This document shows, piece after piece, positions 1 through 64,000 of a DNA stretch of 64,000 bases. The stretch comes from Frankia sp. AgB1.9 (GTDB lineage: Bacteria; Actinomycetota; Actinomycetes; Frankiales; Frankiaceae), in assembly GCF_016786355.1 (NCBI RefSeq), contig NZ_JADWYX010000037.1, forward strand, positions 16,175 through 80,174, given 5' to 3'. The notes beneath the pieces are model-generated. The model ran no database searches, was not told the DNA's origin, and saw only the letters and a program-made list of their open reading frames with translations. The stretch's first letter is position 1. The number at the start of each line of letters is the position of its first letter. The position numbers and the translations under genes were made by a program.

Positions 1-106
1 AGGTCCGACTCACCCCGAGGGCTCACCGCAGGTCCGACTCACCCCGAGGGCTCACCGCAGGTCCGACTCACCCCGAGGGCTCACCGCAGGTCCGACTCAC
101 CCCGAG
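1..106. repeat. 29-bp tandem direct repeat (3.7 copies)
   Basis: Three identical head-to-tail 29-bp units (1-29, 30-58, 59-87) are followed by a partial fourth copy (88-106) that diverges after 19 bases. Each unit begins AGGTCCGACTCACCCC. The units abut directly, so this is a minisatellite and not a CRISPR array. The array starts at the window edge and probably continues to the left. Confidence 0.95.
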
Positions 107-1652
107 CTTGCGCCTGCGGCGCAACGCTCGGGAACCTTCCCCTCTTACGGGCACGACATTCCCGGCCACTGCATCACACCCCGGCCTGTACCGCGGGCCA
201 TTCGCGGCGGGCGGTGACGATCGCGCTGGTTTCGCACGTGCCGGCGTGTCATCAGGCTGTCAGGTTGAAGGCATTCGCGAGCGTGATCAGGACGTCGATG
301 TGACCGTCGGCCGAGCCGTTACCGCGGCCCACCGTTGCCACCGAGACCTGGGGCTTCCAGCGGCCTGCCAGGCATCGATCTCCACGGCGGCGCCTTCGAC
401 GCACGCTTCGAGTTCCGCAGCTTCTCTAGCCTGCTTGAAGCCCGCTGGCGGGAGCGTCCACCGGACCAGGTCCTGCCTGCCCGCACTTCAAGCAGCTCAA
501 TGGCACCCTCGCCGGATCCGCGCTCGACTCGACGCGTGCGACGCGCGCTGGCCGCGGTCGAGACCGCCTGGGGTCGCCACAACCGCCGCAGCGCTGACGG
601 CGCGACCATCTCAACGGTTTACTCGTCCGCGTTCACAATCGGCCACTGAATGGGACCTGAGCAGTGATCGCGGCCCGCGTCCGCGCCTGCGTGGACGGTC
701 CCCCGAGGCCGGCTCAATGGTCGCCACATCCGACCCGGCATCAGATGGTTCGCCCGCCCGGACAAGCCCGACACGCACGGTTCCTCGTCTCGACGAACCG
801 TGCGGCACTCCTCGGCAGCGTGTAGCACCAGCAGCCTTTTTTGATCTTCGTGGGGTTCACGTGTGCGCGACGTGTGCGCGAGTGCTTCCGATGACGCCGC
901 AGTCCTCCTCTTTCCGATCATCAACGGCGACCCTCTGGCGAGTCGGTGCCGTTGCAGGGCCAGGTCGCCGTCATGCAGGAGTTCACCACCGCGATCTGGC
1001 ACCGTTGCATTGGCCAGGCGTGCCAGTAAGGACGTCCGGTCGGCCCGCCGGGCGCATCGGTCCGCAGCGCTGGCGCCGAGGCCGCTGTGAAATCAGGCCC
1101 TGGCCGGGACACGGTCGTCGCGTGATGGTGAGCCAGATGCCAACCGATCATGTCCGCGCCCGCATCCAGCCCGGCCTCGGCCAGCTCCTTACGTAACCGT
1201 AGGACTAGCTCGACTGTCGCTGGCGGAGTCGCGGTCGGCGACGAGTGCGGCTGCCGCGACCGCGGCTCGAACGCCGCCTCACCCTGGCAGCCGCTCTCAC
1301 CTGCTGGGAGGCGACGCCCCATGTGAGACACGCTCTGAACGCCAAGCGCCGTCCCAGACGATCGCGCGCAGGTCCGCTGAGGAACTGCACCGCGTCCCGC
1401 GGAACAGCGCTGCCAAGGCGGTTGCGTGCGTATCATTGTTCCCTGGCGGGAAATATAAGCCGCAGCTCGGCCCCACCGCCCACGCCCAGGTCCCTCGGCC
1501 GGTGTGCCGCTGTCCCGCGAGCTACGTCGTTGATCGTCCTCGGGTGTGCTTCCCAGCCACGTCCGCGCCGGCGCACCGGACCGTGGTCAGCGCTCGCCGC
1601 GACCGTCGGCCCCAGCCGCGCGCCCGCCAGCAGCTTCTCGGAAGGACGGACG
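107..1652. other. Gene-poor region, degenerate
   Basis: About 1.5 kb in which no open frame looks like a conserved protein in composition or motif. The reading frames here are rich in Arg/Ser/Pro and interrupt each other, as expected for random high-GC sequence. The only recognisable trace is a decayed transposase fragment on the minus strand near 1101-1331. The last bases hold the ribosome binding site GGAAGGACGGA (1640-1650) of the downstream GH3 gene. Confidence 0.6.
1101..1331 (-). pseudogene. IS481-type transposase remnant
   Basis: Minus-strand translation contains GEAAFEPRSRQPHSSPTATP, then a VELVLRLRKELAEAGLDAGA-like stretch and IGWHLAHHH. These match the N-terminal helix-turn-helix region of actinobacterial IS481-family transposases, which continue into an integrase core (DDE). 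Upstream of the fragment the frame reads VSHMGRRLPAGESGCQ, where family members have a VS..WV.KL.ARYRAEG-like stretch, so it is already eroded. After HATTVSRPG the similarity ends abruptly; no DDE core or terminal inverted repeat could be found. The assignment rests on recalled family consensus, not on a database search. Confidence 0.6.
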
Positions 1653-3389
1653 ATGACCCACGTTGACGTGAGGTTCCCCTACCAGGACGCGACCCTGCCG
1701 GTCGACCAGCGCGTCGAGGATCTACTCGCGCGGATGGACGTCAAGGACAAGGCTGGGTTGCTGTTCCAGCCGATGGCGCAGATCGGCGATTTCGACGAGC
1801 CGGGCCTGTTCGGCAAACTTCCGCTGCGCAGCTTGCTCGAACGTCGCATCAACCACTTCAACATCCTGTTCGTACCGTCCGCCCGAGAAATCGCACAGTG
1901 GCACAACGCCGTGCAGGAACAGGCCCTTCAGTACCCCCTGGGCATCCCGGTCACCATCTCCAGCGATCCCCGACACTCCTTTACCAACAACCCGGCTATG
2001 GCTTTGCTGGCTGGGCCCTTCTCGCAGTGGCCCGAGCCGCTCGGCTTGGCGGCCGTCGGTTCGGAGGAGCTTGTCGAGCAGTTCGCCGACGTCACGCGCC
2101 GGGAGTATCTGGCGGTCGGCATCCGTACCGCGCTGCATCCCCAGCTCGATCTCGCCACTGAGCCGCGCTGGGCCCGCACCTTCGGCACCTTCGGGGCGGA
2201 CGCCGGGCTGGTCACCCGGCTCGGTGTCGCCTACGTACGCGGTCTGCAGGGCGAGCAGGTCGGACCGCATTCGGTCTCGGCGATGGCCAAGCACTTCCCC
2301 GGCGGCGGCCCGCAGAAGGACGGCGAGGACCCGCACTTCCCCTACGGGCGGGAGCAGGTCTATCCCGGCGGCCACTTCGATCTGCATCTCGAGCCGTTCA
2401 AGGCGGCCATCGCCGCTGGGGTCTCGCAGATCATGCCGTACTACGGGTTTCCGGTCGGCACGGACTACGAGGAAGTCGGTTTCAGCTTCAACAAGGGGAT
2501 CGTGACCGGCCTGCTGCGCGAGCAGCTCGGCTTTGACGGCATCGTCTGCACCGACTGGGGCATCCTCTCCCACACCTACTGGGGCGTGGAGCAGCTGAGC
2601 CACGAGGAACGCATGATCAAAGCCCTGAACGCGGGAATTGACCAGTTCGGCGGCGAGGACGACGCCTACACCCTCTTTACGCTGATCGCCGATGGAACGG
2701 TCAGCGAGAAGCGCATCGACACCTCGGTGCGACGCCTGCTGCGTGAGAAGTTCAGGCTCGGTCTCTTCGAGGAGCCGTTCGTGGACGCGGGCCAGGCCGA
2801 CACGCTCGTGGGCGGCCCCGAGGCGCGGGCAGCGGGCCTGGCCGCGCAGGCGGCCGCGCACACGCTGCTCAGGAACGCCGAGGACGGGCCCGCCCGACTG
2901 CCCCTGCGCGGCTCGCCACGTCTTTACGTCGAGGGCCTCTCGACCGCGGCGATCGGCGACCGCGCCCAGGTCGTCGACACTCCCGACCAGGCCGATGTCG
3001 CCGTCCTGCGGCTCGTCGCCCCATGGGAACAGCGCGGCGAGCCCGGCACCTACGAGACGTTCTTCCACGCTGGTTCGCTGGCGTTCCCCGCCGCCGAGAT
3101 GGCCCGGATCCGGGCCATCTGCCGGACGACGCCCACGGTGCTCGACGTCTACCTCGAACGACCCGCCATCCTTGCTGACGTCGCGGACGACGCCGCGTCC
3201 CTGATCGCCAACTTCGGCGCGTCGGAGGAGGCGTTCGTCCAGGTCCTGTTCGGGGAGGCCGAGCCCCAGGGCCAGCTGCCCTTCGACATCCCCTCCTCCA
3301 TGGCCGCGGTCGAGGCCAGTCACTCCGACGCACCCTTCGACACCGCAGACCCGACGTTCCGCTTCGGGTTCGGCCTGCGGTACGCCTGA
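1653..3389 (+). CDS. Glycoside hydrolase family 3 protein (beta-glucosidase-like)
   Basis: 578 aa. Starts at ATG 1653 behind GGAAGGACGGA; the frame is open further upstream but has no better start. GH3 enzymes remove non-reducing terminal beta-linked sugars with retention. The N-terminal TIM-barrel domain (about 1-340) carries the KHFPGGGPQ motif and the nucleophile region GIVCTDWG with Asp301; a C-terminal alpha/beta sandwich follows, ending in RFGFGLRYA. There is no fibronectin-III-like tail, so it is shorter than the second GH3 protein of this window. No signal peptide is visible, so it is probably cytoplasmic. A TetR gene follows 200 bp downstream on the same strand. Substrate specificity (glucoside, xyloside or glucosaminide) cannot be told from the sequence. 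Confidence 0.85.
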   Translation: MTHVDVRFPYQDATLPVDQRVEDLLARMDVKDKAGLLFQPMAQIGDFDEPGLFGKLPLRSLLERRINHFNILFVPSAREIAQWHNAVQEQALQYPLGIPVTISSDPRHSFTNNPAMALLAGPFSQWPEPLGLAAVGSEELVEQFADVTRREYLAVGIRTALHPQLDLATEPRWARTFGTFGADAGLVTRLGVAYVRGLQGEQVGPHSVSAMAKHFPGGGPQKDGEDPHFPYGREQVYPGGHFDLHLEPFKAAIAAGVSQIMPYYGFPVGTDYEEVGFSFNKGIVTGLLREQLGFDGIVCTDWGILSHTYWGVEQLSHEERMIKALNAGIDQFGGEDDAYTLFTLIADGTVSEKRIDTSVRRLLREKFRLGLFEEPFVDAGQADTLVGGPEARAAGLAAQAAAHTLLRNAEDGPARLPLRGSPRLYVEGLSTAAIGDRAQVVDTPDQADVAVLRLVAPWEQRGEPGTYETFFHAGSLAFPAAEMARIRAICRTTPTVLDVYLERPAILADVADDAASLIANFGASEEAFVQVLFGEAEPQGQLPFDIPSSMAAVEASHSDAPFDTADPTFRFGFGLRYA

Positions 3390-3591
3390 CAGGCTGGCGG
3401 GGGATGCCTCACCGGCGCGTGACCGGCCCGCCGAGGTCCTGCCTGGGCTCATTGCCGGGTGCGCGTCCGCCCACAGCCGCGGGCCCCGGCGGGCCTGGCT
3501 GGCATTATCAGGTCTCAGGTAGCCGACCTCGGGGCACCTCGTCGGTCCTGTCACGCAGTGGTCCGGCCCTCTTCGCTAGGAGCGCAGGCAC

Positions 3592-4290
3592 GTGACCACG
3601 TCATCGCCGGCCGCCGGCAGCGGCGCGAAGCCTGGTACCGCCGGCCGCCGCGGTCCGGGACGGCCGCCGCGGCTGAGCCGCGAGCTCATCCTCGAGGCCG
3701 CCGCCGAGATCGAACCGGAGGCCCTGACGCTGCAGGCCGTCGCCGACCGGCTCAACGCGGACCGCAAGGCCATCAGCTACTACGTCGCTGGACGGGACGA
3801 ACTGCTCGCGCTGGTCGCCGAACGGGCTCTGGTCGCCGAGCTCGTCCGCCTCGTACTGCCGGTCGGCGACTGGCCCGAAGCGATCCGCGTGTTCGCCAGA
3901 AGCCTCCGCGAGGCGCTCATGCGGCGCAGCTCGCTGGCCCTCTACGTCACCCGGCTGCCCGGCGCCGGCGTCCTGGCCCCCGCGGACCAGCTGCTCCAGG
4001 CGTTCCTCAACGCGGGATTCGACGCCGACGCCGCCGGCCGCGGCCTTACCCTCATCTCCGCGGCCGTCTTCGAAGACGCACGGACCGCGCTCCTGGCCGA
4101 CCGATTCGGCGAGCACCCCACCCAGGCCGACGTCAGACGCATTCTCGGCGAGCTACCCGACGAAGCGCTGCCCGCAATTCGTCGGGTGTACTCCGAGAGC
4201 CAGTCCAGCGGCCAGGACGGCCTCGACTTCTACCTCGAAACCATCATCGCCGGGCTCGGGCGGTGGCTCGAGCAGCAGCCTCGGGGCTGA
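3592..4290 (+). CDS. TetR family transcriptional regulator
   Basis: 232 aa, GTG start at 3592 preceded by CTAGGAG. An N-terminal helix-turn-helix (about residues 25-75; GRPPRLSRELILEAA, LQAVADRLNADRKAISYYV) is followed by an all-helical ligand/dimer domain of the tetracycline-repressor C-terminal type. The recognition helix ends in the typical Y-Y element. It lies downstream of the GH3 gene and is convergent with the ABC transporter operon, so it may control either; no operator was identified. The ligand is unknown. Confidence 0.85.
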   Translation: MTTSSPAAGSGAKPGTAGRRGPGRPPRLSRELILEAAAEIEPEALTLQAVADRLNADRKAISYYVAGRDELLALVAERALVAELVRLVLPVGDWPEAIRVFARSLREALMRRSSLALYVTRLPGAGVLAPADQLLQAFLNAGFDADAAGRGLTLISAAVFEDARTALLADRFGEHPTQADVRRILGELPDEALPAIRRVYSESQSSGQDGLDFYLETIIAGLGRWLEQQPRG

Positions 4291-4348
4291 GGAAATCAGC
4301 GAACCGGCGGCCTGTCGATCGGCAGATATCGCCAGCGAGTAGACAGTG

Positions 4349-5077
4349 TCAGGTCGGGCTGTGGTCGGCTGCCAGATCGTGGCTGAGGTAGTGGCGCATG
4401 ACCTCTGTCTGGTCCAGGTCGGCCGCGCTGCCCTGGAAGGTGATGCGGCCGTGGCCGATCATGTACACCTTGTCCGCCACGGCGAGAGCCCGGTTCACGT
4501 ATTGCTCGACGATCAGCAGCGCCGTACCGCGCGCGGCCAGGGTGCGCAGCGCCTCGAAGATCTCGTCGACCACGATCGGCGCCAGGCCCATGGAGACCTC
4601 GTCGAGCATCACGAGCGACGGCGACCCGAAGAAGGCACGGGAGAGTGCGACCATCTGCTGCTGGCCGCCCGAGAGCCGGCCCGCGGTGTCGCCGAGGCGG
4701 GTCCTGAGCGCCGGGAACATGTCCAGCGCGGGGTCAAGTGACCTGTCCTTCTCCCAGGGCGGGATCTGGAGGAGGAGGTTCTCGCGGACGGTCAGCGACC
4801 GGAAGATTCCGCGGCCTTCCGGAATCAGACACACGCCATGGCGACGCCGGGCGCTCGGCGCCTCGCGGGTGACGTCCCGGCCCGCGGCCAGAATGCGGCC
4901 GGCACTCGGGCGCATCAGGCCGGATGCGACGCGCAGGAGCGTCGTCTTCCCGGCACCGTTGGAACCCAGCAGGGCCACTACCGACGCAGCGGCGATCTCC
5001 AGGTCGACGTCTCGCAGGACCGTCGTTCGGCCGTACGCCGCGCTGACGCCCTCGAATCGCAACTGCGGAACGGTCAC
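4349..5077 (-). CDS. livF: HAAT-type ABC transporter ATP-binding protein (LivF-like)
   Basis: 242 aa, GTG start at 5077 in a GTGA overlap with the stop of the upstream fusion gene, so translation is probably coupled. Motifs in order: Walker A GSNGAGKTT, signature LSGGQQQ, Walker B LVMLDE, and VEQ in place of the H-loop His, which is typical of LivF subunits. It energises import of a small solute (branched-chain amino acid, amide or another organic acid) with the LivG-like domain encoded upstream. Family assignment is firm; substrate is not. The Walker B segment reads DEVSMGL where most LivF proteins have DEPSLGL, a minor change. Confidence 0.9.
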   Translation of the reverse strand: MTVPQLRFEGVSAAYGRTTVLRDVDLEIAAASVVALLGSNGAGKTTLLRVASGLMRPSAGRILAAGRDVTREAPSARRRHGVCLIPEGRGIFRSLTVRENLLLQIPPWEKDRSLDPALDMFPALRTRLGDTAGRLSGGQQQMVALSRAFFGSPSLVMLDEVSMGLAPIVVDEIFEALRTLAARGTALLIVEQYVNRALAVADKVYMIGHGRITFQGSAADLDQTEVMRHYLSHDLAADHSPT

Positions 5078-7791
5078 GACTGGATCTCTCTCACTGGTTG
5101 CGAAGCCGTTGCCTGCGTGATCTCGGCGTCCCCGCCCAGATATGCCGCGCGCACGGCGTCGGATGACAGCACCTCGGCGGTGGGGCCAGAAACGAGCAGC
5201 TTTCCAAAGTCGAGGACGTAGAGCTCGTCGCAGACTTCGCTGACGAGGGCCATGTCGTGTTCGACGAGCAGAATGCCCACGCGGCGTTCTCTCACCGCTT
5301 GGCGGAGGATCTCTCCGAACCGAGCCGTCTCCGCCCGATCGAGACCGGACGAGGGCTCGTCCAGCAGCAGAATCCGGAAGTCTCCGGCCAGGCATCGAGC
5401 GAGTTCGACGAGCCGGCGTTGTCCGGTGGAGAGGGTTCCCACCTGCCGGTCGGCCAGATCGACCAGATCGCACAGGTCCAGAGCGTGGGCGGCCGCCGCG
5501 CGCACCCGGCCGCCGTCAGAGCGCCGGGGCAGGATCTGCCGCAGTGGATTGCCGCCGGCCAGTCCGGCCTCGAGCCCGAGGGCGACATTTTGCCGCACGG
5601 TCATCGTGTCGAACAGCTCCATGACCTGGAACGTCCGTCCGAGGCCCCGACGCGCCCGGGCCGCCGGGCTCCGCCGTGTCACGTCCGCGAGATCGAGCTG
5701 GAGTGCGCCCCGCGTGGGGTGGACCAGTCCGGAGATGGCGTTGAAGGTCGAGGTCTTGCCCGCGCCGTTGGGACCGATAAGCCCGGTGATGGTCCCGGTG
5801 CGGGCCACGAGATCGACGTTGTCGACCGCGACCAGGCCGCCGAACTGGACCCGGAGCCCCTCGACAGCCAGCGACAGCGGCCGAACCTGCGCGGCGGCCG
5901 CGTCGCCTTGCGCGGGCACCACCGCGCCCCGCCCAGGACCGCTGGGTAGCCCGCGTCGGAACAAACGGTCAAGCGCATCGCGCAGCCAGGGCGGCGCGGT
6001 GCGCCTGGAGGCGGGCGTCAGCGCGTAGACGATCACGGTCACGCTCGTCAGGAGGGTGATGTACTCCCCGATGTTGCCCAGGGTGATGTAGGACGGGACC
6101 AGCGTCAGAGCCACCGCCGCCTGGAGGGCGTACCAGGGCTCGGAGCCGGTCGTGACGACGATCAGGGTCAGGTAGGTCAGGGACATCAGCGGCTGGTAGT
6201 TGTCGGCCGCCACCGTGATCTGGGCCATCCCGGCCAGGGCACCCGAGACGGCGGCGATGAAGGCCGACAGGCAGAAGACCAGCACCCGGGTCGTGTTCAC
6301 CGAGACGCCGTGCGTGGCCAGCGCGACGGACGAGTCGGCCATCCCACGCAGCAGGCGGCCGAGCCGGCCGCGGTCCAGGGCGATGATCCCGACGGCGGTC
6401 AGCACGGTCAGGATGAGGCAGACGTAGTAGAAGCCCTTGTCGGAGTCGAGGCCCCACACGGCCGGGCGTGGCATCGACAGCCCCAGGTTGAGCTCACCGA
6501 ACATGAAGCCCTTGGTGTAGAAGAGTTGCTGCACCGCGATACCGAAACCCAGGGTGGCGAGAGCCAGGTAGAGGCCGCCGTGGCGCGTCGCCGGGATCGC
6601 CAGCAGCGCACCGACGGGCACGGCCACCAGCCCGGTCACGGCGAGCGCCAGCAGCCACGGCCAATGGTGGTCGACGGCCAGATGAGAGAAGGCGGCGGCG
6701 CCGATCGCGGTGAACGCGACGTGGCACAGAGATACCTGTCCGGAGGTGCGCACCAGCAGCCCGAGCGACAGGAAGAGCATCACCGTGGTTAGGGTGACCG
6801 TCCAGTCGCCGAGGTGGAAACCCGCGAACGTCGGGGCCAGCGCGAGGACGGCGAGAAGGACGACGCCCATAGCCACCTGCAGCGCCGGCGGTGTCGCCCA
6901 GTCCGCCCGGCGGTCCGGCGCGCTCGGTATGCGGGACTGCAGCCACCGCTTCGGGAACAGCAGCAGGACTCCGAACAGGACGATGAACGGCAGGCTGGCC
7001 GGCACCTGGGCGAGGAAGCCGGTGGTGAGGTACTTCGTGCCCAGTGAACCGAGCAGCCCGATGGCCAGCCCGCCCAAGAAGGTGACCGGCAGGCTGGTGA
7101 ACGATCCCATCGCCGCGGCGCCGAAGGCCTGGACGACCAGCAGGGTGAGCGTGGTCTGGTCCAGCGGCACCGACGACGCGAGCAGCAGGCCGGACGTCAT
7201 CGCGAAGACGACGCCGATGGCCCACGCCCACTGGCGGGCCCGGTTGGGGTTGGTGCCGGCCAGGTCGAGCAGGTCCGCGTCGTCCACGACGGCGCGCATC
7301 GCGATGCCCAGGCGCGCGTAGCGGAAGAACACCGAAAGCGCGACGGTCGCCGCCACCGCGACGGCGAAGATGATGATTTTTTCGGTGGTGACTCGGGTGC
7401 CGAAGATCGTGACGACTTTCGTCGGGAGGAAGGGCGGAATCTTCCGCGACTGGGTGCCATAGAGAAGCTGGAATCCGGTCTGCACCACCAACAGGACGCT
7501 GACCGTCGCTGTGACCCGCAGCGCGAGGCTCGCTCCGGTGAGCGCCTTGGCGAAACGGGCGAACACGACGCCGCCGATGGGGCCGAGCACGACCAGGATC
7601 AGGGCGGCAGCGAGCGACCACGGCATTCCGTGCTGCACATGAAGAAAGTAGAAGGAGTACGCGGCGATTGTCGCAAGGGCGCCATGGGCGAAGTTGAAGA
7701 CGCCCGAGGTTTTGTACGTCAGGACCAAGCCAGCGCCCGCGAGCCCGTAGACCGCGCCGGTTACCAGTCCGGCGATGATGAAGGGCAACAC
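5074..7791 (-). CDS. Fused LivH-LivM-LivG ABC transporter protein
   Basis: 905 aa. GTG start at 7791, eight bases after AAAGGG; the open frame extends 20 codons further upstream without a better site. Three normally separate subunits are joined in frame. Residues about 1-290 form a LivH-type permease (LVTGAVYGLAGAGLVLTYKT). About 300-620 form a LivM-type permease (RTSGQVSLCHVAFTAIGAAA, GGLYLALATLGFG). About 645-895 form a LivG-type ATPase (Walker A GPNGAGKTS, signature LSTGQRR, Walker B ILLLDEPSSGLD, switch VEHDM). The linker around PSGPGRGAVVPAQGDAAAA is short and flexible. The gene sits between the binding protein (86 bp upstream) and livF (4-bp overlap), so the three genes encode a whole importer. 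LivM-LivG fusions are known; a triple fusion is uncommon to my knowledge. Confidence 0.92.
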   Translation of the reverse strand: MLPFIIAGLVTGAVYGLAGAGLVLTYKTSGVFNFAHGALATIAAYSFYFLHVQHGMPWSLAAALILVVLGPIGGVVFARFAKALTGASLALRVTATVSVLLVVQTGFQLLYGTQSRKIPPFLPTKVVTIFGTRVTTEKIIIFAVAVAATVALSVFFRYARLGIAMRAVVDDADLLDLAGTNPNRARQWAWAIGVVFAMTSGLLLASSVPLDQTTLTLLVVQAFGAAAMGSFTSLPVTFLGGLAIGLLGSLGTKYLTTGFLAQVPASLPFIVLFGVLLLFPKRWLQSRIPSAPDRRADWATPPALQVAMGVVLLAVLALAPTFAGFHLGDWTVTLTTVMLFLSLGLLVRTSGQVSLCHVAFTAIGAAAFSHLAVDHHWPWLLALAVTGLVAVPVGALLAIPATRHGGLYLALATLGFGIAVQQLFYTKGFMFGELNLGLSMPRPAVWGLDSDKGFYYVCLILTVLTAVGIIALDRGRLGRLLRGMADSSVALATHGVSVNTTRVLVFCLSAFIAAVSGALAGMAQITVAADNYQPLMSLTYLTLIVVTTGSEPWYALQAAVALTLVPSYITLGNIGEYITLLTSVTVIVYALTPASRRTAPPWLRDALDRLFRRGLPSGPGRGAVVPAQGDAAAAQVRPLSLAVEGLRVQFGGLVAVDNVDLVARTGTITGLIGPNGAGKTSTFNAISGLVHPTRGALQLDLADVTRRSPAARARRGLGRTFQVMELFDTMTVRQNVALGLEAGLAGGNPLRQILPRRSDGGRVRAAAAHALDLCDLVDLADRQVGTLSTGQRRLVELARCLAGDFRILLLDEPSSGLDRAETARFGEILRQAVRERRVGILLVEHDMALVSEVCDELYVLDFGKLLVSGPTAEVLSSDAVRAAYLGGDAEITQATASQPVREIQS

Positions 7792-7877
7792 TTCACAGAC
7801 CCTTTCGTGCTCACGAGAGCGGGTAGCCCGGGCGGGCGGCCGAGAGTGCACGGCCGTCCCGCCCGGTCCGGGCCCGG

Positions 7878-9104
7878 TCAGCTGGCGGGGAGCAGCTTCT
7901 CGAACGGAGCCAGCTTCTGCTGGTCGACGCAGGCGGGCTTGCCGCCATCTGTGGAGGCGAACTTGCCGTCCTTGATCGTCAAGGTGAAGTAGCAGCTCGA
8001 CGAGGCCAGGTTCTGGTCCGCCCCCTGCGGGTAGCTGAGCGGCGGCAGCAGCCCGTCGGCGGTGTAGCCCTTGAGCCCGTGCAGCGCGGCGGTTACCTGG
8101 GCGGGCGTGGGGTTGTCACCGAGGTGAGCGGCCTGCGCCGCGCCCTTGAACACCTCCGCGATCGACCAGGCGGCGGAGGTGGCGGCACCGGTCGCGACAC
8201 CAGGCGCGTACTTCGCCATGCCGTCCAGGTAGGTCTTGATGCCCGGGATCGAGGTGTCATACCACGGTGCGTAGCCACTCACCGCGATCATGCCTTCGGT
8301 GTTCTTGTCCTTGAGCCAGTCGGCCGGCTGGATCGCCTGGGCCGGGACGGCGACCCGGGCCTTCAGGCCCTGCGCGACGCAGGAGTCCAGCACCCGCAGA
8401 ACGACGTCGGAGCCCGCGCCGATGAGCATCGACTGGACGCCGGCGTTCTTCATCTGAAGACACGGCGCGGTGTAGTCGGCGGCCGAGGAGGAGACCTTGA
8501 CCGCTGTCGTGGTCTGACCGAAGCTGGCGGCCGCCGCCTGGATGATCGGCAACGACTGGGCGCAGCCCGCGGACTCCGCGCAGTAGGCGAAGCCAAAGCT
8601 CTTCGTGCCGACCCGGCTTGTCTCCTGGCTGACGGAGAAGACGCTGGCGAACGGGTTCAGACCGACGTTGAAGAATGACGGGTTGCGGTAGTCAGAGTTC
8701 CCGATGATACCGATCGCCGGAACGTTCTTGGCCTTCAGGTAGGCGCTGAACGTGTAGGACGGCGGAAGCCCGATCAGGGCGATGACGTGGTCCTGCTCGA
8801 CCAGCTCACGCACGTTCCGCAGCCCGGTCGCCGGGTTTCCGGCATCATCCTTGACAATAAGGTCTATCTTGTGGCCGTCGATGCCGCCGCTCGCGTTGAC
8901 AGACTTCGCCCACGCCTTTATCGCGTCACAGTAAGGCCCCGCCGACGAGGCGAGCGGACCGCTACAGGTCAGCTCAGAGCCCAGTTTCCAGGTCCCGCTC
9001 GCGCTGCTCGCGCCGCTGGAGCCGCCGGAACTCGACGAGCAACCAGTCGCCGCGGCGGCGATCGCCAGTGCGGCCACCCCGGCCGCTAATGTATGAAGGC
9101 GCAT
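7878..9104 (-). CDS. ABC transporter solute-binding lipoprotein (LivJ-like)
   Basis: 408 aa. A lipoprotein signal peptide has its hydrophobic core at residues 6-20 and lipobox ATGC with Cys22, followed by a Ser/Gly-rich linker. The mature part is a type-1 periplasmic binding fold of the branched-chain amino acid/amide class (LTCSGPLASSAGPYCDAIKAW, IDLIVKDDAGNP). It should sit on the outer face of the membrane and deliver ligand to the fused LivHMG protein encoded directly downstream. The surrounding glycosidase and galactose genes raise the possibility of a non-amino-acid ligand, but the sequence does not show it. Confidence 0.88.
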   Translation of the reverse strand: MRLHTLAAGVAALAIAAAATGCSSSSGGSSGASSASGTWKLGSELTCSGPLASSAGPYCDAIKAWAKSVNASGGIDGHKIDLIVKDDAGNPATGLRNVRELVEQDHVIALIGLPPSYTFSAYLKAKNVPAIGIIGNSDYRNPSFFNVGLNPFASVFSVSQETSRVGTKSFGFAYCAESAGCAQSLPIIQAAAASFGQTTTAVKVSSSAADYTAPCLQMKNAGVQSMLIGAGSDVVLRVLDSCVAQGLKARVAVPAQAIQPADWLKDKNTEGMIAVSGYAPWYDTSIPGIKTYLDGMAKYAPGVATGAATSAAWSIAEVFKGAAQAAHLGDNPTPAQVTAALHGLKGYTADGLLPPLSYPQGADQNLASSSCYFTLTIKDGKFASTDGGKPACVDQQKLAPFEKLLPAS

Positions 9105-9228
9105 CTGATTTTTCCTCTCGATAAGCGATCCTCGGACGCCGGGCTGTTCGACGACGAAGGCAATGCGTTTTCTTTGTTTCCGGACGACCTCGCCCTCGCG
9201 ACGAGACGGCCGGAGCGGGCCGCGGCGG

Positions 9229-11718
9229 TCACGGGCCCGCGGGATGCGTCCGCCCCGATACGGAAGGGGCCCTCACCGGGATGACGACGGACTTCGGCTC
9301 GCAGCCGTCAGTCGTCACGGTGACCGTGACCTCGCCGGTTTCATGGCCGGCCCGGACAACCGCGAGCGCCCGTCCCCAGTAGGTCGAATGCCGGCGATCC
9401 GAGAAACCCTCGTCCGTGACGGGTTGAGCGCTCCCGAATCCGAGGAGCTCGCCGGCGCCGGTCACGTCGACCGTGACGACCCGGTCGGCGAGGGGCCGCA
9501 CCGTTCCCGCGGCGTCTGTGAGCGCGATGGGGATGTAGGCGAGGTCGGCCCCGTCGGCCTGGAGCTCGGCGCGTTCGGGCCGCACCTGCAGCCGGAGATC
9601 GGCACCGGCGCTGGTCAGGGTGTCGCGCCCGAGTTCCTTGCCGTCCGCGTCATAGGCGACGGCGGTGAGGTCTCCTGGCCGATAGGGCACGGAGAACGTG
9701 GTCAGATAACCCTTGTCCGGTCCCGCTGGGCCGGCCCCGATCTGGTTCCCGTTGAGCAGAAGCTCCACGCGGTGGGCGTCGGCGTACACCTCGACAACCG
9801 CGGTCCGACCCTCGCAGCCCTCCCAGCTCCAGCTGTGGATGGAGTTGGTGCTGCGCCAGGCGTTGGAGTACTGCTTCTCGCCGGAGTGGTTCACCGGCTG
9901 CACGGCGAGGTAGGGGTCGGTCCGCAGATGCCAGACGATCTCGTTGAGATACGACTGGGTCTGGCGGTGCCCCGTGATGTCGATCACCGGTTCGCCCGCC
10001 AGCAGGCTCGGCCAGGGGCCGAAGAGGGTCGGCCGCCGGCCATACGGGAGGACCGCGATCGCGGCCTCTCCGATGTAGTCCCAACCGGTCCAGGTGAAGT
10101 CGCCGATGACGTGCGGCCTGGACTCGATTTCTCGCCATACCGCGACCGTGTCCGTCGGCCCGGTCTCGCTGCCGACGATCACCCGCCCGGGGTGAATCTT
10201 CGCGTCCTTTCGGTAGCGGCCGATCATGTAGTTGTACCCGGCGACGTCGAGGGCGGCGTAGGCGTCACGGGTTCGCTTGTCGACCGCGGGCAGACGGACG
10301 ATATGGCGAAGCGCCGGGTGAAGAACCCCCATGAGCAGGTTGAGAACGGCGATGAGGTTCTTGTTCGGAGTCGCGTCGTCCTTGCGCTCGACGGGCCTCT
10401 CGCCAGTGCCCTCCGCACGCTTCTTCCGGAAGATGAGATTGAGGAAGCCGTTGACGCAGTTGGTGACGAGGCGCGTGGGGTCCAGCTCGCGGGTACGCTC
10501 GGCCATCTCGCGGTTGCGCTGAATGCCCCGGGCCGTCGCGGTCTCGGGAATCTCGTTGCCAATGGAGTAGAGCACCACCGACGGGTGGTTGAAATCCTTC
10601 GCGACCAGCGATTCGAGGTCGCGCTCCCACCACTGCTCGAACTCCTCGGAGTAGTCGGCGCCGCTCTTCGGCTGCCACCACACGTCCGTGAGCTCGTCCA
10701 TGACGAGGATGCCGTGCCGGTCACACGCGCGCAGGGTCGCCCGCGAGACCGGGTTGTGCGCGCTGCGGATCGCGTTGAAGCCGCTCTCCTTGAGGATGCG
10801 GACCCGGCGCTCTTCGGCCGCGTCCAGCGTGTGCGCACCGATGACCCCGCTGTCATGGTGGATGGCTGCCCCGCGCAGCTTTACGGGCTCGCCATTGATG
10901 CGCAGGCCCTGCCGGTCGTCCACGGTCAGGGTGCGGATCCCGAAGTCGACGGCGGCCTCGTCGACGACCCGGTCACCGTCAGCCAGGACGACGGTCGCGG
11001 TGTAGAGCCGCGGGCTCTCAGGGGACCAGAGCTCCGGGGCCAGGACCTCGACGCGCTGGCGTAATGTCTTCGTCTCGCCAGATGCGACCGACAGCCGTTG
11101 CTCGATCGGCCCAGTAATGGCGCTCGGGCCCTGCAGGGTGGTGCTGGCCGTCACGGTGCGGTCGTCGGCACCGTCGTTGAGAATTTCGACCACGACTTCG
11201 ACAGTTGCTTCGGCGCTGCCTGTCGAACTCGTGGTGACCCGCAAGCCGTCAGGGGTCACCCGGAGGCGATCACCGACCAGAAGATGCACGGGCCGGTAGA
11301 TGCCGCTGCCGGAGTACCAGCGGCTGTTCGGTTCACGATCGTTGTGTGCGACAACCTCGACGAGATTGTCCGCGCCGTACACGAGATGGTCGTCCAACGC
11401 CACTCGGAACACCGCATAGCCGGATGGACGGCCGCCGGCGAGGTGGCCGTTGACGAACACCTCTGAGCGCATGTATACGCCCTCGAACTCCAGGGTGGCA
11501 CTGCGCCCCCGCCACTCCTCGGGCACTCGGAACGATTTTGAGTAGCGATAGACGCCACCCGGGAAGTATCCGGTGTTGTAGCCGTTGCGAGTCTCAGGGT
11601 TTCGCCGCTCAAACAACATGGCATCGTAGGGCAGCGTCACCGGTCCAACCGGTACGTCCGAACCGTCACCGCGCTCGCCGCTGACATACCACCCCTGGTT
11701 GAACGACTCGCGGATCAT
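9229..11718 (-). CDS. Glycoside hydrolase family 2 (beta-galactosidase/glucuronidase type)
   Basis: 829 aa. ATG 11718 is preceded by TAGGGAG at good spacing, chosen over an upstream in-frame start that lacks a site. Domain order is the GH2 one: sugar-binding jelly roll (about 15-180; GYNTGYFPGGVYRYSKSF), Ig-like sandwich, TIM barrel (about 290-590), then a DUF4982-like domain (VEVYADAHRVELLLNG) and a further Ig-like domain. Acid/base Glu389 lies in IGNEIPE and nucleophile Glu518 in IVGSETGP. No signal peptide, so a cytoplasmic role on imported oligosaccharides or glycosides is likely. Divergent galT-galK suggests that galactose may be a product; beta-glucuronidase or related activity is equally compatible with the fold. 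Confidence 0.88.
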   Translation of the reverse strand: MIRESFNQGWYVSGERGDGSDVPVGPVTLPYDAMLFERRNPETRNGYNTGYFPGGVYRYSKSFRVPEEWRGRSATLEFEGVYMRSEVFVNGHLAGGRPSGYAVFRVALDDHLVYGADNLVEVVAHNDREPNSRWYSGSGIYRPVHLLVGDRLRVTPDGLRVTTSSTGSAEATVEVVVEILNDGADDRTVTASTTLQGPSAITGPIEQRLSVASGETKTLRQRVEVLAPELWSPESPRLYTATVVLADGDRVVDEAAVDFGIRTLTVDDRQGLRINGEPVKLRGAAIHHDSGVIGAHTLDAAEERRVRILKESGFNAIRSAHNPVSRATLRACDRHGILVMDELTDVWWQPKSGADYSEEFEQWWERDLESLVAKDFNHPSVVLYSIGNEIPETATARGIQRNREMAERTRELDPTRLVTNCVNGFLNLIFRKKRAEGTGERPVERKDDATPNKNLIAVLNLLMGVLHPALRHIVRLPAVDKRTRDAYAALDVAGYNYMIGRYRKDAKIHPGRVIVGSETGPTDTVAVWREIESRPHVIGDFTWTGWDYIGEAAIAVLPYGRRPTLFGPWPSLLAGEPVIDITGHRQTQSYLNEIVWHLRTDPYLAVQPVNHSGEKQYSNAWRSTNSIHSWSWEGCEGRTAVVEVYADAHRVELLLNGNQIGAGPAGPDKGYLTTFSVPYRPGDLTAVAYDADGKELGRDTLTSAGADLRLQVRPERAELQADGADLAYIPIALTDAAGTVRPLADRVVTVDVTGAGELLGFGSAQPVTDEGFSDRRHSTYWGRALAVVRAGHETGEVTVTVTTDGCEPKSVVIPVRAPSVSGRTHPAGP

Positions 11719-12346
11719 GAAACTCCCTACGCAAAGGGCCCGCGGGCATGGGGCGTACTGCGGACGGCCCAGAATGGGACAGTCGCCATGATCGGGAAAT
11801 AGACAGATCACCCACGGTTTCGCCGCCGAGCCTGCGGCGAACCGATTCCTGCCGACCAACCAAGCGCCCGGCCGCTTGGCATGCCCTGGTGTGACGTCCC
11901 ACATGACCCGTGGCGCGCCACCAGGGGCTAATATCTCCCTCGCGGGAGAAACTACTAGTGAGCGCCCGACCGGTCAAGTCGTGGTCGCGGCGACGCACAG
12001 GGCCCTCGGCGTCTCACCGTCCGCCGTCGATCAGGGCGAGATCACCACGGCAGGAGCGGTTCCGGTGGTTCAGCTGCACCCAGGAGCCCGAGCGCGGCCG
12101 TCGGCAGCGCGCGAGGTGCCATTCCCCGCGCTGGGGGCGGTGCCGGTCGCGCGAGCGCACGGTCCGGCGGCCCGGGCTGCTGGAATGGAGGACAGACGAG
12201 TGCAAAGACCCAAGGTCATCGAAGCGCCCGGCGGCTCGGTCGGCCCGAGCGACTCGAACCAGTCAGGCGAGCTGGGCCGATCCAGCGGGTCAGCCGACCT
12301 GACTGTCGGGCCGCCCGTGCGGGTTCCGGGTACCCGCACGGGCCTG
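11719..12346. other. Divergent intergenic region, GH2 / galT
   Basis: About 630 bp without a credible gene. It contains nested dyads that may be regulatory: CCCTGGTG (11884-11891) paired with CACCAGGG (11919-11926), the 10-bp palindrome TGGCGCGCCA (11911-11920) inside it, and TCTCCC/GGGAGA (11934-11949). A very strong hairpin at 12313-12343 lies at the start of the galT leader frame. No protein-like signal seen otherwise. Confidence 0.5.
12313..12343 (+). promoter_or_regulatory. Perfect 12-bp hairpin immediately before the galT leader frame
   Basis: Arms GCCCGTGCGGGT (12313-12324) and ACCCGCACGGGC (12332-12343) are perfect complements with a 7-nt loop. The structure ends three bases before ATG 12347, so any ribosome binding site for that start would be inside the stem. 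There is no following T-run, so an intrinsic terminator is less likely than translational control or a DNA operator. The structure is seen directly; its function is inference. Confidence 0.6.
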
Positions 12347-12460
12347 ATGAGAAGGGCCACCGCTCTGCCGGACGGCCGGCGTATCACGTACTACCAGCTC
12401 CCTGCTGTCGACCCGGACGGCTCGGATGAGGCTCCCCGTGGCGCGGACGGTGCGCGATGA
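12347..12460 (+). other. galT N-terminal segment in a different frame (leader ORF or frameshift)
   Basis: 37 codons beginning MRRATALPDGRRITYYQL. Actinobacterial GalT proteins commonly open with an M.RTAT.LADGRELIY-like stretch, so this reads as the missing GalT N-terminus. It ends in TGA overlapping the ATG of the main galT frame (ATGA at 12457-12460). Reaching the main frame needs a -1 shift near its end. Either the gene carries a frameshift (real or sequencing), or the segment is now a short coupled leader. Confidence 0.55.
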
Positions 12461-13431
12461 CCGAACGTCGGTACGACCCGACCGCCGACGAGTGGGTGAC
12501 CTTCGCGACGCACCGCCAGGATCGGATGTACAAGCCGCCGGCCGACGGATGTCCGTTGTGCCCGACCCGCCCCGGCGGCCGGCTCACCGAGGTACCGCTT
12601 CCCGCCTACCAGGTGGTGACGTTCGACAACCGATTCCCTTCGCTGTCGCCCGAGCCTCCGGCACCCGATGTGGAGAGCACGGAGTTGTACCCGGTCGCGC
12701 CGGCGTTCGGTCGCTGCGAGGTGGTGGTCTACTCCGACGACCACGACACGACCTTCGCCGACCTGTCCCTCGAACGGGTCCGAATGCTCGTCGACGTCTG
12801 GGCCGACCGCGTCGCCATCCTCGGGGCGACGCCTGGCATCTCGTACGTGATGCCGTTCGAGAACAAGGGCGAGGTCATCGGGGTGACGCTCGCCCATCCG
12901 CATGGCCAGATCTACGCGTACCCCGAGGTGCCGTCGCGGCCCGCCCGTGAGCTGCGGGCCGCTGGCGCCTACCGGGACCGCACCGGCCGGTGCGTGGAAT
13001 GCGACGTCGTCGCCGCGGAGGCGGCCGGCCCGCGGCGGGTCCTGGCCAACCAGGCCGCGATCGCCTTCGTCCCGTTCTGGGCCCGCTTCCCCTACGAGGT
13101 GCATGTGGTCCCGCGCGCCCACCGACCGGGCCTGGGCACGCTGGGCGAGAACGAGCGGGCCGACCTGGCCGATCTCCTGCACCGGTTGGCCCAGGGTTAC
13201 GACCGTCTGTTCGGTTTCTCGCTGCCGTACGTGATGGCCGTGCACGGCCGGCCGACCAACGACGAGCGCGACTGGGACGCGGTCTCCCATCTGCACGTCG
13301 AGTTCGCGCCGCCGCACCGGTCCGCGACCAGGCTGAAGTACCTGGCCGGCTCCGAGCTGGGCGGCGGGGCGTTCCTGACCGACGTCGCACCCGAGCAGGC
13401 CGCCGCCTCGCTGCGAGCGGTGATGGGATGA
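12457..13431 (+). CDS. galT: Galactose-1-phosphate uridylyltransferase
   Basis: 324 aa from ATG 12457, shorter than typical GalT (about 340-360 aa) because the first ~35 residues lie in the preceding frame. GalT exchanges UMP between UDP-glucose and galactose-1-phosphate in the Leloir pathway. The zinc pair CPLC (Cys32, Cys35) and the catalytic HPHGQ motif (His147-Pro-His149-Gly-Gln) are intact, as is the C-terminal HLHVEFAPP region. Its stop overlaps the galK start (ATGA), so the two are co-translated. No galE was seen in the window. Function is confident; the true N-terminus is not. Confidence 0.92.
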   Translation: MTERRYDPTADEWVTFATHRQDRMYKPPADGCPLCPTRPGGRLTEVPLPAYQVVTFDNRFPSLSPEPPAPDVESTELYPVAPAFGRCEVVVYSDDHDTTFADLSLERVRMLVDVWADRVAILGATPGISYVMPFENKGEVIGVTLAHPHGQIYAYPEVPSRPARELRAAGAYRDRTGRCVECDVVAAEAAGPRRVLANQAAIAFVPFWARFPYEVHVVPRAHRPGLGTLGENERADLADLLHRLAQGYDRLFGFSLPYVMAVHGRPTNDERDWDAVSHLHVEFAPPHRSATRLKYLAGSELGGGAFLTDVAPEQAAASLRAVMG

Positions 13432-14579
13432 CCGATCGAACCGCCCTCGCGGCCCACCTCGCGGCAAGATTCCAGGACTTCGTGGGCCGGCCTGCGGCCG
13501 GCGTGTGGGCGGCACCGGGCCGGGTCAACCTCATGGGTGAGCACACCGACTACAACGATGGTCTGGTCCTCCCGTTCGCCATCGACTCCGCCGCGCTGGT
13601 CGCGGTGGCGCCGCGGGTCGATGATCGACTCACCTGCCGGTCACTGGATCGTCCGGACGTGGCCGCCATCCACGCGGGGGACCTGGCGCCCGGGTCCATC
13701 ACCGGGTGGCCGGCCTACGTGCTGGGCGCCGTGTGGGCGCTGGGTTGGCCACAGGCCGGGCGGCCGGGTCTGGACATCGTCGTGACGTCAGACGTACCGG
13801 CCGGCGCCGGACTGTCCTCGTCGGCGGCGCTCACCTGCGCGGTCACTTTGGCCGCGGCGGAGATCGCCGGACTGGAACTGGACCGCACCGCGCTCGCGAC
13901 CGCCGCGCGCCGGGCCGAGACGGACATGGTCGGCGCGCCGGTCGGGATCATGGACCAGATGGCGGCCATGTACGGCCAGGCCGGCCACGCGCTGCTGCTC
14001 GACTGCCGGTCGCTGGTAGTCGAGCCGGTGGTGTTGCCTGGCCAGGAGTCGGATGCGGCCGTTTTGGTCGTCGACACCCGGGTCAGCCACGCCAACTCCG
14101 AGGGCGGCTACGCCCGAAGGCGCGCCGTCTGCGAGCGCGCCGCCCGGAGGCTCGGCGTCCCCGCACTGCGGGACGCCACGCTCACCGCGGTCGAGACCGC
14201 GCTGGAGGGCGACGAGCTACGCGTCGCCCGGCATGTGGTCACGGAGATCGAGCGCGTCGGGACAGCGGTAGCCGCGCTCCGCCGGGCCGACCTGGCCAGT
14301 CTCGGTGAGATCTTCGCGGCGTCGCACGCGTCGATGCGCGACGACTTCCGGATCTCCTGTGCCGAGCTCGATCTGGCCGTCGATGCCCTGCTCGGCGCCG
14401 GAGCGGTCGCGGCGCGCATGACCGGCGGTGGCTTCGGCGGATGCGCGGTGGGCCTGCTTCCACCGGCGGCCGTTCCCGCCGCGACCGTCGCGACCACGGC
14501 TGCCTTCGAGGCGCGCGGGTTCACCTCGCCGCGAGTCTTCGAGACACGTCCGTCCGGCGGTGCGGCTCGCATCCGTTAG
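13428..14579 (+). CDS. galK: Galactokinase
   Basis: 383 aa, ATG 13428 overlapping the galT stop by four bases. GHMP-kinase motifs in order: galactokinase signature GRVNLMGEHTDYNDGLVLPF, ATP loop PAGAGLSSSAA, catalytic-region MDQMA, and the C-terminal RMTGGGFGG. It phosphorylates alpha-D-galactose at C1 in the cytosol, feeding GalT. Length matches the family. The stop is 15 bp from the convergent hydrolase stop, so the galT-galK unit ends here. Confidence 0.95.
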   Translation: MTDRTALAAHLAARFQDFVGRPAAGVWAAPGRVNLMGEHTDYNDGLVLPFAIDSAALVAVAPRVDDRLTCRSLDRPDVAAIHAGDLAPGSITGWPAYVLGAVWALGWPQAGRPGLDIVVTSDVPAGAGLSSSAALTCAVTLAAAEIAGLELDRTALATAARRAETDMVGAPVGIMDQMAAMYGQAGHALLLDCRSLVVEPVVLPGQESDAAVLVVDTRVSHANSEGGYARRRAVCERAARRLGVPALRDATLTAVETALEGDELRVARHVVTEIERVGTAVAALRRADLASLGEIFAASHASMRDDFRISCAELDLAVDALLGAGAVAARMTGGGFGGCAVGLLPPAAVPAATVATTAAFEARGFTSPRVFETRPSGGAARIR

Positions 14580-14594
14580 CTGTGTCTGCCGCGG

Positions 14595-15482
14595 TCAGAC
14601 CCCGGCGTGGACGCTGAGCCAGGTGGTGAAGACAGACATCGTGTGCGCGAAGGGCACCGAGTCGGGATGGTTGAGGTGGCCATGGCGCACGCCCACCTCC
14701 ATCTGGCAGTCGGCCTCGACACCTCGCGGACGCAGGTCGTCGGCGAAGGCCTCGCCCGACGCGCGTAGCGAGTCGTGCTCCCCGGTGACGATCAGCGTGG
14801 GCGGGAAGCCATCGAGGTCCTCCCGGGCCGGGAAGGCCCCGGCGACGCGGGAGGTGTTCGCCGCTCCCACGAAGTTGGCGGCCATCATCCGGACCGAGCG
14901 TTGCGCGACGCGGCCCAGGAACCGTGCGCGCAAGCCACGGGCACGCTCGGTCGGCCTGGCCGGCAGCACCGGATGCAGCAGCGGGTAGGCCAACAACAGG
15001 CCAGCTGGCACCGGGGCGCCCGCCGATGCGGCACGCAGCGTGCTCATGACGGCGAGGTTGGCACCGGCGCTTGCTCCGCCCGCGAAGATCTGGCCGGCCT
15101 TCAGGCCGAGGGGCTCCGCTTCCTCCACGAGCCGACGCCAGGCGGCAAGGCAGTCGAGCACGGGAACCGGGAAGCGCACTGCCGGTGCGCCCCGCCAACG
15201 CCGTACGCGGCTCAGTGGCGGAACGCGTCGGTAGTCGACACTGAGCACCGCTACTCCGGCGCGCGCGAATGCCCGCGACACCGCGTCGCCCTCCGGCATG
15301 TCGATGGACCCGCCGGAGAAACCGCCACCGTGCATCCACAGCAGCGCCGCGGTGCTCGGCGCTCCCGCAGGCGTGTACAGCCTCGTCCGGATCGAGGCAT
15401 CACCGACGGATACGGCGACCTCGCGGATCGCCACCTCACGGCCGACCGCCGTGGTGCGATCATGAGCAAAGCTTTCGGTCAT
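14595..15482 (-). CDS. Alpha/beta hydrolase, hormone-sensitive-lipase family
   Basis: 295 aa, ATG 15482 behind GGAG. The HSL-family oxyanion motif HGGGF comes first, then the nucleophile elbow GGASAGANLA (Ser), acid GEHDSLR (Asp) and His in RHGHLNH, forming a complete catalytic triad. These enzymes hydrolyse short-chain acyl or aryl esters. It lies downstream of the second GH3 gene on the same strand but behind a terminator-like hairpin, so it may be a separate unit. A deacetylase role on sugar esters would fit the neighbours but is speculative. Confidence 0.85.
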   Translation of the reverse strand: MTESFAHDRTTAVGREVAIREVAVSVGDASIRTRLYTPAGAPSTAALLWMHGGGFSGGSIDMPEGDAVSRAFARAGVAVLSVDYRRVPPLSRVRRWRGAPAVRFPVPVLDCLAAWRRLVEEAEPLGLKAGQIFAGGASAGANLAVMSTLRAASAGAPVPAGLLLAYPLLHPVLPARPTERARGLRARFLGRVAQRSVRMMAANFVGAANTSRVAGAFPAREDLDGFPPTLIVTGEHDSLRASGEAFADDLRPRGVEADCQMEVGVRHGHLNHPDSVPFAHTMSVFTTWLSVHAGV

Positions 15483-15508
15483 GCGCGGCTCCAGTCCCCG
15501 TGGATTGC

Positions 15509-15547
15509 GTTCCCGGCAGGCCGGTCCCGCAAGGCCTGCCGAGGAAC
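15509..15547 (-). terminator. Terminator-like hairpin after the GH3 gene
   Basis: GTTCCCGGCAGGCC (15509-15522) pairs with GGCCTGCCGAGGAAC (15533-15547) with one bulged base and a 10-nt loop. It is 26 bp past the GH3 stop. There is no U-tract, as is common in high-GC actinobacteria. Confidence 0.5.
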
Positions 15548-15572
15548 CGACGTGATCGGGCTCGACCGACGA

Positions 15573-17987
<2,415 letters not shown>

Positions 17988-18021
17988 GGCGTCCTCCTGG
18001 GGATTATCGGCACCGTCGGGT

Positions 18022-18921
18022 TCAGCCGAGCAGCTGGGCGGGGACGAGCTGGTCGAGCTCGTCGAGGGACCACGGCGGCGACGTGCTCGGGTCGCCGCGG
18101 AAGATGGAGCGCACCTCCTCGTAGTCCGACCACACGCTCACCTTTCCGCCCCTCGCGTTGAACACGCGGCCAGTGACGTCCGAGGCGGCATCCGTGCACA
18201 GCCACGCAACGATCGGCGACACGTGCGTCAACGGGCCCGGGCCGGCCTTGGCCGCCTCGAACATCTCCTTGGTGATCTTGCCCTCCCGATACGCCTGTTC
18301 CATCTGCGGGATCACGACCTGGGACAGGCGCGTCGTCGCTCCGGGCGCGAGGCAGTTGGCGGTCACGCCCCTGCCCCGGTAGTCGTTGGAGATGCCCTTG
18401 ATCAGGGAGACCACGCCCCCCATCGCCGCGGCGAAGATCGGGTTGCCGACGGTGCCCCGCGCACCCTCCGACGTGGCGGCGATGAAACGTCCCCACCCGC
18501 GCTCGGCCATACCCGGGACGGTCTCCCGGGCGAGCCAGAACTTCTGTGAGAGGTAAAGGTCGATGAACCGGTGGTAGCTCTCGTCCGACGCGTACAGGTC
18601 GCCCGGCAGGATCGCGCCGGCGCAGCCGACGACGATGTCGACCGGGCCGAACGCCTGCTCGGCGATGCTCACCGCATGGGCTACCCCGTCCGACGTCGCG
18701 ACCGAGTCATAGCTCGCCTCCGCCTTGCCTCCAGCGGCCCGGATCTCCTCCGTCGTCGCGTCGGCGGCGGACGTGCTCTGCCCCTCGGCGAACTCGCTGG
18801 TCCCGAGGTCGTTGACGACCACCGAGGCACCCTGCGCCGCGAGGGCGAGAGCGCACGACTTCCCCACGCCGTTCCCGGCGCCGGTCACCAGTGCGACTTT
18901 GCCCTTCAGCCGTTCGCCCAT
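18022..18921 (-). CDS. SDR-family protein lacking catalytic Tyr and Lys
   Basis: 299 aa. ATG 18921 is preferred to an in-frame GTG nine bases upstream because GAGGTGAG then sits at proper spacing. A Rossmann nucleotide site TGAGNGVG (about residues 13-20) and DIVVGCAGA (the NNAG position) are present. The YxxxK active site is replaced: the aligned stretch reads NPIFAAAMGG, giving Phe163 for Tyr and Met167 for Lys, while the Ser-region ATSEG remains. It therefore probably lacks classical oxidoreductase activity and may be a binding, lyase-like or regulatory paralogue of 17-beta-HSD4-type SDRs. It is in an operon with a canonical SDR and a SnoaL-like gene upstream. Confidence 0.82.
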   Translation of the reverse strand: MGERLKGKVALVTGAGNGVGKSCALALAAQGASVVVNDLGTSEFAEGQSTSAADATTEEIRAAGGKAEASYDSVATSDGVAHAVSIAEQAFGPVDIVVGCAGAILPGDLYASDESYHRFIDLYLSQKFWLARETVPGMAERGWGRFIAATSEGARGTVGNPIFAAAMGGVVSLIKGISNDYRGRGVTANCLAPGATTRLSQVVIPQMEQAYREGKITKEMFEAAKAGPGPLTHVSPIVAWLCTDAASDVTGRVFNARGGKVSVWSDYEEVRSIFRGDPSTSPPWSLDELDQLVPAQLLG

Positions 18922-19039
18922 CCAACTCACCTCAATCTCGGGCGGCTGCTCCGCTGCCCGCTTCGAATTCGCACTAGGAGAGTTCCGACTTCGCGCCGCC
19001 AGCGCCCGCTTCTCGGCGGCCAGCGCAGAGGCCTTTCAC

Positions 19040-19825
19040 TCAGCCGAGCATGACGCCGCCGGCGTCGACGATGATCGACTGTCCGGTGATGGTGCGGCTT
19101 TCGTCGCTGACGAGAAACAGCGCGGCGTTGGCGACGTCGGTGGTCGAGGAGATATCGCGCAGCGCGGTTCCCGACAGGACGGTGGCTCGACGATCGTCGT
19201 AGTCGATGCCCTGTTCGGTGGCGGTGCGTCGCACCCAGTTCTGCCAGAGTTCGGTGTCGATGCTGCCGGGCACGAGGCAGTTGCAGCGGATCCCGTACTC
19301 GCCGACCTCGTTCGCGACGGTCTGGGTGAAGGCGCGTAGCGCTGTCTTCGCGGTGACGTAGTGGGTCTTGCGGGGCATCCCGCGGAAGCTCGCCGTCGAG
19401 GAGAAGTTGAGAATAACGCCGGTGCGGCGCTCCATCATCGACTGCTTGAGTACCTCACGGGTGCACAGCATCGCCGCCGTCACGTCGATGCCGATGGTGG
19501 CGTTCCAGTTCTCGAGGGTCTGCTCCCAGATCCAGGTGTCCTTGCCCGGAGCAGCCGCGTTGTTGCACATGATGTCGACCTGCCCGAACTCCGCCACCGC
19601 GCGGGCGACCATCGCGATCACGTCGCCCTCGTCGGTCACATCCGCGCGCATCGCGAGGGCGTCCGGCCCGCAGGCGGCCGCCGCCTCCCGCACGAGTTCC
19701 TCCCGGCGGGCGGTGAGCAGCACCTTCGCTCCCTGCTCGACGAAGAGCTTCGCCATCACGGGCCCGAGGCCGGTACTGGCACCGGTGATGATCGCGACCT
19801 TGCCGGCCAGGCGTCCGGCGGTCAT
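19040..19825 (-). CDS. Short-chain dehydrogenase/reductase
   Basis: 261 aa, ATG 19825 overlapping the stop of the SnoaL-like gene (ATGA). Classical SDR features are complete: TGASTGLG cofactor loop, an Asp at ADVTDEG, NNAA, Ser in FSSTAS, and the active-site HYVTAK (Tyr and Lys four apart). It should oxidise or reduce a hydroxyl/keto group with NAD(P). It is the catalytically intact partner of the degenerate SDR encoded directly downstream. Substrate is unknown; steroid, terpenoid or lipid alcohols are typical for this subfamily. Confidence 0.92.
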   Translation of the reverse strand: MTAGRLAGKVAIITGASTGLGPVMAKLFVEQGAKVLLTARREELVREAAAACGPDALAMRADVTDEGDVIAMVARAVAEFGQVDIMCNNAAAPGKDTWIWEQTLENWNATIGIDVTAAMLCTREVLKQSMMERRTGVILNFSSTASFRGMPRKTHYVTAKTALRAFTQTVANEVGEYGIRCNCLVPGSIDTELWQNWVRRTATEQGIDYDDRRATVLSGTALRDISSTTDVANAALFLVSDESRTITGQSIIVDAGGVMLG

Positions 19826-20334
19826 CGGGCGATCGCCCCGAGCAGCTCCCGGACGGTGCCGGCGAGCAGGTCCCTACCGGCGCCGGTGTCATCGAGCAGC
19901 CGATTGGTCCGGCGTCGCACCGCCCAGCCGCCGTCTTCACGGGTCAGGTCCCAGCGTGCTGCGCTGACCCGCCACAGGTAGTACCGCCCGTCCGCACTGT
20001 CGCGGCGCATGATCAGCGAATAGGTGATCGCGGTCGCCGTGTCACCGTCGACGTCGACCAGCGGCGGCCCCGCCACGTGGGCGACTCCAGCCCGGACCAG
20101 ACCCTGGTGCCCGTCCGTCCGCAACATCGCCGCCACGGCGGCCCGGCCCTCGTGGGGCGCGCCGTTCGCGTCCCAGTCGTAGACGCCGTCCTCCCGCCAC
20201 ACCGACGCGGCCACCTCGGCCAGCCCCGCGTCCGCCGCGGGACCGTACGAAAGGATCAACCGCCCGATCGCACGCTCATCCTCGACAGCACGTAACCGGG
20301 CCTCCAACGCGGCAAGATCTTCCGCGACACCCAC
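19822..20334 (-). CDS. SnoaL-like / NTF2-fold protein
   Basis: 170 aa from GTG 20334, six bases after GAGGAG; the frame runs open to 20508, but that extension is Arg-rich and unlike the family. The sequence (LEARLRAVEDERAIGRLILSY, a WREDGVYDWD-like segment, DGDTATAITYSLI, YYLWRVSAARWDL) fits the cone-shaped NTF2 fold of SnoaL_4-type proteins often encoded beside SDRs in aromatic or steroid catabolism. Such proteins can be isomerases, dehydratases or ligand binders; the sequence does not decide which. It is the first gene of the SDR operon, 131 bp from operator-like site A. Confidence 0.75.
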   Translation of the reverse strand: MGVAEDLAALEARLRAVEDERAIGRLILSYGPAADAGLAEVAASVWREDGVYDWDANGAPHEGRAAVAAMLRTDGHQGLVRAGVAHVAGPPLVDVDGDTATAITYSLIMRRDSADGRYYLWRVSAARWDLTREDGGWAVRRRTNRLLDDTGAGRDLLAGTVRELLGAIAR

Positions 20335-20465
20335 GAGCACCTCCTCATCCCGCGGCGGCACCAACCGCCGCTCAGACCGACTCCTCCGTCCGGCGTGGGC
20401 CTCGAGACGAAGCCCGCGACGGGAGCGGTCCGTCATCGGCCGCAGGCAGGGTCGAACTTGCATAT

Positions 20466-20487
20466 CGACGTCAACATTGATGTTGGG
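20466..20487. promoter_or_regulatory. Operator-like dyad, site A
   Basis: Core GACGTCAACATTGATGTTG (20467-20485) contains the perfect palindrome CAACAT-TG-ATGTTG (20472-20485). It lies between the divergent SnoaL-SDR operon and the EthD-like gene. The same core recurs at 26181, 29356 and 31319. Seen directly; regulator not proven. Confidence 0.7.
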
Positions 20488-20626
20488 TCGCGATGTGGGC
20501 CTGTCCACGGCCCGCGAACGGAGCGTACCTGAGGATCGGACAGTCTTGCATGCGTGTCCGATCCTCGGACATGATGCGCTCGCGTGGCGGCCCGCGCCAG
20601 CGGCACGGAGAGCGGAGGTAGCCCGG

Positions 20627-21358
20627 GTGATCAGAGTGAAGGCGGCATTCTTCAGCGCGACGGGTCCAGCGCCGGAGGGGGACGACGGCAGCTATCTGCG
20701 CTGGCACCTGCTCGACCACATGCCCGAGCAGTACCAGCTACCCGGACTCGTGTACGCGACGCGGTGGACCACCGACAGCGCCTACCTGGGCGCACGCATC
20801 GCCGGCACCGGCCCGCTGGCGGACGTCGCCAACGTCGTGAACTACCTCGTCGGGGACCCCGTCCAGCAGACCCACGACGACTTCCTGGAACTCGGCGTAC
20901 GCCTGGCCGAGGCCGGACGCTTCCCCATTCGCCGGCCATCGCTCCAGCTGCGACTGCTCGCGCTGCTGCGCTGGTACGCGGCGCCGCGCGCTCTGGTCGC
21001 CGCCGAGGTGGTGCCCTTCCGGCCACATCGCGGCATCGCCCTGATCATCGAGGAGCCGGCGTCCGACGACGTCTCAGACTGGCTGCGATGGCTGCACACG
21101 CAGCACTACCCGGAACTGCTCCAGGTGCCGGCCGTCGCCGGCGCCTGGCAGTACGGGTCGACCGACTTCTGGCGGCTCAACCCCGCTGCCGACGGCCCGC
21201 CGCAGTTCGTCACCGTCGTCTACCTCGACGACGATCCGCTGACGACCGTCAAGCTGCTCGCTCCGATCATCGAGCAGCGGTGGGCGTCAGGAGCCGTACG
21301 GCCACTCTTCGCGGGACCACTGAAATCCATGATCCAATGGGATGCGTGGACCAGCTGA
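20627..21358 (+). CDS. EthD-like / dimeric alpha-beta barrel protein
   Basis: 243 aa from GTG 20627 behind GGAGGT; longer upstream starts lack a site. Two repeats of a ferredoxin-like fold are suggested: YLRWHLLDHMPEQYQLPGL near the N-terminus and WLRWLHTQHYPELLQVPAV in the second half. Each has the His/Pro pattern of EthD-type domains. EthD proteins accompany P450 or oxygenase systems and some act as small decyclases or chaperones; no catalytic role can be assigned here. It is divergent from the SnoaL-SDR operon with site A between them, so joint control is likely. Confidence 0.6.
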   Translation: MIRVKAAFFSATGPAPEGDDGSYLRWHLLDHMPEQYQLPGLVYATRWTTDSAYLGARIAGTGPLADVANVVNYLVGDPVQQTHDDFLELGVRLAEAGRFPIRRPSLQLRLLALLRWYAAPRALVAAEVVPFRPHRGIALIIEEPASDDVSDWLRWLHTQHYPELLQVPAVAGAWQYGSTDFWRLNPAADGPPQFVTVVYLDDDPLTTVKLLAPIIEQRWASGAVRPLFAGPLKSMIQWDAWTS

Positions 21359-21380
21359 CCGTCCTACGTCCAGGCCCGGC

Positions 21381-22184
21381 CTACCGAGCGGCTCGCCAGG
21401 GTCGCTCGACCCCGGGAAGAAGTCCGGGCACCACGTAACGCTCAACGAACTCCCGCTTCGCCCCGTCCGAGCGCTGCGCCCACGGCGGGCCCAGCAGGAG
21501 CAGCGCCACGGTGTTCATCCACCGGCTCGTCTCCCGAAGATCCAGATCCGCCCGGAGCTGGCCCTCCGCCCGCCACTGGCGCAAGAGGGGACCCAAATGC
21601 TGGTGAAACGCATCGACGACAGCCTCGGAGCGCAGCTCCAGCGAGGTGACCATCCAGCGACTGTCCGTCGAGAACAGTGCCTCGTTGAGCGGATCACCCG
21701 CCACGAGGCCGACCGCATGCATGATCAGATCGACGACGGACCGGGCCGCGTCGTCCGGATGCTCCAACATCCCGAGCACCCGCCGCATCCCGGCGTCGAT
21801 ACGACTGAGAACCACACCGAGGACCAACTCGTCGCGGGACCTGAAATACCGATAAACCGTGGACCTCACGACCGCGGCCTCTTTCGCCACCTCGTCCACC
21901 GTCAGCCGCGTCGTTCCCCGCGCGACCAGAATCCGCGCCGCCGCCGCCACCAGGCGACGCCTCGCCTCATCGTCATCCACGAGCGCCGTCTCGCTACCCC
22001 ACCGCACCCGACCTTCCGGACTCAGCCCGCTGGCAGTTCTGGTCTCGTCGGACGGCACAGCGTCCGACTCTACGGAACCCCACACGGGCAGTCGTGTGCT
22101 CACGACGCGACACGCATCGCCCGCAGCCACCCCCGGGCACTGCCCGCTGCGACTGGGGTCTTGACGATCAGGCCGCAAGATCAT
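21381..22184 (-). CDS. TetR family regulator (paralogue of the one at 29445-30155)
   Basis: Up to 267 aa from ATG 22184; the first ~65 residues are poorly conserved and no start has a clear ribosome site, so a start such as GTG near 22103 is possible. The helix-turn-helix is DDDEARRRLVAAAARIL then VDEVAKEAAVVRSTVYRYF. The C-terminal half (GDPLNEALFSTDSRWM, LRADLDLRETSRWMN, GAKREFVERYVVPGL) closely resembles the TetR at 29445-30155, so the two arose by duplication. It is divergent from an esterase gene with only 36 bp between, and is a candidate controller of the shared dyad sites. Confidence 0.85.
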   Translation of the reverse strand: MILRPDRQDPSRSGQCPGVAAGDACRVVSTRLPVWGSVESDAVPSDETRTASGLSPEGRVRWGSETALVDDDEARRRLVAAAARILVARGTTRLTVDEVAKEAAVVRSTVYRYFRSRDELVLGVVLSRIDAGMRRVLGMLEHPDDAARSVVDLIMHAVGLVAGDPLNEALFSTDSRWMVTSLELRSEAVVDAFHQHLGPLLRQWRAEGQLRADLDLRETSRWMNTVALLLLGPPWAQRSDGAKREFVERYVVPGLLPGVERPWRAAR

Positions 22185-22220
22185 TAACCGAGCAATCGGC
22201 GTTCCAGACAGGAGAATTGG

Positions 22221-23195
22221 GTGACCCCGATCGAAGGCCTTCCGTCGCTACACCTCCCGGCGCGAGACATTCCCATTCCGTCGTCGGTCAGCGCCGAGGC
22301 ACGAGCGATCCTTGCCGCGCCTCGGCAGGCAGCAGCCGCCTATCCGCCGCCTGACGATGTGCCCGCCTGGAAGGCGATGATCGCCGCCCAGGACGCGGCG
22401 GTGGCGGCGATGGTGGACAGCCGGCCGGTCGACGCCGCGGTGACCGTCGAAGACGCCGAGTTCGACGGCGTTCCGGTCTACGTGGTCACCCCGCCTGGCG
22501 CCACCGAGGGCCGGGTCTACCTGGAACTGCACGGCGGCGCGCTGATCCTCGGCGGTGGCCTGATCTGCCGGGGGATGGCTGCACGTACCGCGGCCCGGAT
22601 CGGGGCTCAGGTCTGGTCGGTCGACTACCGGATGCCGCCCGACCATCCGTACCCGACGCCGCTGAAGGACTGCGTCGCCGTCTACCGAGCACTGCTCAAG
22701 GACCACCGGCCCGAGCAGATCGTCATCGGCGGCGGTTCCGCCGGCGGCAACCTTGCGGCGGCGCTGCTGCTACGGGCACGCGACGAGGGTTTGCCACTGC
22801 CGGCCGCCCTCGTGCTCAACACGCCGGAGGTCGACCTCACCGAGTCCGGCGATTCCTTTCAGACGAATCTTGGCCTTGACCCGGTGCTGCAGCGAAGCCT
22901 CATGCCGGTAAACCTGCTCTACGCCGCCGGTCACGACCTGACCGACCCCTACCTCTCCCCGCTGTTCGGCGACTTCACCAAGGGCTTCCCACCCACCATG
23001 CTCACGACCGGCACCCGGGACCTGTTCCTCTCGAACACGGTGCGGCTGCACCGCGCGCTGCGCGCCGCAGGCATCAGGGCCGACCTGCATGTCATGGAAG
23101 CGGCCGGCCACGGAGGCTTCCTCGGCATGGCCCCCGAGGACACCGAACTCGACCGCGAGATCCGCCGCTTCGTTGACGCCCACTGGGCAGACTGA
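22221..23195 (+). CDS. Alpha/beta hydrolase (esterase, HSL-like)
   Basis: 324 aa, GTG 22221 after CAGGAGAATTGG. The oxyanion segment HGGALILGGG, nucleophile GGGSAGGN (Ser), acid GTRDLFL (Asp) and AAGHGGFLG (His) give a full triad; the HGG box is followed by Ala where the classic motif has Gly. It hydrolyses carboxyl esters, perhaps opening a lactone or removing an acyl group in the neighbouring catabolic route. It is divergent from the TetR at 22184, a common repressor-target layout. Confidence 0.87.
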   Translation: MTPIEGLPSLHLPARDIPIPSSVSAEARAILAAPRQAAAAYPPPDDVPAWKAMIAAQDAAVAAMVDSRPVDAAVTVEDAEFDGVPVYVVTPPGATEGRVYLELHGGALILGGGLICRGMAARTAARIGAQVWSVDYRMPPDHPYPTPLKDCVAVYRALLKDHRPEQIVIGGGSAGGNLAAALLLRARDEGLPLPAALVLNTPEVDLTESGDSFQTNLGLDPVLQRSLMPVNLLYAAGHDLTDPYLSPLFGDFTKGFPPTMLTTGTRDLFLSNTVRLHRALRAAGIRADLHVMEAAGHGGFLGMAPEDTELDREIRRFVDAHWAD

Positions 23196-23457
23196 AGCCT
23201 CGCCGCAAGACCCGTACCGAGATCCAGGAACTGGCGGAGTCCGACCTCGGCGGTGACGGGCAGCCGGTCGGTCCGGCCGTGGATGGACCGGTAGCGGGTT
23301 CCCGCCGTCCCGTGGCCGCGCCTGCTGGAGTGTCACCCCGATCGGCGCGGAGATGCTCCCTGATCAGGGTGACGAGTGCGCAGACGGGTAGAGCGAATTC
23401 TGCGCCCTCGCATGCCGAATGTGCGGGGATTGCCACCGAATGGGTGGTGATGACACG

Positions 23458-26125
23458 GTGAGATCGGAGAACGGGTTTCCGCCTGCCGATCTGTTCGATC
23501 AGATGCAGATCGGCCTGGCGATCATCGGCGACGACGGTCACCGTGTGATAAGGGTAAATCCGGCCATCTGCCGGGTCCTCGGCCGCAGCGAGGCGGAACT
23601 CGTCGGGGCAGTCTGGGACAGCTTGGTTCACCCGGACGATCGGGACCCGCAAGGGAAGGGTGGCGGGCTCCACGCGGCCTCGATACCGTCCGGCGGACAG
23701 AAAGTCGTCCGATTCGTACGACCAGACAAGTCTCTGGCGCAGGTTCTCGCGACATCGGCGCCTATATCCTGCGATCGCGGACGCAAACCCTGTCGTATCG
23801 TCCAGTTTCAGGACGTCACCCAGGAGATGGCCTCGTATCACCATCTCAAGCTGCTGCTCGACAACACCCGAGTCGTCCTAACCCTCATTGACCGCCATGG
23901 CCGCAGTGTTCTCAGCGAGGGAGCGCAGGCGAGAGGCGAATACGCGCACCGGCGATCGATCGCCCGGTGGACCTCCATCCTCGAGGCCTACGCCGAGTTT
24001 CCCGAGCCGATGGGGCTGGCCCGCGAGGCGTTGGCTGGCAGGCCAGCCTCGGGCGTGTACGAGGCGGCCGGGTTGTGGCTGGACAGCCACGCTGTGCCGA
24101 TCTTCGGTGCGGACGACACCGTGGATTCGGTCGCGATCATCACCACCGACGTGACCGAGCGGGAACTCGCCCTCTCCCTGCTGCGTGCCCAGTCCGCCGG
24201 GCAGGCGATCGTCGCCGAGCTCGGCCGGTACGCGCTTGACGACCCCGAACCGGCCAGAGTGTGGCGTCGCGCCGCCCGAGCGATCCGGGAGCATCTCCAG
24301 GCCGATCGGGTGACACTCCAACAGACGCGGCCACGGGACGGCGGGAGGCCGCTCGTCGTGAGCGCCGACGCGGGCTCGGCGCGCTCACGCTGCCCGCCGA
24401 CGCGCCCCGTCGTGGCTCGTGCGCCCGCTCTCGGCGGAGCGGCCGCGCCGGATCAACCTCGCTCCTCCTCGCCGTTGTCCCGACCGGTGGGACGGCCGGA
24501 CGACCCCTGCGCCACACTCACCGTCCAGCGCGCCGCGCCCGACGCCTTCACCGCTCGCGAGGTGGAGTTCCTGGAGGCCGTCGCGACCGTGCTGGCGGCC
24601 GCCGACGCGCGGTTCCGCGCCGAGGGACAGGTACGCCATCAGGCCGTGCACGACGGGCTGACCGGCCTGCCGAACCGGACCGCCCTGCTCGACAAGCTCA
24701 ACCGCGCTGGCCCGCGTTCGGCCGGGACGAAGCGTCGGACTGTTGTTCCTCGACCTCGACGGCTTCAAAATCATCAACGATTCGCTCGGCCACCAGGCCG
24801 GGGACCAGCTTCTCCGCGAGGTCGCCGACCGGCTGCGAGCGGCGGTGCGCCCCTCGGACACCGTCGCGCGCCTTTCCGGAGACGAGTTCGCCGTACTCTG
24901 CGGCAACGTCCGTACGCTGGCGGCGGTCCAGGGGGTCGCGGACCGGATCGTCGCCCGCCTCGCGGTCCCGGTGGTCCTCGCCGGCCGGCCGGCGACCGTC
25001 ACCGCCAGCCTCGGGATCGCGCTGTCGGGCCTGGGACCGTCGGGCGACAGCGACCCGGCCGGCGGCCTTGACCCGGCTGGCAGCCTGGGCCCGACCGGAG
25101 CCGACGGTCTTCTCCGCGCCGCCGACCTCGCCATGTATGCGGCCAAGCGCCAGGGCCGCGGCCACATTGCGCGCTTCGACGAGAACATGCGGTCCGACGT
25201 ACGAACCCGCCTGGGCATCGAAGGCGATCTTCGCGAGGCACTAGCCCGCGAGGAACTCCGGCTCTGCTACGAGCCGCTGACGACCACGACCGGCGACGTC
25301 GCCGGCGCCGAGGTACTGATCCGCTGGCACCACCCCGACCGCGGGCTCCTCACCCCTGAGGTGTTCCTCCCCGTCGCCGACGAGACGGGGCTGACTGCTC
25401 CGCTCGGCCGATGGGTCCTCGAGACAGCCTGCCGGGAGGCCAGCCGATGGCCCCCACGGCCGCCGGACGCACCCACACCCCGCCTCGCGATCGGCGTCTA
25501 CGACCGCCAACTCCACGACGAACGCTTCGTCGCGGACGTCCGCGCGGTCCTCGACGCCACCAACACCGAACACCGGTACCAGCTATGCCTCGAGATCGCC
25601 GAGAGCGCGCTCCCCCGCGACGACACAGCCGGGGAGGCGACTCTGCGCACGCTGCACGAGCTCGGCATCACCGTCTACCTGGACGACTTCGGGTTCGGGC
25701 CCGTCTCGCTGAACCGCTTGTGCGAGCTGCCGATCGACGGCGTGAAGACCGACCGACGACTCGTCGCCGGCCTGACCAGCAACCCAGCCGATCACGCCCT
25801 CATCGTCGCCGTCATCCAGCTCGCGCATGCCCTCGACCTCACCGTCATCGCCGAAGGCGTCGACACCCCCGACCAGGCCTCCGAACTCGACCGCCTCCAC
25901 TGCGACTTCGTCCAGGGCTCGTACCTCGCGCACCCAGCCAGCCATGACGCTCGGCCGCCGCATCAGCCGCGCCACGCAGTCACAGGTCAGCTGAGCGCGA
26001 GCGATCCGGAGTTAAAGGCCAGATCGCGTCAACACAGCAGGTGTCCCCGGCGCTGGGCCACGCCGCTCAGCCGGCCCGGGAAGGGCGCGTGTTCCGGCCG
26101 GGACTGCACGCCTTTCGCGACCTGA
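23458..26125 (+). pseudogene. PAS-GGDEF-EAL cyclic-di-GMP protein, frameshifted
   Basis: Start taken at GTG 23458 (ATG 23440 is an alternative). Frame 1 (to about 24,725) encodes PAS domains (LFDQMQIGLAIIGDDGHRVI; LTLIDRHGRSV), a GAF-like segment and the GGDEF-domain start HDGLTGLPNRTALLDKLNRA. The rest continues in another frame from about 24,728: LFLDLDGFKIINDSLGHQAG, active loop LSGDEFAVL (SGDEF variant), MYAAKRQGRG, then an EAL domain to about 25,940 and a ~60-residue unconserved tail. One inserted or lost base near 24,700-24,735 joins the halves. The EAL part is degenerate: AEVLIRW for EALLRW, Asn missing (LAIGVYDRQL), though DDFG and KTDR remain. Either a true pseudogene or a sequencing error in a gene whose EAL domain is inactive. 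Confidence 0.85.
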
Positions 26126-26178
26126 ACTGGCCCATTGTCTCGGCGAGCGGGCACGCGATATGGTCCCCGAGATCGAGG

Positions 26179-26200
26179 TTGACGTCGACATTGACGATAG
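26179..26200. promoter_or_regulatory. Operator-like dyad, site B
   Basis: TTGACGTCGACATTGACGA starts at 26179, 194 bp before the solute-binding protein start. It matches the GACGTCRACATTGAY core of sites A and C. A second GTCGAC with GACGTCACC follows at 26204-26215 in inverted orientation to GGTTGACGTC. Confidence 0.6.
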
Positions 26201-26393
26201 ATGGTCGACGTCACCTGTCGGCAGCGACGGTGGGGCAGCGACGGCGCAGTGCGTCCGCGCACGCCTTCATGCCGCTGGGGGCGCTCCCGTGCGTTCGGCG
26301 CCGCCCCGCGTCGCTCAGGCCGTGACAACGCCATCCGAAATCGTTCACGGATGCGAGACGGCGACGACATCCCAGCCAGGACTGAGGAGAAAC

Positions 26394-27647
26394 ATGACCA
26401 GGGGTCGAGGTAAGTGTCAGGTGTCAGCGACGACCGCGGCGCTCGCATTGGCGGCCGTTGCGGCAGGATGTTCATCCTCGGCGGCCAACGGCGCCAACAG
26501 CTGCGTCTCGCCGGGCGTTACCGCAAAGCAGGTGAAGGTCGGCTTGCTCTACCCAGACACAGGCCTTGTGTCCAACGGTCTTTTATCCGTTCGCGCCGGG
26601 GTCACCGCCCGTATCGGCCTGGCAAACGCCTCCGGCGGGGTGCGCGGTCGTCAGATCATGCTGGTTCCTGAGGACGATCACTCCGATCCGGAAGCCAACC
26701 TGTCCGCCGCACGCCATCTGGTGGAAAAAGACGGTGTCTTCGGCATCGTCGAGGAAACGGCGGTGGCCTCCGGCTCGGCCTCATATCTTGACCAACAAGG
26801 CATTCCGGTGACCGGGCTGGCGGTCGAGCCCGTATGGGCCGAACGGCCGAACATGTTCACCGACGTGCTCCCCTTCAACGGCCCGGCCGTCACCACGTTC
26901 GGCCTGTTCGGCAAACAGCAGGGCGCCACACGCGCATTCGTCCTCCAGGACACGAGTCTGGCGACATCGCAACGGGTGACGTCCTCATTCGCCGCCAGCT
27001 TCGCGTCGCAGGGCATCGCCCTCGTCGGCAACGCCGACTACTCAACGAACACGTACAGCGCGGATACGATCGCCAAACAGATCATCGCCGCCAGGGCCGA
27101 CGCGATCATCGGCGGAGTCTCCGCATCGAGTCTCGCCCAGATTCTGGTGGCGGCCCGGCAGAGGGGCGCGCAGATCAAACTGACTCTGGCGCTCAGTGGC
27201 TACGACCAGCGGCTTGTTCAGCAGTACGGCAGCCAGGTTGCCGGCATGTCCGTTCTGCTGACCTACGCACCGTTCGAGTCGAACTCACCGGCACTTGGCG
27301 CCTACAGAACAGCGATGGCCGCCTATGCCCCCGAGCTCGTTCAACCGGACGACACGGTCGCGCTTACGGGCTATGTGACCGCCGATCTGTTCCTGCGTGG
27401 ACTTGAGGCCGCCGGGCCCTGCCCGACCAGGGCGGCGTTCATCCAGGCGCTCCGTGCCGTGACGGACTATCGCGGGACCGGGCTACTCCCAGGACCAGTG
27501 GACCTCCGGAAGGAGGCCGGTGGTTCCCAGACGTGCTACTACTTTGTCCAGGTCAACAGGTCGGGCACCGGCTTCGATGCCGTCCGGCAGAACGACGGTC
27601 CGGGCGACGGCCAGTGGTGCGGGAAGGAACTTCCCGCGACGGGGTAG
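26394..27647 (+). CDS. Orphan ABC solute-binding lipoprotein (LivJ-like)
   Basis: 417 aa, ATG 26394 behind GAGGAG; the longer open frame upstream has no site. Signal peptide with lipobox AAGC (Cys26) and a type-1 binding-protein fold (VKVGLLYPDTGLVSN, LANASGGVRGRQIMLVPEDD, LVEKDGVFGIVE). It should be surface-anchored and capture a small hydrophobic or acidic solute. No permease or ATPase is adjacent, so it either uses the fused LivHMG/LivF system 18 kb away, another importer elsewhere, or acts as a sensor. Operator-like site B is in its upstream region. It converges with a second binding protein. Confidence 0.88.
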   Translation: MTRGRGKCQVSATTAALALAAVAAGCSSSAANGANSCVSPGVTAKQVKVGLLYPDTGLVSNGLLSVRAGVTARIGLANASGGVRGRQIMLVPEDDHSDPEANLSAARHLVEKDGVFGIVEETAVASGSASYLDQQGIPVTGLAVEPVWAERPNMFTDVLPFNGPAVTTFGLFGKQQGATRAFVLQDTSLATSQRVTSSFAASFASQGIALVGNADYSTNTYSADTIAKQIIAARADAIIGGVSASSLAQILVAARQRGAQIKLTLALSGYDQRLVQQYGSQVAGMSVLLTYAPFESNSPALGAYRTAMAAYAPELVQPDDTVALTGYVTADLFLRGLEAAGPCPTRAAFIQALRAVTDYRGTGLLPGPVDLRKEAGGSQTCYYFVQVNRSGTGFDAVRQNDGPGDGQWCGKELPATG

Positions 27648-27722
27648 GGCAGGCTGGAGGTGGCCGCGGCGCGGTTTCGTCAGTCGGGCGGCGGCGGGAC
27701 CACCGACCAGAAGGCCGGGCGA

Positions 27723-27771
27723 CGGGAACCGGCGGAGGCGGAGGCCCCTGGCCTCGCCCCGCCGGCTCCCG
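27723..27771. terminator. Bidirectional terminator-like hairpin
   Basis: CGGGAACCGGCGG (27723-27735) pairs with CCGCCGGCTCCCG (27759-27771) with one mismatch. A GGCC/GGCC mini-stem is in the loop. It lies between convergent binding-protein genes, so it can serve both. Confidence 0.55.
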
Positions 27772-27779
27772 CCTTCCGA

Positions 27780-29090
27780 TCAGTTCTCGATCGGCGTCGC
27801 GCCCACGAGCTTGTAGGTTCCCGGGTCCCCCTTGGCGTCGAGGACCGAGACGATGCCGCCGCGTACACAGGTTGACGGCGCACTGGGATCGGCCTTGCCG
27901 TTGCACCGGAAACCAAGCCCCAGCGAGCCGGGAATCTCGCGTTCCGGCATCTTCTTGAACGTGGCGATCACGGACTGCGCGGTGACGTCGCCGCCGATGC
28001 CCTGAAGCGCTGTCTGGAAAGCGGAGACCTCGGTGAAGGCGGTCATACCGATGGCCCGGCTCGTGTCGATTCCGTTGCCATAGGCCTTCGCCACGGCGTT
28101 GTAGAGCCGTGTCGAGGGATTGTCCTCTCCGATGGGCACGTTCGCGGAGATCGTGATTCCCTTGAGCTGGTCGCCGGGCACGGCCTTGCGGGTCGCGTCC
28201 GTGATACACGCCGAGATGGCGGAGATCGGGCCGGTGTACCCGACCGCGCGCAGCCCGTTCAGGGCGCTGATGCAGAACGAGTCGTTCCCCAGGATGTAGA
28301 CGAGCCCAGGGTCGCCGTGGGTGAGGTTCTGCATCTGCGGTGTCATGTCCGCGGTCCCCGGCGGGACGGGGACGACATTGAGAGCGATGCCGGCCTTCTT
28401 GAACAGCGCGGGCGCGGTGTTCTTCAGTCCGTCCAGCGCGGCCGGAACATCGATCACGATGTAGCTGACCTTCTTGAGGCCGGCGGCCTTCGCCTGCTGC
28501 AGCGGAAGGTTGATCGCGCCGAAGTTTCCGTCCGAGATCGTGAAGGTCGACTCGGTGTCCCCCATCATCGCCTGGTTGACGCCGGCGTAGACGAGCGTGG
28601 GCACGTGGGCCGCGTGCAACGGCTCCCAGATGCTCGCGAGCACGGGAGACGCCCCGATGATGACGGCGACGACGTTGTCCTCCACTATCTGGTTCGCGCA
28701 GTCGGCAGCCCTGCTCGGGTCGGCCGCGGATTCGCAGGTCACCAGCTCGATGGGCCGCCCGCCGATCCCCGACCTGCGCTCGTTCAGGTACTTCACGGTC
28801 GCCTTGGCGACGTCGAACTCGATCGAGTTGTCGGCGATCTGGCTCTTGCCGTCCGAGACCAGCCCGACCCGCACCGGAGCGCCCGACGCACGCGCGATCG
28901 GGCCGAGCAGGTCGTTGGCACTCGCGGAGGCCTGCGGGCTCGCGGGCGTCTTGTCCCCGCCGCTGCCGCAGGCGGCGCCGAAGACGAGCAGCGCGGCCGC
29001 CACGCCGGCCGCGGCGCCTAACCGGCGGCCCGACGGGCGCCTACCTAATTGCCTTCGGAGTGGACGGTCTGGCGAGATCTCGTCTCTCAC
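27780..29090 (-). CDS. Orphan ABC solute-binding lipoprotein (LivJ-like)
   Basis: 436 aa from GTG 29090. A long basic n-region (RRQLGRRPSGRR) precedes a hydrophobic core and lipobox GAAC (Cys41). The mature domain is a type-1 periplasmic binding fold (PVRVGLVSDGKSQIADNSIEF, VKYLNERRSGIGGRPIELVTCESAADP, SFCISALNGLRAVGYTGP). Like its convergent neighbour it lacks adjacent permease genes. The upstream region contains operator-like site C, though 264 bp from this start, so the leader is long or the true start is different. Confidence 0.87.
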   Translation of the reverse strand: MRDEISPDRPLRRQLGRRPSGRRLGAAAGVAAALLVFGAACGSGGDKTPASPQASASANDLLGPIARASGAPVRVGLVSDGKSQIADNSIEFDVAKATVKYLNERRSGIGGRPIELVTCESAADPSRAADCANQIVEDNVVAVIIGASPVLASIWEPLHAAHVPTLVYAGVNQAMMGDTESTFTISDGNFGAINLPLQQAKAAGLKKVSYIVIDVPAALDGLKNTAPALFKKAGIALNVVPVPPGTADMTPQMQNLTHGDPGLVYILGNDSFCISALNGLRAVGYTGPISAISACITDATRKAVPGDQLKGITISANVPIGEDNPSTRLYNAVAKAYGNGIDTSRAIGMTAFTEVSAFQTALQGIGGDVTAQSVIATFKKMPEREIPGSLGLGFRCNGKADPSAPSTCVRGGIVSVLDAKGDPGTYKLVGATPIEN

Positions 29091-29444
29091 GGCACCTGCC
29101 TCGTTTCTGTGGTGGTCGTCTTCTGGCGTCGCCGAAACGGCTGTCGGCGGTAAAAGGAGGGGAGGAACGCCGGCGGCGCGGCATTTCCGGATGTCATCCG
29201 GCGGTCACGGGGCAGGTCAGTGCCGTCCGGCATCGCCCGACCGAGCCGAGGGCAGGTGGCACCGGCGTGGCTCAACCTGCCCTGGCCCACGTCGTCGCCG
29301 TGACCTCTCTGTGCGTCCGGCTGACGTGCTGGTGACGGTAGCCATCTTCGAGTATGACGTCAACATTGACTATTGACCCCCAGGGATCGCCGACGCCTGG
29401 GCCTCGATCCCGGGTGCGCCACCACTGATTGCTCTTGCTCTAGC
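29091..29444. other. Intergenic region with site C
   Basis: About 350 bp between the binding-protein start and the stop of a TetR gene. No protein-like frame seen. Its only notable element is the operator-like dyad at 29354-29375. Confidence 0.5.
29354..29375. promoter_or_regulatory. Operator-like dyad, site C
   Basis: ATGACGTCAACATTGACTAT begins at 29354 and is followed by TGACC. It shares 15 contiguous bases (GACGTCAACATTGAY) with site A. Confidence 0.65.
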
Positions 29445-30155
29445 TCATTCCCGGGCTGGGACGAGGGCACGGACCAGGTAGCGGTCGAGGAACTCGCGCT
29501 TCGCCTGCGACGACAGCTCGAGCCACGGCGGCGTCATGAGCGTGATGGAGACCAGGTTGATCCACCGTGTCGTCTCGCGGAGGTCGAGGTCTGCGTGCAA
29601 CTGCCGATCGGCCTGCCACCGCTCGAGCAGCGGCGAGATCTGGCGGTGCATCGCGTCGACGATGGGTTCGGAGGCGTACTCCAACGCCGCGACCCATGAT
29701 CGGCTGTCGGCGGAGAAGAGCGCCTCGTTGAGCTGGTCACCACCCACCAGCCCGATTGCCTTCAGGATGAGCTCGGGGATCGACTGGGCCGCGTCCCCGG
29801 GCGATCGCAGGGAACGCACCACGGCGCCGAGTCCGGAGTCGATCCGGCTCAGCAGCACGGCGAGGATGACCTCCTCGCGCGTGCCGAAGTACCGGTACAA
29901 GGTCATGCGTGAGACGCCGGCCTCGGCGGCGATGTCCTCGGTCCGGATCTTCGCCGTGCCACTGCGGGCGATGCATCGCGCGGCCGCCGCGATCAGGCGG
30001 CGGCGGGCCTCGTCGTCGTCGCCGAGCGCGCTGCCGGTCCCCCATCTCGTGCGCCGATTCGCTCCCGCGGGCGTTGCTCCGGTCACGGCAACGATGCTAC
30101 GGACGGGGCCCAGGCGGCAGATCCTCCCGACCGGGTTGCCGGCTGCCGGCCCCAT
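29445..30155 (-). CDS. TetR family regulator (paralogue of the one at 21381-22184)
   Basis: 236 aa if started at ATG 30155, which overlaps the stop of the LLM gene by one base (TGATG); GTG 30086 (213 aa) is an alternative. Helix-turn-helix: DDDEARRRLIAAAARCIA, TEDIAAEAGVSRMTLYRYF. The ligand domain (GGDQLNEALFSADSRSWV, LHADLDLRETTRWIN, QAKREFLDRYLVRALV) parallels the other regulator almost residue by residue. It is in an operon with the LLM oxidoreductase, whose promoter region holds dyad site D. That arrangement fits autoregulation and makes it the best candidate for binding the four dyads. Confidence 0.87.
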   Translation of the reverse strand: MGPAAGNPVGRICRLGPVRSIVAVTGATPAGANRRTRWGTGSALGDDDEARRRLIAAAARCIARSGTAKIRTEDIAAEAGVSRMTLYRYFGTREEVILAVLLSRIDSGLGAVVRSLRSPGDAAQSIPELILKAIGLVGGDQLNEALFSADSRSWVAALEYASEPIVDAMHRQISPLLERWQADRQLHADLDLRETTRWINLVSITLMTPPWLELSSQAKREFLDRYLVRALVPARE

Positions 30156-31024
30156 CACCGGTCCACCAGGTCGGCGTTCACCGCGGCGAGCGCCTCGATG
30201 AAGTCGAGGTATTCGCCGAGGGTGTCGCACGCGTGGGTCACCGCCACGACGGTCGCCCCGGCGGCCGCCGTGGCGGCGAGGATGTCCTGGGTCTGGCGGG
30301 GTTCCCTGACGGGGTCCAGCCCGCCGGCGGGCGGGAGCACCACGGTGAAGTCGGCCGGCAGCTCGACCTGGCGCAGCCACTGTTCGGCCTGTGCCGGCTT
30401 CACGGCGAAGGGGCACCAGCCGTCGCCGAGCGCGGCGGCTCGGCGCAGCGAGCGCAGGGTGCGGCCGCCGACCCAGATCGGGACGTGCGCCTGCACGGCA
30501 CACGGATCGACGACCAGGTCACCGAAAGCGTAAAAGTCGCCCTGGTAGGACGGCTTGGATGCGGACAGCGCGGCGCGCAGGGCACGAAGCGCGTCGTCGC
30601 TGCGGGGCCCCCGGTCGTCGTAGGGCGCGCCGATCAGGTCGAACTCTTCCCGCAGCGTCCCGACGCCCACTCCGAGGATCACCCGGCCGTCGCTCACCAC
30701 GTCCAGCGTCCCGTAGCGCTTGGCCAGCTCGAGCGGGTGGTGGTAGGGGAGAACCAGGACGTTGGTAGCGAACCGGATCCGACGGGTGCGGGCGGCGAGG
30801 TAGCCGAAGGTGGCGAGCGGGTCCCAGTAGCGGGCGCCGCGGCGGGCGAGCTCGGCGGCCGGCAGCGCGATGTGCTCGCTGCACGTCAGGTGGTGATAGC
30901 CGAGCCGGTCGGCCGTTTCGGCGACCCGGGCCACGTCCTCGACCGACGCCGACTCCTCCCAGGCCCCGTGCGCCCCGGGGGTCATCGTGACGACCGGTGT
31001 GCCAATTGCCAGCTGCACCTTCAC
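30155..31024 (-). CDS. LLM-class (probably F420-dependent) oxidoreductase
   Basis: 289 aa, ATG 31024. Luciferase-like TIM barrel: ETADRLGYHHLTCSEHIALP near the N-terminus, IRFATNVLVLPYHHPLELAK in the centre, then RVILGVGVGTLREEFDLIG and VPIWVGGRT. This pattern is that of actinobacterial TIGR03619-type F420-dependent members. They move hydride to or from diverse substrates using coenzyme F420, with FMN as an alternative. Its stop overlaps the TetR start, so both are co-translated. It is divergent from a CoA ligase with site D between. Confidence 0.87.
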   Translation of the reverse strand: MKVQLAIGTPVVTMTPGAHGAWEESASVEDVARVAETADRLGYHHLTCSEHIALPAAELARRGARYWDPLATFGYLAARTRRIRFATNVLVLPYHHPLELAKRYGTLDVVSDGRVILGVGVGTLREEFDLIGAPYDDRGPRSDDALRALRAALSASKPSYQGDFYAFGDLVVDPCAVQAHVPIWVGGRTLRSLRRAAALGDGWCPFAVKPAQAEQWLRQVELPADFTVVLPPAGGLDPVREPRQTQDILAATAAAGATVVAVTHACDTLGEYLDFIEALAAVNADLVDR

Positions 31025-31380
31025 GAGTCCTCAGCCTTCGCGTAGCTACTGCGTCCCGCAGGAGTAGACGGTCTGGTCACGGTCGCGTCCGTCGGCACGG
31101 GTCCGAGGGTCGTATCGCCCGCGTGATCCAGCGCCGACGCAGGTGGCTCCTGGCGGCACCTCCTAGGCATACTCGGCCCCGGCGTGACATGTGACGGTAC
31201 GCTAATGCTGTAACATCTCGTCTGGCAAGAGCCAGCCAGCCGCCCTTCCATCGGGTGCCGCCAGGGCCGGCCCCCAGCGGCGGATCACGGCGTTCGAGCT
31301 GTTGACGAGTCTCTACGTTGACGTCAATCTCGATGTCAACCGAGCGTGAGATTCCCTGGAGCCCGATAGGAGACAGCCTC
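31025..31380. other. Divergent promoter region, LLM-tetR / CoA ligase
   Basis: About 355 bp with no credible gene. It holds dyad site D (31317-31340), an extra GTTGAC direct repeat at 31301, and an AT-richer patch (31190-31215) that could contain a promoter. The ligase ribosome site AGGAGA lies at 31369-31375. Confidence 0.5.
31317..31340. promoter_or_regulatory. Operator-like dyad, site D
   Basis: Perfectly paired outer arms GTTGAC (31317-31322) and GTCAAC (31335-31340), with inner GTCAATCTCGAT. Aligned to site A it matches over GACGTCAA and GATGT. It lies 40 bp before the ligase start and within the LLM-tetR upstream region. Confidence 0.7.
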
Positions 31381-32838
31381 GTGGAGTCCGAGGTAAGCAA
31401 CGCACGCCGCATCCGGCAGCTCGCCGAGGAGCACCCGGACGAGATCGCGCTGCGGCACATCGCGCTGGACGGCGGCGAGCCGGCGTTCACCTGGGAATGG
31501 CTGGACCGGCGGTCGAGTCAGCTCGCCGCCGCGCTTCTCGCGCGCGGACTCGACGTGGGCGACAACCTGGCCCTCGGACTGCGCAACACACCCCAGTTCG
31601 TGCTGGCCGCTCTGGCGGCCTGGAAGGTCGGCGCGGTCCCGATCCCGGTGCGCTGGGACGTTCCCGACTGGGAGCTGGCCCGCATCCGGGAAGTCATCGC
31701 GCCACGGATCTTCCTGGGCGCCGCCGACCTCTCATGGATCGACGCGACGGAGAACGACCCCGTTCCCGACCTGCCCGACCGGGTCTCGCCACAGGTGAAC
31801 GGCATCTGCAGCAGCGGATCGACCGGTACACCGAAGGTGATCCTGACCAGCCGGCCGTCGGTCTACGACGCCAGGCTGGCGACACCCTTCGCCCAGTCGT
31901 GGGGACCGGTGCCCCTCCCCCAGACGATCCTCGTGCCCGCGCCCATGTACCACGCCAACGGCTTCACGACCCTGCACAACCTGCTCGGCGGCGACCGACT
32001 GGTCGTGATGGAGAAGTTCGACGCGGCCCGCGTCGTCGACGTCATCGAACGGCACCGGATCAGCACCTTCACCGCCACCCCGACGATGCTGCAGCGGATC
32101 GCCGACCTGCCCGGCATCGAGAGCCGCGACCTGTCCAGCCTCGACTGGTTCATGCAGGGCGCGGCGCCCATGCCGGCCTCCCTGGTGCACCGGTGGGCGG
32201 GCCTGATCGGCGCCGAGAAGATCGTCATGGCCTACGGCATGACCGAGGGACTCGGACTCACCGCGCTACGCGGCGACGAATGGATGACCCACCAGGGCAG
32301 CGTCGGCCGCGGCTACGCCGGCACCGAGGTACGCATCCTCGACCCCGAGGGCACCAGGCTGCCCGCCGGCGAGATCGGGGAGATCTACCTGCGCTCGACC
32401 TCGTCCCGCGGCTACCAGTACCTCGGCAACGTCGCCCGCATGAAGGCCACCCCCGACGGTTTCCAGACCGCCGGTGACATGGGCTACCTCGACGCCGACG
32501 GCTACCTGCACCTCATCGACCGGCGCGTCGACCTCATCATCACCGGCGGCGCCAACGTCTACCCCGCCGAGGTCGAAGCCGCCCTCATCGACCACCCCGC
32601 CATCGCCGACATCGTCGTGGTCGGGCTGCGCGACCCCGAATGGGGCCGCCGCGTCCACGCCATCATCGAACCCGCCCACTCCAGCGACCCCCCAGCCGCG
32701 GCCGACGTCATCGGGTACGCCAAAAGCCGCCTCGCGCCCTACAAGGTTCCGAAGACCATCGAGATCGTCGACGCGATCCCCCGCAGCGAAGCCACCAAAG
32801 TCAACCGCGGCGCCCTCGTCGCGGCCCGTGGCGGCTGA
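31381..32838 (+). CDS. Acyl-CoA synthetase / AMP-dependent ligase
   Basis: 485 aa from GTG 31381, seven bases after AGGAGA; upstream in-frame starts overlap operator site D. ANL-superfamily motifs: P-loop SSGSTGTPKVI, YGMTEG, GDMGYLDADGYLHLIDR, and the C-terminal KVNRGAL Lys region. It activates a carboxylic acid as acyl-AMP then acyl-CoA. It is shorter than the other two ligases here. Co-regulation with LLM, SDR and binding-protein genes through the dyads suggests it primes the imported substrate of that set. The acid substrate is unknown. Confidence 0.88.
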   Translation: MESEVSNARRIRQLAEEHPDEIALRHIALDGGEPAFTWEWLDRRSSQLAAALLARGLDVGDNLALGLRNTPQFVLAALAAWKVGAVPIPVRWDVPDWELARIREVIAPRIFLGAADLSWIDATENDPVPDLPDRVSPQVNGICSSGSTGTPKVILTSRPSVYDARLATPFAQSWGPVPLPQTILVPAPMYHANGFTTLHNLLGGDRLVVMEKFDAARVVDVIERHRISTFTATPTMLQRIADLPGIESRDLSSLDWFMQGAAPMPASLVHRWAGLIGAEKIVMAYGMTEGLGLTALRGDEWMTHQGSVGRGYAGTEVRILDPEGTRLPAGEIGEIYLRSTSSRGYQYLGNVARMKATPDGFQTAGDMGYLDADGYLHLIDRRVDLIITGGANVYPAEVEAALIDHPAIADIVVVGLRDPEWGRRVHAIIEPAHSSDPPAAADVIGYAKSRLAPYKVPKTIEIVDAIPRSEATKVNRGALVAARGG

Positions 32839-32905
32839 ACACCGCAGCCGCACTCCCCCACATCAGCCAGGAGCCCGAGCTGAGGCACCTGCCATCCAAG
32901 GATGC

Positions 32906-33586
32906 TCAGGGCAGGACAGGCCGCGGGCCGCCCTGCCTTGCCTCGTCAGCTCGACTCGGATCGAGGTGAGCGGTTGCCGGGACCGTCGGACCGGCAGACA
33001 GCGCCGGCCCGATCCACCGCCGAAGGAACCTGCGAAGATCGTCGCCGGAGCGCGGCTGCTCCAGTGGCGCGATGACCATCGACTGGATGATCCGTAGCAG
33101 GAACTCTACGAGTTCGTCGAGCGCTCGGTCGTCGTAGCCGAGGGCGGCCCAGTCGATGCGGGTGTCCACGAGGATCATCCGGCATCGGGCGATGGCGGTC
33201 GACGTCAACATCTGGCGACTGAAGAGCTCCGCCCGTCCGCTGGTGAGCAGCAGCGTCAGGAACAACTCGTTCGGCAGCTGCTCGATGACGTAGGCAACCG
33301 CCTCGACAACCATGTCGATCGGGCTGTACGCCCTTGCGACGACCGCCCGCGTACGCGCGACCCAGTCGTCGAGTGCCAGCTCGGCGACGCCGCCGAACAG
33401 GTCCTCGGTGCTCATGAAGTAGCGGTAGATGGTCCGCCGGGTGATGCCGAGCTCAAGCGCGACGCCGGACAGGGTGGTCCGCGCTGGTCCTTCCCGCTCG
33501 ATGCACTGCACGGCCGCGTCAAGGATGCGCCCGCGCGCCTCGCCGTCGTCTCTGGGCGGGGAGCCGCCCCAACCCCTACGCCCCAA
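32906..33586 (-). CDS. TetR family transcriptional regulator
   Basis: 226 aa; the apparent start at 33586 is TTG, with weak GGAAG upstream, so the exact N-terminus is uncertain. Helix-turn-helix: EARGRILDAAVQCIEREG, LSGVALELGITRRTIYRYF. The C-terminal domain (AYVIEQLPNELFLTLLL, DELVEFLLRIIQSMVIAPLEQ) resembles mycobacterial/rhodococcal TetRs found near lipid- or steroid-catabolic genes. It is divergent from the P450 that begins the 12.5 kb catabolic run, with a 13-bp palindrome between, and is the likely local repressor. Confidence 0.86.
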   Translation of the reverse strand: MGRRGWGGSPPRDDGEARGRILDAAVQCIEREGPARTTLSGVALELGITRRTIYRYFMSTEDLFGGVAELALDDWVARTRAVVARAYSPIDMVVEAVAYVIEQLPNELFLTLLLTSGRAELFSRQMLTSTAIARCRMILVDTRIDWAALGYDDRALDELVEFLLRIIQSMVIAPLEQPRSGDDLRRFLRRWIGPALSAGPTVPATAHLDPSRADEARQGGPRPVLP

Positions 33587-33627
33587 CGTCGGTTGACTTC
33601 CCCAGCCGCATGGGCTAACTCTATCTC

Positions 33628-33640
33628 AAGTTACAAACTT
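33628..33640. promoter_or_regulatory. 13-bp palindrome, TetR/P450 intergenic
   Basis: AAGTT-ACA-AACTT, perfect 5-bp arms in an AT-richer patch 42 bp from the TetR start. It is a candidate operator for this regulator; short, so chance occurrence is possible. Confidence 0.45.
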
Positions 33641-33880
33641 CCGATCATGTGCAATCAGGAACGGTCGCGCGTCCTGGCTCCGCGTGACCAGGTCGCCCGT
33701 CACGACGCACCCGTTCGAGTCGTGGCGAGCCGCCGGGTCGTCGCTTGGCCAGCGCCGAACCGCTGCCAGGCACGGAGCGGTGACGGCAGCCGACGTCTCG
33801 ACCGGCGCTCGGGCGCAGGCGCCGCAGGCGCGGAGCCGCGGCTGCACGGTCCAGGGCACGGACACCGGCATGGAGGGTGA

Positions 33881-35092
33881 GTGGACAGCATCGAGGACCG
33901 CATCGATCTCGTGGACGGCGCGTTCTGGGGACGCAACCCGCACGACGAGCTGGCCTGGCTTCGGGCTAACGCGCCCGTCTGGCGGGACCCGCGGACCGGC
34001 GTCTGGGGGGTCGCGACCTACGACCTCGTCAAGTACGTCTCCACCCGTCCGGAGCTGTTCAGTAACGCGGGCGGGATCCGACCGGACCAGGATGCCGTGC
34101 CGATGATGATCGACATGGACGACCCGGCGCACTGGAAGCACCGGAAGCTGGTGAACAAGGGGTTCACCCCCAAGCGGGTCGGACAGAAGGAGGCGTCGAT
34201 CCGCCAGATCGTCGACGTGATCCTCGACGGCGTGTGCGAGCGCGGCACCTGCGACCTCGTCCAGGACATCGCGGCCTGGCTCCCGCTGATCGTCATCGCC
34301 GACGAGCTGGGAGTCGACCCCGCCGACCGCGCGCAGCTGCTCCAGTGGAGCGAAGACATGATGGGGGCTCTCGGGCAGCGCGACGAGGAGGCGATGCAGC
34401 GCGCCGCGCGGGCCGGGATGGGTTACTACGCCTACGCCCAACGCGTCATCGACTCGCGGCGTGAACGCCCGACCGAGGACCTGATGAGCATCCTGGTGCA
34501 TGCCGAGGTCGACGGCGACCGCCTCGAGGACAGCGAGATCATCAGCGAGTCGCTGCTGGTCCTCAACGGCGGTGACGAGACGACGCGCCATGTCATCTCC
34601 GGCGGGGTCTACGAGCTGCTCCGCGCGCCCGCCAACTGGGAGGCGCTCCGCCGCGATCGAGCCCTGATCCCCGCGGCCGTCGAGGAGATGCTGCGCTGGG
34701 TCAGCCCGATCAAGAACATGGCCCGCACCGCGACCACCGACCTCGACCTCGCCGGCCAGCGGATCGCCGCCGGCGACACCCTGCTCCTGCTCTACCCCTC
34801 GGCCAATCGCGACGAGGCGGTCTTCAAGGAGCCGTTCAGGTTCGACATCCGCCGCAGCCCGAACGAACACGTGGCCTTCGGCTTCGGCGCGCACTACTGC
34901 CTCGGAACGAACCTCGCCCGCCTCGAACTACGCGTCGTACTCGACCGACTCCTCGACCGGATGCCCGACCTCGCCCTGGTCAACGCCGACGAGCCGAAAC
35001 ACCGGGCGGCGAACTTCGTGAGCGGCTACGAGAGTGTGCCCGTCCGTTTCACTCCTACCCGGCCGCTCGGTGTCCAGGCGGTCCATCAGTGA
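33881..35092 (+). CDS. Cytochrome P450 (CYP125/CYP142-like)
   Basis: 403 aa, GTG 33881 after GGAGGG. I-helix GGDETTRH (acid-alcohol pair as ET), K-helix EEMLRW (ExxR) and heme loop FGFGAHYCLG with Cys340. The N-terminus is soluble, as in bacterial P450s. The GGDETTRH form and the loop resemble actinobacterial steroid side-chain and alkyl hydroxylases, which oxidise a terminal methyl to alcohol or acid. As first gene of the run it could supply the substrate for the alcohol and aldehyde dehydrogenases. Ferredoxin and reductase partners are not encoded nearby. Confidence 0.9.
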   Translation: MDSIEDRIDLVDGAFWGRNPHDELAWLRANAPVWRDPRTGVWGVATYDLVKYVSTRPELFSNAGGIRPDQDAVPMMIDMDDPAHWKHRKLVNKGFTPKRVGQKEASIRQIVDVILDGVCERGTCDLVQDIAAWLPLIVIADELGVDPADRAQLLQWSEDMMGALGQRDEEAMQRAARAGMGYYAYAQRVIDSRRERPTEDLMSILVHAEVDGDRLEDSEIISESLLVLNGGDETTRHVISGGVYELLRAPANWEALRRDRALIPAAVEEMLRWVSPIKNMARTATTDLDLAGQRIAAGDTLLLLYPSANRDEAVFKEPFRFDIRRSPNEHVAFGFGAHYCLGTNLARLELRVVLDRLLDRMPDLALVNADEPKHRAANFVSGYESVPVRFTPTRPLGVQAVHQ

Positions 35093-35135
35093 CGGCGCCG
35101 TTATCCGTCTTCGAGGACGCGGAAGGGGAATTGCC

Positions 35136-35933
35136 ATGTCGCAGTTGCTAGTCGAGCGTGACGGCGCGGTCCTGCAGCTCACGTTGAACCGTCCCAAGCG
35201 ACTGAACGCGATCACGAGCACGATGCTCGCCCGCATCGTCGACGCCTGCGCCGAGGCCAGTGCTGACGACGACATTCGCTGCATCGTGATCACGGGAGCC
35301 GAGGGGAACTTCTCGGCGGGCGCCGATCTGCGGGCGATGGCAGGTGACCCGGATGACGAGGGTGCCGCCGACCTCGCCCAGCGGCGGATCGTCGACCCGA
35401 GGTACGTCGAGCGGGGCTTCCTGAAGATCGGCCGACCCCCGAAGCCGATCATCTCGGCCGTCGAGGGGGTCTGTATCGCTGGTGGAACCGAGATCCTCCT
35501 CGGGACCGACATTCGCGTCGCCGGTCGTGGTGCCCGCTTCGGCTTGTCCGAGGCGCGCTGGTCGCTGTACCCGAACATGGGCTCGCCGGTGCGCCTTCCC
35601 CGGCAGATCTCCTACACCAAGGCGGCCGAGATCCTGCTGACCGGTCGGCACATCTCGGCCGACGAAGCCGAGCGCATCGGCCTGATCGGCCGCGTCGTCG
35701 ACGACGGCGAGGCGCTCAGCGCGGCGCGCGAGATCGCCGATCAGATCTGCGCGAACGGCCCGCTCGCCGTGGAGGCGATCCTGGCCACGATCCGGGAGTC
35801 CTCGGGCCTGACGGAGGACGAGGGATTCGCGCGGGAGCTGGAGCGAAGCCGCGCGGTGTTCGCGTCCGAGGACGCCAAGGAGGGTCCGAATGCGTTCACC
35901 GAGAAGCGAACTCCGAATTTCCGGCGTCGATGA
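35136..35933 (+). CDS. Enoyl-CoA hydratase/isomerase family protein
   Basis: 265 aa, ATG 35136 after GGAAGGGGA. Crotonase fold: LNRPKRLNAITSTML, oxyanion segment NFSAGADLRAM, and GVCIAGGTEILLGTDI followed by FGLSEARWSLYPNMGS. The Glu in GGTE and the Glu in LSEA correspond to the two hydratase glutamates, so hydration of an enoyl-CoA is plausible. It follows the P450 by 43 bp and precedes a CoA ligase by 22 bp in one operon. Isomerase or hydrolase members of the family cannot be excluded. Confidence 0.88.
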   Translation: MSQLLVERDGAVLQLTLNRPKRLNAITSTMLARIVDACAEASADDDIRCIVITGAEGNFSAGADLRAMAGDPDDEGAADLAQRRIVDPRYVERGFLKIGRPPKPIISAVEGVCIAGGTEILLGTDIRVAGRGARFGLSEARWSLYPNMGSPVRLPRQISYTKAAEILLTGRHISADEAERIGLIGRVVDDGEALSAAREIADQICANGPLAVEAILATIRESSGLTEDEGFARELERSRAVFASEDAKEGPNAFTEKRTPNFRRR

Positions 35934-35955
35934 CCGGCGTGGAGAGGATGTCGAG

Positions 35956-37515
35956 ATGAAGGACTTATACCGGCCGATGTTTCTGCCTGATCTCCTGATC
36001 AGGGCGCTGGAGAGGAACGGTGACCGACCCGCGGTCAACATCGGCGACGAGACGCTCTCCTCCCAGCAGACGCGCGACGCGATCAGCCGCTATGTGCAGG
36101 CTTTCCGTGCCCGAGGCCTGGAACAGGGAACCGGTGTGGCGACGCTGTCGAAGAACCGCGTCGAGGTGCTGTTCTCCATGGGCGCGGTCATGGTGTCCGG
36201 GTGCCGGAACACCGCGCTGCATCCGCTCGGCTCGCTGGAGGACCATGCCTACGTTCTCGAGGATGCCGGTATCGGGGCACTGCTGTTCGACCCGGCTTTC
36301 TCCGATCACGTGCGAGAGCTAGGCGAACGCCTTCCCGGTCTTTTGCTGCTCTCCTACGGCGAGGCACCTGTCGGCGAGGACCTGATCAGCCTCGCGGCGA
36401 CGTTCGCGCCAGCGCGGCTCGTGGCTCCTGCGGTGGATTCCGAGGACATCTCGGCCCTCGCCTACACCGGTGGCACGACCGGCAGACCCAAGGGCGTGAT
36501 GGCCACCTACCGCAGCAGCGCCGCGATGGCGCAGATCATGATGTCGGAGTGGCAGTGGCCCGCCGAGGTCCGCCACCTCGTGTGCACCCCGCTCAGTCAC
36601 GCCGGTTCGTCGATTTTCGTGCCGTTGCAGCTGCAGGGCGCGGTGATGTTCGTGTTGCCGACGTTCGAGGCAGGCGCGGTGCTCGAGGCGATCGAGCGCC
36701 ACCGCATCACGACCGTCATGCTCGTCCCTTCCATGATCTACGCGCTTCTCGATCACCCGAGGTTCGCGGAGACCGACCTGTCCAGTCTGCAGTCGGTGTA
36801 TTACGGCGGGTCGGCGATCTCGCCCACTCGCCTGCGGGAAGCGGTCGAGAAGATGGGACCGGTCTTCGTCCAGTTCTTCGGGCAGACGGAATGCCCGATG
36901 ACGGTCACTGTGCTGCGCAAGGAGGAGCACCTCACCGACGATCTGGCGCGGCTGGCGTCCTGCGGCCGGCCCGTTCCCTGGGCCCATGTCGCGCTGCTCG
37001 ACGACGACGGCAAGGAAGTAGCCAAGGGCGAGCCCGGCGAGTTGTGCGTCCGCGGCCCGCTGGTGATGCGAGGCTACTGGAACAAGCCCGAGGAGACGGC
37101 CCAGGCGTTAGAGGGTGACTGGCTGCACACCGGCGACGTGTGCCGCGAGGACGAACAGGGCTTCCTCACGATCGTCGACCGCAAGAAAAACATGATTGTT
37201 TCGGGCGGGTTCAACCTGTTCCCACGCGAAATCGAGGACGTGATCTCCAGGCATCCTTCGGTCGCCGCTGTCGCTGTCGTCGGTGTCCCGGACGAGAAAT
37301 GGGGCGAGGCGGTGAAGGCGGTCGTGGTCGCCCGGCAGGGGAAGGCCGTCGACACCGCGGAAATTATCGCCCTGGTGAAACGGCACAAGGGTTCGCACCA
37401 CGCGCCGAAATCGATCGACATCGTCGATGCGATCCCGGTCAGCCCGTTGGGAAAACCAGACAAGAAGGCTTTGCGCGCCCGTTACTGGGCCGGTGCCGAA
37501 CGGCTTGTCCACTGA
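35956..37515 (+). CDS. Fatty-acid-type CoA ligase
   Basis: 519 aa, ATG 35956 after GGAGAGGA. ANL motifs: AYTGGTTGRPKGVM, FGQTECP, GDVCREDEQGFLTIVDRKK, and the C-terminal GKPDKKALR Lys. It forms an acyl-CoA thioester at ATP cost. Position between the crotonase and the aldehyde dehydrogenase makes it the likely activator of the acid made by the oxidising enzymes of this operon. It belongs to the FadD-like group common in actinobacterial steroid and terpenoid clusters, but chain length cannot be read. Confidence 0.9.
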   Translation: MKDLYRPMFLPDLLIRALERNGDRPAVNIGDETLSSQQTRDAISRYVQAFRARGLEQGTGVATLSKNRVEVLFSMGAVMVSGCRNTALHPLGSLEDHAYVLEDAGIGALLFDPAFSDHVRELGERLPGLLLLSYGEAPVGEDLISLAATFAPARLVAPAVDSEDISALAYTGGTTGRPKGVMATYRSSAAMAQIMMSEWQWPAEVRHLVCTPLSHAGSSIFVPLQLQGAVMFVLPTFEAGAVLEAIERHRITTVMLVPSMIYALLDHPRFAETDLSSLQSVYYGGSAISPTRLREAVEKMGPVFVQFFGQTECPMTVTVLRKEEHLTDDLARLASCGRPVPWAHVALLDDDGKEVAKGEPGELCVRGPLVMRGYWNKPEETAQALEGDWLHTGDVCREDEQGFLTIVDRKKNMIVSGGFNLFPREIEDVISRHPSVAAVAVVGVPDEKWGEAVKAVVVARQGKAVDTAEIIALVKRHKGSHHAPKSIDIVDAIPVSPLGKPDKKALRARYWAGAERLVH

Positions 37516-37563
37516 GCACGACCGTGACCCGCCGACGTTGGCCCGCCGGGTGAAAGAGGAAGC

Positions 37564-39009
37564 ATGAGCGTCACGAAGGACACCCTGTACATCGGCGGCG
37601 AGTGGGTGCGATCCCACGGTTCCGCAACGATCGAGGTCATCTCCCCGCACACCGAGGAGCTGGTGGCGACGGTGCCGGGGGCCGATGCGGGCGACGTCGA
37701 TCGCGCCGTCACCGCTGCCCGGCGGGCCTTCGACGAGGGCCCATGGCCCCACACCTCGCCGAAGGACCGCGCCGAGGTGATCCGCGCCATCAGCGCGGCC
37801 ATCAAGGCCCGGGCGCAGGAGTTCGCCGACACCGCGACCCGGGAGATGGGGTCACCCAACGGGTTCGCCCTCATGGGCAACGTCTATGCGTCCACGCTCG
37901 TACTGGACGGGTTCGCTGGCCTGCTCGACACGTTCGCGTTCGAGGAACAGCGGCCGGGCCTGCTGGGGATGTCCCGGGTCGTGAAGCATCCGGTCGGGGT
38001 GAGCGCCGGTATCGCGCCGTGGAACGTACCGCTGTTCATCATCGCGATGAAGCTCGGTGCCTGTCTGGCCGCCGGTTCGACCATGATCGTGAAGTCGGCG
38101 CCCGAGTCGCCGCTCACCGGCTACCTGCTGGCGGAGGTGCTCGACACGGCCGGGCTGCCGCCTGGTGTCGTGAGTGTGATCGCGGCCGGCGCTGAGGCGA
38201 GCGAGGCACTGGTCCGTCATCCCGGGGTCGACAAGGTGTCGTTCACCGGCAGCACCGCCGTCGGCCGCCGGATTGGCGCCATCTGCGGCGAGCACCTCAA
38301 ACGCTGCACGCTGGAGCTCGGCGGAAAGTCGGCCTCGATCATGCTTGAGGACGCCGACCTGTCCAAGGCCATTCCGGAGCTGCTCCCGGCGGCGTTCATG
38401 AACAGCGGGCAGGCGTGCGTCGCGCAGACCCGGGTACTCGTGCCCCGCAGCCGCCACGACGAGGTCGTCCAGGCACTCGCCGACGCGATAGGCGCCATCA
38501 AGGTCGGCGACCCCGCGGACCCGGAGACGTTCGTGGGCCCGCTCGTGGCCCAGCGCCAGCGCGCCCGGGTGGAAGGCCTCATCCAGGCCGGGGTGGACGA
38601 GGGCGCCCGGCTGATCTGTGGGGGTGGCCGGCCCGCGCACCTCGCCCGCGGCTGGTACGTCGAGCCGACCCTCTTCGCCGACGTCGACAGTCGCATGCGC
38701 ATCGCGCAGGAGGAGGTCTTCGGCCCGGTGCTGTCGGTGCTGCCCTACGACAGTGAGGACGAGGCCGTGCGCATCGCCAACGACTCGCCTTATGGGCTCT
38801 CGGGCTCGGTCTGGACCAGCGACGTCGAGCGCGGGACCGCGCTGGGCAGGCGGGTGCGCACCGGCACGTTCGCGGTCAACTCCGGCGCGGTGATCGACCT
38901 GCTGAATCCTTTCGGCGGTTTCAAGCAGTCAGGGCTCGGCCGTGAGCTCGGCCGCGAGGGCCTCGAAGCCTATCTCGAAACCCAGACCATCATTCCGCCC
39001 GCAGGCTGA
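37564..39009 (+). CDS. NAD(P)-dependent aldehyde dehydrogenase
   Basis: 481 aa, ATG 37564 after AGAGGAAGC. Complete ALDH features: APWNVPLF, FTGSTAVGRRI, catalytic-base LELGGKS (Glu), nucleophile NSGQACV (Cys), and PFGGFKQSGLGRE near the C-terminus. It oxidises an aldehyde to the acid in the cytosol, the step following the alcohol dehydrogenase encoded next. Length matches the family. The order P450, ligase, ALDH, ADH is consistent with terminal oxidation of an alkyl group and then CoA activation. Confidence 0.94.
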   Translation: MSVTKDTLYIGGEWVRSHGSATIEVISPHTEELVATVPGADAGDVDRAVTAARRAFDEGPWPHTSPKDRAEVIRAISAAIKARAQEFADTATREMGSPNGFALMGNVYASTLVLDGFAGLLDTFAFEEQRPGLLGMSRVVKHPVGVSAGIAPWNVPLFIIAMKLGACLAAGSTMIVKSAPESPLTGYLLAEVLDTAGLPPGVVSVIAAGAEASEALVRHPGVDKVSFTGSTAVGRRIGAICGEHLKRCTLELGGKSASIMLEDADLSKAIPELLPAAFMNSGQACVAQTRVLVPRSRHDEVVQALADAIGAIKVGDPADPETFVGPLVAQRQRARVEGLIQAGVDEGARLICGGGRPAHLARGWYVEPTLFADVDSRMRIAQEEVFGPVLSVLPYDSEDEAVRIANDSPYGLSGSVWTSDVERGTALGRRVRTGTFAVNSGAVIDLLNPFGGFKQSGLGRELGREGLEAYLETQTIIPPAG

Positions 39010-39115
39010 GCGGACAACCTCGGCTAAGGGCGCGCCCCTGCCGCGGAAACACCTCGAACAGCTGGATCGAAACACAGTTCCGGCTTCGATTTCGCATTGG
39101 AGTAACCAAGCTTCC

Positions 39116-40228
39116 ATGAAGACGCGCGCCGCCGTGATGTGGGAAACAGGCCAGGACTGGACGATTGAAGAGGTCGACATCGACACCCCCGGGCCGGGTG
39201 AGGTAGTCGTCGATATGAAGGCCTGTGGCATGTGTCATTCCGACGAGCACGTGCGCACCGGTGACATGCCGGTGCCGCACTTTCCCTTCATCGGCGGCCA
39301 CGAGGGCGCCGGCGAGGTCATCGAGGTAGGTGCCGGGGTGACCGCCGTCGCGGTGGGTGACCATGTGGCGCTCTCCTTCATGCCCGCGTGCGGCCGTTGC
39401 GCGTGGTGCGCGCAGGGAATGTCCTACCTCTGCGACGAGGGCGCGAAGCTGTTCAACGTCGGGATGATGGCCGACAACCGGATCGCTCACCGCATCGGTG
39501 ACAGGCCACTCGCACGGTTCAGCCAGCTCGGTGCGTTCAGCGAGAAGCAGCTGCTCTCCGAGCAGTCGGTCGTCAGGGTCGACCCCGACGTCCCGTGGCA
39601 CGCGGTCGCGCTCGTGTCGTGTGGCGTGGCGACCGGCTACGGCTCCGCCGTCGACCGGGCGGGAACACAGCCAGGCGACGTCGTGGTGATTGTCGGCGTC
39701 GGCGGTGTCGGCATCTCCGCCGTGCAGGGCGCGAGTCTCGCCGGCGCCTCGCGCATCATCGCCGTCGACCCGTTGGCGAGCCGCCGCGAGGCGTCGAAGA
39801 CCTTCGGTGCGACGGACACCTTCGCGTCGATGGAACAGGCGCTGCCCGCCGTCGCCGAGATCACCCGAGGCGCCATGGCGAACCGCGTGATCCTGACCCC
39901 GTCGACCCTGCACGGCTGGATGATCGAGCCAGGGCTCCAGCTGACCCGCAAGGGCGGTGTGTGCTGCCTGACCGGGGTCGCGCCGATGGCCGAGAACGAC
40001 GCCAAACTCAATGCGTTCACGTTCGCCATGATGAACAAGACGCTCGTCGGCTCGATCTACGGCAGCAGCAGCCCGCGTGAGCGCATCCCTTTCCTGCTCG
40101 ACCTTTACAGGCAGGGCCGGCTGAAGCTGGACGAGATGGTCAGCAGGACCTACACGCTCGACCAGGTCAACGAGGGATACGCCGACCAGGCCGCCGGCAC
40201 CATCATTCGGGGCGTCATCACCTTTTAG
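39116..40228 (+). CDS. Zinc-dependent alcohol dehydrogenase (NDMA-dependent type)
   Basis: 370 aa, ATG 39116; GGAG is 13 bases away, slightly far. Catalytic zinc ligands are in CGMCHSDE, GGHEGAG and VSCGVATG; the structural zinc has four Cys in CGRCAWCAQGMSYLC. NAD fold GVGGVG. The pattern (VPHFPFIGGHEGAGEV, LSFMPACGRC) is that of the actinobacterial NDMA-dependent alcohol dehydrogenase group, which holds its nicotinamide tightly and may use a mycofactocin-type acceptor. It oxidises a primary alcohol to the aldehyde used by the ALDH upstream. Confidence 0.92.
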   Translation: MKTRAAVMWETGQDWTIEEVDIDTPGPGEVVVDMKACGMCHSDEHVRTGDMPVPHFPFIGGHEGAGEVIEVGAGVTAVAVGDHVALSFMPACGRCAWCAQGMSYLCDEGAKLFNVGMMADNRIAHRIGDRPLARFSQLGAFSEKQLLSEQSVVRVDPDVPWHAVALVSCGVATGYGSAVDRAGTQPGDVVVIVGVGGVGISAVQGASLAGASRIIAVDPLASRREASKTFGATDTFASMEQALPAVAEITRGAMANRVILTPSTLHGWMIEPGLQLTRKGGVCCLTGVAPMAENDAKLNAFTFAMMNKTLVGSIYGSSSPRERIPFLLDLYRQGRLKLDEMVSRTYTLDQVNEGYADQAAGTIIRGVITF

Positions 40229-40285
40229 AACTGGACGCCGGGGCGTGAGCACGTCGCCGGCCTCGCTCGATTGTCGAGGAGTTCT

Positions 40286-41275
40286 ATGACCAGGTTCGTC
40301 GAAAGCACCATCACATTCCCGTACAAGCGGTCGCTGGGACCTGTGACGGGTGCGTTCATGACCGCGCTCGCGGAGAAACGCATTCTGGGCGTGCGCAGCG
40401 GCGCGGCCGTGCTGGTTCCGCCGATGGAATGGGATCCCGCCACCGGCGCCGAGCTGACCGCCGATCTGGTGGAGGTCGGCCCGGCGGGCACCGTCGAATC
40501 GTGGACCTGGGTACCGGCGCCCACCGAGCAGCATCCGCTCGACCGGCCCTTCGCATTCGCCTTCATCCGCCTGGACGGCGCGTCCGTCCCGCTGCTGCAC
40601 GCGGTGGACGCCGGGTCGGCCGCGGCGGTGTCCGAGGGCATGCGGGTGGCGCCTCGCTGGCGGGGACAGCGGATCGGCCACATCACCGACATCCAGTGCT
40701 TCGTACTGGGCGAGAACGCGGAGGTCGACGGACCCGACGCCGGTTCGCCGGCGCAGCCGGTCGAGCTGATGGACTACACGGCCGCGGTCACTTACAGCAC
40801 GCCGGTTCCGGTGATGGCCGACCGCGCCGTGGCCGCGACCCGGGAGCAACGGCTGATCGGCCTGCGCTGTCCGGCCTGCGCCCGGGTGTACGTGGGAGGC
40901 GACCGGCCCTACTGCCCCGTCGACGCCCTGGAGCTCGGCCCGGACTCGGAGGTTGACCTCCCGAGCACGGGGACCATCACGAACTTCATCGTGGTCGAGC
41001 CGGTGCGCTATCCGGGGCAGACGGAGACCGAGCCGTTCGCGCGGGTGTTCGTCCTACTCGACGACACCGAGGTGGTTCTCACCTACCAGCCCGTGATCGA
41101 CCTCCCGGTCGGCGACATCCACGTGGGCGTCCGGGTGGCCGCCGTGTGGGCGCCGAAGGCTGCCCCAGTCGACACCTTCAGTGGCATCGGTCGCCCGATG
41201 GGCAGCCTGCTCGGCTGGACCCCGAGCGGAGAGCCGGACGTCAACGACCCCGATCTCGTGAATCGGATCTACTGA
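40286..41275 (+). CDS. DUF35 OB-fold / zinc-ribbon acyl-CoA-associated protein (ChsH2-like)
   Basis: 329 aa, ATG 40286 after GAGGAG. It carries two OB-fold-like halves; the zinc ribbon in the second has CPACARVYV and a later YC (GGDRPYC), so at least three Cys remain. It ends with the typical ITNFIVVEPVRYPGQ and AAVW region. DUF35 proteins pair with thiolase-like proteins or hydratases in steroid side-chain degradation, binding the CoA ester. Its stop overlaps the start of a thiolase-like gene (TGATG), which supports a complex. The double OB arrangement is longer than a minimal DUF35 protein (~130 aa). Confidence 0.87.
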   Translation: MTRFVESTITFPYKRSLGPVTGAFMTALAEKRILGVRSGAAVLVPPMEWDPATGAELTADLVEVGPAGTVESWTWVPAPTEQHPLDRPFAFAFIRLDGASVPLLHAVDAGSAAAVSEGMRVAPRWRGQRIGHITDIQCFVLGENAEVDGPDAGSPAQPVELMDYTAAVTYSTPVPVMADRAVAATREQRLIGLRCPACARVYVGGDRPYCPVDALELGPDSEVDLPSTGTITNFIVVEPVRYPGQTETEPFARVFVLLDDTEVVLTYQPVIDLPVGDIHVGVRVAAVWAPKAAPVDTFSGIGRPMGSLLGWTPSGEPDVNDPDLVNRIY

Positions 41276-42318
41276 TGACCTCCAAGACGAGCTCGAAGAC
41301 GAGCACGGACATCGCTGTCATCGGCTGGGCGCAGGCCGCGATCTCGCGCCGGACCGACCAGAACGAAACCCAGATGCTGATGGCCTCCATCACCGACGCG
41401 CTGACCCCGTTGGGGCTCACTCGGGACGATGTCGACTTCACCTGCCTGGGGTCATGTGACTACATCACCGGGCAGGCGTTCTCGTTCGTCGCCAACCTCG
41501 ACGCGATCGGCGCCTGGCCCCCGAAACGCGACTCCCACGTGGAGATGGACGGCGCCTGGGCGCTCTACGAGGCGTGGCTGCGGCTGCACGAGGGCGACAT
41601 CGACATCGCGGTCGTGACTGGATCGGGTCGCTCGTCCACCGGCGACCCGTCGCTGATCTACCCGATGGAGATGGACCCCTACGTGCTCGCCCCGCTGGGC
41701 GCCGACCTAGTCACGTTCGCCGCGCTGCAGGCCAGGGCAATGATCGCCGCCGGCCTCGCCGACGAGCGAGCCATGGCCGAGGTCGCGATCCGCAGCCGCG
41801 GCAAGGGCACCGTCGAACAGCTGCTGGCCGGCGAGTACGTCCGCGAGCCGTTGCGGCGCCATGACCTGCCGCCCATCACCGACGGCGCCGTCGCCATGGT
41901 CCTGGCGACCGGCGAGCGGGCCCGCCAGCTGGTCGAGCGCCCCGCCTACATCACCGGGTTCGACCACCGGACCGAATGCCACAACCCGGCCTTCCGCCGC
42001 CTGGACGACTCGCCGTCCACCCGGATAGCGGCCCGGGAGGCCGGACTGGACGACCGCCCCGTCGAGGTCGCCGAGCTGCAGGCCTCGTTCACCCATGAAG
42101 AGCTGCTGTTGCGCCACGTGCTGGGACTGGGTGAGGACGTGGCCGTCAACCCGTCGGGGGGCGCCCTGCGCGCCAACCCGATCATGGCTACCGGTCTGGC
42201 CCGGATCGGCTATGCGGCCGACCACATCTTCGCTGGCGGCAGCCGGGCGCTGGGCCACGCGACGAGCGGGCCGTGCCTGCAGCAAAACCTCATCTGCGTG
42301 CTGGAGGGCCGGTCGTGA
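41275..42318 (+). CDS. Thiolase-like lipid-transfer/aldolase-type protein
   Basis: 347 aa, ATG 41275 overlapping the DUF35 stop by one base. Thiolase fold: DIAVIGWAQAAI, VTGSGRSSTGD, and C-terminal VNPSGGALRANPIMATGLARI with GGSRALGHATSGPCLQQN. The N-terminal active-site Cys is absent: the aligned region reads SHVEMDGAWALYEAW. It therefore should not perform ordinary thiolysis. Relatives (Ltp2-type) act as retro-aldolases with DUF35 partners, releasing a short acyl-CoA from a side chain. It overlaps the next thiolase-like gene by GTGA, suggesting a three-protein complex. Confidence 0.86.
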   Translation: MTSKTSSKTSTDIAVIGWAQAAISRRTDQNETQMLMASITDALTPLGLTRDDVDFTCLGSCDYITGQAFSFVANLDAIGAWPPKRDSHVEMDGAWALYEAWLRLHEGDIDIAVVTGSGRSSTGDPSLIYPMEMDPYVLAPLGADLVTFAALQARAMIAAGLADERAMAEVAIRSRGKGTVEQLLAGEYVREPLRRHDLPPITDGAVAMVLATGERARQLVERPAYITGFDHRTECHNPAFRRLDDSPSTRIAAREAGLDDRPVEVAELQASFTHEELLLRHVLGLGEDVAVNPSGGALRANPIMATGLARIGYAADHIFAGGSRALGHATSGPCLQQNLICVLEGRS

Positions 42319-43475
42319 TTCCCTGCGCGGTGGTCGGCGTCGGCCAGACCCACCACAAGTCGCGACGGCGTGACGTGTCGTTCGGCGGCCTCGTGCGTGA
42401 GGCGGTCTTCCGGGCCCTCGACGACGCTCGGATGACGATGGCCGACATCGACGCCGTCGTCCTCGGCAAGGCGCCGGACCTGTTCGAAGGCGTGATGAAG
42501 CCGGAGCTGTACCTCTCGGACGCGCTCGGCGCGGTGGGCAAGCCCATGTTCCGGGTCCACACCGCCGGCTCCGTCGGGGGGACGACCGGCCTGGTCGCGG
42601 CCTCGCACGTGCGGGCCGGCAAGCACCGCACCGTGCTCGCGGTCGCGTTCGAGAAGCAGTCCGAGGGCAACGCCCAGTTCGCCCTCGGTGCCGGGCGAGG
42701 CGCCTCACTCGGCGCCGGCGGCTCCTTCGCCCCCTTCGTCCGCGCCTACATCCACCGCAGCGGGGCGCCGGAACACATCGGGTGGACGGTGGCGGTCAAG
42801 GACCGCCGCAACGCGCTGAAGAATCCCTACGCCCACCTGAAGATCGCCGACATCTCGATCGAGAAGGTCCGGAACTCCCCCATGATGTGGGACCCGATCC
42901 GCTACCTGGAATCCTGCCCGTCCTCCGACGGCGCCTGCGCGGTCGTCATCACCGACGAGGACGGCGCCAACGCCGCGGCAGCCGACAACCGGCAACCGGC
43001 GTGGATCCTCGGCATGTCCTCGCGCAGCGAAGCCGGCGGCTTCCCCGGCCGCGACCCCGTCCGGCCACAGGCCTGCCTGCAATGCGCCGACGACGTCTAC
43101 CAGGAAGCCGGCATCACCAGCCCCCGCGAGCAGATCGACACGGCCGAGCTCTACGTGCCGTTCTCCTGGCACGAACCACTGTGGCTGGAAGCCCACCACC
43201 TCGCCGATGAGGGCGAGGGCTGGAAGATGACCGACAAGGGCCTGACGGAGATCGGCGGGGCATTCCCGGTCAACCCCTCGGGCGGCGTCCTGTCTACCAA
43301 CCCGATCGGCGCCTCAGGTCTGCTGCGTTTCGCCGAGGCGGCCAACCAGGTGCGTGGCGCCGCCGGCGAGCACCAGGTCGACGGCGCCAATGTTGCCCTC
43401 GGCATGGCCTACGGCGCGCAGAGCCAGTACTTCTCCATGTGGATCGTCGCCAACAGCCTCCAACCCTTCAGCTAG
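42315..43475 (+). CDS. Thiolase-like protein, second subunit
   Basis: 386 aa, GTG 42315 in a GTGA overlap. Thiolase fold: CAVVGVGQTHHKSRRRDVSF, KPMFRVHTAGSVGGTTGLV, LESCPSSDGACAVVITDE, and VNPSGGVLSTNPIGASGLLR. The position of the nucleophilic Cys is occupied by the TAGS stretch and the C-terminal CxG by GANVALG, so neither catalytic Cys is present. Together with the upstream thiolase-like and DUF35 genes it resembles heteromeric Ltp-type aldolases of steroid or branched side-chain catabolism. The alternative is a structural or lipid-transfer role. Confidence 0.87.
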   Translation: MIPCAVVGVGQTHHKSRRRDVSFGGLVREAVFRALDDARMTMADIDAVVLGKAPDLFEGVMKPELYLSDALGAVGKPMFRVHTAGSVGGTTGLVAASHVRAGKHRTVLAVAFEKQSEGNAQFALGAGRGASLGAGGSFAPFVRAYIHRSGAPEHIGWTVAVKDRRNALKNPYAHLKIADISIEKVRNSPMMWDPIRYLESCPSSDGACAVVITDEDGANAAAADNRQPAWILGMSSRSEAGGFPGRDPVRPQACLQCADDVYQEAGITSPREQIDTAELYVPFSWHEPLWLEAHHLADEGEGWKMTDKGLTEIGGAFPVNPSGGVLSTNPIGASGLLRFAEAANQVRGAAGEHQVDGANVALGMAYGAQSQYFSMWIVANSLQPFS

Positions 43476-43507
43476 AGCACACCGTCAGCGAGCTGAAAGG
43501 CCCCACC

Positions 43508-44704
43508 ATGGACCAAACGATTCCGGCTCCGATCCGCGAGCTCACGCCGAGGGTCCATGCCGCGGCGCTCGCCGGCGTAGGCGATCTCGCGCCTTCGACG
43601 ATGCGTATCGCCAACGCGCGCTACACCGATCCCGCCATCGCCCTCGCCGAGCGACGGACGACGTTCAGTGAACCGCTCCTGCTGACGCCGAGCTCCGCCG
43701 TCGCCGAACCGGGCAGCTTCCTGACCCTCGACCTGCTGGGCACCTCGGTCATTGTCGTCCGCGGCGGCGACGGACGGATCCGGGCGCTGCTGAACGCCTG
43801 CAGGCACCGGGGCGCGACGCTCACCGAGGGCTCCGGCTGCGTGCGCCGGTTCACCTGCTCGTACCACAACTGGATCTACGACACCGACGGCTCTCTCACG
43901 GGCATACCCGACCGACGCAGGGGCTTCAGCGACGTGGACCCCGCGACGCACGGACTCGTCGAGTTCCCGAGCGAGGAACGCCACGGCTTCGTCTGGGCCA
44001 CTCTCAACCCCGGCGGCGCGCTCGACCTCGGGAGCCACCTCGGCCCGCTCGACGCCGAGCTGGCGGCCTGGGGCCTGGACTACGAGGTCGCGGCGACGAT
44101 AACCCTCCAGATCGAGGCGAACTGGAAATGCGCGCTGGAAGCCTTTCAGGAGACGTACCACTTCCCGTACGTCCACAGCGAATCGCTCGTCGGCCGGGGG
44201 ACGATCTCCAACATCGTGACCTTCGACCAGCTCGGCCGCCACCATCGGCTCGGCGTGCCACACCGCACGATCGGCACCGATCCGCAGCCCGCTCCCGGCG
44301 AGAACATCTCCATCATCTACTACATCTATCCGTTCTCGGTGATCGCCACCTCACCGCTCGGCGGCGAGCTTCTCCAGTTCTATCCCGGACCGAACCCGGC
44401 GACATCCACGGTTCGGCACACCGTTCTCTCCCGTTTTCCGGTGGCCGACGAAGGCGTCGCCGCGTTCTTCGAGGACTACACCCCGCAGATTCAGGGGGTC
44501 GTCCGCGACGAGGACGCCATCGTGCTGGCGCGCTCGGGCCGGGGACTGGCCGCCGGCCGGACGGACGTCGTGCTGGGGCGCAACGAGATCGGATGCCAGG
44601 CCGCGCACCGCCAGCTCCTCGCCGACCTTGCCAGCCTTGATGACACATCTGCACTGGGAGGCCTGGCGGAGCAGCGAACGCTCACCACGACGGCGAACAC
44701 CTGA
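43508..44704 (+). CDS. Rieske non-heme iron oxygenase, alpha subunit
   Basis: 398 aa, ATG 43508. The Rieske domain (about 70-160) carries CRHRGA and CSYHNWIYD (Cys-X-His and Cys-X2-His) for the 2Fe-2S centre. The catalytic domain has NWKCALEAFQETYHFPYVH, supplying the two mononuclear-iron His residues. It hydroxylates a ring or alkyl position using O2. It has no adjacent ferredoxin, reductase or beta subunit, so it is likely of the KshA/monooxygenase-like homotrimer type with partners elsewhere. It is co-directional with the thiolase-DUF35 genes (32 bp gap). Confidence 0.9.
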   Translation: MDQTIPAPIRELTPRVHAAALAGVGDLAPSTMRIANARYTDPAIALAERRTTFSEPLLLTPSSAVAEPGSFLTLDLLGTSVIVVRGGDGRIRALLNACRHRGATLTEGSGCVRRFTCSYHNWIYDTDGSLTGIPDRRRGFSDVDPATHGLVEFPSEERHGFVWATLNPGGALDLGSHLGPLDAELAAWGLDYEVAATITLQIEANWKCALEAFQETYHFPYVHSESLVGRGTISNIVTFDQLGRHHRLGVPHRTIGTDPQPAPGENISIIYYIYPFSVIATSPLGGELLQFYPGPNPATSTVRHTVLSRFPVADEGVAAFFEDYTPQIQGVVRDEDAIVLARSGRGLAAGRTDVVLGRNEIGCQAAHRQLLADLASLDDTSALGGLAEQRTLTTTANT

Positions 44705-44763
44705 GCGACCCGGCTGGCGCCGACGCGTGTGCTCGAAGCATCGTTCGACGAAAAGGGGAGTTC

Positions 44764-46407
44764 ATGACAGTCGACGGCGATCTCGTGGCCAATTTCGCGG
44801 GCATCTTCGAGCTCATCGCCGACGCAGTACCGGACCGGCTCTTCCTCGTGGCGGGAGAAGTCCGCCTGACCTACGCGGAAATGGACGGGCGCGCCGATCG
44901 GGCCGCCCGACTCCTGCGCGAAGCCGGCGTCGGGCCGGGCGATCACGTGGGCATCTACGCGATGAACCGGGCCGAATGGGTGGAGGTGATGATCGCCTGT
45001 CTCAAGCTGAGAGCCGTGCCGATCAACATCAACTATCGGTACGTGGCCGCGGAGCTCAGCTATCTCCTCGACAACGCCGATCTGGTCAGCATCGTCGTCG
45101 ACGAGCGGTATCTTGCGACGCTGGAGGCGGCCCTTCCGGGCATCGCCACCGTGCGCTCCGTGATCGTCCTGCCGGATGGTGCGTCGCCCAGCACCGCACC
45201 GGCCCGGGGTCGCGCGCTCGGCGGCTGCGCGGTGATGGACTATGAGAGCGAGCCGGTCGACGGCGCGGCGGTACGCGTCCCGCGCTCAGGCAACGATCCC
45301 TTCGTCACGTACACCGGCGGCACCACCGGAATGCCCAAGGGCGTGATCTGGCGAAGCGAGGACCTCTTCTTCGCGTCCACCCGCCGACCGCTACCCGATG
45401 GGTCTATCCCGCGGCGGGTCGAGGACCTGCTGGCCCACACCTCGTCGCCGCCGGTGGTCACGCTGACCCTCGCCCCGCTGATGCACGGCACGGCCCAGCA
45501 GGGGATTCTCACCGCCTTCGCGGCGGCCGGCACAGCCGTGCTGTGGACCGGCCGCGAGTTCGACGCGTCCCAGGTGCTGCGTCTCGCGGCGACCGAAAGG
45601 GCCGTTTCCTTCGCCGTGGTCGGCGACTCGATGGCGGCACCGATCCTCGACGCGCTCGGCGCCGACCCGGATCGTTACGACCTGTCCGCGCTAGCCACGC
45701 TGATCAGCGCCGGCGCCCCTCTGTCGGAAGGGGTTCGCGAGCGAGTCCGAACCCAGCTGCCGCACGTGGTGATCCGCAACGTCTACGGCGGTACGGAGGT
45801 GGGCCATACCGGCACCGAGGTCAGCAGCGCAGGGCGGCCCCGGCGATTCCGGCTGTCCGCGGACGCCTGCGTGCTCGACGACATGCTGCGTCCGATCCAG
45901 CCCGGCTCACCTGCGGTCGGCCGCATCGCCCGCAGCGGCCGGATCCCGGTCGGCTATTACAAGGACCCGGCGAAGACCGCGGCGACCTTCCCGACGGATC
46001 CTGACGGAACACGCTGGGCGATACCCGGCGACCTCGCGAGAGTCGAGGAGGACGGAACGGTGCTCCTGCTCGGCCGGGAGAACACCGTGGTGAACACCGG
46101 TGGCGAGAAGGTCTTCCCCGACGAGGTCGAGGAGGCGCTCAAGGGCCACGACGGGGTAGCCGACGCAGTGGTCATCGGTGCACCCGACGCGCGCTTCGGC
46201 GAGCGCGTCGTCGCCCTCGTCGTCGCACGGGGTGGGCGTGCGTTGGACGTCTCGGCGGTGAAGGCCCACTGTCGGAGCCTCATCGCCGGCTACAAGGTGC
46301 CCAAGGAGATCCTCGTCGTTGACGCCCTCATCCGCAGCCCCAGCGGAAAGATCGACATCAGGTGGGCGCGGCGCACCGCAGCGCAGTTATCTGCCGCAGG
46401 CTCCTGA
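44764..46407 (+). CDS. Acyl-CoA synthetase (FadD-like)
   Basis: 547 aa, ATG 44764 after AAAAGGGGAG. ANL motifs: TYTGGTTGMPKGVI, NVYGGTEVG, GDLARVEEDGTVLLLGRE, and C-terminal SPSGKIDIRWA Lys. Full length for the family. The third CoA ligase of the window and last gene of the 12.5 kb run; it could activate a core or side-chain acid. A dyad CGAAGCATCG is just upstream (44736-44745). The gene ends about 100 bp before the poly-C/poly-G tract, so what originally followed is uncertain. Confidence 0.9.
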   Translation: MTVDGDLVANFAGIFELIADAVPDRLFLVAGEVRLTYAEMDGRADRAARLLREAGVGPGDHVGIYAMNRAEWVEVMIACLKLRAVPININYRYVAAELSYLLDNADLVSIVVDERYLATLEAALPGIATVRSVIVLPDGASPSTAPARGRALGGCAVMDYESEPVDGAAVRVPRSGNDPFVTYTGGTTGMPKGVIWRSEDLFFASTRRPLPDGSIPRRVEDLLAHTSSPPVVTLTLAPLMHGTAQQGILTAFAAAGTAVLWTGREFDASQVLRLAATERAVSFAVVGDSMAAPILDALGADPDRYDLSALATLISAGAPLSEGVRERVRTQLPHVVIRNVYGGTEVGHTGTEVSSAGRPRRFRLSADACVLDDMLRPIQPGSPAVGRIARSGRIPVGYYKDPAKTAATFPTDPDGTRWAIPGDLARVEEDGTVLLLGRENTVVNTGGEKVFPDEVEEALKGHDGVADAVVIGAPDARFGERVVALVVARGGRALDVSAVKAHCRSLIAGYKVPKEILVVDALIRSPSGKIDIRWARRTAAQLSAAGS

Positions 46408-46447
46408 CGGCCCAGGACTCCACGTGCGGGCGCGAACCTCGCCTAGG

Positions 46448-48079
46448 TCAGGGCATCGACGCGGCCGAGAAAATCCTCGCCGGAGTCTGACACCGACAGA
46501 CCGGTCCGGGGGCCCCCCCCCCCCCCCCCCCGGGGGGGGGGGGGGCGCCCGCGGGGGGGGGGGGGGGGCGGACCGGGGTGGCCGCGATGCCGGGGGTCTG
46601 GGCGGGCGACGCGCCGAAGATCTCGGTGTGGATGCGTCCGGCGTCGATCCCGAGCGCGACGAGCGCGGCGGAGATGTCAGCCATGAAGCGGTCGGGCCCA
46701 CAGATGTAGGCCTCCGCGTGGCGGGGCAGGTCCAGGGCGGACAGGACGGGGCCGGCGAGCCGCCCGCCGCTGTACTGGTCATCCACGTTGTCGCCCGGGG
46801 CGGGCTGGCTGAGGCAGACCAGCCGCCGGGCGCCCGGGAGGCCGGCCACGAGCGCCCGCGACTCGGCGGCGAAGGCCTCGTCGGCCGGAGTGCGGGCGCC
46901 GTGCAGCCACCAGATGGTCCTGCTGGATCCCTCGGCCGCCAGCGCGTGGAGCATGGCGAGGACCGGAGTCGCCCCGACGCCCGCGCTGATCAGCAGTACC
47001 GGTGCCGGTCCCGGCCGCAGCGTGAAGGTGCCCCGGGGCGCACCGACCTCCAACTCGTCGCCCACCCGGACCCGGGCGTGCAGGAAGCCGCTGCCGGCGC
47101 CATGAGGTTCCCGCTTGACGCTGATGCGGTACTGACCGGTGCCAGGGGCGCCGGACAGCGAGTAGTTACGCAGTACCGGCTGGCCGGTGGCGTCGGGGCG
47201 CAGCCGCAAGGTCAGGAACTGCCCGGGAAGCGCGGCCGGCAGCGCGGCGCCACCGGGATCGGCCAGGTAGATCGAGGAGATCGTCGGGGTCTCCGGCTCG
47301 ATCCGGGCCACGGCGAGCGGGCGGAAGCCGGGCCAGGCCGGCGGGGGCGCGGCGGCGACGAGCCCCGCGTTGCCGCCGCCGCTCTTCTGCTCCAGGATCT
47401 GCTGGAACGACGACCGCCAGCCGGGGCTGAGCGCCGGAATCCGCAGCGCCCGGGCCACCTGGTGGCGGGACCGGCCCGGCAGGTAAAGCAGGGCGTCGAT
47501 CTCCGCGATGGTCATTCCTTCCGGCCCGGACCCGACCTTCACGATGTCGTCGCCGGCCTGGACGGCCCCCTCGGCCAGAACCCGGAAGTAGAACCCGGGC
47601 CGATGCTCGGCGACCAGTCGGGCCGGCATCTGGGGGTCGTCGAGCCGGATGCCGACCCGGTAGCAGGTGACCCGCGGCTGCGTCACCTCGAACACGGCGT
47701 CGCCGATCTGGTATCGGTCGCCGATGCACACCTCGTCGTCGGCGAGGCCCTCGACGGTGAAGTTCTCCCCGAAGATCCCGGGCTCCAGGTCGTCACGGCC
47801 CAGCGCCGCCCGCCAGTACCGGTAGGACCCGAGCTGGTAGACGAAGACCGCCCGCTGCTCACCGCCGTGCCCGGCCAGGTCGCCCTGGCCATCACCGTCG
47901 ATGTTGAGGCGCCGGACCGGCCTCGGCCCGTCGACCGGCCGCTTCCACACCGCGGTGTGGACGGTCCGGCCGTGCCAGGCGACGTCGCGCGGCAGGCCCA
48001 CGTTGAGTGACCGCAGGACTCCTGCCGTCGTGACGGCACCAGCGGTACCAAGGGTCGCCGCGGGACTGGACACAGACAC
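46448..48079 (-). CDS. MOSC + FAD/NAD ferredoxin-reductase fusion, C-terminus truncated or altered
   Basis: 543 aa from GTG 48079. N-terminal MOSC domain (about 1-230; VHTAVWKRPVDGPRPVRRLNIDGDG, GIFGENFTVEG, VTCYRVGIR) binds a molybdenum-sulfur or related cofactor. Then an FAD domain (QPVLRNYSLSG) and NAD domain (LLISAGVGATPVLAML, AYICGPDRFM). Family members normally end in a plant-type 2Fe-2S ferredoxin with four Cys. Here, after GIAATPVRPPPPPAG, the frame runs into the poly-C/G tract, giving Gly/Pro runs and a short tail, so that domain is missing. The gene is therefore truncated, either biologically or by misassembly. Confidence 0.85.
   Translation of the reverse strand: MSVSSPAATLGTAGAVTTAGVLRSLNVGLPRDVAWHGRTVHTAVWKRPVDGPRPVRRLNIDGDGQGDLAGHGGEQRAVFVYQLGSYRYWRAALGRDDLEPGIFGENFTVEGLADDEVCIGDRYQIGDAVFEVTQPRVTCYRVGIRLDDPQMPARLVAEHRPGFYFRVLAEGAVQAGDDIVKVGSGPEGMTIAEIDALLYLPGRSRHQVARALRIPALSPGWRSSFQQILEQKSGGGNAGLVAAAPPPAWPGFRPLAVARIEPETPTISSIYLADPGGAALPAALPGQFLTLRLRPDATGQPVLRNYSLSGAPGTGQYRISVKREPHGAGSGFLHARVRVGDELEVGAPRGTFTLRPGPAPVLLISAGVGATPVLAMLHALAAEGSSRTIWWLHGARTPADEAFAAESRALVAGLPGARRLVCLSQPAPGDNVDDQYSGGRLAGPVLSALDLPRHAEAYICGPDRFMADISAALVALGIDAGRIHTEIFGASPAQTPGIAATPVRPPPPPAGAPPPPGGGGGGAPGPVCRCQTPARIFSAASMP
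46513..46568. repeat. Extreme poly-C / poly-G tract
   Basis: A run of 19 C (46513-46531) directly followed by 14 G (46532-46545), a short CGCCCGC break, then 16 G (46553-46568). Such runs are atypical even at 70% GC and the C/G junction is a self-complementary hairpin. It falls exactly where a conserved domain should begin in the minus-strand gene, suggesting a sequencing or assembly artefact. Confidence 0.9.
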
Positions 48080-48144
48080 ATGGTCTACCCGAGCAGGACG
48101 CGGTCCCGCATCCCGAGGACCGACGCGCCCGCCGTGACAGCCGT

Positions 48145-48984
48145 TCAGCGCTGACTCGGCCCTGGGAGCTGGCTGGCGACGCCGTCGAGGAAGATCGCCA
48201 GGCTGTGGTCGAAGATCTCGCCGGCCGGCGCGGAGACGTAGATGTCGCCGGCGGCCCGCAGGGCGGCGAACTGGCCGGCCGGCAGCGCGTCGAGAAGCTG
48301 GTCGAACCCGTCGGATCCCGCCGCGCCGGTCGGGGACTGTCCGCGGTGGGCCCGGCGGATCGCCGAGCTCGCGAGGAACTCGAGCATCGTGATCGTGGCG
48401 TAGCCCGCCTGCTCCTCGGTGAGGCCGGCCTCGAGAAACAGGCCAAGCGCCGCGTCGACGACGCGCAGCATGTTCGGTCCGTAGCCCGCCCGGCTGCGCG
48501 TCGACGGCGGCAGCGGCTGGTCCACGCTGATGCGGTGCATCCGTCGCATCAGCACCTCGATGTCGGCCCGCCAGCCGCGTCCGGTGCGGTCGAACCGGAT
48601 ATCGCCCATGACGTGGTCGCCGATCAGCGCGATGAGCTCGTCCCGGCTGGCGATGTGCCGGTAGAGCGAGGCGATGGTGGTGTCGAGCCGCACGGCGACC
48701 GAGCGCAGAGTCAACGCGTCGAGCCCGTCGTCCCGGAGCAGCGCCAACGCCGCCTCGATGATGCGCTCGCAGGACAGTCCGCCTGGCCGGGGTCGCCGCC
48801 GGCTCTCGGCCGCCGCGCGCTGAGCCCACCAGCGGGCCGACCCCGCCTCGGGCGGCGAGGTCGCGCCGCCGGGGCCGGCCGGTCCACCCGCCCCGGGACC
48901 GGGGCCCCGCTCGTGCGCCGTGTCCGAGCCGTCGAGGACGCCAAGCCGGGCATCGTCGCCTTCCGCCAGTGATCGCCCCTGCAC
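48145..48984 (-). CDS. TetR family regulator
   Basis: About 279 aa if started at GTG 48984; the start is uncertain because the first ~80 residues are Gly/Pro/Ala-rich and poorly informative. Helix-turn-helix: LSCERIIEAALALLRDDGLDAL, RSVAVRLDTTIASLYRHIASRDEL, of the GntR-like/TetR_C_1 (tetracycline-type) subgroup. The C-terminal domain covers MLRVVDAALGLFLEAGLTEEQAG onward. It is divergent from a P450 with two identical-arm palindromes between, a clear repressor-target layout. Confidence 0.82.
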   Translation of the reverse strand: MQGRSLAEGDDARLGVLDGSDTAHERGPGPGAGGPAGPGGATSPPEAGSARWWAQRAAAESRRRPRPGGLSCERIIEAALALLRDDGLDALTLRSVAVRLDTTIASLYRHIASRDELIALIGDHVMGDIRFDRTGRGWRADIEVLMRRMHRISVDQPLPPSTRSRAGYGPNMLRVVDAALGLFLEAGLTEEQAGYATITMLEFLASSAIRRAHRGQSPTGAAGSDGFDQLLDALPAGQFAALRAAGDIYVSAPAGEIFDHSLAIFLDGVASQLPGPSQR

Positions 48985-49014
48985 CCTCCCATTCAAGCAC
49001 CATCTTGACAGTGC

Positions 49015-49064
49015 GCGATCGACGATCGCATACTTCGGCCACTCGGAAGGCGATCGGCGATCGC
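49015..49064. promoter_or_regulatory. Twin 15-bp palindromes (TetR/P450 operator)
   Basis: GCGATCG-A-CGATCGC (49015-49029) and GCGATCG-G-CGATCGC (49050-49064), each followed by AT. Arms are perfect 7-bp inverted repeats; centres are 35 bp apart. They lie between the divergent TetR and P450 genes. Two copies of a 15-bp palindrome so close together are very unlikely by chance. Confidence 0.8.
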
Positions 49065-49186
49065 ATGCGGGGCCGTAGTGGGAAGTCCTGGCCGCGCGGC
49101 GGCGTACGCCGACCACGTGACCGAGCCCCGGACGTGTTCGAGACGTCTGCGCTGTGGCGTGAACCGGCAAGCGAGAGAAGGCCAGA

Positions 49187-50377
49187 ATGACCGCGGACCT
49201 GTACTGGGATCCCTACGACAAGGCGATCGACGTGGACCCGCACCCGCTCTGGCGGCGGATGCGCGACGAGCAGCCCGTCTACCGCAACGAGAAGTTCGAC
49301 TTCTACGCGCTGTCACGGTTCGAGGACGTGGACGCGGCCCACCTGGACCCGGCCACCTACAGCTCGCGCTACGGCACGGTCCTGGAGATCATGACCCCGG
49401 AGCCCTGGGACACCGGGCAGATGATCTTCATGGATCCGCCGGTCCACACGACGCTGCGGGTGCTGGTCTCCCGGGCGTTCACCCCGCGCCGGGTCGGTGG
49501 GCTGGAAGGTGCCATCCGCGAGACCTGCGCCGAGCTGCTCGACCCCCAGATCGGCGGCGGTGGGTTCGACTACGTCCAGGACTTCGCCGCCCAGCTGCCT
49601 TCCATGGTCATTTCCCGGCTGATCGGGGTCGACCCGGCGGACCGGGAGGACGTTCGGCGCATGATCGACGGAACCTTCCATCACGACGAGACCGCTGGCA
49701 TGGCCAACGAGATCGCCATCGCCGCGGCCACGAAGCTGCACCTGTACTTCGCCGAGCAGATCGAGGCCCGCCGCGCCGTCCCCCGCGACGACCTGATGAC
49801 CGCCCTCGTCCAGGCCGAGGTCCGCGTCGCCGACGGCGGCACCCGGCGGCTGTCCACCCGGGAGGCCACCGACTTCACCACCCTGCTGACTGCGGCCGGC
49901 ACCGAGACCGTCGCCCGCCTGCTGGGCTGGGCGTGCGACGTGCTCGCGGCCCACCCCGACCAGCGGGCCGCGCTGGCCGCCGACCCGTCGTTGCTGGCGG
50001 GCGCCGTCGAGGAGACCCTGCGCTACGAGGCGCCGTCCCCGGTGCAGGGCCGGGTCACCACCCGCGACGTCGAGCTGCACGGCACCACGATCCCGGCCAA
50101 GTCCAAGATCCTGCTGCTGACCGGCTCCGCCGGCCGCGACGACCGCGCCTACACGGATCCCGATGTCTACGACGTCCGCCGTCGGTTCGACCGGCATGTC
50201 TCCCTCGGCCACGGCATCCACTTCTGCCTGGGCGCCGGGCTTGCCCGGCTGGAGAGCCGGATCGCGATCGAGGAGACGCTCAAGCGGTTCCCGACCTGGG
50301 AGATCGACCACGAGCACGCCGTCCGCCTGCACACCAGCACGGTCCGCGGCTACGAGAAGCTGCCCATCGCGGTCTGA
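49187..50377 (+). CDS. Cytochrome P450
   Basis: 396 aa, ATG 49187 after AGAAGG. I-helix AAGTETVARL (Thr with preceding Gly), K-helix EETLRYEAP (ExxR), heme loop LGHGIHFCLG with Cys347. Soluble bacterial class. It is distinct from the P450 at 33881 (different I-helix and loop). Likely repressed by the divergent TetR through the twin palindromes. Neither redox partner nor a biosynthetic cluster is adjacent, so a detoxification or xenobiotic-hydroxylating role is as likely as catabolism. Confidence 0.92.
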   Translation: MTADLYWDPYDKAIDVDPHPLWRRMRDEQPVYRNEKFDFYALSRFEDVDAAHLDPATYSSRYGTVLEIMTPEPWDTGQMIFMDPPVHTTLRVLVSRAFTPRRVGGLEGAIRETCAELLDPQIGGGGFDYVQDFAAQLPSMVISRLIGVDPADREDVRRMIDGTFHHDETAGMANEIAIAAATKLHLYFAEQIEARRAVPRDDLMTALVQAEVRVADGGTRRLSTREATDFTTLLTAAGTETVARLLGWACDVLAAHPDQRAALAADPSLLAGAVEETLRYEAPSPVQGRVTTRDVELHGTTIPAKSKILLLTGSAGRDDRAYTDPDVYDVRRRFDRHVSLGHGIHFCLGAGLARLESRIAIEETLKRFPTWEIDHEHAVRLHTSTVRGYEKLPIAV

Positions 50378-50516
50378 CCCCGGAGGCCTCGGCGTGCGGC
50401 CACCCGATCCCGCTGGGAGTATGCGCATGGGCGCTTTGCGTGCTGATAGAAAGCCGGCGGCCTGCTCATCCCCGCGACGATCGTGACCGTGCGCCGAGGT
50501 CTAGCGAAGGACTGCC

Positions 50517-52484
50517 GTGACCGATCGGGAGCAGCTGACGGCGCCGGAACCCGGGTCGGCGGGGCCCTCGGGGACCCATGGTCCGGGGACGTCTGACACC
50601 GTGCGGCTCGCGGTCGTGGTCGGCGCGCTCGGCGTGGTCTTCGGGGACATCGGGACGAGCCCGATCTACACGCTCCAGACCGTCTTCAACCCGCGCGACC
50701 CGCATCCCGTCCCCGTCAGCCAGGGCAACGTGTTCGGTGTCGTGTCGCTGGTCTTCTGGTCGGTGATGGTCATCGTCACGGTCACGTACGTGCTGCTGGC
50801 GATGCGCGCCGACAACGACGGCGAGGGCGGCATCATGGCCCTGATCACCCTGCTGCGCCGGATGGGGAAGGGGCGGGGCGGTCGGACCGCCGGAATCCTG
50901 GCCGGGCTGGGCATCTTCGGGGCCGCGCTGTTCTTTGGTGACAGTATGATCACCCCCGCGATCTCGGTGCTGTCCGCCGTCGAGGGCATCAAGATCGTCG
51001 AACCCTCGTTCGAGGAGCTGGTCGTCCCGATCACCGCGGTGATCATCATCTTGCTCTTCCTCGTGCAGCGGTTCGGCACCGCCACGGTCGGCCGGATGTT
51101 CGGGCCGGTGATGATCCTCTGGTTCGTCACCATCGGCGCGCTGGGAATCACCGGTATCGCCGGTCACCCGGCCATCCTCAAGGCGCTGTCGCCGACCTAC
51201 GCGGTCGGTTTCCTCGCCCACCATTTCGGCACCGCGTTCTTCGCCCTCGCGGCGGTCGTTCTCGCCGTCACCGGCGCCGAGGCGCTGTACGCCGACATGG
51301 GTCACTTCGGCCGGCCGGCGATCAGCCGGGCCTGGCTGCTGCTGGTCTTTCCCGCCTGCGTGCTGAGCTATCTCGGCCAGGGCGCGCTGATCCTCGACAA
51401 CACGGACAACCTCAGCGGGCCGTTCTTTCTCCTCGCCCCCGGCTGGGCCCGGCTGCCACTGGTCATGCTGGCCACCGCGGCGACCGTGATCGCCTCCCAG
51501 GCGGTCATCACGGGGGCGTACTCGGTCGCCTCCCAGGCCGCCGAGCTCGGCTACCTGCCCAGGCTGCGGATCATCCACACCTCGGAGTCGACCTTCGGGC
51601 AGATCTACGTTCCCTGGATCAACTGGGTGCTGATGGTCTCGGTGCTCACCCTGGTCTTCGCGTTCCGCAGCTCCACGGCCCTCGCCTTCGCGTTCGGGAT
51701 GGCGGTCACCGGCACGATCACCATCACCACCCTGATGTTCTTCTACGTCGCCCGCTGGAAATGGCGGCTACCGCGCTGGCTGCTCGGACTGGGCGCCAGC
51801 CTGCTGCTGCTCGTGGACCTGCTGTTCGTCGCGGCCAACCTGACCAAGCTCGTCCACGGCGCGTGGCTGCCGCTGCTCATCGCTCTGACGGCGTTCACCG
51901 TCATGACGACCTGGCAGCGCGGCCGCCAGATCGTCACCGCGCAACGGCAACGCCACGAGGGATCGCTGCGCGAGTTCGTCGACCAGCTGCGCACCGGCGC
52001 CCTGCCGACGACGCGGGTGCCGGGGAGCGCGGTCTTCCTCAACCGGGGCAAGCAGACCGCGCCGCTCGCGCTGCGCGCCAACGTCGAGCACAACCACGTG
52101 CGGCACGACCTCGTCGTGATCCTGTCCATCGAGACCCTGCCGGTGCCGCGCGTACCGGCGAGCAGGCGGACGGCCGTGGACGACCTCGGCTACACGGACG
52201 ACGGCATCACCCACGTCACCGCCTGGTTCGGCTACCTGGAGACGCCCGACATCTTCGGCGTCCTGCGGGACCTCGACCCGGCGGTCACCGAGGGGCAGCT
52301 GGACCTGGCCCAGGCGTCCTTCTTCCTGTCCAAGATCCAGCTGACCAGTGGCGAGGCGCCGACCATGGCCCGCTGGCGCAAGCGGCTGTTCATCGCCACG
52401 TCCCACCTCACCGCCGACGCCGCCCAGCACTTCGGCCTCCCGCGCGAGCGCACCGTGATCATGGGCTCGCACATCGAGGTCTAG
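50517..52484 (+). CDS. kup: Kup-family potassium uptake protein
   Basis: 655 aa, GTG 50517 after AAGGA. KUP signature at the N-terminus (GALGVVFGDIGTSPIYTLQT), about twelve membrane segments over residues 25-460 (TYVLLAMRADNDGEGGIMAL, ILAGLGIFGAALFFGDSMIT), then a cytoplasmic C-terminal domain (EHNHVRHDLVVILSIE, and FFLSKIQLT). Kup imports K+ with protons. Length fits the family. It is 139 bp after the P450 and convergent with the MFS gene (31 bp gap). Confidence 0.95.
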   Translation: MTDREQLTAPEPGSAGPSGTHGPGTSDTVRLAVVVGALGVVFGDIGTSPIYTLQTVFNPRDPHPVPVSQGNVFGVVSLVFWSVMVIVTVTYVLLAMRADNDGEGGIMALITLLRRMGKGRGGRTAGILAGLGIFGAALFFGDSMITPAISVLSAVEGIKIVEPSFEELVVPITAVIIILLFLVQRFGTATVGRMFGPVMILWFVTIGALGITGIAGHPAILKALSPTYAVGFLAHHFGTAFFALAAVVLAVTGAEALYADMGHFGRPAISRAWLLLVFPACVLSYLGQGALILDNTDNLSGPFFLLAPGWARLPLVMLATAATVIASQAVITGAYSVASQAAELGYLPRLRIIHTSESTFGQIYVPWINWVLMVSVLTLVFAFRSSTALAFAFGMAVTGTITITTLMFFYVARWKWRLPRWLLGLGASLLLLVDLLFVAANLTKLVHGAWLPLLIALTAFTVMTTWQRGRQIVTAQRQRHEGSLREFVDQLRTGALPTTRVPGSAVFLNRGKQTAPLALRANVEHNHVRHDLVVILSIETLPVPRVPASRRTAVDDLGYTDDGITHVTAWFGYLETPDIFGVLRDLDPAVTEGQLDLAQASFFLSKIQLTSGEAPTMARWRKRLFIATSHLTADAAQHFGLPRERTVIMGSHIEV

Positions 52485-52515
52485 GCAGGGCCAGCCGGAC
52501 ACCCGGCCGCGACGA

Positions 52516-54705
52516 TCACGGTTCGACGGACGCCTCCGCGGCGGCGGGGGTGGTGAGCCGGGCCAGCTCGGCGTCGACCATCGCCTGGTGTTCGGCGTCC
52601 CGGCGCCGCGCGGTGCTCGGGCGCCACGGCCCGGCCATCAGGAAGATGAGCGGGATGAAGACGATCTCGCCGCCGACGGCGATCCAGAAGTAGGTCTGCC
52701 ACTGGCCGGGGGAGTCCGCCGCGGCCTTCTGGACCTTCGCGCCGTGCTTGTCCAGGTACATCAGCACCGCCTGGACCTTCGGGTTCTGCAGCGGGGTGCC
52801 GTACTTGTCGAGGTAGTCAAGGTCCGCGCCGGGTACGGCGGCGAGCGCGGTGAGCTGGTCGGCGGCCTTCTGGACCGCGTCGCCGTTCGAGTCCATGAAG
52901 AGCAGGTCAGGCAGCGGCACGGCGCGCAGGGCGGTGAGCCTGGCCTGGGCGTCGTCGGGGGAGATGTTGAGCTTGGCGGCGATCTCGCCGTCGGCCTTGG
53001 CCGTCGCGGCCGCGTCGCCCGGGTTCGTCAGGACCGTCGCGATCGTCTGGTCGTCGATCGCCTGCGCCGTGGCGAGCTCCTGCGTGTAGCGGCCGCTGAG
53101 GTCGATCACCCGGGCGACGTCGGCGACCGGCTTGCCGGAGATCTCGCTGAGTGCCGCGGCCTGCGTCGCGGTGTTCGCGGGGTCCTTCGTCAGCGCGGCC
53201 TGGGTGGCCGGGGTCAGCTTCGCCGCCGTCGCGAGCTGCGTCTGGTACTTCGCGGCGAGGCTCTGGACCTTGTCGACGATGGCCGGGTCGGCCGCGACGG
53301 CCTTGACGATCGCGTTCTGCACCGGATTGAGCGTCGGGTCCTGCCCGCTCGCCGCGGCCTGCACGGTCGGGCCGTCCTGGACCAGCGGCGTGACGGTCGT
53401 GACGATGTACGGCAGCAGGAACGTCGAGACGGTGACCACGGCCCGGATCGTCAGCCCCCACAGCGCCAGCCCGGTGGCGCTGAGCGCGGGATTGCGCCGC
53501 TCGACGGTCTCGGTGAAGCTCGCCATCCAGGGCGCGAACGCGAGGCCGAGCGAGATCGCGAGCGGCACGAGGATCGCGACGAACGTGTAGTAGCTCGTGT
53601 CCGCGTGACCGGTCCGGTCGATCAGCACCAGCGTGCAGGCAACCGCGCCGACCGCGCCGACGACCATGAACGGCTTTCGGACCCGCAGCCGGTCGGACAC
53701 CCAGCCGATCAGGATCAGCGCCGCGGCCTCGCAGCCCCACATCCAGTTGCCCAGGGCGTTGGCCTGCGAGGTGCTGAACCCGAACAGCGTCTGGAAGAAG
53801 ATCGGGAAGAAGCCGACGGCGACGAAGTAGATGAACAGGAACAGGCTGATCGCCAGGGCCGAGCCGACGATGTCCAGGTGCAGCATCTGCCGCCACGGCC
53901 GGCGCAGCGCCGCTTCGATGTCGGCGGCGTCGAGGCCCTTGGCTCGTGCCTCGACGAGGGCGCGGTCCCGTTCGCTGACCATGATCTGGTCCCGCAGCCG
54001 CGGCGAGAGCTCGCGCAGGAAGAACAGGGCGATGAGGAACACGCCGATCCCGGCGAAACCGGCGATCACGTACTGGTCCCGCCAGTCGGTGAGGTGATCG
54101 GCCGTGTTGCTGACGACGGCGCTGACGATCAGGCTGCCGGCGACGGGGCCGATCGTCCAGAAGCCCATCGCCGACGCCCGGCCGAGCTGCGGGCTGAAGT
54201 CACGGATCAGGGCGGGCGTCGCGACGAGCACTGTTCCCTCGATCGCGCCGAGCAGCGAGTAGAGAATCCCGACGCTCCAGCCCGAGTCGACGTTCGGAAA
54301 GCCGAACAGGCAGATGAGCGCGCAGAGCAGCACGCCGACCGTGACGACGTTCGCGCGGCCGTAGCGGTCGCAGACCCCGCCGGCGAGCGAGGCCAGGGCG
54401 CTGGCGAGCGCGGACACCACGTTGATGTTGACGAAGAACAGGAACGAGATGCCGGTACTGGTCAGCACCTGCTCGCTGACTCCGCTGATCAGGTAGTACT
54501 GGTAGTAGAACAAGATCGTCGTGAGGACCACGATCGCCAGCGCGGCCAGCCGAGGCCCGAACGCGGGGTAGTGCGCGAGTTCTCGGCGCCACAGCCGGCT
54601 GACCCCGAGTCCTGCCTCGCCCCCGGTCCCAGCGCCGGGCTCAGCGCCGGTCCCGCCAGGCGGGAGATCGGGCGGAGAGGTGCTGGCGGCGGCGGTTGCG
54701 CTCAT
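52516..54705 (-). CDS. MFS transporter with large loop before the last membrane segment
   Basis: 729 aa, ATG 54705. The N-terminal part is a usual major-facilitator core: an IVVLTTILFYYQYYLISGVS segment, ALASLAGGVCDRYGRANVVT between TM2 and TM3, and later ILIGWVSDRLRVRKPF. After about TM11 (ALWGLTIRAVVTVSTFLLPY) comes a ~230-residue Ala-rich hydrophilic segment (about 430-660) before a last helix (WQTYFWIAVGGEIVFIPLIF). The extra segment contains repeat-like LDKYGTP/LDKHGAK and ALTKDPANTATQAAAL stretches and probably faces outside. The core suggests a sugar or organic-anion porter; the substrate is unknown. Confidence 0.88.
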   Translation of the reverse strand: MSATAAASTSPPDLPPGGTGAEPGAGTGGEAGLGVSRLWRRELAHYPAFGPRLAALAIVVLTTILFYYQYYLISGVSEQVLTSTGISFLFFVNINVVSALASALASLAGGVCDRYGRANVVTVGVLLCALICLFGFPNVDSGWSVGILYSLLGAIEGTVLVATPALIRDFSPQLGRASAMGFWTIGPVAGSLIVSAVVSNTADHLTDWRDQYVIAGFAGIGVFLIALFFLRELSPRLRDQIMVSERDRALVEARAKGLDAADIEAALRRPWRQMLHLDIVGSALAISLFLFIYFVAVGFFPIFFQTLFGFSTSQANALGNWMWGCEAAALILIGWVSDRLRVRKPFMVVGAVGAVACTLVLIDRTGHADTSYYTFVAILVPLAISLGLAFAPWMASFTETVERRNPALSATGLALWGLTIRAVVTVSTFLLPYIVTTVTPLVQDGPTVQAAASGQDPTLNPVQNAIVKAVAADPAIVDKVQSLAAKYQTQLATAAKLTPATQAALTKDPANTATQAAALSEISGKPVADVARVIDLSGRYTQELATAQAIDDQTIATVLTNPGDAAATAKADGEIAAKLNISPDDAQARLTALRAVPLPDLLFMDSNGDAVQKAADQLTALAAVPGADLDYLDKYGTPLQNPKVQAVLMYLDKHGAKVQKAAADSPGQWQTYFWIAVGGEIVFIPLIFLMAGPWRPSTARRRDAEHQAMVDAELARLTTPAAAEASVEP

Positions 54706-55133
54706 GGCGGGTCCTGTCGCAGGTGGGGCGTCAGATGCGGCGATCGACGCCGTGTGCGCAGGTTAGGGCTAAATAACATCTGTTTTCAAGCAATTCGCCC
54801 CGATCCGGACATCATCTGGTGCTCCGCCTGGCGAGCACTCGGCCTGGCCGGGCGCCCCGCCGGCCCCGGGTCCCCTTGATTGCCGTTTCGGCCCTGCGGT
54901 GGTCGCTACCGGGCCTGTTTCGTAGCCACCGGAAGGGCGCAAACAGCGATCAAGGTGCCGGATCGACCGGCGCCGAGCTGGCGAAGGTGCCGGACCGGCG
55001 ATCGTCATGGCGGATCCTGACCTTCACCGCCTTGGCCGTGGCGAGAGTGCTGTTCGTTTCAGGCCGCGAGGGCCCCCTCGTGCCACGGAAAACTCGGGTG
55101 CGGTCGGCGTTCGGACCACTTACCGTCGGCTTC
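54706..55133. other. Intergenic region
   Basis: About 430 bp between the MFS start and the next gene. Contains an AT-richer patch (54768-54792, GGCTAAATAACATCTG) that could hold the MFS promoter. The open frame preceding 55134 has no conserved features. Nothing else seen. Confidence 0.45.
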
Positions 55134-55727
55134 ATGGACGTGCGTTTCACGAGAACCGGGTCCCGCCAGTACGGAGTCGCCGTTTCCCTCGACGGCGCGT
55201 GGGGTCCGACGCGGACGGCCCCGGGATTCGACGCGTACCTTCCCCACGACCTCGTACATTTCATGGTCGAGGCGGAGTTGGGACTGGGCCTGGGCGTCTT
55301 CGGCCGGCAGGCCGCCGGAGGGGGTCAGTTTCCCCTGGCGAATCCGGCGGTCGCGCGTCGGCAGTCCAAACGACAGGAGCGCCTGAAAGCGCACGGCCAC
55401 CAGGACATGGCCCGCTCCGAGGCGCTTACCGGGGTCTGCACAGTGCTGTGGAAGCTGCGCCACGGGCTGATCCAGGAACGTCCTGACTGGCTGCGTGGAC
55501 GAACTCCCACCGGGTCCGCGCTTCCCGTGGACGGGGCCGACGGCGAGCACATCGAACGGGTCCTCGCCCGCCTGGACGAAGCCGCCGAGACGTGGCAACG
55601 CCTGGGCGTCGGCGAGTCGATGGTGCTGCCCTGGCCACACCGGCCGGCGAAGCTGACTGGCCCGGCAACCACCGTGCGGACCCGAAACCGCGGCTCGACG
55701 CGGCGACCCCGTGACCGTTCCCGGTGA
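55134..55727 (+). CDS. Conserved hypothetical protein (HDLVHF family)
   Basis: 197 aa from ATG 55134; no clear ribosome site. Begins MDVRFTRTGSRQYGVAV and has a conserved-looking YLPHDLVHFMVEAELGLGLG followed by GVFGRQAAGG. I recall similar actinobacterial hypothetical proteins with the same HDLVHF box and a ...RLDEAAETWQRLGVGESMVLPWP C-terminus, but no function is known. The His-Asp-x-x-His pattern might bind a metal. Codon position GC is normal for a coding gene. Confidence 0.65.
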   Translation: MDVRFTRTGSRQYGVAVSLDGAWGPTRTAPGFDAYLPHDLVHFMVEAELGLGLGVFGRQAAGGGQFPLANPAVARRQSKRQERLKAHGHQDMARSEALTGVCTVLWKLRHGLIQERPDWLRGRTPTGSALPVDGADGEHIERVLARLDEAAETWQRLGVGESMVLPWPHRPAKLTGPATTVRTRNRGSTRRPRDRSR

Positions 55728-55781
55728 ACGCGCCTCGATGCCGCGCCGCTCGCTCCAGATGAGGTCCGGTCATACTTTCTG

Positions 55782-55819
55782 GTCGTCAGACGACGCCTGA
55801 GAACGACCTAAGGTAGGTC
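55782..55819. terminator. Two short dyads between convergent genes
   Basis: GTCGTC-A-GACGAC (55782-55794) and GACCTA-AGG-TAGGTC (55805-55819). They lie between the hypothetical gene and the convergent TetR gene, a position expected for bidirectional termination. Confidence 0.4.
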
Positions 55820-55872
55820 CCGAACGAGCCGACTAATCAAGGCCACCCGCCCTGACCATGGCGGACGTGGCG

Positions 55873-56496
55873 CTAGCGATGGCCGGTGCCCGTGGCGGCC
55901 AGCACGAATGGGCCGAGGATGCGGGCGACGGCCTGCCCGGTCAGCTCGGGTGCCCCGCTCGGCAACGTCAGGTAGCTCATCGCCAGCCGGACGACGCACT
56001 CGGCGACGAGACGCCCGTCCGCCGGGTCGCCGTCGGGCCAGGTCCGCTGGAAACAGGTCTCCAGCCGGCGGCGGGCCGCGTCCAGCAGCGGGGGGCCGTG
56101 CTGGGCGAGCAGGCCGGCCAGCTCGCCATCCTGCGCCATCATCGCCTTGACCAGTGTGTCGTCGGCCGCCGCGCGCAGGAAGACCTCGAAGGCCGCGGCG
56201 ACGGCCGCCTGGGCGTCGTCCGCGTGACCGGCGACGGCGTCGTCGACGGCTTCGAGGAACCCGGCCGTCTCCCGCAGCAACAGTGCCCGTACCAGCGCGT
56301 CCCGGGAGCCGTAGTGCTGGTAGAGCGTCTGGCGGCTGACGCCGGCCCGGCTCGCGACGTCGGCCATCCGGGCCCTGGCCGCGCCCTGCTCGCGGACCAC
56401 CTCGGCGGCGGCGTCGAGCAGGGCCGCGCGCAGCCGGTCGCGGGTGACGCTGGCGAACCGCGTCGTCGGCTGCCCGTCGGGGCCGGATGCCGTCAT
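55873..56496 (-). CDS. TetR family regulator of the alkB operon
   Basis: 207 aa, ATG 56496 overlapping the alkB stop by four bases (ATGA). Helix-turn-helix: DRLRAALLDAAAEVVREQG, MADVASRAGVSRQTLYQHYGSRDAL. Ligand domain with MMAQDGELAGLLAQHGPPLL and WPDGDPADGRLVAECVVRL. Co-translated with alkB, it resembles AlkX-type regulators that repress their own alkane-hydroxylase operon and respond to fatty acids. The palindrome at 57730-57755 is its likely operator. Confidence 0.88.
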   Translation of the reverse strand: MTASGPDGQPTTRFASVTRDRLRAALLDAAAEVVREQGAARARMADVASRAGVSRQTLYQHYGSRDALVRALLLRETAGFLEAVDDAVAGHADDAQAAVAAAFEVFLRAAADDTLVKAMMAQDGELAGLLAQHGPPLLDAARRRLETCFQRTWPDGDPADGRLVAECVVRLAMSYLTLPSGAPELTGQAVARILGPFVLAATGTGHR

Positions 56497-57674
56497 GCGG
56501 AGGCCGCGTGTTCGCCGCCGTAGCGGGCGAGCAGCTCGGCGCGGCGATGGGGGGCGAGGTTCGCCAGGGCGACATCGCCGCCGTAGTGCGCGACCACCCG
56601 GTGGTCCATCACGCGGCGCCACAGCGGTGGCACCAGCGCCAGCAGGATCATGGTCGCGTAGCCGGACGGCAGCTGCGGTGAGTCGGCGAAGGACCGCAGC
56701 GCCTGGTAGCGCCGCGTCGGGTTCGCATGGTGGTCGCTGTGCCGCTGCAACTGGTAGAGCGCGAGGTTGGAGATCACGGCGTCGCTGTTCCAGCTGTGCC
56801 GCGGATCGACCTTCTCGTAGCGTCCGGCGGCGGTCGGCTGGCGGGCCAGGCCGTAGTGCTCGAGATAGTTGACGACCTCGAGGAACGACAAGCCGATGAC
56901 CGCCTGCGCCGCGAGGAACACCAGTGCCCACGGGCCGAACGCCACCGCGAGTGCCGCGAACAGCGCGACCGTCAACGCCCAGGAGTGCAGCACCTCGTTG
57001 CGGACCGACCAGACTCGGTGACCGCGCAGCCGCAGCCGGCGTGTCTCCAGCCGCCAGGCCGAGCGCGCGGATCCCGCGACAGTGCGCGGCCAGAACCGCC
57101 AGAAGCTCTCACCCAGCCGCGAGCTGGCCGGATCCTCCGGTGTGGCGACCCGGACGTGGTGGCCGCGGTTGTGCTCGACGTAGAAGTGGCCGTAGGCGGT
57201 CGGCGCCAGCATGATCTTCGACAGCCAGCGTTCCAGCCGCTCCCGCTTGTGCCCCAGCTCGTGCGCGGCGTTGATCCCGACGCCGGTGACCGCGCCGGCT
57301 GACAGGACCAGCCCGACCCGGCCGAGCACTCCGAGCCCGCCGGCCGTCCAGGCCTGACAGCCGAGCACCAGGCCGACCCCGGTCAGCGGAAGGTAGAGAA
57401 AGGCCGCCCACCGGTAGTAACGGTCCGCCTGAAGACGGTCGGCGACCTGCTCGGGCGGATTGCGCGGGTCATGCGGGGTGGTGGCGTCCAGCAGCGGGAC
57501 CTGCACGAAGACGAAGAACGGCGTGAGCCACCACCAGAGACCGCTGCCTGTCTGGTGCCACAGCCCGTAGGCGACGACCACGAGCACGGGCGGGATCAGC
57601 CCGGCGAGCCACAGGTACCGGCGGCTGTCCCACCAGACGACGCCTTCGGGTGCGGTCAGGACGGATGACGCCAT
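56493..57674 (-). CDS. alkB: Alkane 1-monooxygenase
   Basis: 393 aa, ATG 57674 behind GGGGAGG; an upstream frame extension is not needed. Membrane-bound diiron hydroxylase: about six membrane segments and all His clusters (HELGHK, EHNRGHH, LQRHSDHH) plus the NYLEHYG box. It hydroxylates the terminal carbon of medium to long alkanes with electrons from rubredoxin. No rubredoxin domain is fused to the C-terminus and none is encoded next to it; the following gene is a TetR regulator. That differs from many actinobacterial alkB-rubA-rubB-alkU operons. Confidence 0.95.
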   Translation of the reverse strand: MASSVLTAPEGVVWWDSRRYLWLAGLIPPVLVVVAYGLWHQTGSGLWWWLTPFFVFVQVPLLDATTPHDPRNPPEQVADRLQADRYYRWAAFLYLPLTGVGLVLGCQAWTAGGLGVLGRVGLVLSAGAVTGVGINAAHELGHKRERLERWLSKIMLAPTAYGHFYVEHNRGHHVRVATPEDPASSRLGESFWRFWPRTVAGSARSAWRLETRRLRLRGHRVWSVRNEVLHSWALTVALFAALAVAFGPWALVFLAAQAVIGLSFLEVVNYLEHYGLARQPTAAGRYEKVDPRHSWNSDAVISNLALYQLQRHSDHHANPTRRYQALRSFADSPQLPSGYATMILLALVPPLWRRVMDHRVVAHYGGDVALANLAPHRRAELLARYGGEHAASA

Positions 57675-57729
57675 GACGGACCTCCCCAGGTGGAGGCGAA
57701 CGGATCGCCCGCTGGACACGGAGCATCGC

Positions 57730-57755
57730 AGATGTCATAAAGGCTTACAACATCT
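57730..57755. promoter_or_regulatory. 26-bp near-palindrome upstream of alkB
   Basis: AGATGTCATAA (57730-57740) and TTACAACATCT (57745-57755) are inverted repeats matching at 9 of 11 positions with a 4-bp centre. The element is 56 bp before alkB and 45 bp before the divergent small membrane protein gene. Probable operator for the alkB-linked TetR. Confidence 0.65.
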
Positions 57756-57799
57756 TCGTTCCATGTCAGGCAAGGCGTAACCGTCGACGGGGGTTGGCC

Positions 57800-58054
57800 A
57801 TGGAGGACATCGTGCAGGCCACCGCTGGTGACAGGCGCCGGCCGCCGGGCGAACCGCCCTGGCACGGCGGACTCTCGATCGGTCTCTTCTTCGCGAGCGC
57901 CCTCGTGTTGATCACGTACACGCTGCTGCCGCTGCCCGGCCAACGAGCGTTCGGCGCGGGCAACTACTGGCTGGCCGGAGCGCTCTTCGTCGGCCAGGTG
58001 GTGGTCAGCCGGTACTTCCAACGGCGTGCGATCCGCGGCGCCACGGGCGGCTGA
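57800..58054 (+). CDS. Small membrane protein, divergent from alkB
   Basis: 84 aa, ATG 57800 after GGGGG. Two predicted membrane segments (LSIGLFFASALVLITYTLLP; YWLAGALFVGQVVVSRYF) with a basic C-terminal tail. I do not recognise a family. It shares a control region with alkB and could be co-induced with it; a helper of the hydroxylase or an envelope adaptation to alkanes are possibilities only. Confidence 0.6.
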   Translation: MEDIVQATAGDRRRPPGEPPWHGGLSIGLFFASALVLITYTLLPLPGQRAFGAGNYWLAGALFVGQVVVSRYFQRRAIRGATGG

Positions 58055-58103
58055 CCGCTGGCAGGTCTGCGCCCGCCCGGGCTCGGGTCAGCCCGGGCTC
58101 GGG

Positions 58104-59207
58104 TCAGTCGCCCGAGCCGCCGGCCAGTGCGGCGACGGCGGTCTGCTGCTCGGCGAGCAGAGCGCTCTTGCGGTCCTCGGGCAGGAACGAATGCCGGACG
58201 GCCGCGGCGGCGAGCTCGGCCACGGCGGCCCGGCTCAGGCCCAGGTCGCGCAGAGCGTGCAGGTACTCGTCCCGCAGCGTGGTGCCGAACATCGGCGGGT
58301 CGTCGCTGTTGATGCTCACCGGGAGGCCCTCGGCGATCAGCGTCGGCAGCGGGTGGCTCGGGTAGTCGGCGACGACGCCGGTGCGCAGGTTCGACGTCGG
58401 CGAGACGTCCAGCGGGATGCGGTCGGCGCGCAGCCGGGCGACGAGCGCCGGGTCATCCAGGCAGCGGATGCCGTGGCCGATCCGGTCGGCGCCCAGCTCG
58501 TCGATGCTGTCCCAGATCGTGCGCGGGCCGGTGGTCTCGCCGGCGTGCGGGAGGCTGCGCAGCCCGGCCTCGCGGGCGGCGCCGAACGCCCTGGCGAACT
58601 GCGGGCGTGGCACCCCGACCTCGGCGCCCCCGACGCCGAGGCCGATCACGCTGTCGCCACCGTGCCCGACCGCGTATTCGACGGTCAGGTCGGCGGCGGC
58701 CACGATGTCGACGTCGGGCAGCCCGCCGGGGATGTCGGCGATCCACCGGATCTCGACCCCGGTCGCGGCCTGGGCCTCTAGTCGGCCGCGGTTGATACCC
58801 GCGAAGACCTCGTCGATCGGGATACCGCGCCGAGTGTGGATGAACGGGGTGAAGTACATCTCGGCGTACCGGACGTTCTGCGCGGCCAGGCCGAGCGCCG
58901 TCTCCCTGGCCAGCAGCGCGAAGTCGTCCTCGTCGCGCAGCACCTGCACCGCGGTCCGGTAGACCCGCAGGAAGTGGTTGAAGTCCTTGAACGCGTACCA
59001 GTCCGCCAGCGCCGCCTCGGTCGTCGGGATGTCCTCGACCTGATGGCGGCGGGCGAGCGCCAGCACGGTGCCGGGCAGCATCGAGCCTTCGAGGTGGACG
59101 TGCAGCTCGACCTTCGGCAGCGCGTCGACGAACGCCTCGTCGCCGGCGATGCCGACCGTGGCCTCGGCCAGTGCCCCGATCTCCGGGCCGGTTGTCATCT
59201 CGGTCAT
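58104..59207 (-). CDS. add: Adenosine deaminase
   Basis: 367 aa, ATG 59207 (ATG 59198 also possible). Metal site KVELHVHLEGS (HxH) at the N-terminus, SLPHAGE (His, Glu), a GHGIRC His, and metal Asp in SINSDDPPMF: the complete adenosine deaminase set. It hydrolyses (deoxy)adenosine to inosine with zinc, in the cytosol, for purine salvage. Some relatives act on adenine or other aminohydrolase substrates, but the SLPHAGE and NSDDP motifs favour adenosine. Confidence 0.92.
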   Translation of the reverse strand: MTEMTTGPEIGALAEATVGIAGDEAFVDALPKVELHVHLEGSMLPGTVLALARRHQVEDIPTTEAALADWYAFKDFNHFLRVYRTAVQVLRDEDDFALLARETALGLAAQNVRYAEMYFTPFIHTRRGIPIDEVFAGINRGRLEAQAATGVEIRWIADIPGGLPDVDIVAAADLTVEYAVGHGGDSVIGLGVGGAEVGVPRPQFARAFGAAREAGLRSLPHAGETTGPRTIWDSIDELGADRIGHGIRCLDDPALVARLRADRIPLDVSPTSNLRTGVVADYPSHPLPTLIAEGLPVSINSDDPPMFGTTLRDEYLHALRDLGLSRAAVAELAAAAVRHSFLPEDRKSALLAEQQTAVAALAGGSGD

Positions 59208-59339
59208 CGGGTCAGGTACCTCCACCGCCGGGCGGCACGCGGCCGCTCGATGTCTGCCATCGGCAGGCCGGCCACGAGCCGGCATGTCGGACGATCCGCG
59301 TCGGGCCGGCCCGGCGTCAAAGAGGCTGACAACAACCGG

Positions 59340-60185
59340 TCAGACCGCGGGTGGCTCGGTCTCCTTGACCAGCGCCGGTGTGGTGGCCGTGGTGGGGGTG
59401 ACGTCGTCGGAACGCTGCGCGGGGGGTTCCTCGGGCCGGGCGGCCGTGAGGTCCGCGGGAGCCGGCCCGGTCGGTTCCTCGGGGGGCGGGGGAGCGGAGC
59501 CGCCGAGGTGCGCGGGCTGCCACCAGTCGGGCTCGCCGGGGGCGGGCGCCGGGTAGCGGTGCTGGGCCTCGTCGAGCAGCTTGCCCATGACGTCGCACAG
59601 CAGCGCGGTGCCGGCGGCTGTGTCCGTCAGCTCCTCGGGCGGGACGGGGGTGCCGAGCGACATCAGGATCGGTGTGTGGCGCGCCTTGCGCAGGTTGCGG
59701 GGCTGGCCCTTCGTGAGCAGCCGCTGGCTGCCCCAGATGACCATCGGGATGACCGGGACGCCCGCGGCCGCGGCCATCCGGGCCGCGCCCGACTTGAACG
59801 GGGCCAGGCAGTAGTGCGGGTGGATCGTCGCCTCGGGGAACACCCCGACGAGCTCGCCGGACCGCAGCGCCTCGACGGCGGTCAGCAGTGAGCCGGCGCC
59901 GGCGGACCGGTCGACCGAGATGTGGTGCATGCCGCGCATCAGCGGGCCAGTGATCTTGTGTTCGAAGGTCGACTTTTTCGCCATGAACCGGACATAGCGC
60001 TTCTGCCCGCGCCAGAACGGCACGCCGGCCAGCGCGAAGTCCAGGTAGGAGATGTGGTTGATGAGCACCACGGCGCCGCCGGTCGCGGGCACGTTCTCCT
60101 GCCCCCGCACGTCGATCTTCAGGTCCAGCCCTCGGAACAGGCCCAGCGCGAGGCTGATCACCGGCCGGTAGACGTACTCCGCCAC
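59340..60185 (-). CDS. 1-acyl-sn-glycerol-3-phosphate acyltransferase family (PlsC-like)
   Basis: 281 aa, GTG 60185. Acyltransferase motif I NHISYLDF (NHxxxxD variant) and motif III VFPEATIHP (PEGT-like) are present, with an N-terminal hydrophobic segment for membrane association. It adds a second acyl chain in phospholipid synthesis or acylates another lipid. The C-terminal ~60 residues are Pro/Thr/Glu-rich and disordered (PPPPEEPTGPAPADLT), beyond the usual length. Confidence 0.88.
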   Translation of the reverse strand: MAEYVYRPVISLALGLFRGLDLKIDVRGQENVPATGGAVVLINHISYLDFALAGVPFWRGQKRYVRFMAKKSTFEHKITGPLMRGMHHISVDRSAGAGSLLTAVEALRSGELVGVFPEATIHPHYCLAPFKSGAARMAAAAGVPVIPMVIWGSQRLLTKGQPRNLRKARHTPILMSLGTPVPPEELTDTAAGTALLCDVMGKLLDEAQHRYPAPAPGEPDWWQPAHLGGSAPPPPEEPTGPAPADLTAARPEEPPAQRSDDVTPTTATTPALVKETEPPAV

Positions 60186-60566
60186 CTCTTCGTCCTCCGT
60201 CCTGACCCGAGCGTCCAGCGGCCGGTGGCTGGGTGGCTCGCCGACGGGCCAACATTACCGCCACGGTCGGACACGTTCGGCCCACGCCGACCGGGCCGGA
60301 AGGCGGGGCGGCGGCGCTGGGGAGCGGTGGTCGCCCCTGTTCCGTTGACAACCGGTATGAAGGGTGCGGTAACCGGACACCTGCCGGACAATGGTTCGAT
60401 CTTGACTAATCGCTCGGCCCGCAACGTCGCGTACGTCACCGTGCGGCCAGCGCGGCGGGCTCACCGCCGGCTCGCCGCGCCCGACAGCCAGCCCGCGACC
60501 TAGGGAGTCCCCCTGTCCGACCTGCTGCACCGGGCGCTGGTCGTCCAGCCAGCGCCGACGCGCTGG
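60186..60566. other. Intergenic region
   Basis: About 380 bp between divergent genes. A TTGACA hexamer is at 60345-60350 with GGTAAC 17 bp further on, at best a weak promoter for the M50 gene. The 54 bases 60513-60566 are in frame with that gene and may be coding if a CTG start is used. Nothing else seen. Confidence 0.4.
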
Positions 60567-61214
60567 GTGCTCGTCGTCGCCGGCCTGCTCGCGCTGGGCA
60601 CCGTGGCCAGCGACCGGGTCTGGCCGCAGGCCCGGCACGTCGTGACCATCGTGCACGAGGCCGGTCATGCCGTCGTGGCCCTGTGCGCCGGTCGCCGACT
60701 GGCCGGGATCCGGCTGCACCACGACACCTCGGGGGTCACGGTCTCCTCGGGGCGCCCGACCGGCCCCGGCGTGGTCTGCACCGTCGCCGCCGGCTACCCG
60801 GCCCCGGCGTTGCTAGGCCTCGCCGCCGCCGGGCTGCTCTCGACCGGGCGGACCGCGCTGCTGCTCCAGCTGTTCGTGGTCCTGCTCGTCGGCGTGCTGG
60901 TGGTGATCCGCAACGGGTTCGGCCTGCTGTCGGTGGTCGTCAGCATGGGCGTCGTCCTCGGGGTGTCGATCCTGGCCCCGCCGGCGCTGCGGGCCGGGTT
61001 CGCCGCCTACGTGACCTGGTTTCTGCTCATCGGCGGGGTGCGGCCGGTCTATGAGGTGTCCAGGACCCGGCGGCGCCGCCGGGATGGCCTCTCCGACCCC
61101 GACCAGCTCGCCCGGCTCACCGGCCTGCCCGGCGGCCTGTGGGTCACCGTCTTCGGTGCTGTCGCTCTTGCCTGCCTGGCCGGTGGCACGGCGCTGCTCG
61201 CCGGCGTCTGGTAG
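60567..61214 (+). CDS. M50-family-like metallopeptidase, membrane protein
   Basis: 215 aa from GTG 60567. Zinc motif HEAGH (VTIVHEAGHAVVALCAG) near the N-terminus, then four or five hydrophobic segments (FVVLLVGVLVVIRNGFGLLS). It fits M50B-like intramembrane or membrane-linked peptidases of actinobacteria with unknown substrate. A CTG at 60513, five bases after GGGAG, would add SDLLHRALVVQPAPTRW in frame and may be the true start. A second canonical metal-binding DG motif was not found, so activity is uncertain. Confidence 0.8.
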   Translation: MLVVAGLLALGTVASDRVWPQARHVVTIVHEAGHAVVALCAGRRLAGIRLHHDTSGVTVSSGRPTGPGVVCTVAAGYPAPALLGLAAAGLLSTGRTALLLQLFVVLLVGVLVVIRNGFGLLSVVVSMGVVLGVSILAPPALRAGFAAYVTWFLLIGGVRPVYEVSRTRRRRRDGLSDPDQLARLTGLPGGLWVTVFGAVALACLAGGTALLAGVW

Positions 61215-61291
61215 CCGGTGACGGACCCTGGTTCGTGACCTCGTGACGATCACGGCCCGGGATCGTCGTAGGGCCGCTCTAGGCTGAACGC

Positions 61292-62182
61292 ATGTGCGGT
61301 CGGTACACCCAGACGCTGAGCGCGGACGATCTCGCCACCGCGATGTCCGCCCAGGACGACACCGGCGGCGAGGTGCGCGAGCGCTACAACGTCGCCCCGA
61401 CGACGACGCAGCCGATCGTGACCGCGCGACACCCGACGCGGGACGCGAAGGCCGAGGCCGACGAGCCCGACCCCGAGGCCGGTGGCCGGGTGTTGCGGCT
61501 GGCCCGCTGGGGGCTGGTGCCTTCGTGGGCGAAGGACGTCTCGATCGGCTCCCGCATGATCAACGCCAGGTCCGAGACGCTGGCCGAGAAGCCCGTGTTC
61601 CGCAAGGCGTTCGCGGCCCGGCGCTGCCTGGTCCCGGTCACCGGTTTCTACGAGTGGCACCGCCCCGGTGGCAAGAAGCGCGGCCAGCCGTACTTCATCC
61701 ACCGCAGCGACCACCCCGGCGTCGGCCCCGCCGGCCCGCTGCTCGCCTTCGCCGGTCTCTACGAGGTCTGGCGCGGTGCGGAGCAGCCTCTCGTCAGCTA
61801 CACGATCATCACGACGGGTCCGGCGGTTGGTACGGAGTTCCTGCACGACAGGTCGCCGGTCGTCCTCCCGGTGACGGCCTGGGACCGCTGGCTCGACCCG
61901 GACTACGCCGACACCGACGCCCTGGCGGCCCTGCTCGCCCCGGCCCCGGCCGGCGTCTTCGAGCTCTACCCGGTCGGGCCCGAGGTCGGCGACGTCCGCA
62001 ACCAGGGCCCCACCCTTGTCGAGCGCTTCGAGCTTCCCGCTGGCACCCCTGACCCGCGGGCGGCCGATCCGGCCGGGTCGGCACCGGTGGCCGGTGAACC
62101 GGCTACCGGCGCGGCGGCGGGCCAGGCCTGGGCCGGCGCCGCCGAACCGCTCGACCTCACGCTGTTCGACGACGCCCGCTGA
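61292..62182 (+). CDS. SRAP domain protein (HMCES/YedK family)
   Basis: 296 aa, ATG 61292. Cys2 after Met (MCGRYTQ) is the residue that crosslinks abasic DNA; YNVAPT (Asn), MINARSET (Arg), GFYEW (Glu) and FLHDRSPVVL (His) complete the active site. It shields abasic sites in single-stranded DNA through a thiazolidine linkage. The core is full length; the C-terminal 40 residues are an Ala/Pro/Gly-rich tail. Confidence 0.95.
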   Translation: MCGRYTQTLSADDLATAMSAQDDTGGEVRERYNVAPTTTQPIVTARHPTRDAKAEADEPDPEAGGRVLRLARWGLVPSWAKDVSIGSRMINARSETLAEKPVFRKAFAARRCLVPVTGFYEWHRPGGKKRGQPYFIHRSDHPGVGPAGPLLAFAGLYEVWRGAEQPLVSYTIITTGPAVGTEFLHDRSPVVLPVTAWDRWLDPDYADTDALAALLAPAPAGVFELYPVGPEVGDVRNQGPTLVERFELPAGTPDPRAADPAGSAPVAGEPATGAAAGQAWAGAAEPLDLTLFDDAR

Positions 62183-62217
62183 CCCGGCCGGGCCGGGCCG
62201 CTCCTTGGCCGGCTTGG

Positions 62218-63087
62218 CTACTTGGCCGGCTTGGCCGGGATGGTGGTGAGGGTCGCGAAGCCGGCGTTGAAGGCGCCGACCTCGTCCGTCGGGTTCGCGG
62301 TCGAGGCGCAGTCCTGGCCGTTGGTGATCGCGGTAGCCATGTCGGTCACGGTCGCCTCGGTGGCAAGCTCGCGCTCGCCACGGATCTTGGTGGCGCCGCA
62401 GTTCGGGATGTTCAGGTTCGTGACGGTGCTCAGCGCGGCGCCACCGGTTCCCGTGAACGTCGCGCGGTGCGCGGTCACCCAGGCGGTGACCAGCGTGGCG
62501 GCCTGCGAGTAGTCGAAGGCCGGCCCGAGACCCATGCTCGTCGCCAGCGAGGGAATCCCGTGGGCGGCTGCGGCCCGCGCGGCGCCGACCGTGCCGGACA
62601 GGTCGACGAACGGGCCCAGGTTCTGGCCCTGGTTGATGCCGGTGACGACGAGGTTCGGCTTGACCCCCATGACGTCGAGGGCGACGTTCACGCTGTCGGC
62701 CGGGAAACCGTCGACGGCGGTCGCGGCGACACCGCTGGCCGTGGTCGCGTCGTGGTGCGCCGGCGTCGTCGGGGAGGTCTTCCCACCCGTCCCGCTCTGG
62801 TTCGTGGCGGGGGCGACGACGTCGACGGTCACCGCGGGAAGGCCCCGCAGAGCGGTCACGACCGCGTCGATGCCCGCGGAACCGACACCGTCGTCGTTGC
62901 TGACCAGGATGGTGAGCGGCTGGGGCGCCGCCGGGGTCACCACCGCCGTGGTCGGTGCGGCCGCAGGACTGCCGCCGGAGGAGCCGCCGCAGGCCGTGGC
63001 CCCGGTGACCAGCGCGGCCGTCGTGCCGACCGCCATGACGGTCAGCCTCGTCCGCGCTGCCCACGCGGCCTGCCGCACTGCACCCAT
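62218..63087 (-). CDS. Exported SurE-like nucleotidase/phosphatase lipoprotein
   Basis: 289 aa, ATG 63087 behind AGGAGG. Signal peptide with lipobox ATAC (Cys33) and a Gly/Ser-rich spacer. The core is a SurE fold: ILVSNDDGVGSAGI (metal Asp pair), APATNQSGTGGKTS (Ser), TGINQGQNLGPFVDLSGTVG (Asn). Classical SurE is a cytoplasmic 5'/3'-nucleotidase; here it should be anchored outside the membrane, perhaps scavenging phosphate. The sequence ends with a PAKPAK repeat. Confidence 0.88.
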   Translation of the reverse strand: MGAVRQAAWAARTRLTVMAVGTTAALVTGATACGGSSGGSPAAAPTTAVVTPAAPQPLTILVSNDDGVGSAGIDAVVTALRGLPAVTVDVVAPATNQSGTGGKTSPTTPAHHDATTASGVAATAVDGFPADSVNVALDVMGVKPNLVVTGINQGQNLGPFVDLSGTVGAARAAAAHGIPSLATSMGLGPAFDYSQAATLVTAWVTAHRATFTGTGGAALSTVTNLNIPNCGATKIRGERELATEATVTDMATAITNGQDCASTANPTDEVGAFNAGFATLTTIPAKPAK

Positions 63088-63274
63088 CGTCGAACCTCCT
63101 GAATCTGGGCGCCCGGCGGCGGGGGCCGGCCGGGCGATCTGGTCACCCATCCGTCTGACCGGCTAGCGCCGCGCGTGGAGTGGGCCGCCCTTTTTACCCC
63201 GCCCTGGCCCCGGGCGGTAGTCCGCGCCAAGGGTTCACTGTTTGCTTGCTGGCTATTCAGCGGCGGTCGGCCGC

Positions 63275-64000
63275 TCAGCGATGCAGGATGAACGACCAGC
63301 CGGCGCAGGTCAGGATCGACAGCGGGACCCCGAGGCCGACCAGCAGGCTGGGCAACGGCGTGGCCAGATCGCGGCGGGCGGCCATCAGCGCGCCCGCGAC
63401 CATCGGCGGCATGGTCGCCTCGAAGAGCGCCACCTGGATCGCGCGATCATCCAGCGACCCGAACAGGGCGTAGCCCCCGACGATCAGAGCCGGCGCGACG
63501 AGCAGCTTCACCGCCAGCCCGACGGTGAGCTCCCGCCGCCACCGGCCGACCGCGCGTACCTCCAGCTGCAGGCCGATCGCGAACAGCGCCAGCGGGCTGA
63601 GCGTGTTCCCAAGCTGGGTCAGCACCTCGGTCAGCCAGCTCGGGTAGCCGACAGGCCGCAGCGCGAGCCCGGCGAGCAGCGCGAGCAGCGGCGGCGCGGT
63701 GACCATCCGCCGGCCGATCTCCCGCGGCGTGACCCGGCCGTCGTCCTCACCGGCGGTCGCGACGAGCGTGGCGACGACCGTGCTGAGCAGCACGAACGAC
63801 CCGAGCTGGTCGACGAGCACGGCGATCGGCACCTGGCCCGCGCCGAAGAACGCGGTCACCATCGGGATGCCGACGAACGACGTGTTCGCGCAGGCCGTCG
63901 TCGCGACGAGCGCGGCGACCGACTCCCGGGACAGCCTCAGCGGCCGGGCGAGAACCAGGTAGAGCACGGAGGTGACGGCGAACAGCAGGTACGGGACGGC
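63275..64000 (-). CDS. AEC-family transporter (auxin efflux carrier-like), partial
   Basis: About 242 residues visible; the frame is open to the window edge, so the N-terminus is missing. Several membrane segments (TTACANTSFVGIPMVTAFFG, LVDQLGSFVLLSTVVATLVA, GNTLSPLALFAIGLQLEV) and the C-terminal MPPMVAGALMAAR region fit AEC permeases. These export or import organic acids such as malonate or malate. Substrate cannot be read. Confidence 0.88.
   Translation of the reverse strand, partial: AVPYLLFAVTSVLYLVLARPLRLSRESVAALVATTACANTSFVGIPMVTAFFGAGQVPIAVLVDQLGSFVLLSTVVATLVATAGEDDGRVTPREIGRRMVTAPPLLALLAGLALRPVGYPSWLTEVLTQLGNTLSPLALFAIGLQLEVRAVGRWRRELTVGLAVKLLVAPALIVGGYALFGSLDDRAIQVALFEATMPPMVAGALMAARRDLATPLPSLLVGLGVPLSILTCAGWSFILHR

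Follow-up and report, generated by a model that had tools for sequence, protein, structure and literature searches.

The 64,000-nucleotide stretch of the Frankia sp. AgB1.9 genome analysed here (the window) contains four related dyad elements, designated sites A, B, C and D (Table 1). Judging from sequence comparisons, A, B and D (and C more weakly) are probably operators of a dispersed catabolic regulon, with TetR5, a TetR-family protein encoded outside the window, as the most likely repressor bound to them. The matching dyads themselves are confirmed as real.

Table 1. Features of the window around sites A to D (positions are those of the window)
Feature	Position	Strand	Description
Short-chain dehydrogenase	18022..18930	-	Pfam
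Short-chain dehydrogenase	19040..19825	-	Pfam
SnoaL_4 protein	19822..20361	-	first gene downstream of A on its strand; Pfam (on ORF 19822-20508), start by gene finder
Site A	20459..20480	.	four-box dyad TGCA-TCGA-TCAA-TTGA, 6-bp steps; between SnoaL (-) and 20627 (+) genes
Second, different operator-like element	20532..20565	.	34-bp inverted repeat AGGATCGGACA-N12-TGTCCGATCCT
Conserved protein ("EthD-like" in the earlier note)	20627..21358	+	without Pfam or NCBIfam match
TetR1	21381..22007	-	TetR_N; start by gene finder
Site B	26173..26194	.	four-box dyad TCGA-TTGA-TCGA-TTGA; ~200 bp before binding protein 1
Binding lipoprotein 1	26394..27647	+	Peripla_BP_6; start inferred from lipoprotein signal (gene finder start 26532)
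Binding lipoprotein 2	27780..29090	-	Peripla_BP_6 (family match)
Site C	29348..29369	.	weaker dyad TCGA-ATGA-TCAA-TTGA; before binding protein 2, past TetR2 3' end
TetR2	29445..30158	-	54% identical to TetR1
F420-dependent luciferase-like monooxygenase	30155..31024	-	TIGR03619, above cut-off
Site D	31312..31340	.	TCTA-TTGA-TCAA-TCGA and fifth box TCAA
Acyl-CoA ligase (AMP-binding)	31381..32838	+	match on ORF 31318-32838

Anatomy and position of the sites

The exact 15-mer core GACGTCRACATTGAY is present at A, B and C, and D carries it only with three mismatches. The GACGTC start positions given in the earlier note are correct for A (20467), B (26181) and C (29356), and that of D has to be shifted from 31319 to 31320; the palindrome CAACAT-TG-ATGTTG of A and the arms of D (31317-31325 and 31332-31340) are present as described. 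Exact matches to GACGTCRACATTGAY occur only three times in the whole genome (9.79 Mb), at A, B and C, and 16 matches are found with at most one mismatch (a reversed control pattern gave none in the whole-genome search). With up to three mismatches, the window contains 26 matches versus 5.1 expected, and none of 100 shuffles gives as many as 26.

Across 63 intergenic sites, the element takes the form of a 22-bp dyad built from four TYGA-type boxes, one every 6 bp (sites below 22 bits and duplicates were left out; the sites were chosen with a 24-column model, and the information within those columns is partly due to this selection). As the repeat unit is a 4-bp box every 6 bp, the sequence allows more than one palindromic reading, with overlaps between them, and this explains why different dyads had been seen at A and D. 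The idea of a shared operator dyad is supported, but the single half-site TTGACRTCAA proposed for it is superseded by the four boxes. An initial motif search that used crude upstream regions gave coding-like repeats and was dropped, and the low-information solutions of a later search were left unused. With a held-out 24-bp model trained on 202 intergenic regions from other genomes, the top scores on both strands of the window belong to D (25.7), B (25.6) and A (23.0), compared to 19.4 as the best of 30 first-order shuffles; C scores 14.8 (rank 18).

All four sites are intergenic according to a custom gene finder (with approximate gene starts and intergenic calls that vary with the thresholds). 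Among the sites assigned to promoters in the earlier note, C is a doubtful case, as it directly follows the 3' end of TetR2 and is separated from the second binding protein gene by ~260-345 bp. Site D is ~40-47 bp from the start of the acyl-CoA ligase gene (GTG, with a ribosome-binding-site-like stretch) and ~290 bp from the luciferase-like monooxygenase gene. The label "EthD-like" for the gene next to A is not borne out by any Pfam or NCBIfam match at E 0.001.

Upstream of the SnoaL operon, one site in G006 (L039:10705) and one in G003 (L042:6964) align with A; in all, the dyad of A aligns in three of the seven loci compared. In G006, a site (L039:4946) also precedes a ligase gene 88% identical to that of the window, but its distance differs from that of D and the two sites do not align with each other; by this comparison, D is conserved in presence and not in place. 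Site A is accompanied by a different element ~50 bp away, a 34-bp inverted repeat that is present in six of the same seven loci. This repeat, distinct from the four-box dyad, co-occurs with TetR1 (in G019 and G028 the two are on different contigs), and on these sequence grounds it is the probable TetR1 operator. Searches for the repeat tolerated mismatches on the fetched loci only and were exact across 58 genomes.

Distribution in the genome and in other genera

Scanning the entire genome with a model built from other genomes' sites gave 27 places, four of them unclassified; 16 of the 23 classified best places are intergenic, at an intergenic share of that sequence of 17% (binomial P 5e-8). 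Looser gene-finder thresholds had given 13/21 intergenic places with C191 as coding; with the later thresholds (16/23), C191 is intergenic. Individual matches are weak (best E 0.008; E 0.029 for site B), and site C is absent among the 114 matches listed. Note that several matches on C183 are orthologues of training sites from G001, and the top match is identical to one of these. The intergenic places are spread over nine contigs (C209 as well as C55, C63, C99, C183, C191, C204, C276 and C278), and the element is found in other genera too, which contradicts the proposal of a local regulon. Elsewhere in the genome it precedes genes for binding proteins, CoA ligases, luciferase-like monooxygenases, P450s, amidohydrolases and a CoA-transferase; the genes behind the sites are mostly catabolic. 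These genes and the performance of the held-out motif support the other part of that proposal, a shared operator of catabolic and uptake genes. The four sites of the window look like members of a genome-wide set of switches before breakdown genes. The genome has 101 matches to Peripla_BP_6, an expanded set of binding proteins. A literature search that covered subscription journals in part revealed no paper on the four-box operator or TetR5.

In a genome with 70% G+C, (GTCGAC)n arises easily and encodes Val-Asp runs, so that the repeats could be an artefact of base composition or coding. Indeed, many raw model matches are perfect repeats or fall within coding sequence, and (GTCGAC)n runs in genes yield false matches; because such coding repeats dominate many genomes, raw match counts per genome were dropped as a test and replaced by the split between intergenic and coding places. 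Nevertheless, the intergenic enrichment, the four-box anatomy (in which the spacer bases vary) and the shuffles contradict the artefact reading, which is largely refuted and very improbable.

The candidate repressor TetR5 and its competitors

TetR5 is encoded by three gene copies in the genome (C183, C23, C276). It possesses an N-terminal TetR_N helix-turn-helix (PF00440, 52.2 bits at a Pfam cut-off of 24), which is nearly invariant among 24 sequences. Its AlphaFold2 model (pLDDT 80.8; below 50 for residues 1-30) has the all-helical TetR fold, with 480 PDB matches at E ≤0.001 and EthR as the best one. By sequence, TetR5 does not classify as an EthR equivalogue (E 5e-7 and 33 bits, with a better match to another sequence), and among the NCBIfam TetR equivalogues matching at 1e-6 none is above its cut-off (best ScbR_bind_reg, 53.7 versus 150).

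TetR5 is present at ≥63% identity in 20 of 35 genomes of the same family, and the other 15 have no match at E 1e-20. Among the 31 same-family genomes with a classified place (G007 and G014 with TetR5 as well as G013 and G021 without it had none), the best-scoring matches listed include an intergenic site in 18/18 genomes with TetR5 versus 4/13 without, counts that ignore descent and genome size, TetR5-positive genomes being mostly large. In these four TetR5-less genomes, the sites are near-perfect simple repeats, and 10 of the 18 TetR5-positive genomes contributed no training site. By places (89 from the best-scoring matches listed), 50/66 are intergenic with TetR5 versus 5/23 without; if training sites and two identical copies are left out, 41/57 versus 5/23 remain (P 5e-5). 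Furthermore, Actinomadura, Nocardia and Acidimicrobiia also have the element in the vicinity of their TetR5 orthologues: outside the family, all five loci with TetR5 at ≥58% identity have an intergenic site of at least 20 bits, a score reached by 2, 0, 0, 0 and 0 of 200 shuffles, respectively. A site directly before the TetR5 gene was found in only two of these five loci. A stretch of at least 19 bits lies within 600 bp upstream of 12 of the 29 TetR5 genes, compared to 228 of the 902 other genes in these site-rich loci (P 0.08; 15 of the 29 at a threshold of 18.9 bits; repeats of the same upstream DNA and L079, without upstream DNA, were left out), which is modest evidence for autoregulation. 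Taken by sequence, TetR5 is the best candidate reader of the four-box sites, and a repressor encoded elsewhere in the genome is a more likely reader than the two neighbouring ones.

The earlier note had favoured these neighbours, i.e., TetR1 and/or TetR2 binding the dyads and forming a local regulon. Several loci of TetR2-like genes (e.g., L047, L048, L049, L051, L052, L053) are in fact surrounded by four-box sites, and the presence of the TetR1/TetR2 group correlates with sites (14/14 genomes with it, 8/17 without), although less well than that of TetR5. The sites are not restricted to genomes with the group: intergenic sites also occur in G002, G017, G020 and G026, where a search at E 1e-10 gives no TetR1/TetR2-group gene. 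Conversely, 10 of 24 loci around group members are without an intergenic site of at least 19 bits, and only 3 of 26 group genes have such a stretch within 600 bp upstream. In addition, TetR1 occurs together with the 34-bp repeat as its own element, and TetR1 and TetR2 have different recognition helices. Their role as regulators is therefore not well supported: both were rejected as universal readers, and the local regulon appears quite unlikely, though TetR2 may be an additional local reader. We also regard it as unlikely that another regulator reads the dyads, e.g., the IclR protein encoded divergently from a thiolase on C183, or the product of a gene distant from the sites. In two genomes, a site is located between the thiolase and IclR genes; the co-occurrence would also be compatible with an unlinked regulator gene, and the signal for TetR5 self-regulation is weak. 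At E 1e-25, no member of the IclR group is found in G014, G019, G026, G028, G032 and G033, all of which except G014 have a classified intergenic site, and the C183 protein was rejected as universal reader. The distribution of the IclR group fits less well than that of TetR5, both with close matches only (9/9 genomes with it, 13/22 without) and with remote matches of 32-41% identity counted as present (13/13 and 9/18).

Proposed mechanism and comparison with known systems

TetR5, as an EthR/Rv0078-like repressor of the TetR family, would bind the 22-bp four-box operators of dispersed catabolic genes and repress them. By analogy to Rv0078 and CprB, each operator is likely occupied by two staggered dimers on opposite faces, the first contacting boxes 1 and 3 and the second boxes 2 and 4, with a 6-bp stagger; the 22-bp four-box dyad has the length (21-22 bp or longer) and the room for staggered half-sites of a dimer-of-dimers operator. 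A small molecule, probably a pathway substrate or CoA ester, would release TetR5, which may also control its own gene. Local regulators could add their own input, as predicted for TetR1 via the 34-bp repeat adjoining A. As a tentative extension, TetR5 and its paralogues might act as a master repressor system for catabolism in large actinobacteria associated with plants and soil. Many scattered islands for uptake and degradation, among them part of the expanded set of binding proteins, would then be connected by a single four-box operator, and the islands would keep local TetRs with their own operators. In that case, global and local signals could be integrated at one promoter, as at site A, where two different elements lie close together. 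A testable operator and a candidate regulator are hereby named for a large, so far unassigned set of catabolic genes in these actinobacteria, and the case illustrates that the obvious neighbouring regulator can be a wrong guess. With the four-box motif, target genes might be found for the TetR5 orthologues of Actinomadura, Nocardia and Acidimicrobiia, and the TetR5 ligand would give a clue to the compounds degraded by these bacteria.

By fold, TetR5 is closest to EthR of M. tuberculosis, with ~20% identity over the structural alignment. The EthR operator also holds TCGA/TTGA boxes, at a spacing of ~10 bp instead of the 6 bp of the four-box element, and EthR reportedly octamerizes cooperatively on it. 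Rv0078 (EthR2) of Mycobacterium tuberculosis, which ranks 29-43 among the fold matches of TetR5, is a TetR-family protein with a 21-bp operator (22 bp here) bound by two dimers on opposite faces; the stagger there is 7 bp compared to the 6-bp box step here, and one divergent gene pair is the described target, unlike the dispersed sites found here (PMC6016246). CprB of Streptomyces coelicolor shares the 22-bp site length and binds as a cooperative dimer of dimers, and its description is that of a most likely pleiotropic regulator (PMC4150764); it differs in operator sequence and is of the gamma-butyrolactone receptor type. With the ScbR-type model, TetR5 reaches 53.7 bits at a cut-off of 150. 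The mycobacterial KstR and KstR2 are likewise TetR-family regulators of catabolic genes, but the KstR model has no match to TetR5 at 1e-6, and KstR2 structures match it remotely (4e-6).

A four-box element at four sites

All four operator-like sites (A-D) claimed by the earlier note are present, A, B and C exactly where it had placed them and D shifted by +1 base, and its observation of four matching sites is confirmed. A, B and C carry the 15-mer core without a mismatch, D with three mismatches. Across the 9.79-Mb genome, the exact core has 3 matches, every one inside the window, and 16 matches if one mismatch is allowed; a reversed control pattern of the core has 0 matches in the same genome. 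A motif search from random starting points was run on the intergenic regions (called with a simple, self-written gene finder) of 24 loci with TetR1 or TetR2 relatives and on part of the window. A held-out motif, trained on 202 intergenic regions from other genomes only, gave its three highest scores on both strands of the 64-kb window to D, B and A, in that order, all of them intergenic and followed by a coding match scoring 20.9; the top score among 30 first-order shuffles of the window was 19.4. Site C scored 14.8 with this motif (rank 18 in the window).

Coordinates of features in the window
Feature	Position	Strand	Remark
Site A	20459-20480
Site B	26173-26194
Site C	29348-29369
Site D	31312-31340
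SnoaL gene	19822-20361	-
34-bp inverted repeat, AGGATCGGACA-N12-TGTCCGATCCT	20532-20565		between SnoaL and EthD-like genes
EthD-like gene	20627-21358	+
TetR1	21381-22007	-
TetR2	29445-30158	-
Third TetR-family gene	32906-33586	-	29% identical to TetR1; adjoins a P450

In 63 distinct intergenic sites, each of at least 22 bits, information is found on each dyad side at positions 2-5 and 8-11, with a weaker A/T preference at positions 13-15 and almost none beyond; the choice of these sites partly shaped the columns within the 24-bp model, but not the outer fall-off. Because of this information and the fall-off outside it, the element is read as four TYGA-type boxes, 6 bp apart and 22 bp in total. 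Every box is nearly its own palindrome, and therefore several overlapping dyads can be read. This accounts for the different dyads described earlier at A and D. A fifth box is present at D.

Sites dispersed over the genome

The window's whole genome was scanned with R1, a sequence-only model of 26 sites from other genomes; own-genome regions had been part of the input to the matrix that picked these sites. Single E-values were weak (0.008 to 0.45 across the 27 best distinct places), and therefore the evidence for a regulon is the pattern of places. Among the 23 classified of these 27, 16 are intergenic and 7 coding; with an intergenic share of 17% in those loci, this gives a binomial P of 5e-8. 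Nine of the 27 lie on contigs C183 and C209 (the latter the window's neighbourhood), together 1.8% of the genome, the C183 matches being partly orthologous to training sites from genome G001 and the top match identical to one training site. The regulon, which the earlier note had called local, is dispersed.

Peripla_BP_6 binding proteins face the intergenic sites at B and on contigs C191 and C204, as well as the lower-ranked sites C183:41889 and C255:40900; this one genome has 101 Peripla_BP_6 and 67 Amidohydro_2 matches. Intergenic sites are also faced by genes for AMP-binding ligases, luciferase-like monooxygenases, a P450, a thiolase, amidohydrolases, a CoA-transferase III, SnoaL proteins and TetR or IclR regulators, and related kinds face sites in other genomes. 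The regulon is of a known regulatory kind; no description of it was found in the literature searched.

Candidate regulators

Local control by TetR1 and TetR2, as proposed earlier, is mostly not borne out, sites occurring without their group and group loci without sites. Indeed, G002, G017, G020 and G026 have no group member at E 1e-10, yet they have intergenic sites (3/3, 2/3, 1/3 and 2/3 of classified matches, respectively). Conversely, 10 of 24 group-member loci (L040, L041, L046, L050, L055, L056, L059, L060, L061, L062) have no intergenic site of at least 19 bits. Relatives (~47%) of the third TetR-family gene adjoin TetR1 paralogues in loci L043 and L044.

In a promoter alignment, the 34-bp inverted repeat is present in 6 of 7 SnoaL promoters. 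Its exact pattern was found, among 58 genomes, in the window's genome (G000), G001, G003, G019, G028 and G033, with one case of different spacing in G014; allowing mismatches, in the fetched loci only, added G006 and G032. Since these eight genomes (G014 set aside) are those with TetR1 at 72% identity or more, the repeat is most likely the operator of TetR1. The copies examined are flanked by SnoaL, EthD-like or other genes of this cluster, which in G019 and G028 is on a contig other than that of TetR1. In L224, L225, L231 and L232 (contig C380 of G028 and contig C215 of G019), two SnoaL genes flank one EthD-like gene, with a 34-bp repeat on each side.

Gene clustering of the fetched loci revealed TetR5, a TetR-family protein encoded outside the window, with a site at most 400 bp before the gene in 5 of 7 members. 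Of 35 family genomes, 20 encode it at 63% identity or more (G000 has three copies); nothing was found at E 1e-20 in the other 15. Its helix-turn-helix is nearly invariant (24 sequences). Among 89 family places from the listed model matches (31 genomes; no classified match in G007, G014, G013 and G021), an intergenic match occurs in 18/18 genomes with TetR5 versus 4/13 without it, and 50/66 versus 5/23 places are intergenic (Fisher P 9e-6), counts that ignore descent. The 50 include seven training sites and two places identical to one; with these removed, 41/57 versus 5/23 are intergenic (P 5e-5). Ten of the 18 TetR5 genomes contributed no training site. The five intergenic matches in TetR5-negative genomes are near-perfect GTCGAC or GTCGAT-type repeats.

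In a scan of named genomes (80 of 125 TetR5 relatives kept), 19 of 21 loci with TetR5 identity of at least 58% have an intergenic site of at least 19 bits, as do 17 of 59 at 38-52% identity, ten of these 17 from Actinomadura or Thermomonospora. Five of the 21 belong to other groups (Actinomadura craniellae, A. physcomitrii, Nocardia jinanensis, two Acidimicrobiia). Each of the five has such a site, in two of them directly before TetR5, and their best scores were matched by 2, 0, 0, 0 and 0 of 200 shuffles. Thermomonospora and Actinomadura loci with 49-50% relatives (L262, L265-L268, L270, L272) have variant sites like TTGACATCGACGTCAGTATAGACT in common, repeated and at similar distances.

TetR5 may also regulate itself, for which upstream sequences give only modest support: a stretch of at least 19 bits lies within 600 bp upstream of 12/29 TetR5 genes (15/29 at 18.9) versus 228/902 other genes of the same site-rich loci (P 0.08) and 3/26 TetR1/TetR2-group genes (P 0.02).

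Binding mode and known systems

The best fold match of the predicted TetR5 model is EthR, followed by FasR, EilR and Rv0078. The EthR operator is probably similar to the four-box element. By analogy with Rv0078 and CprB, the 6-bp step of the four boxes would leave room for two dimers per operator, one on boxes 1 and 3 and the other on 2 and 4. For Rv0078, a 21-bp operator with two dimers on opposite faces and a 7-bp stagger is described (PMC6016246), and for CprB, 22 bp bound by a dimer of dimers (PMC4150764). The 22-bp element is of the same length as the CprB site and 1 bp longer than the Rv0078 operator, whereas its box step of 6 bp differs from the 7-bp stagger of Rv0078.
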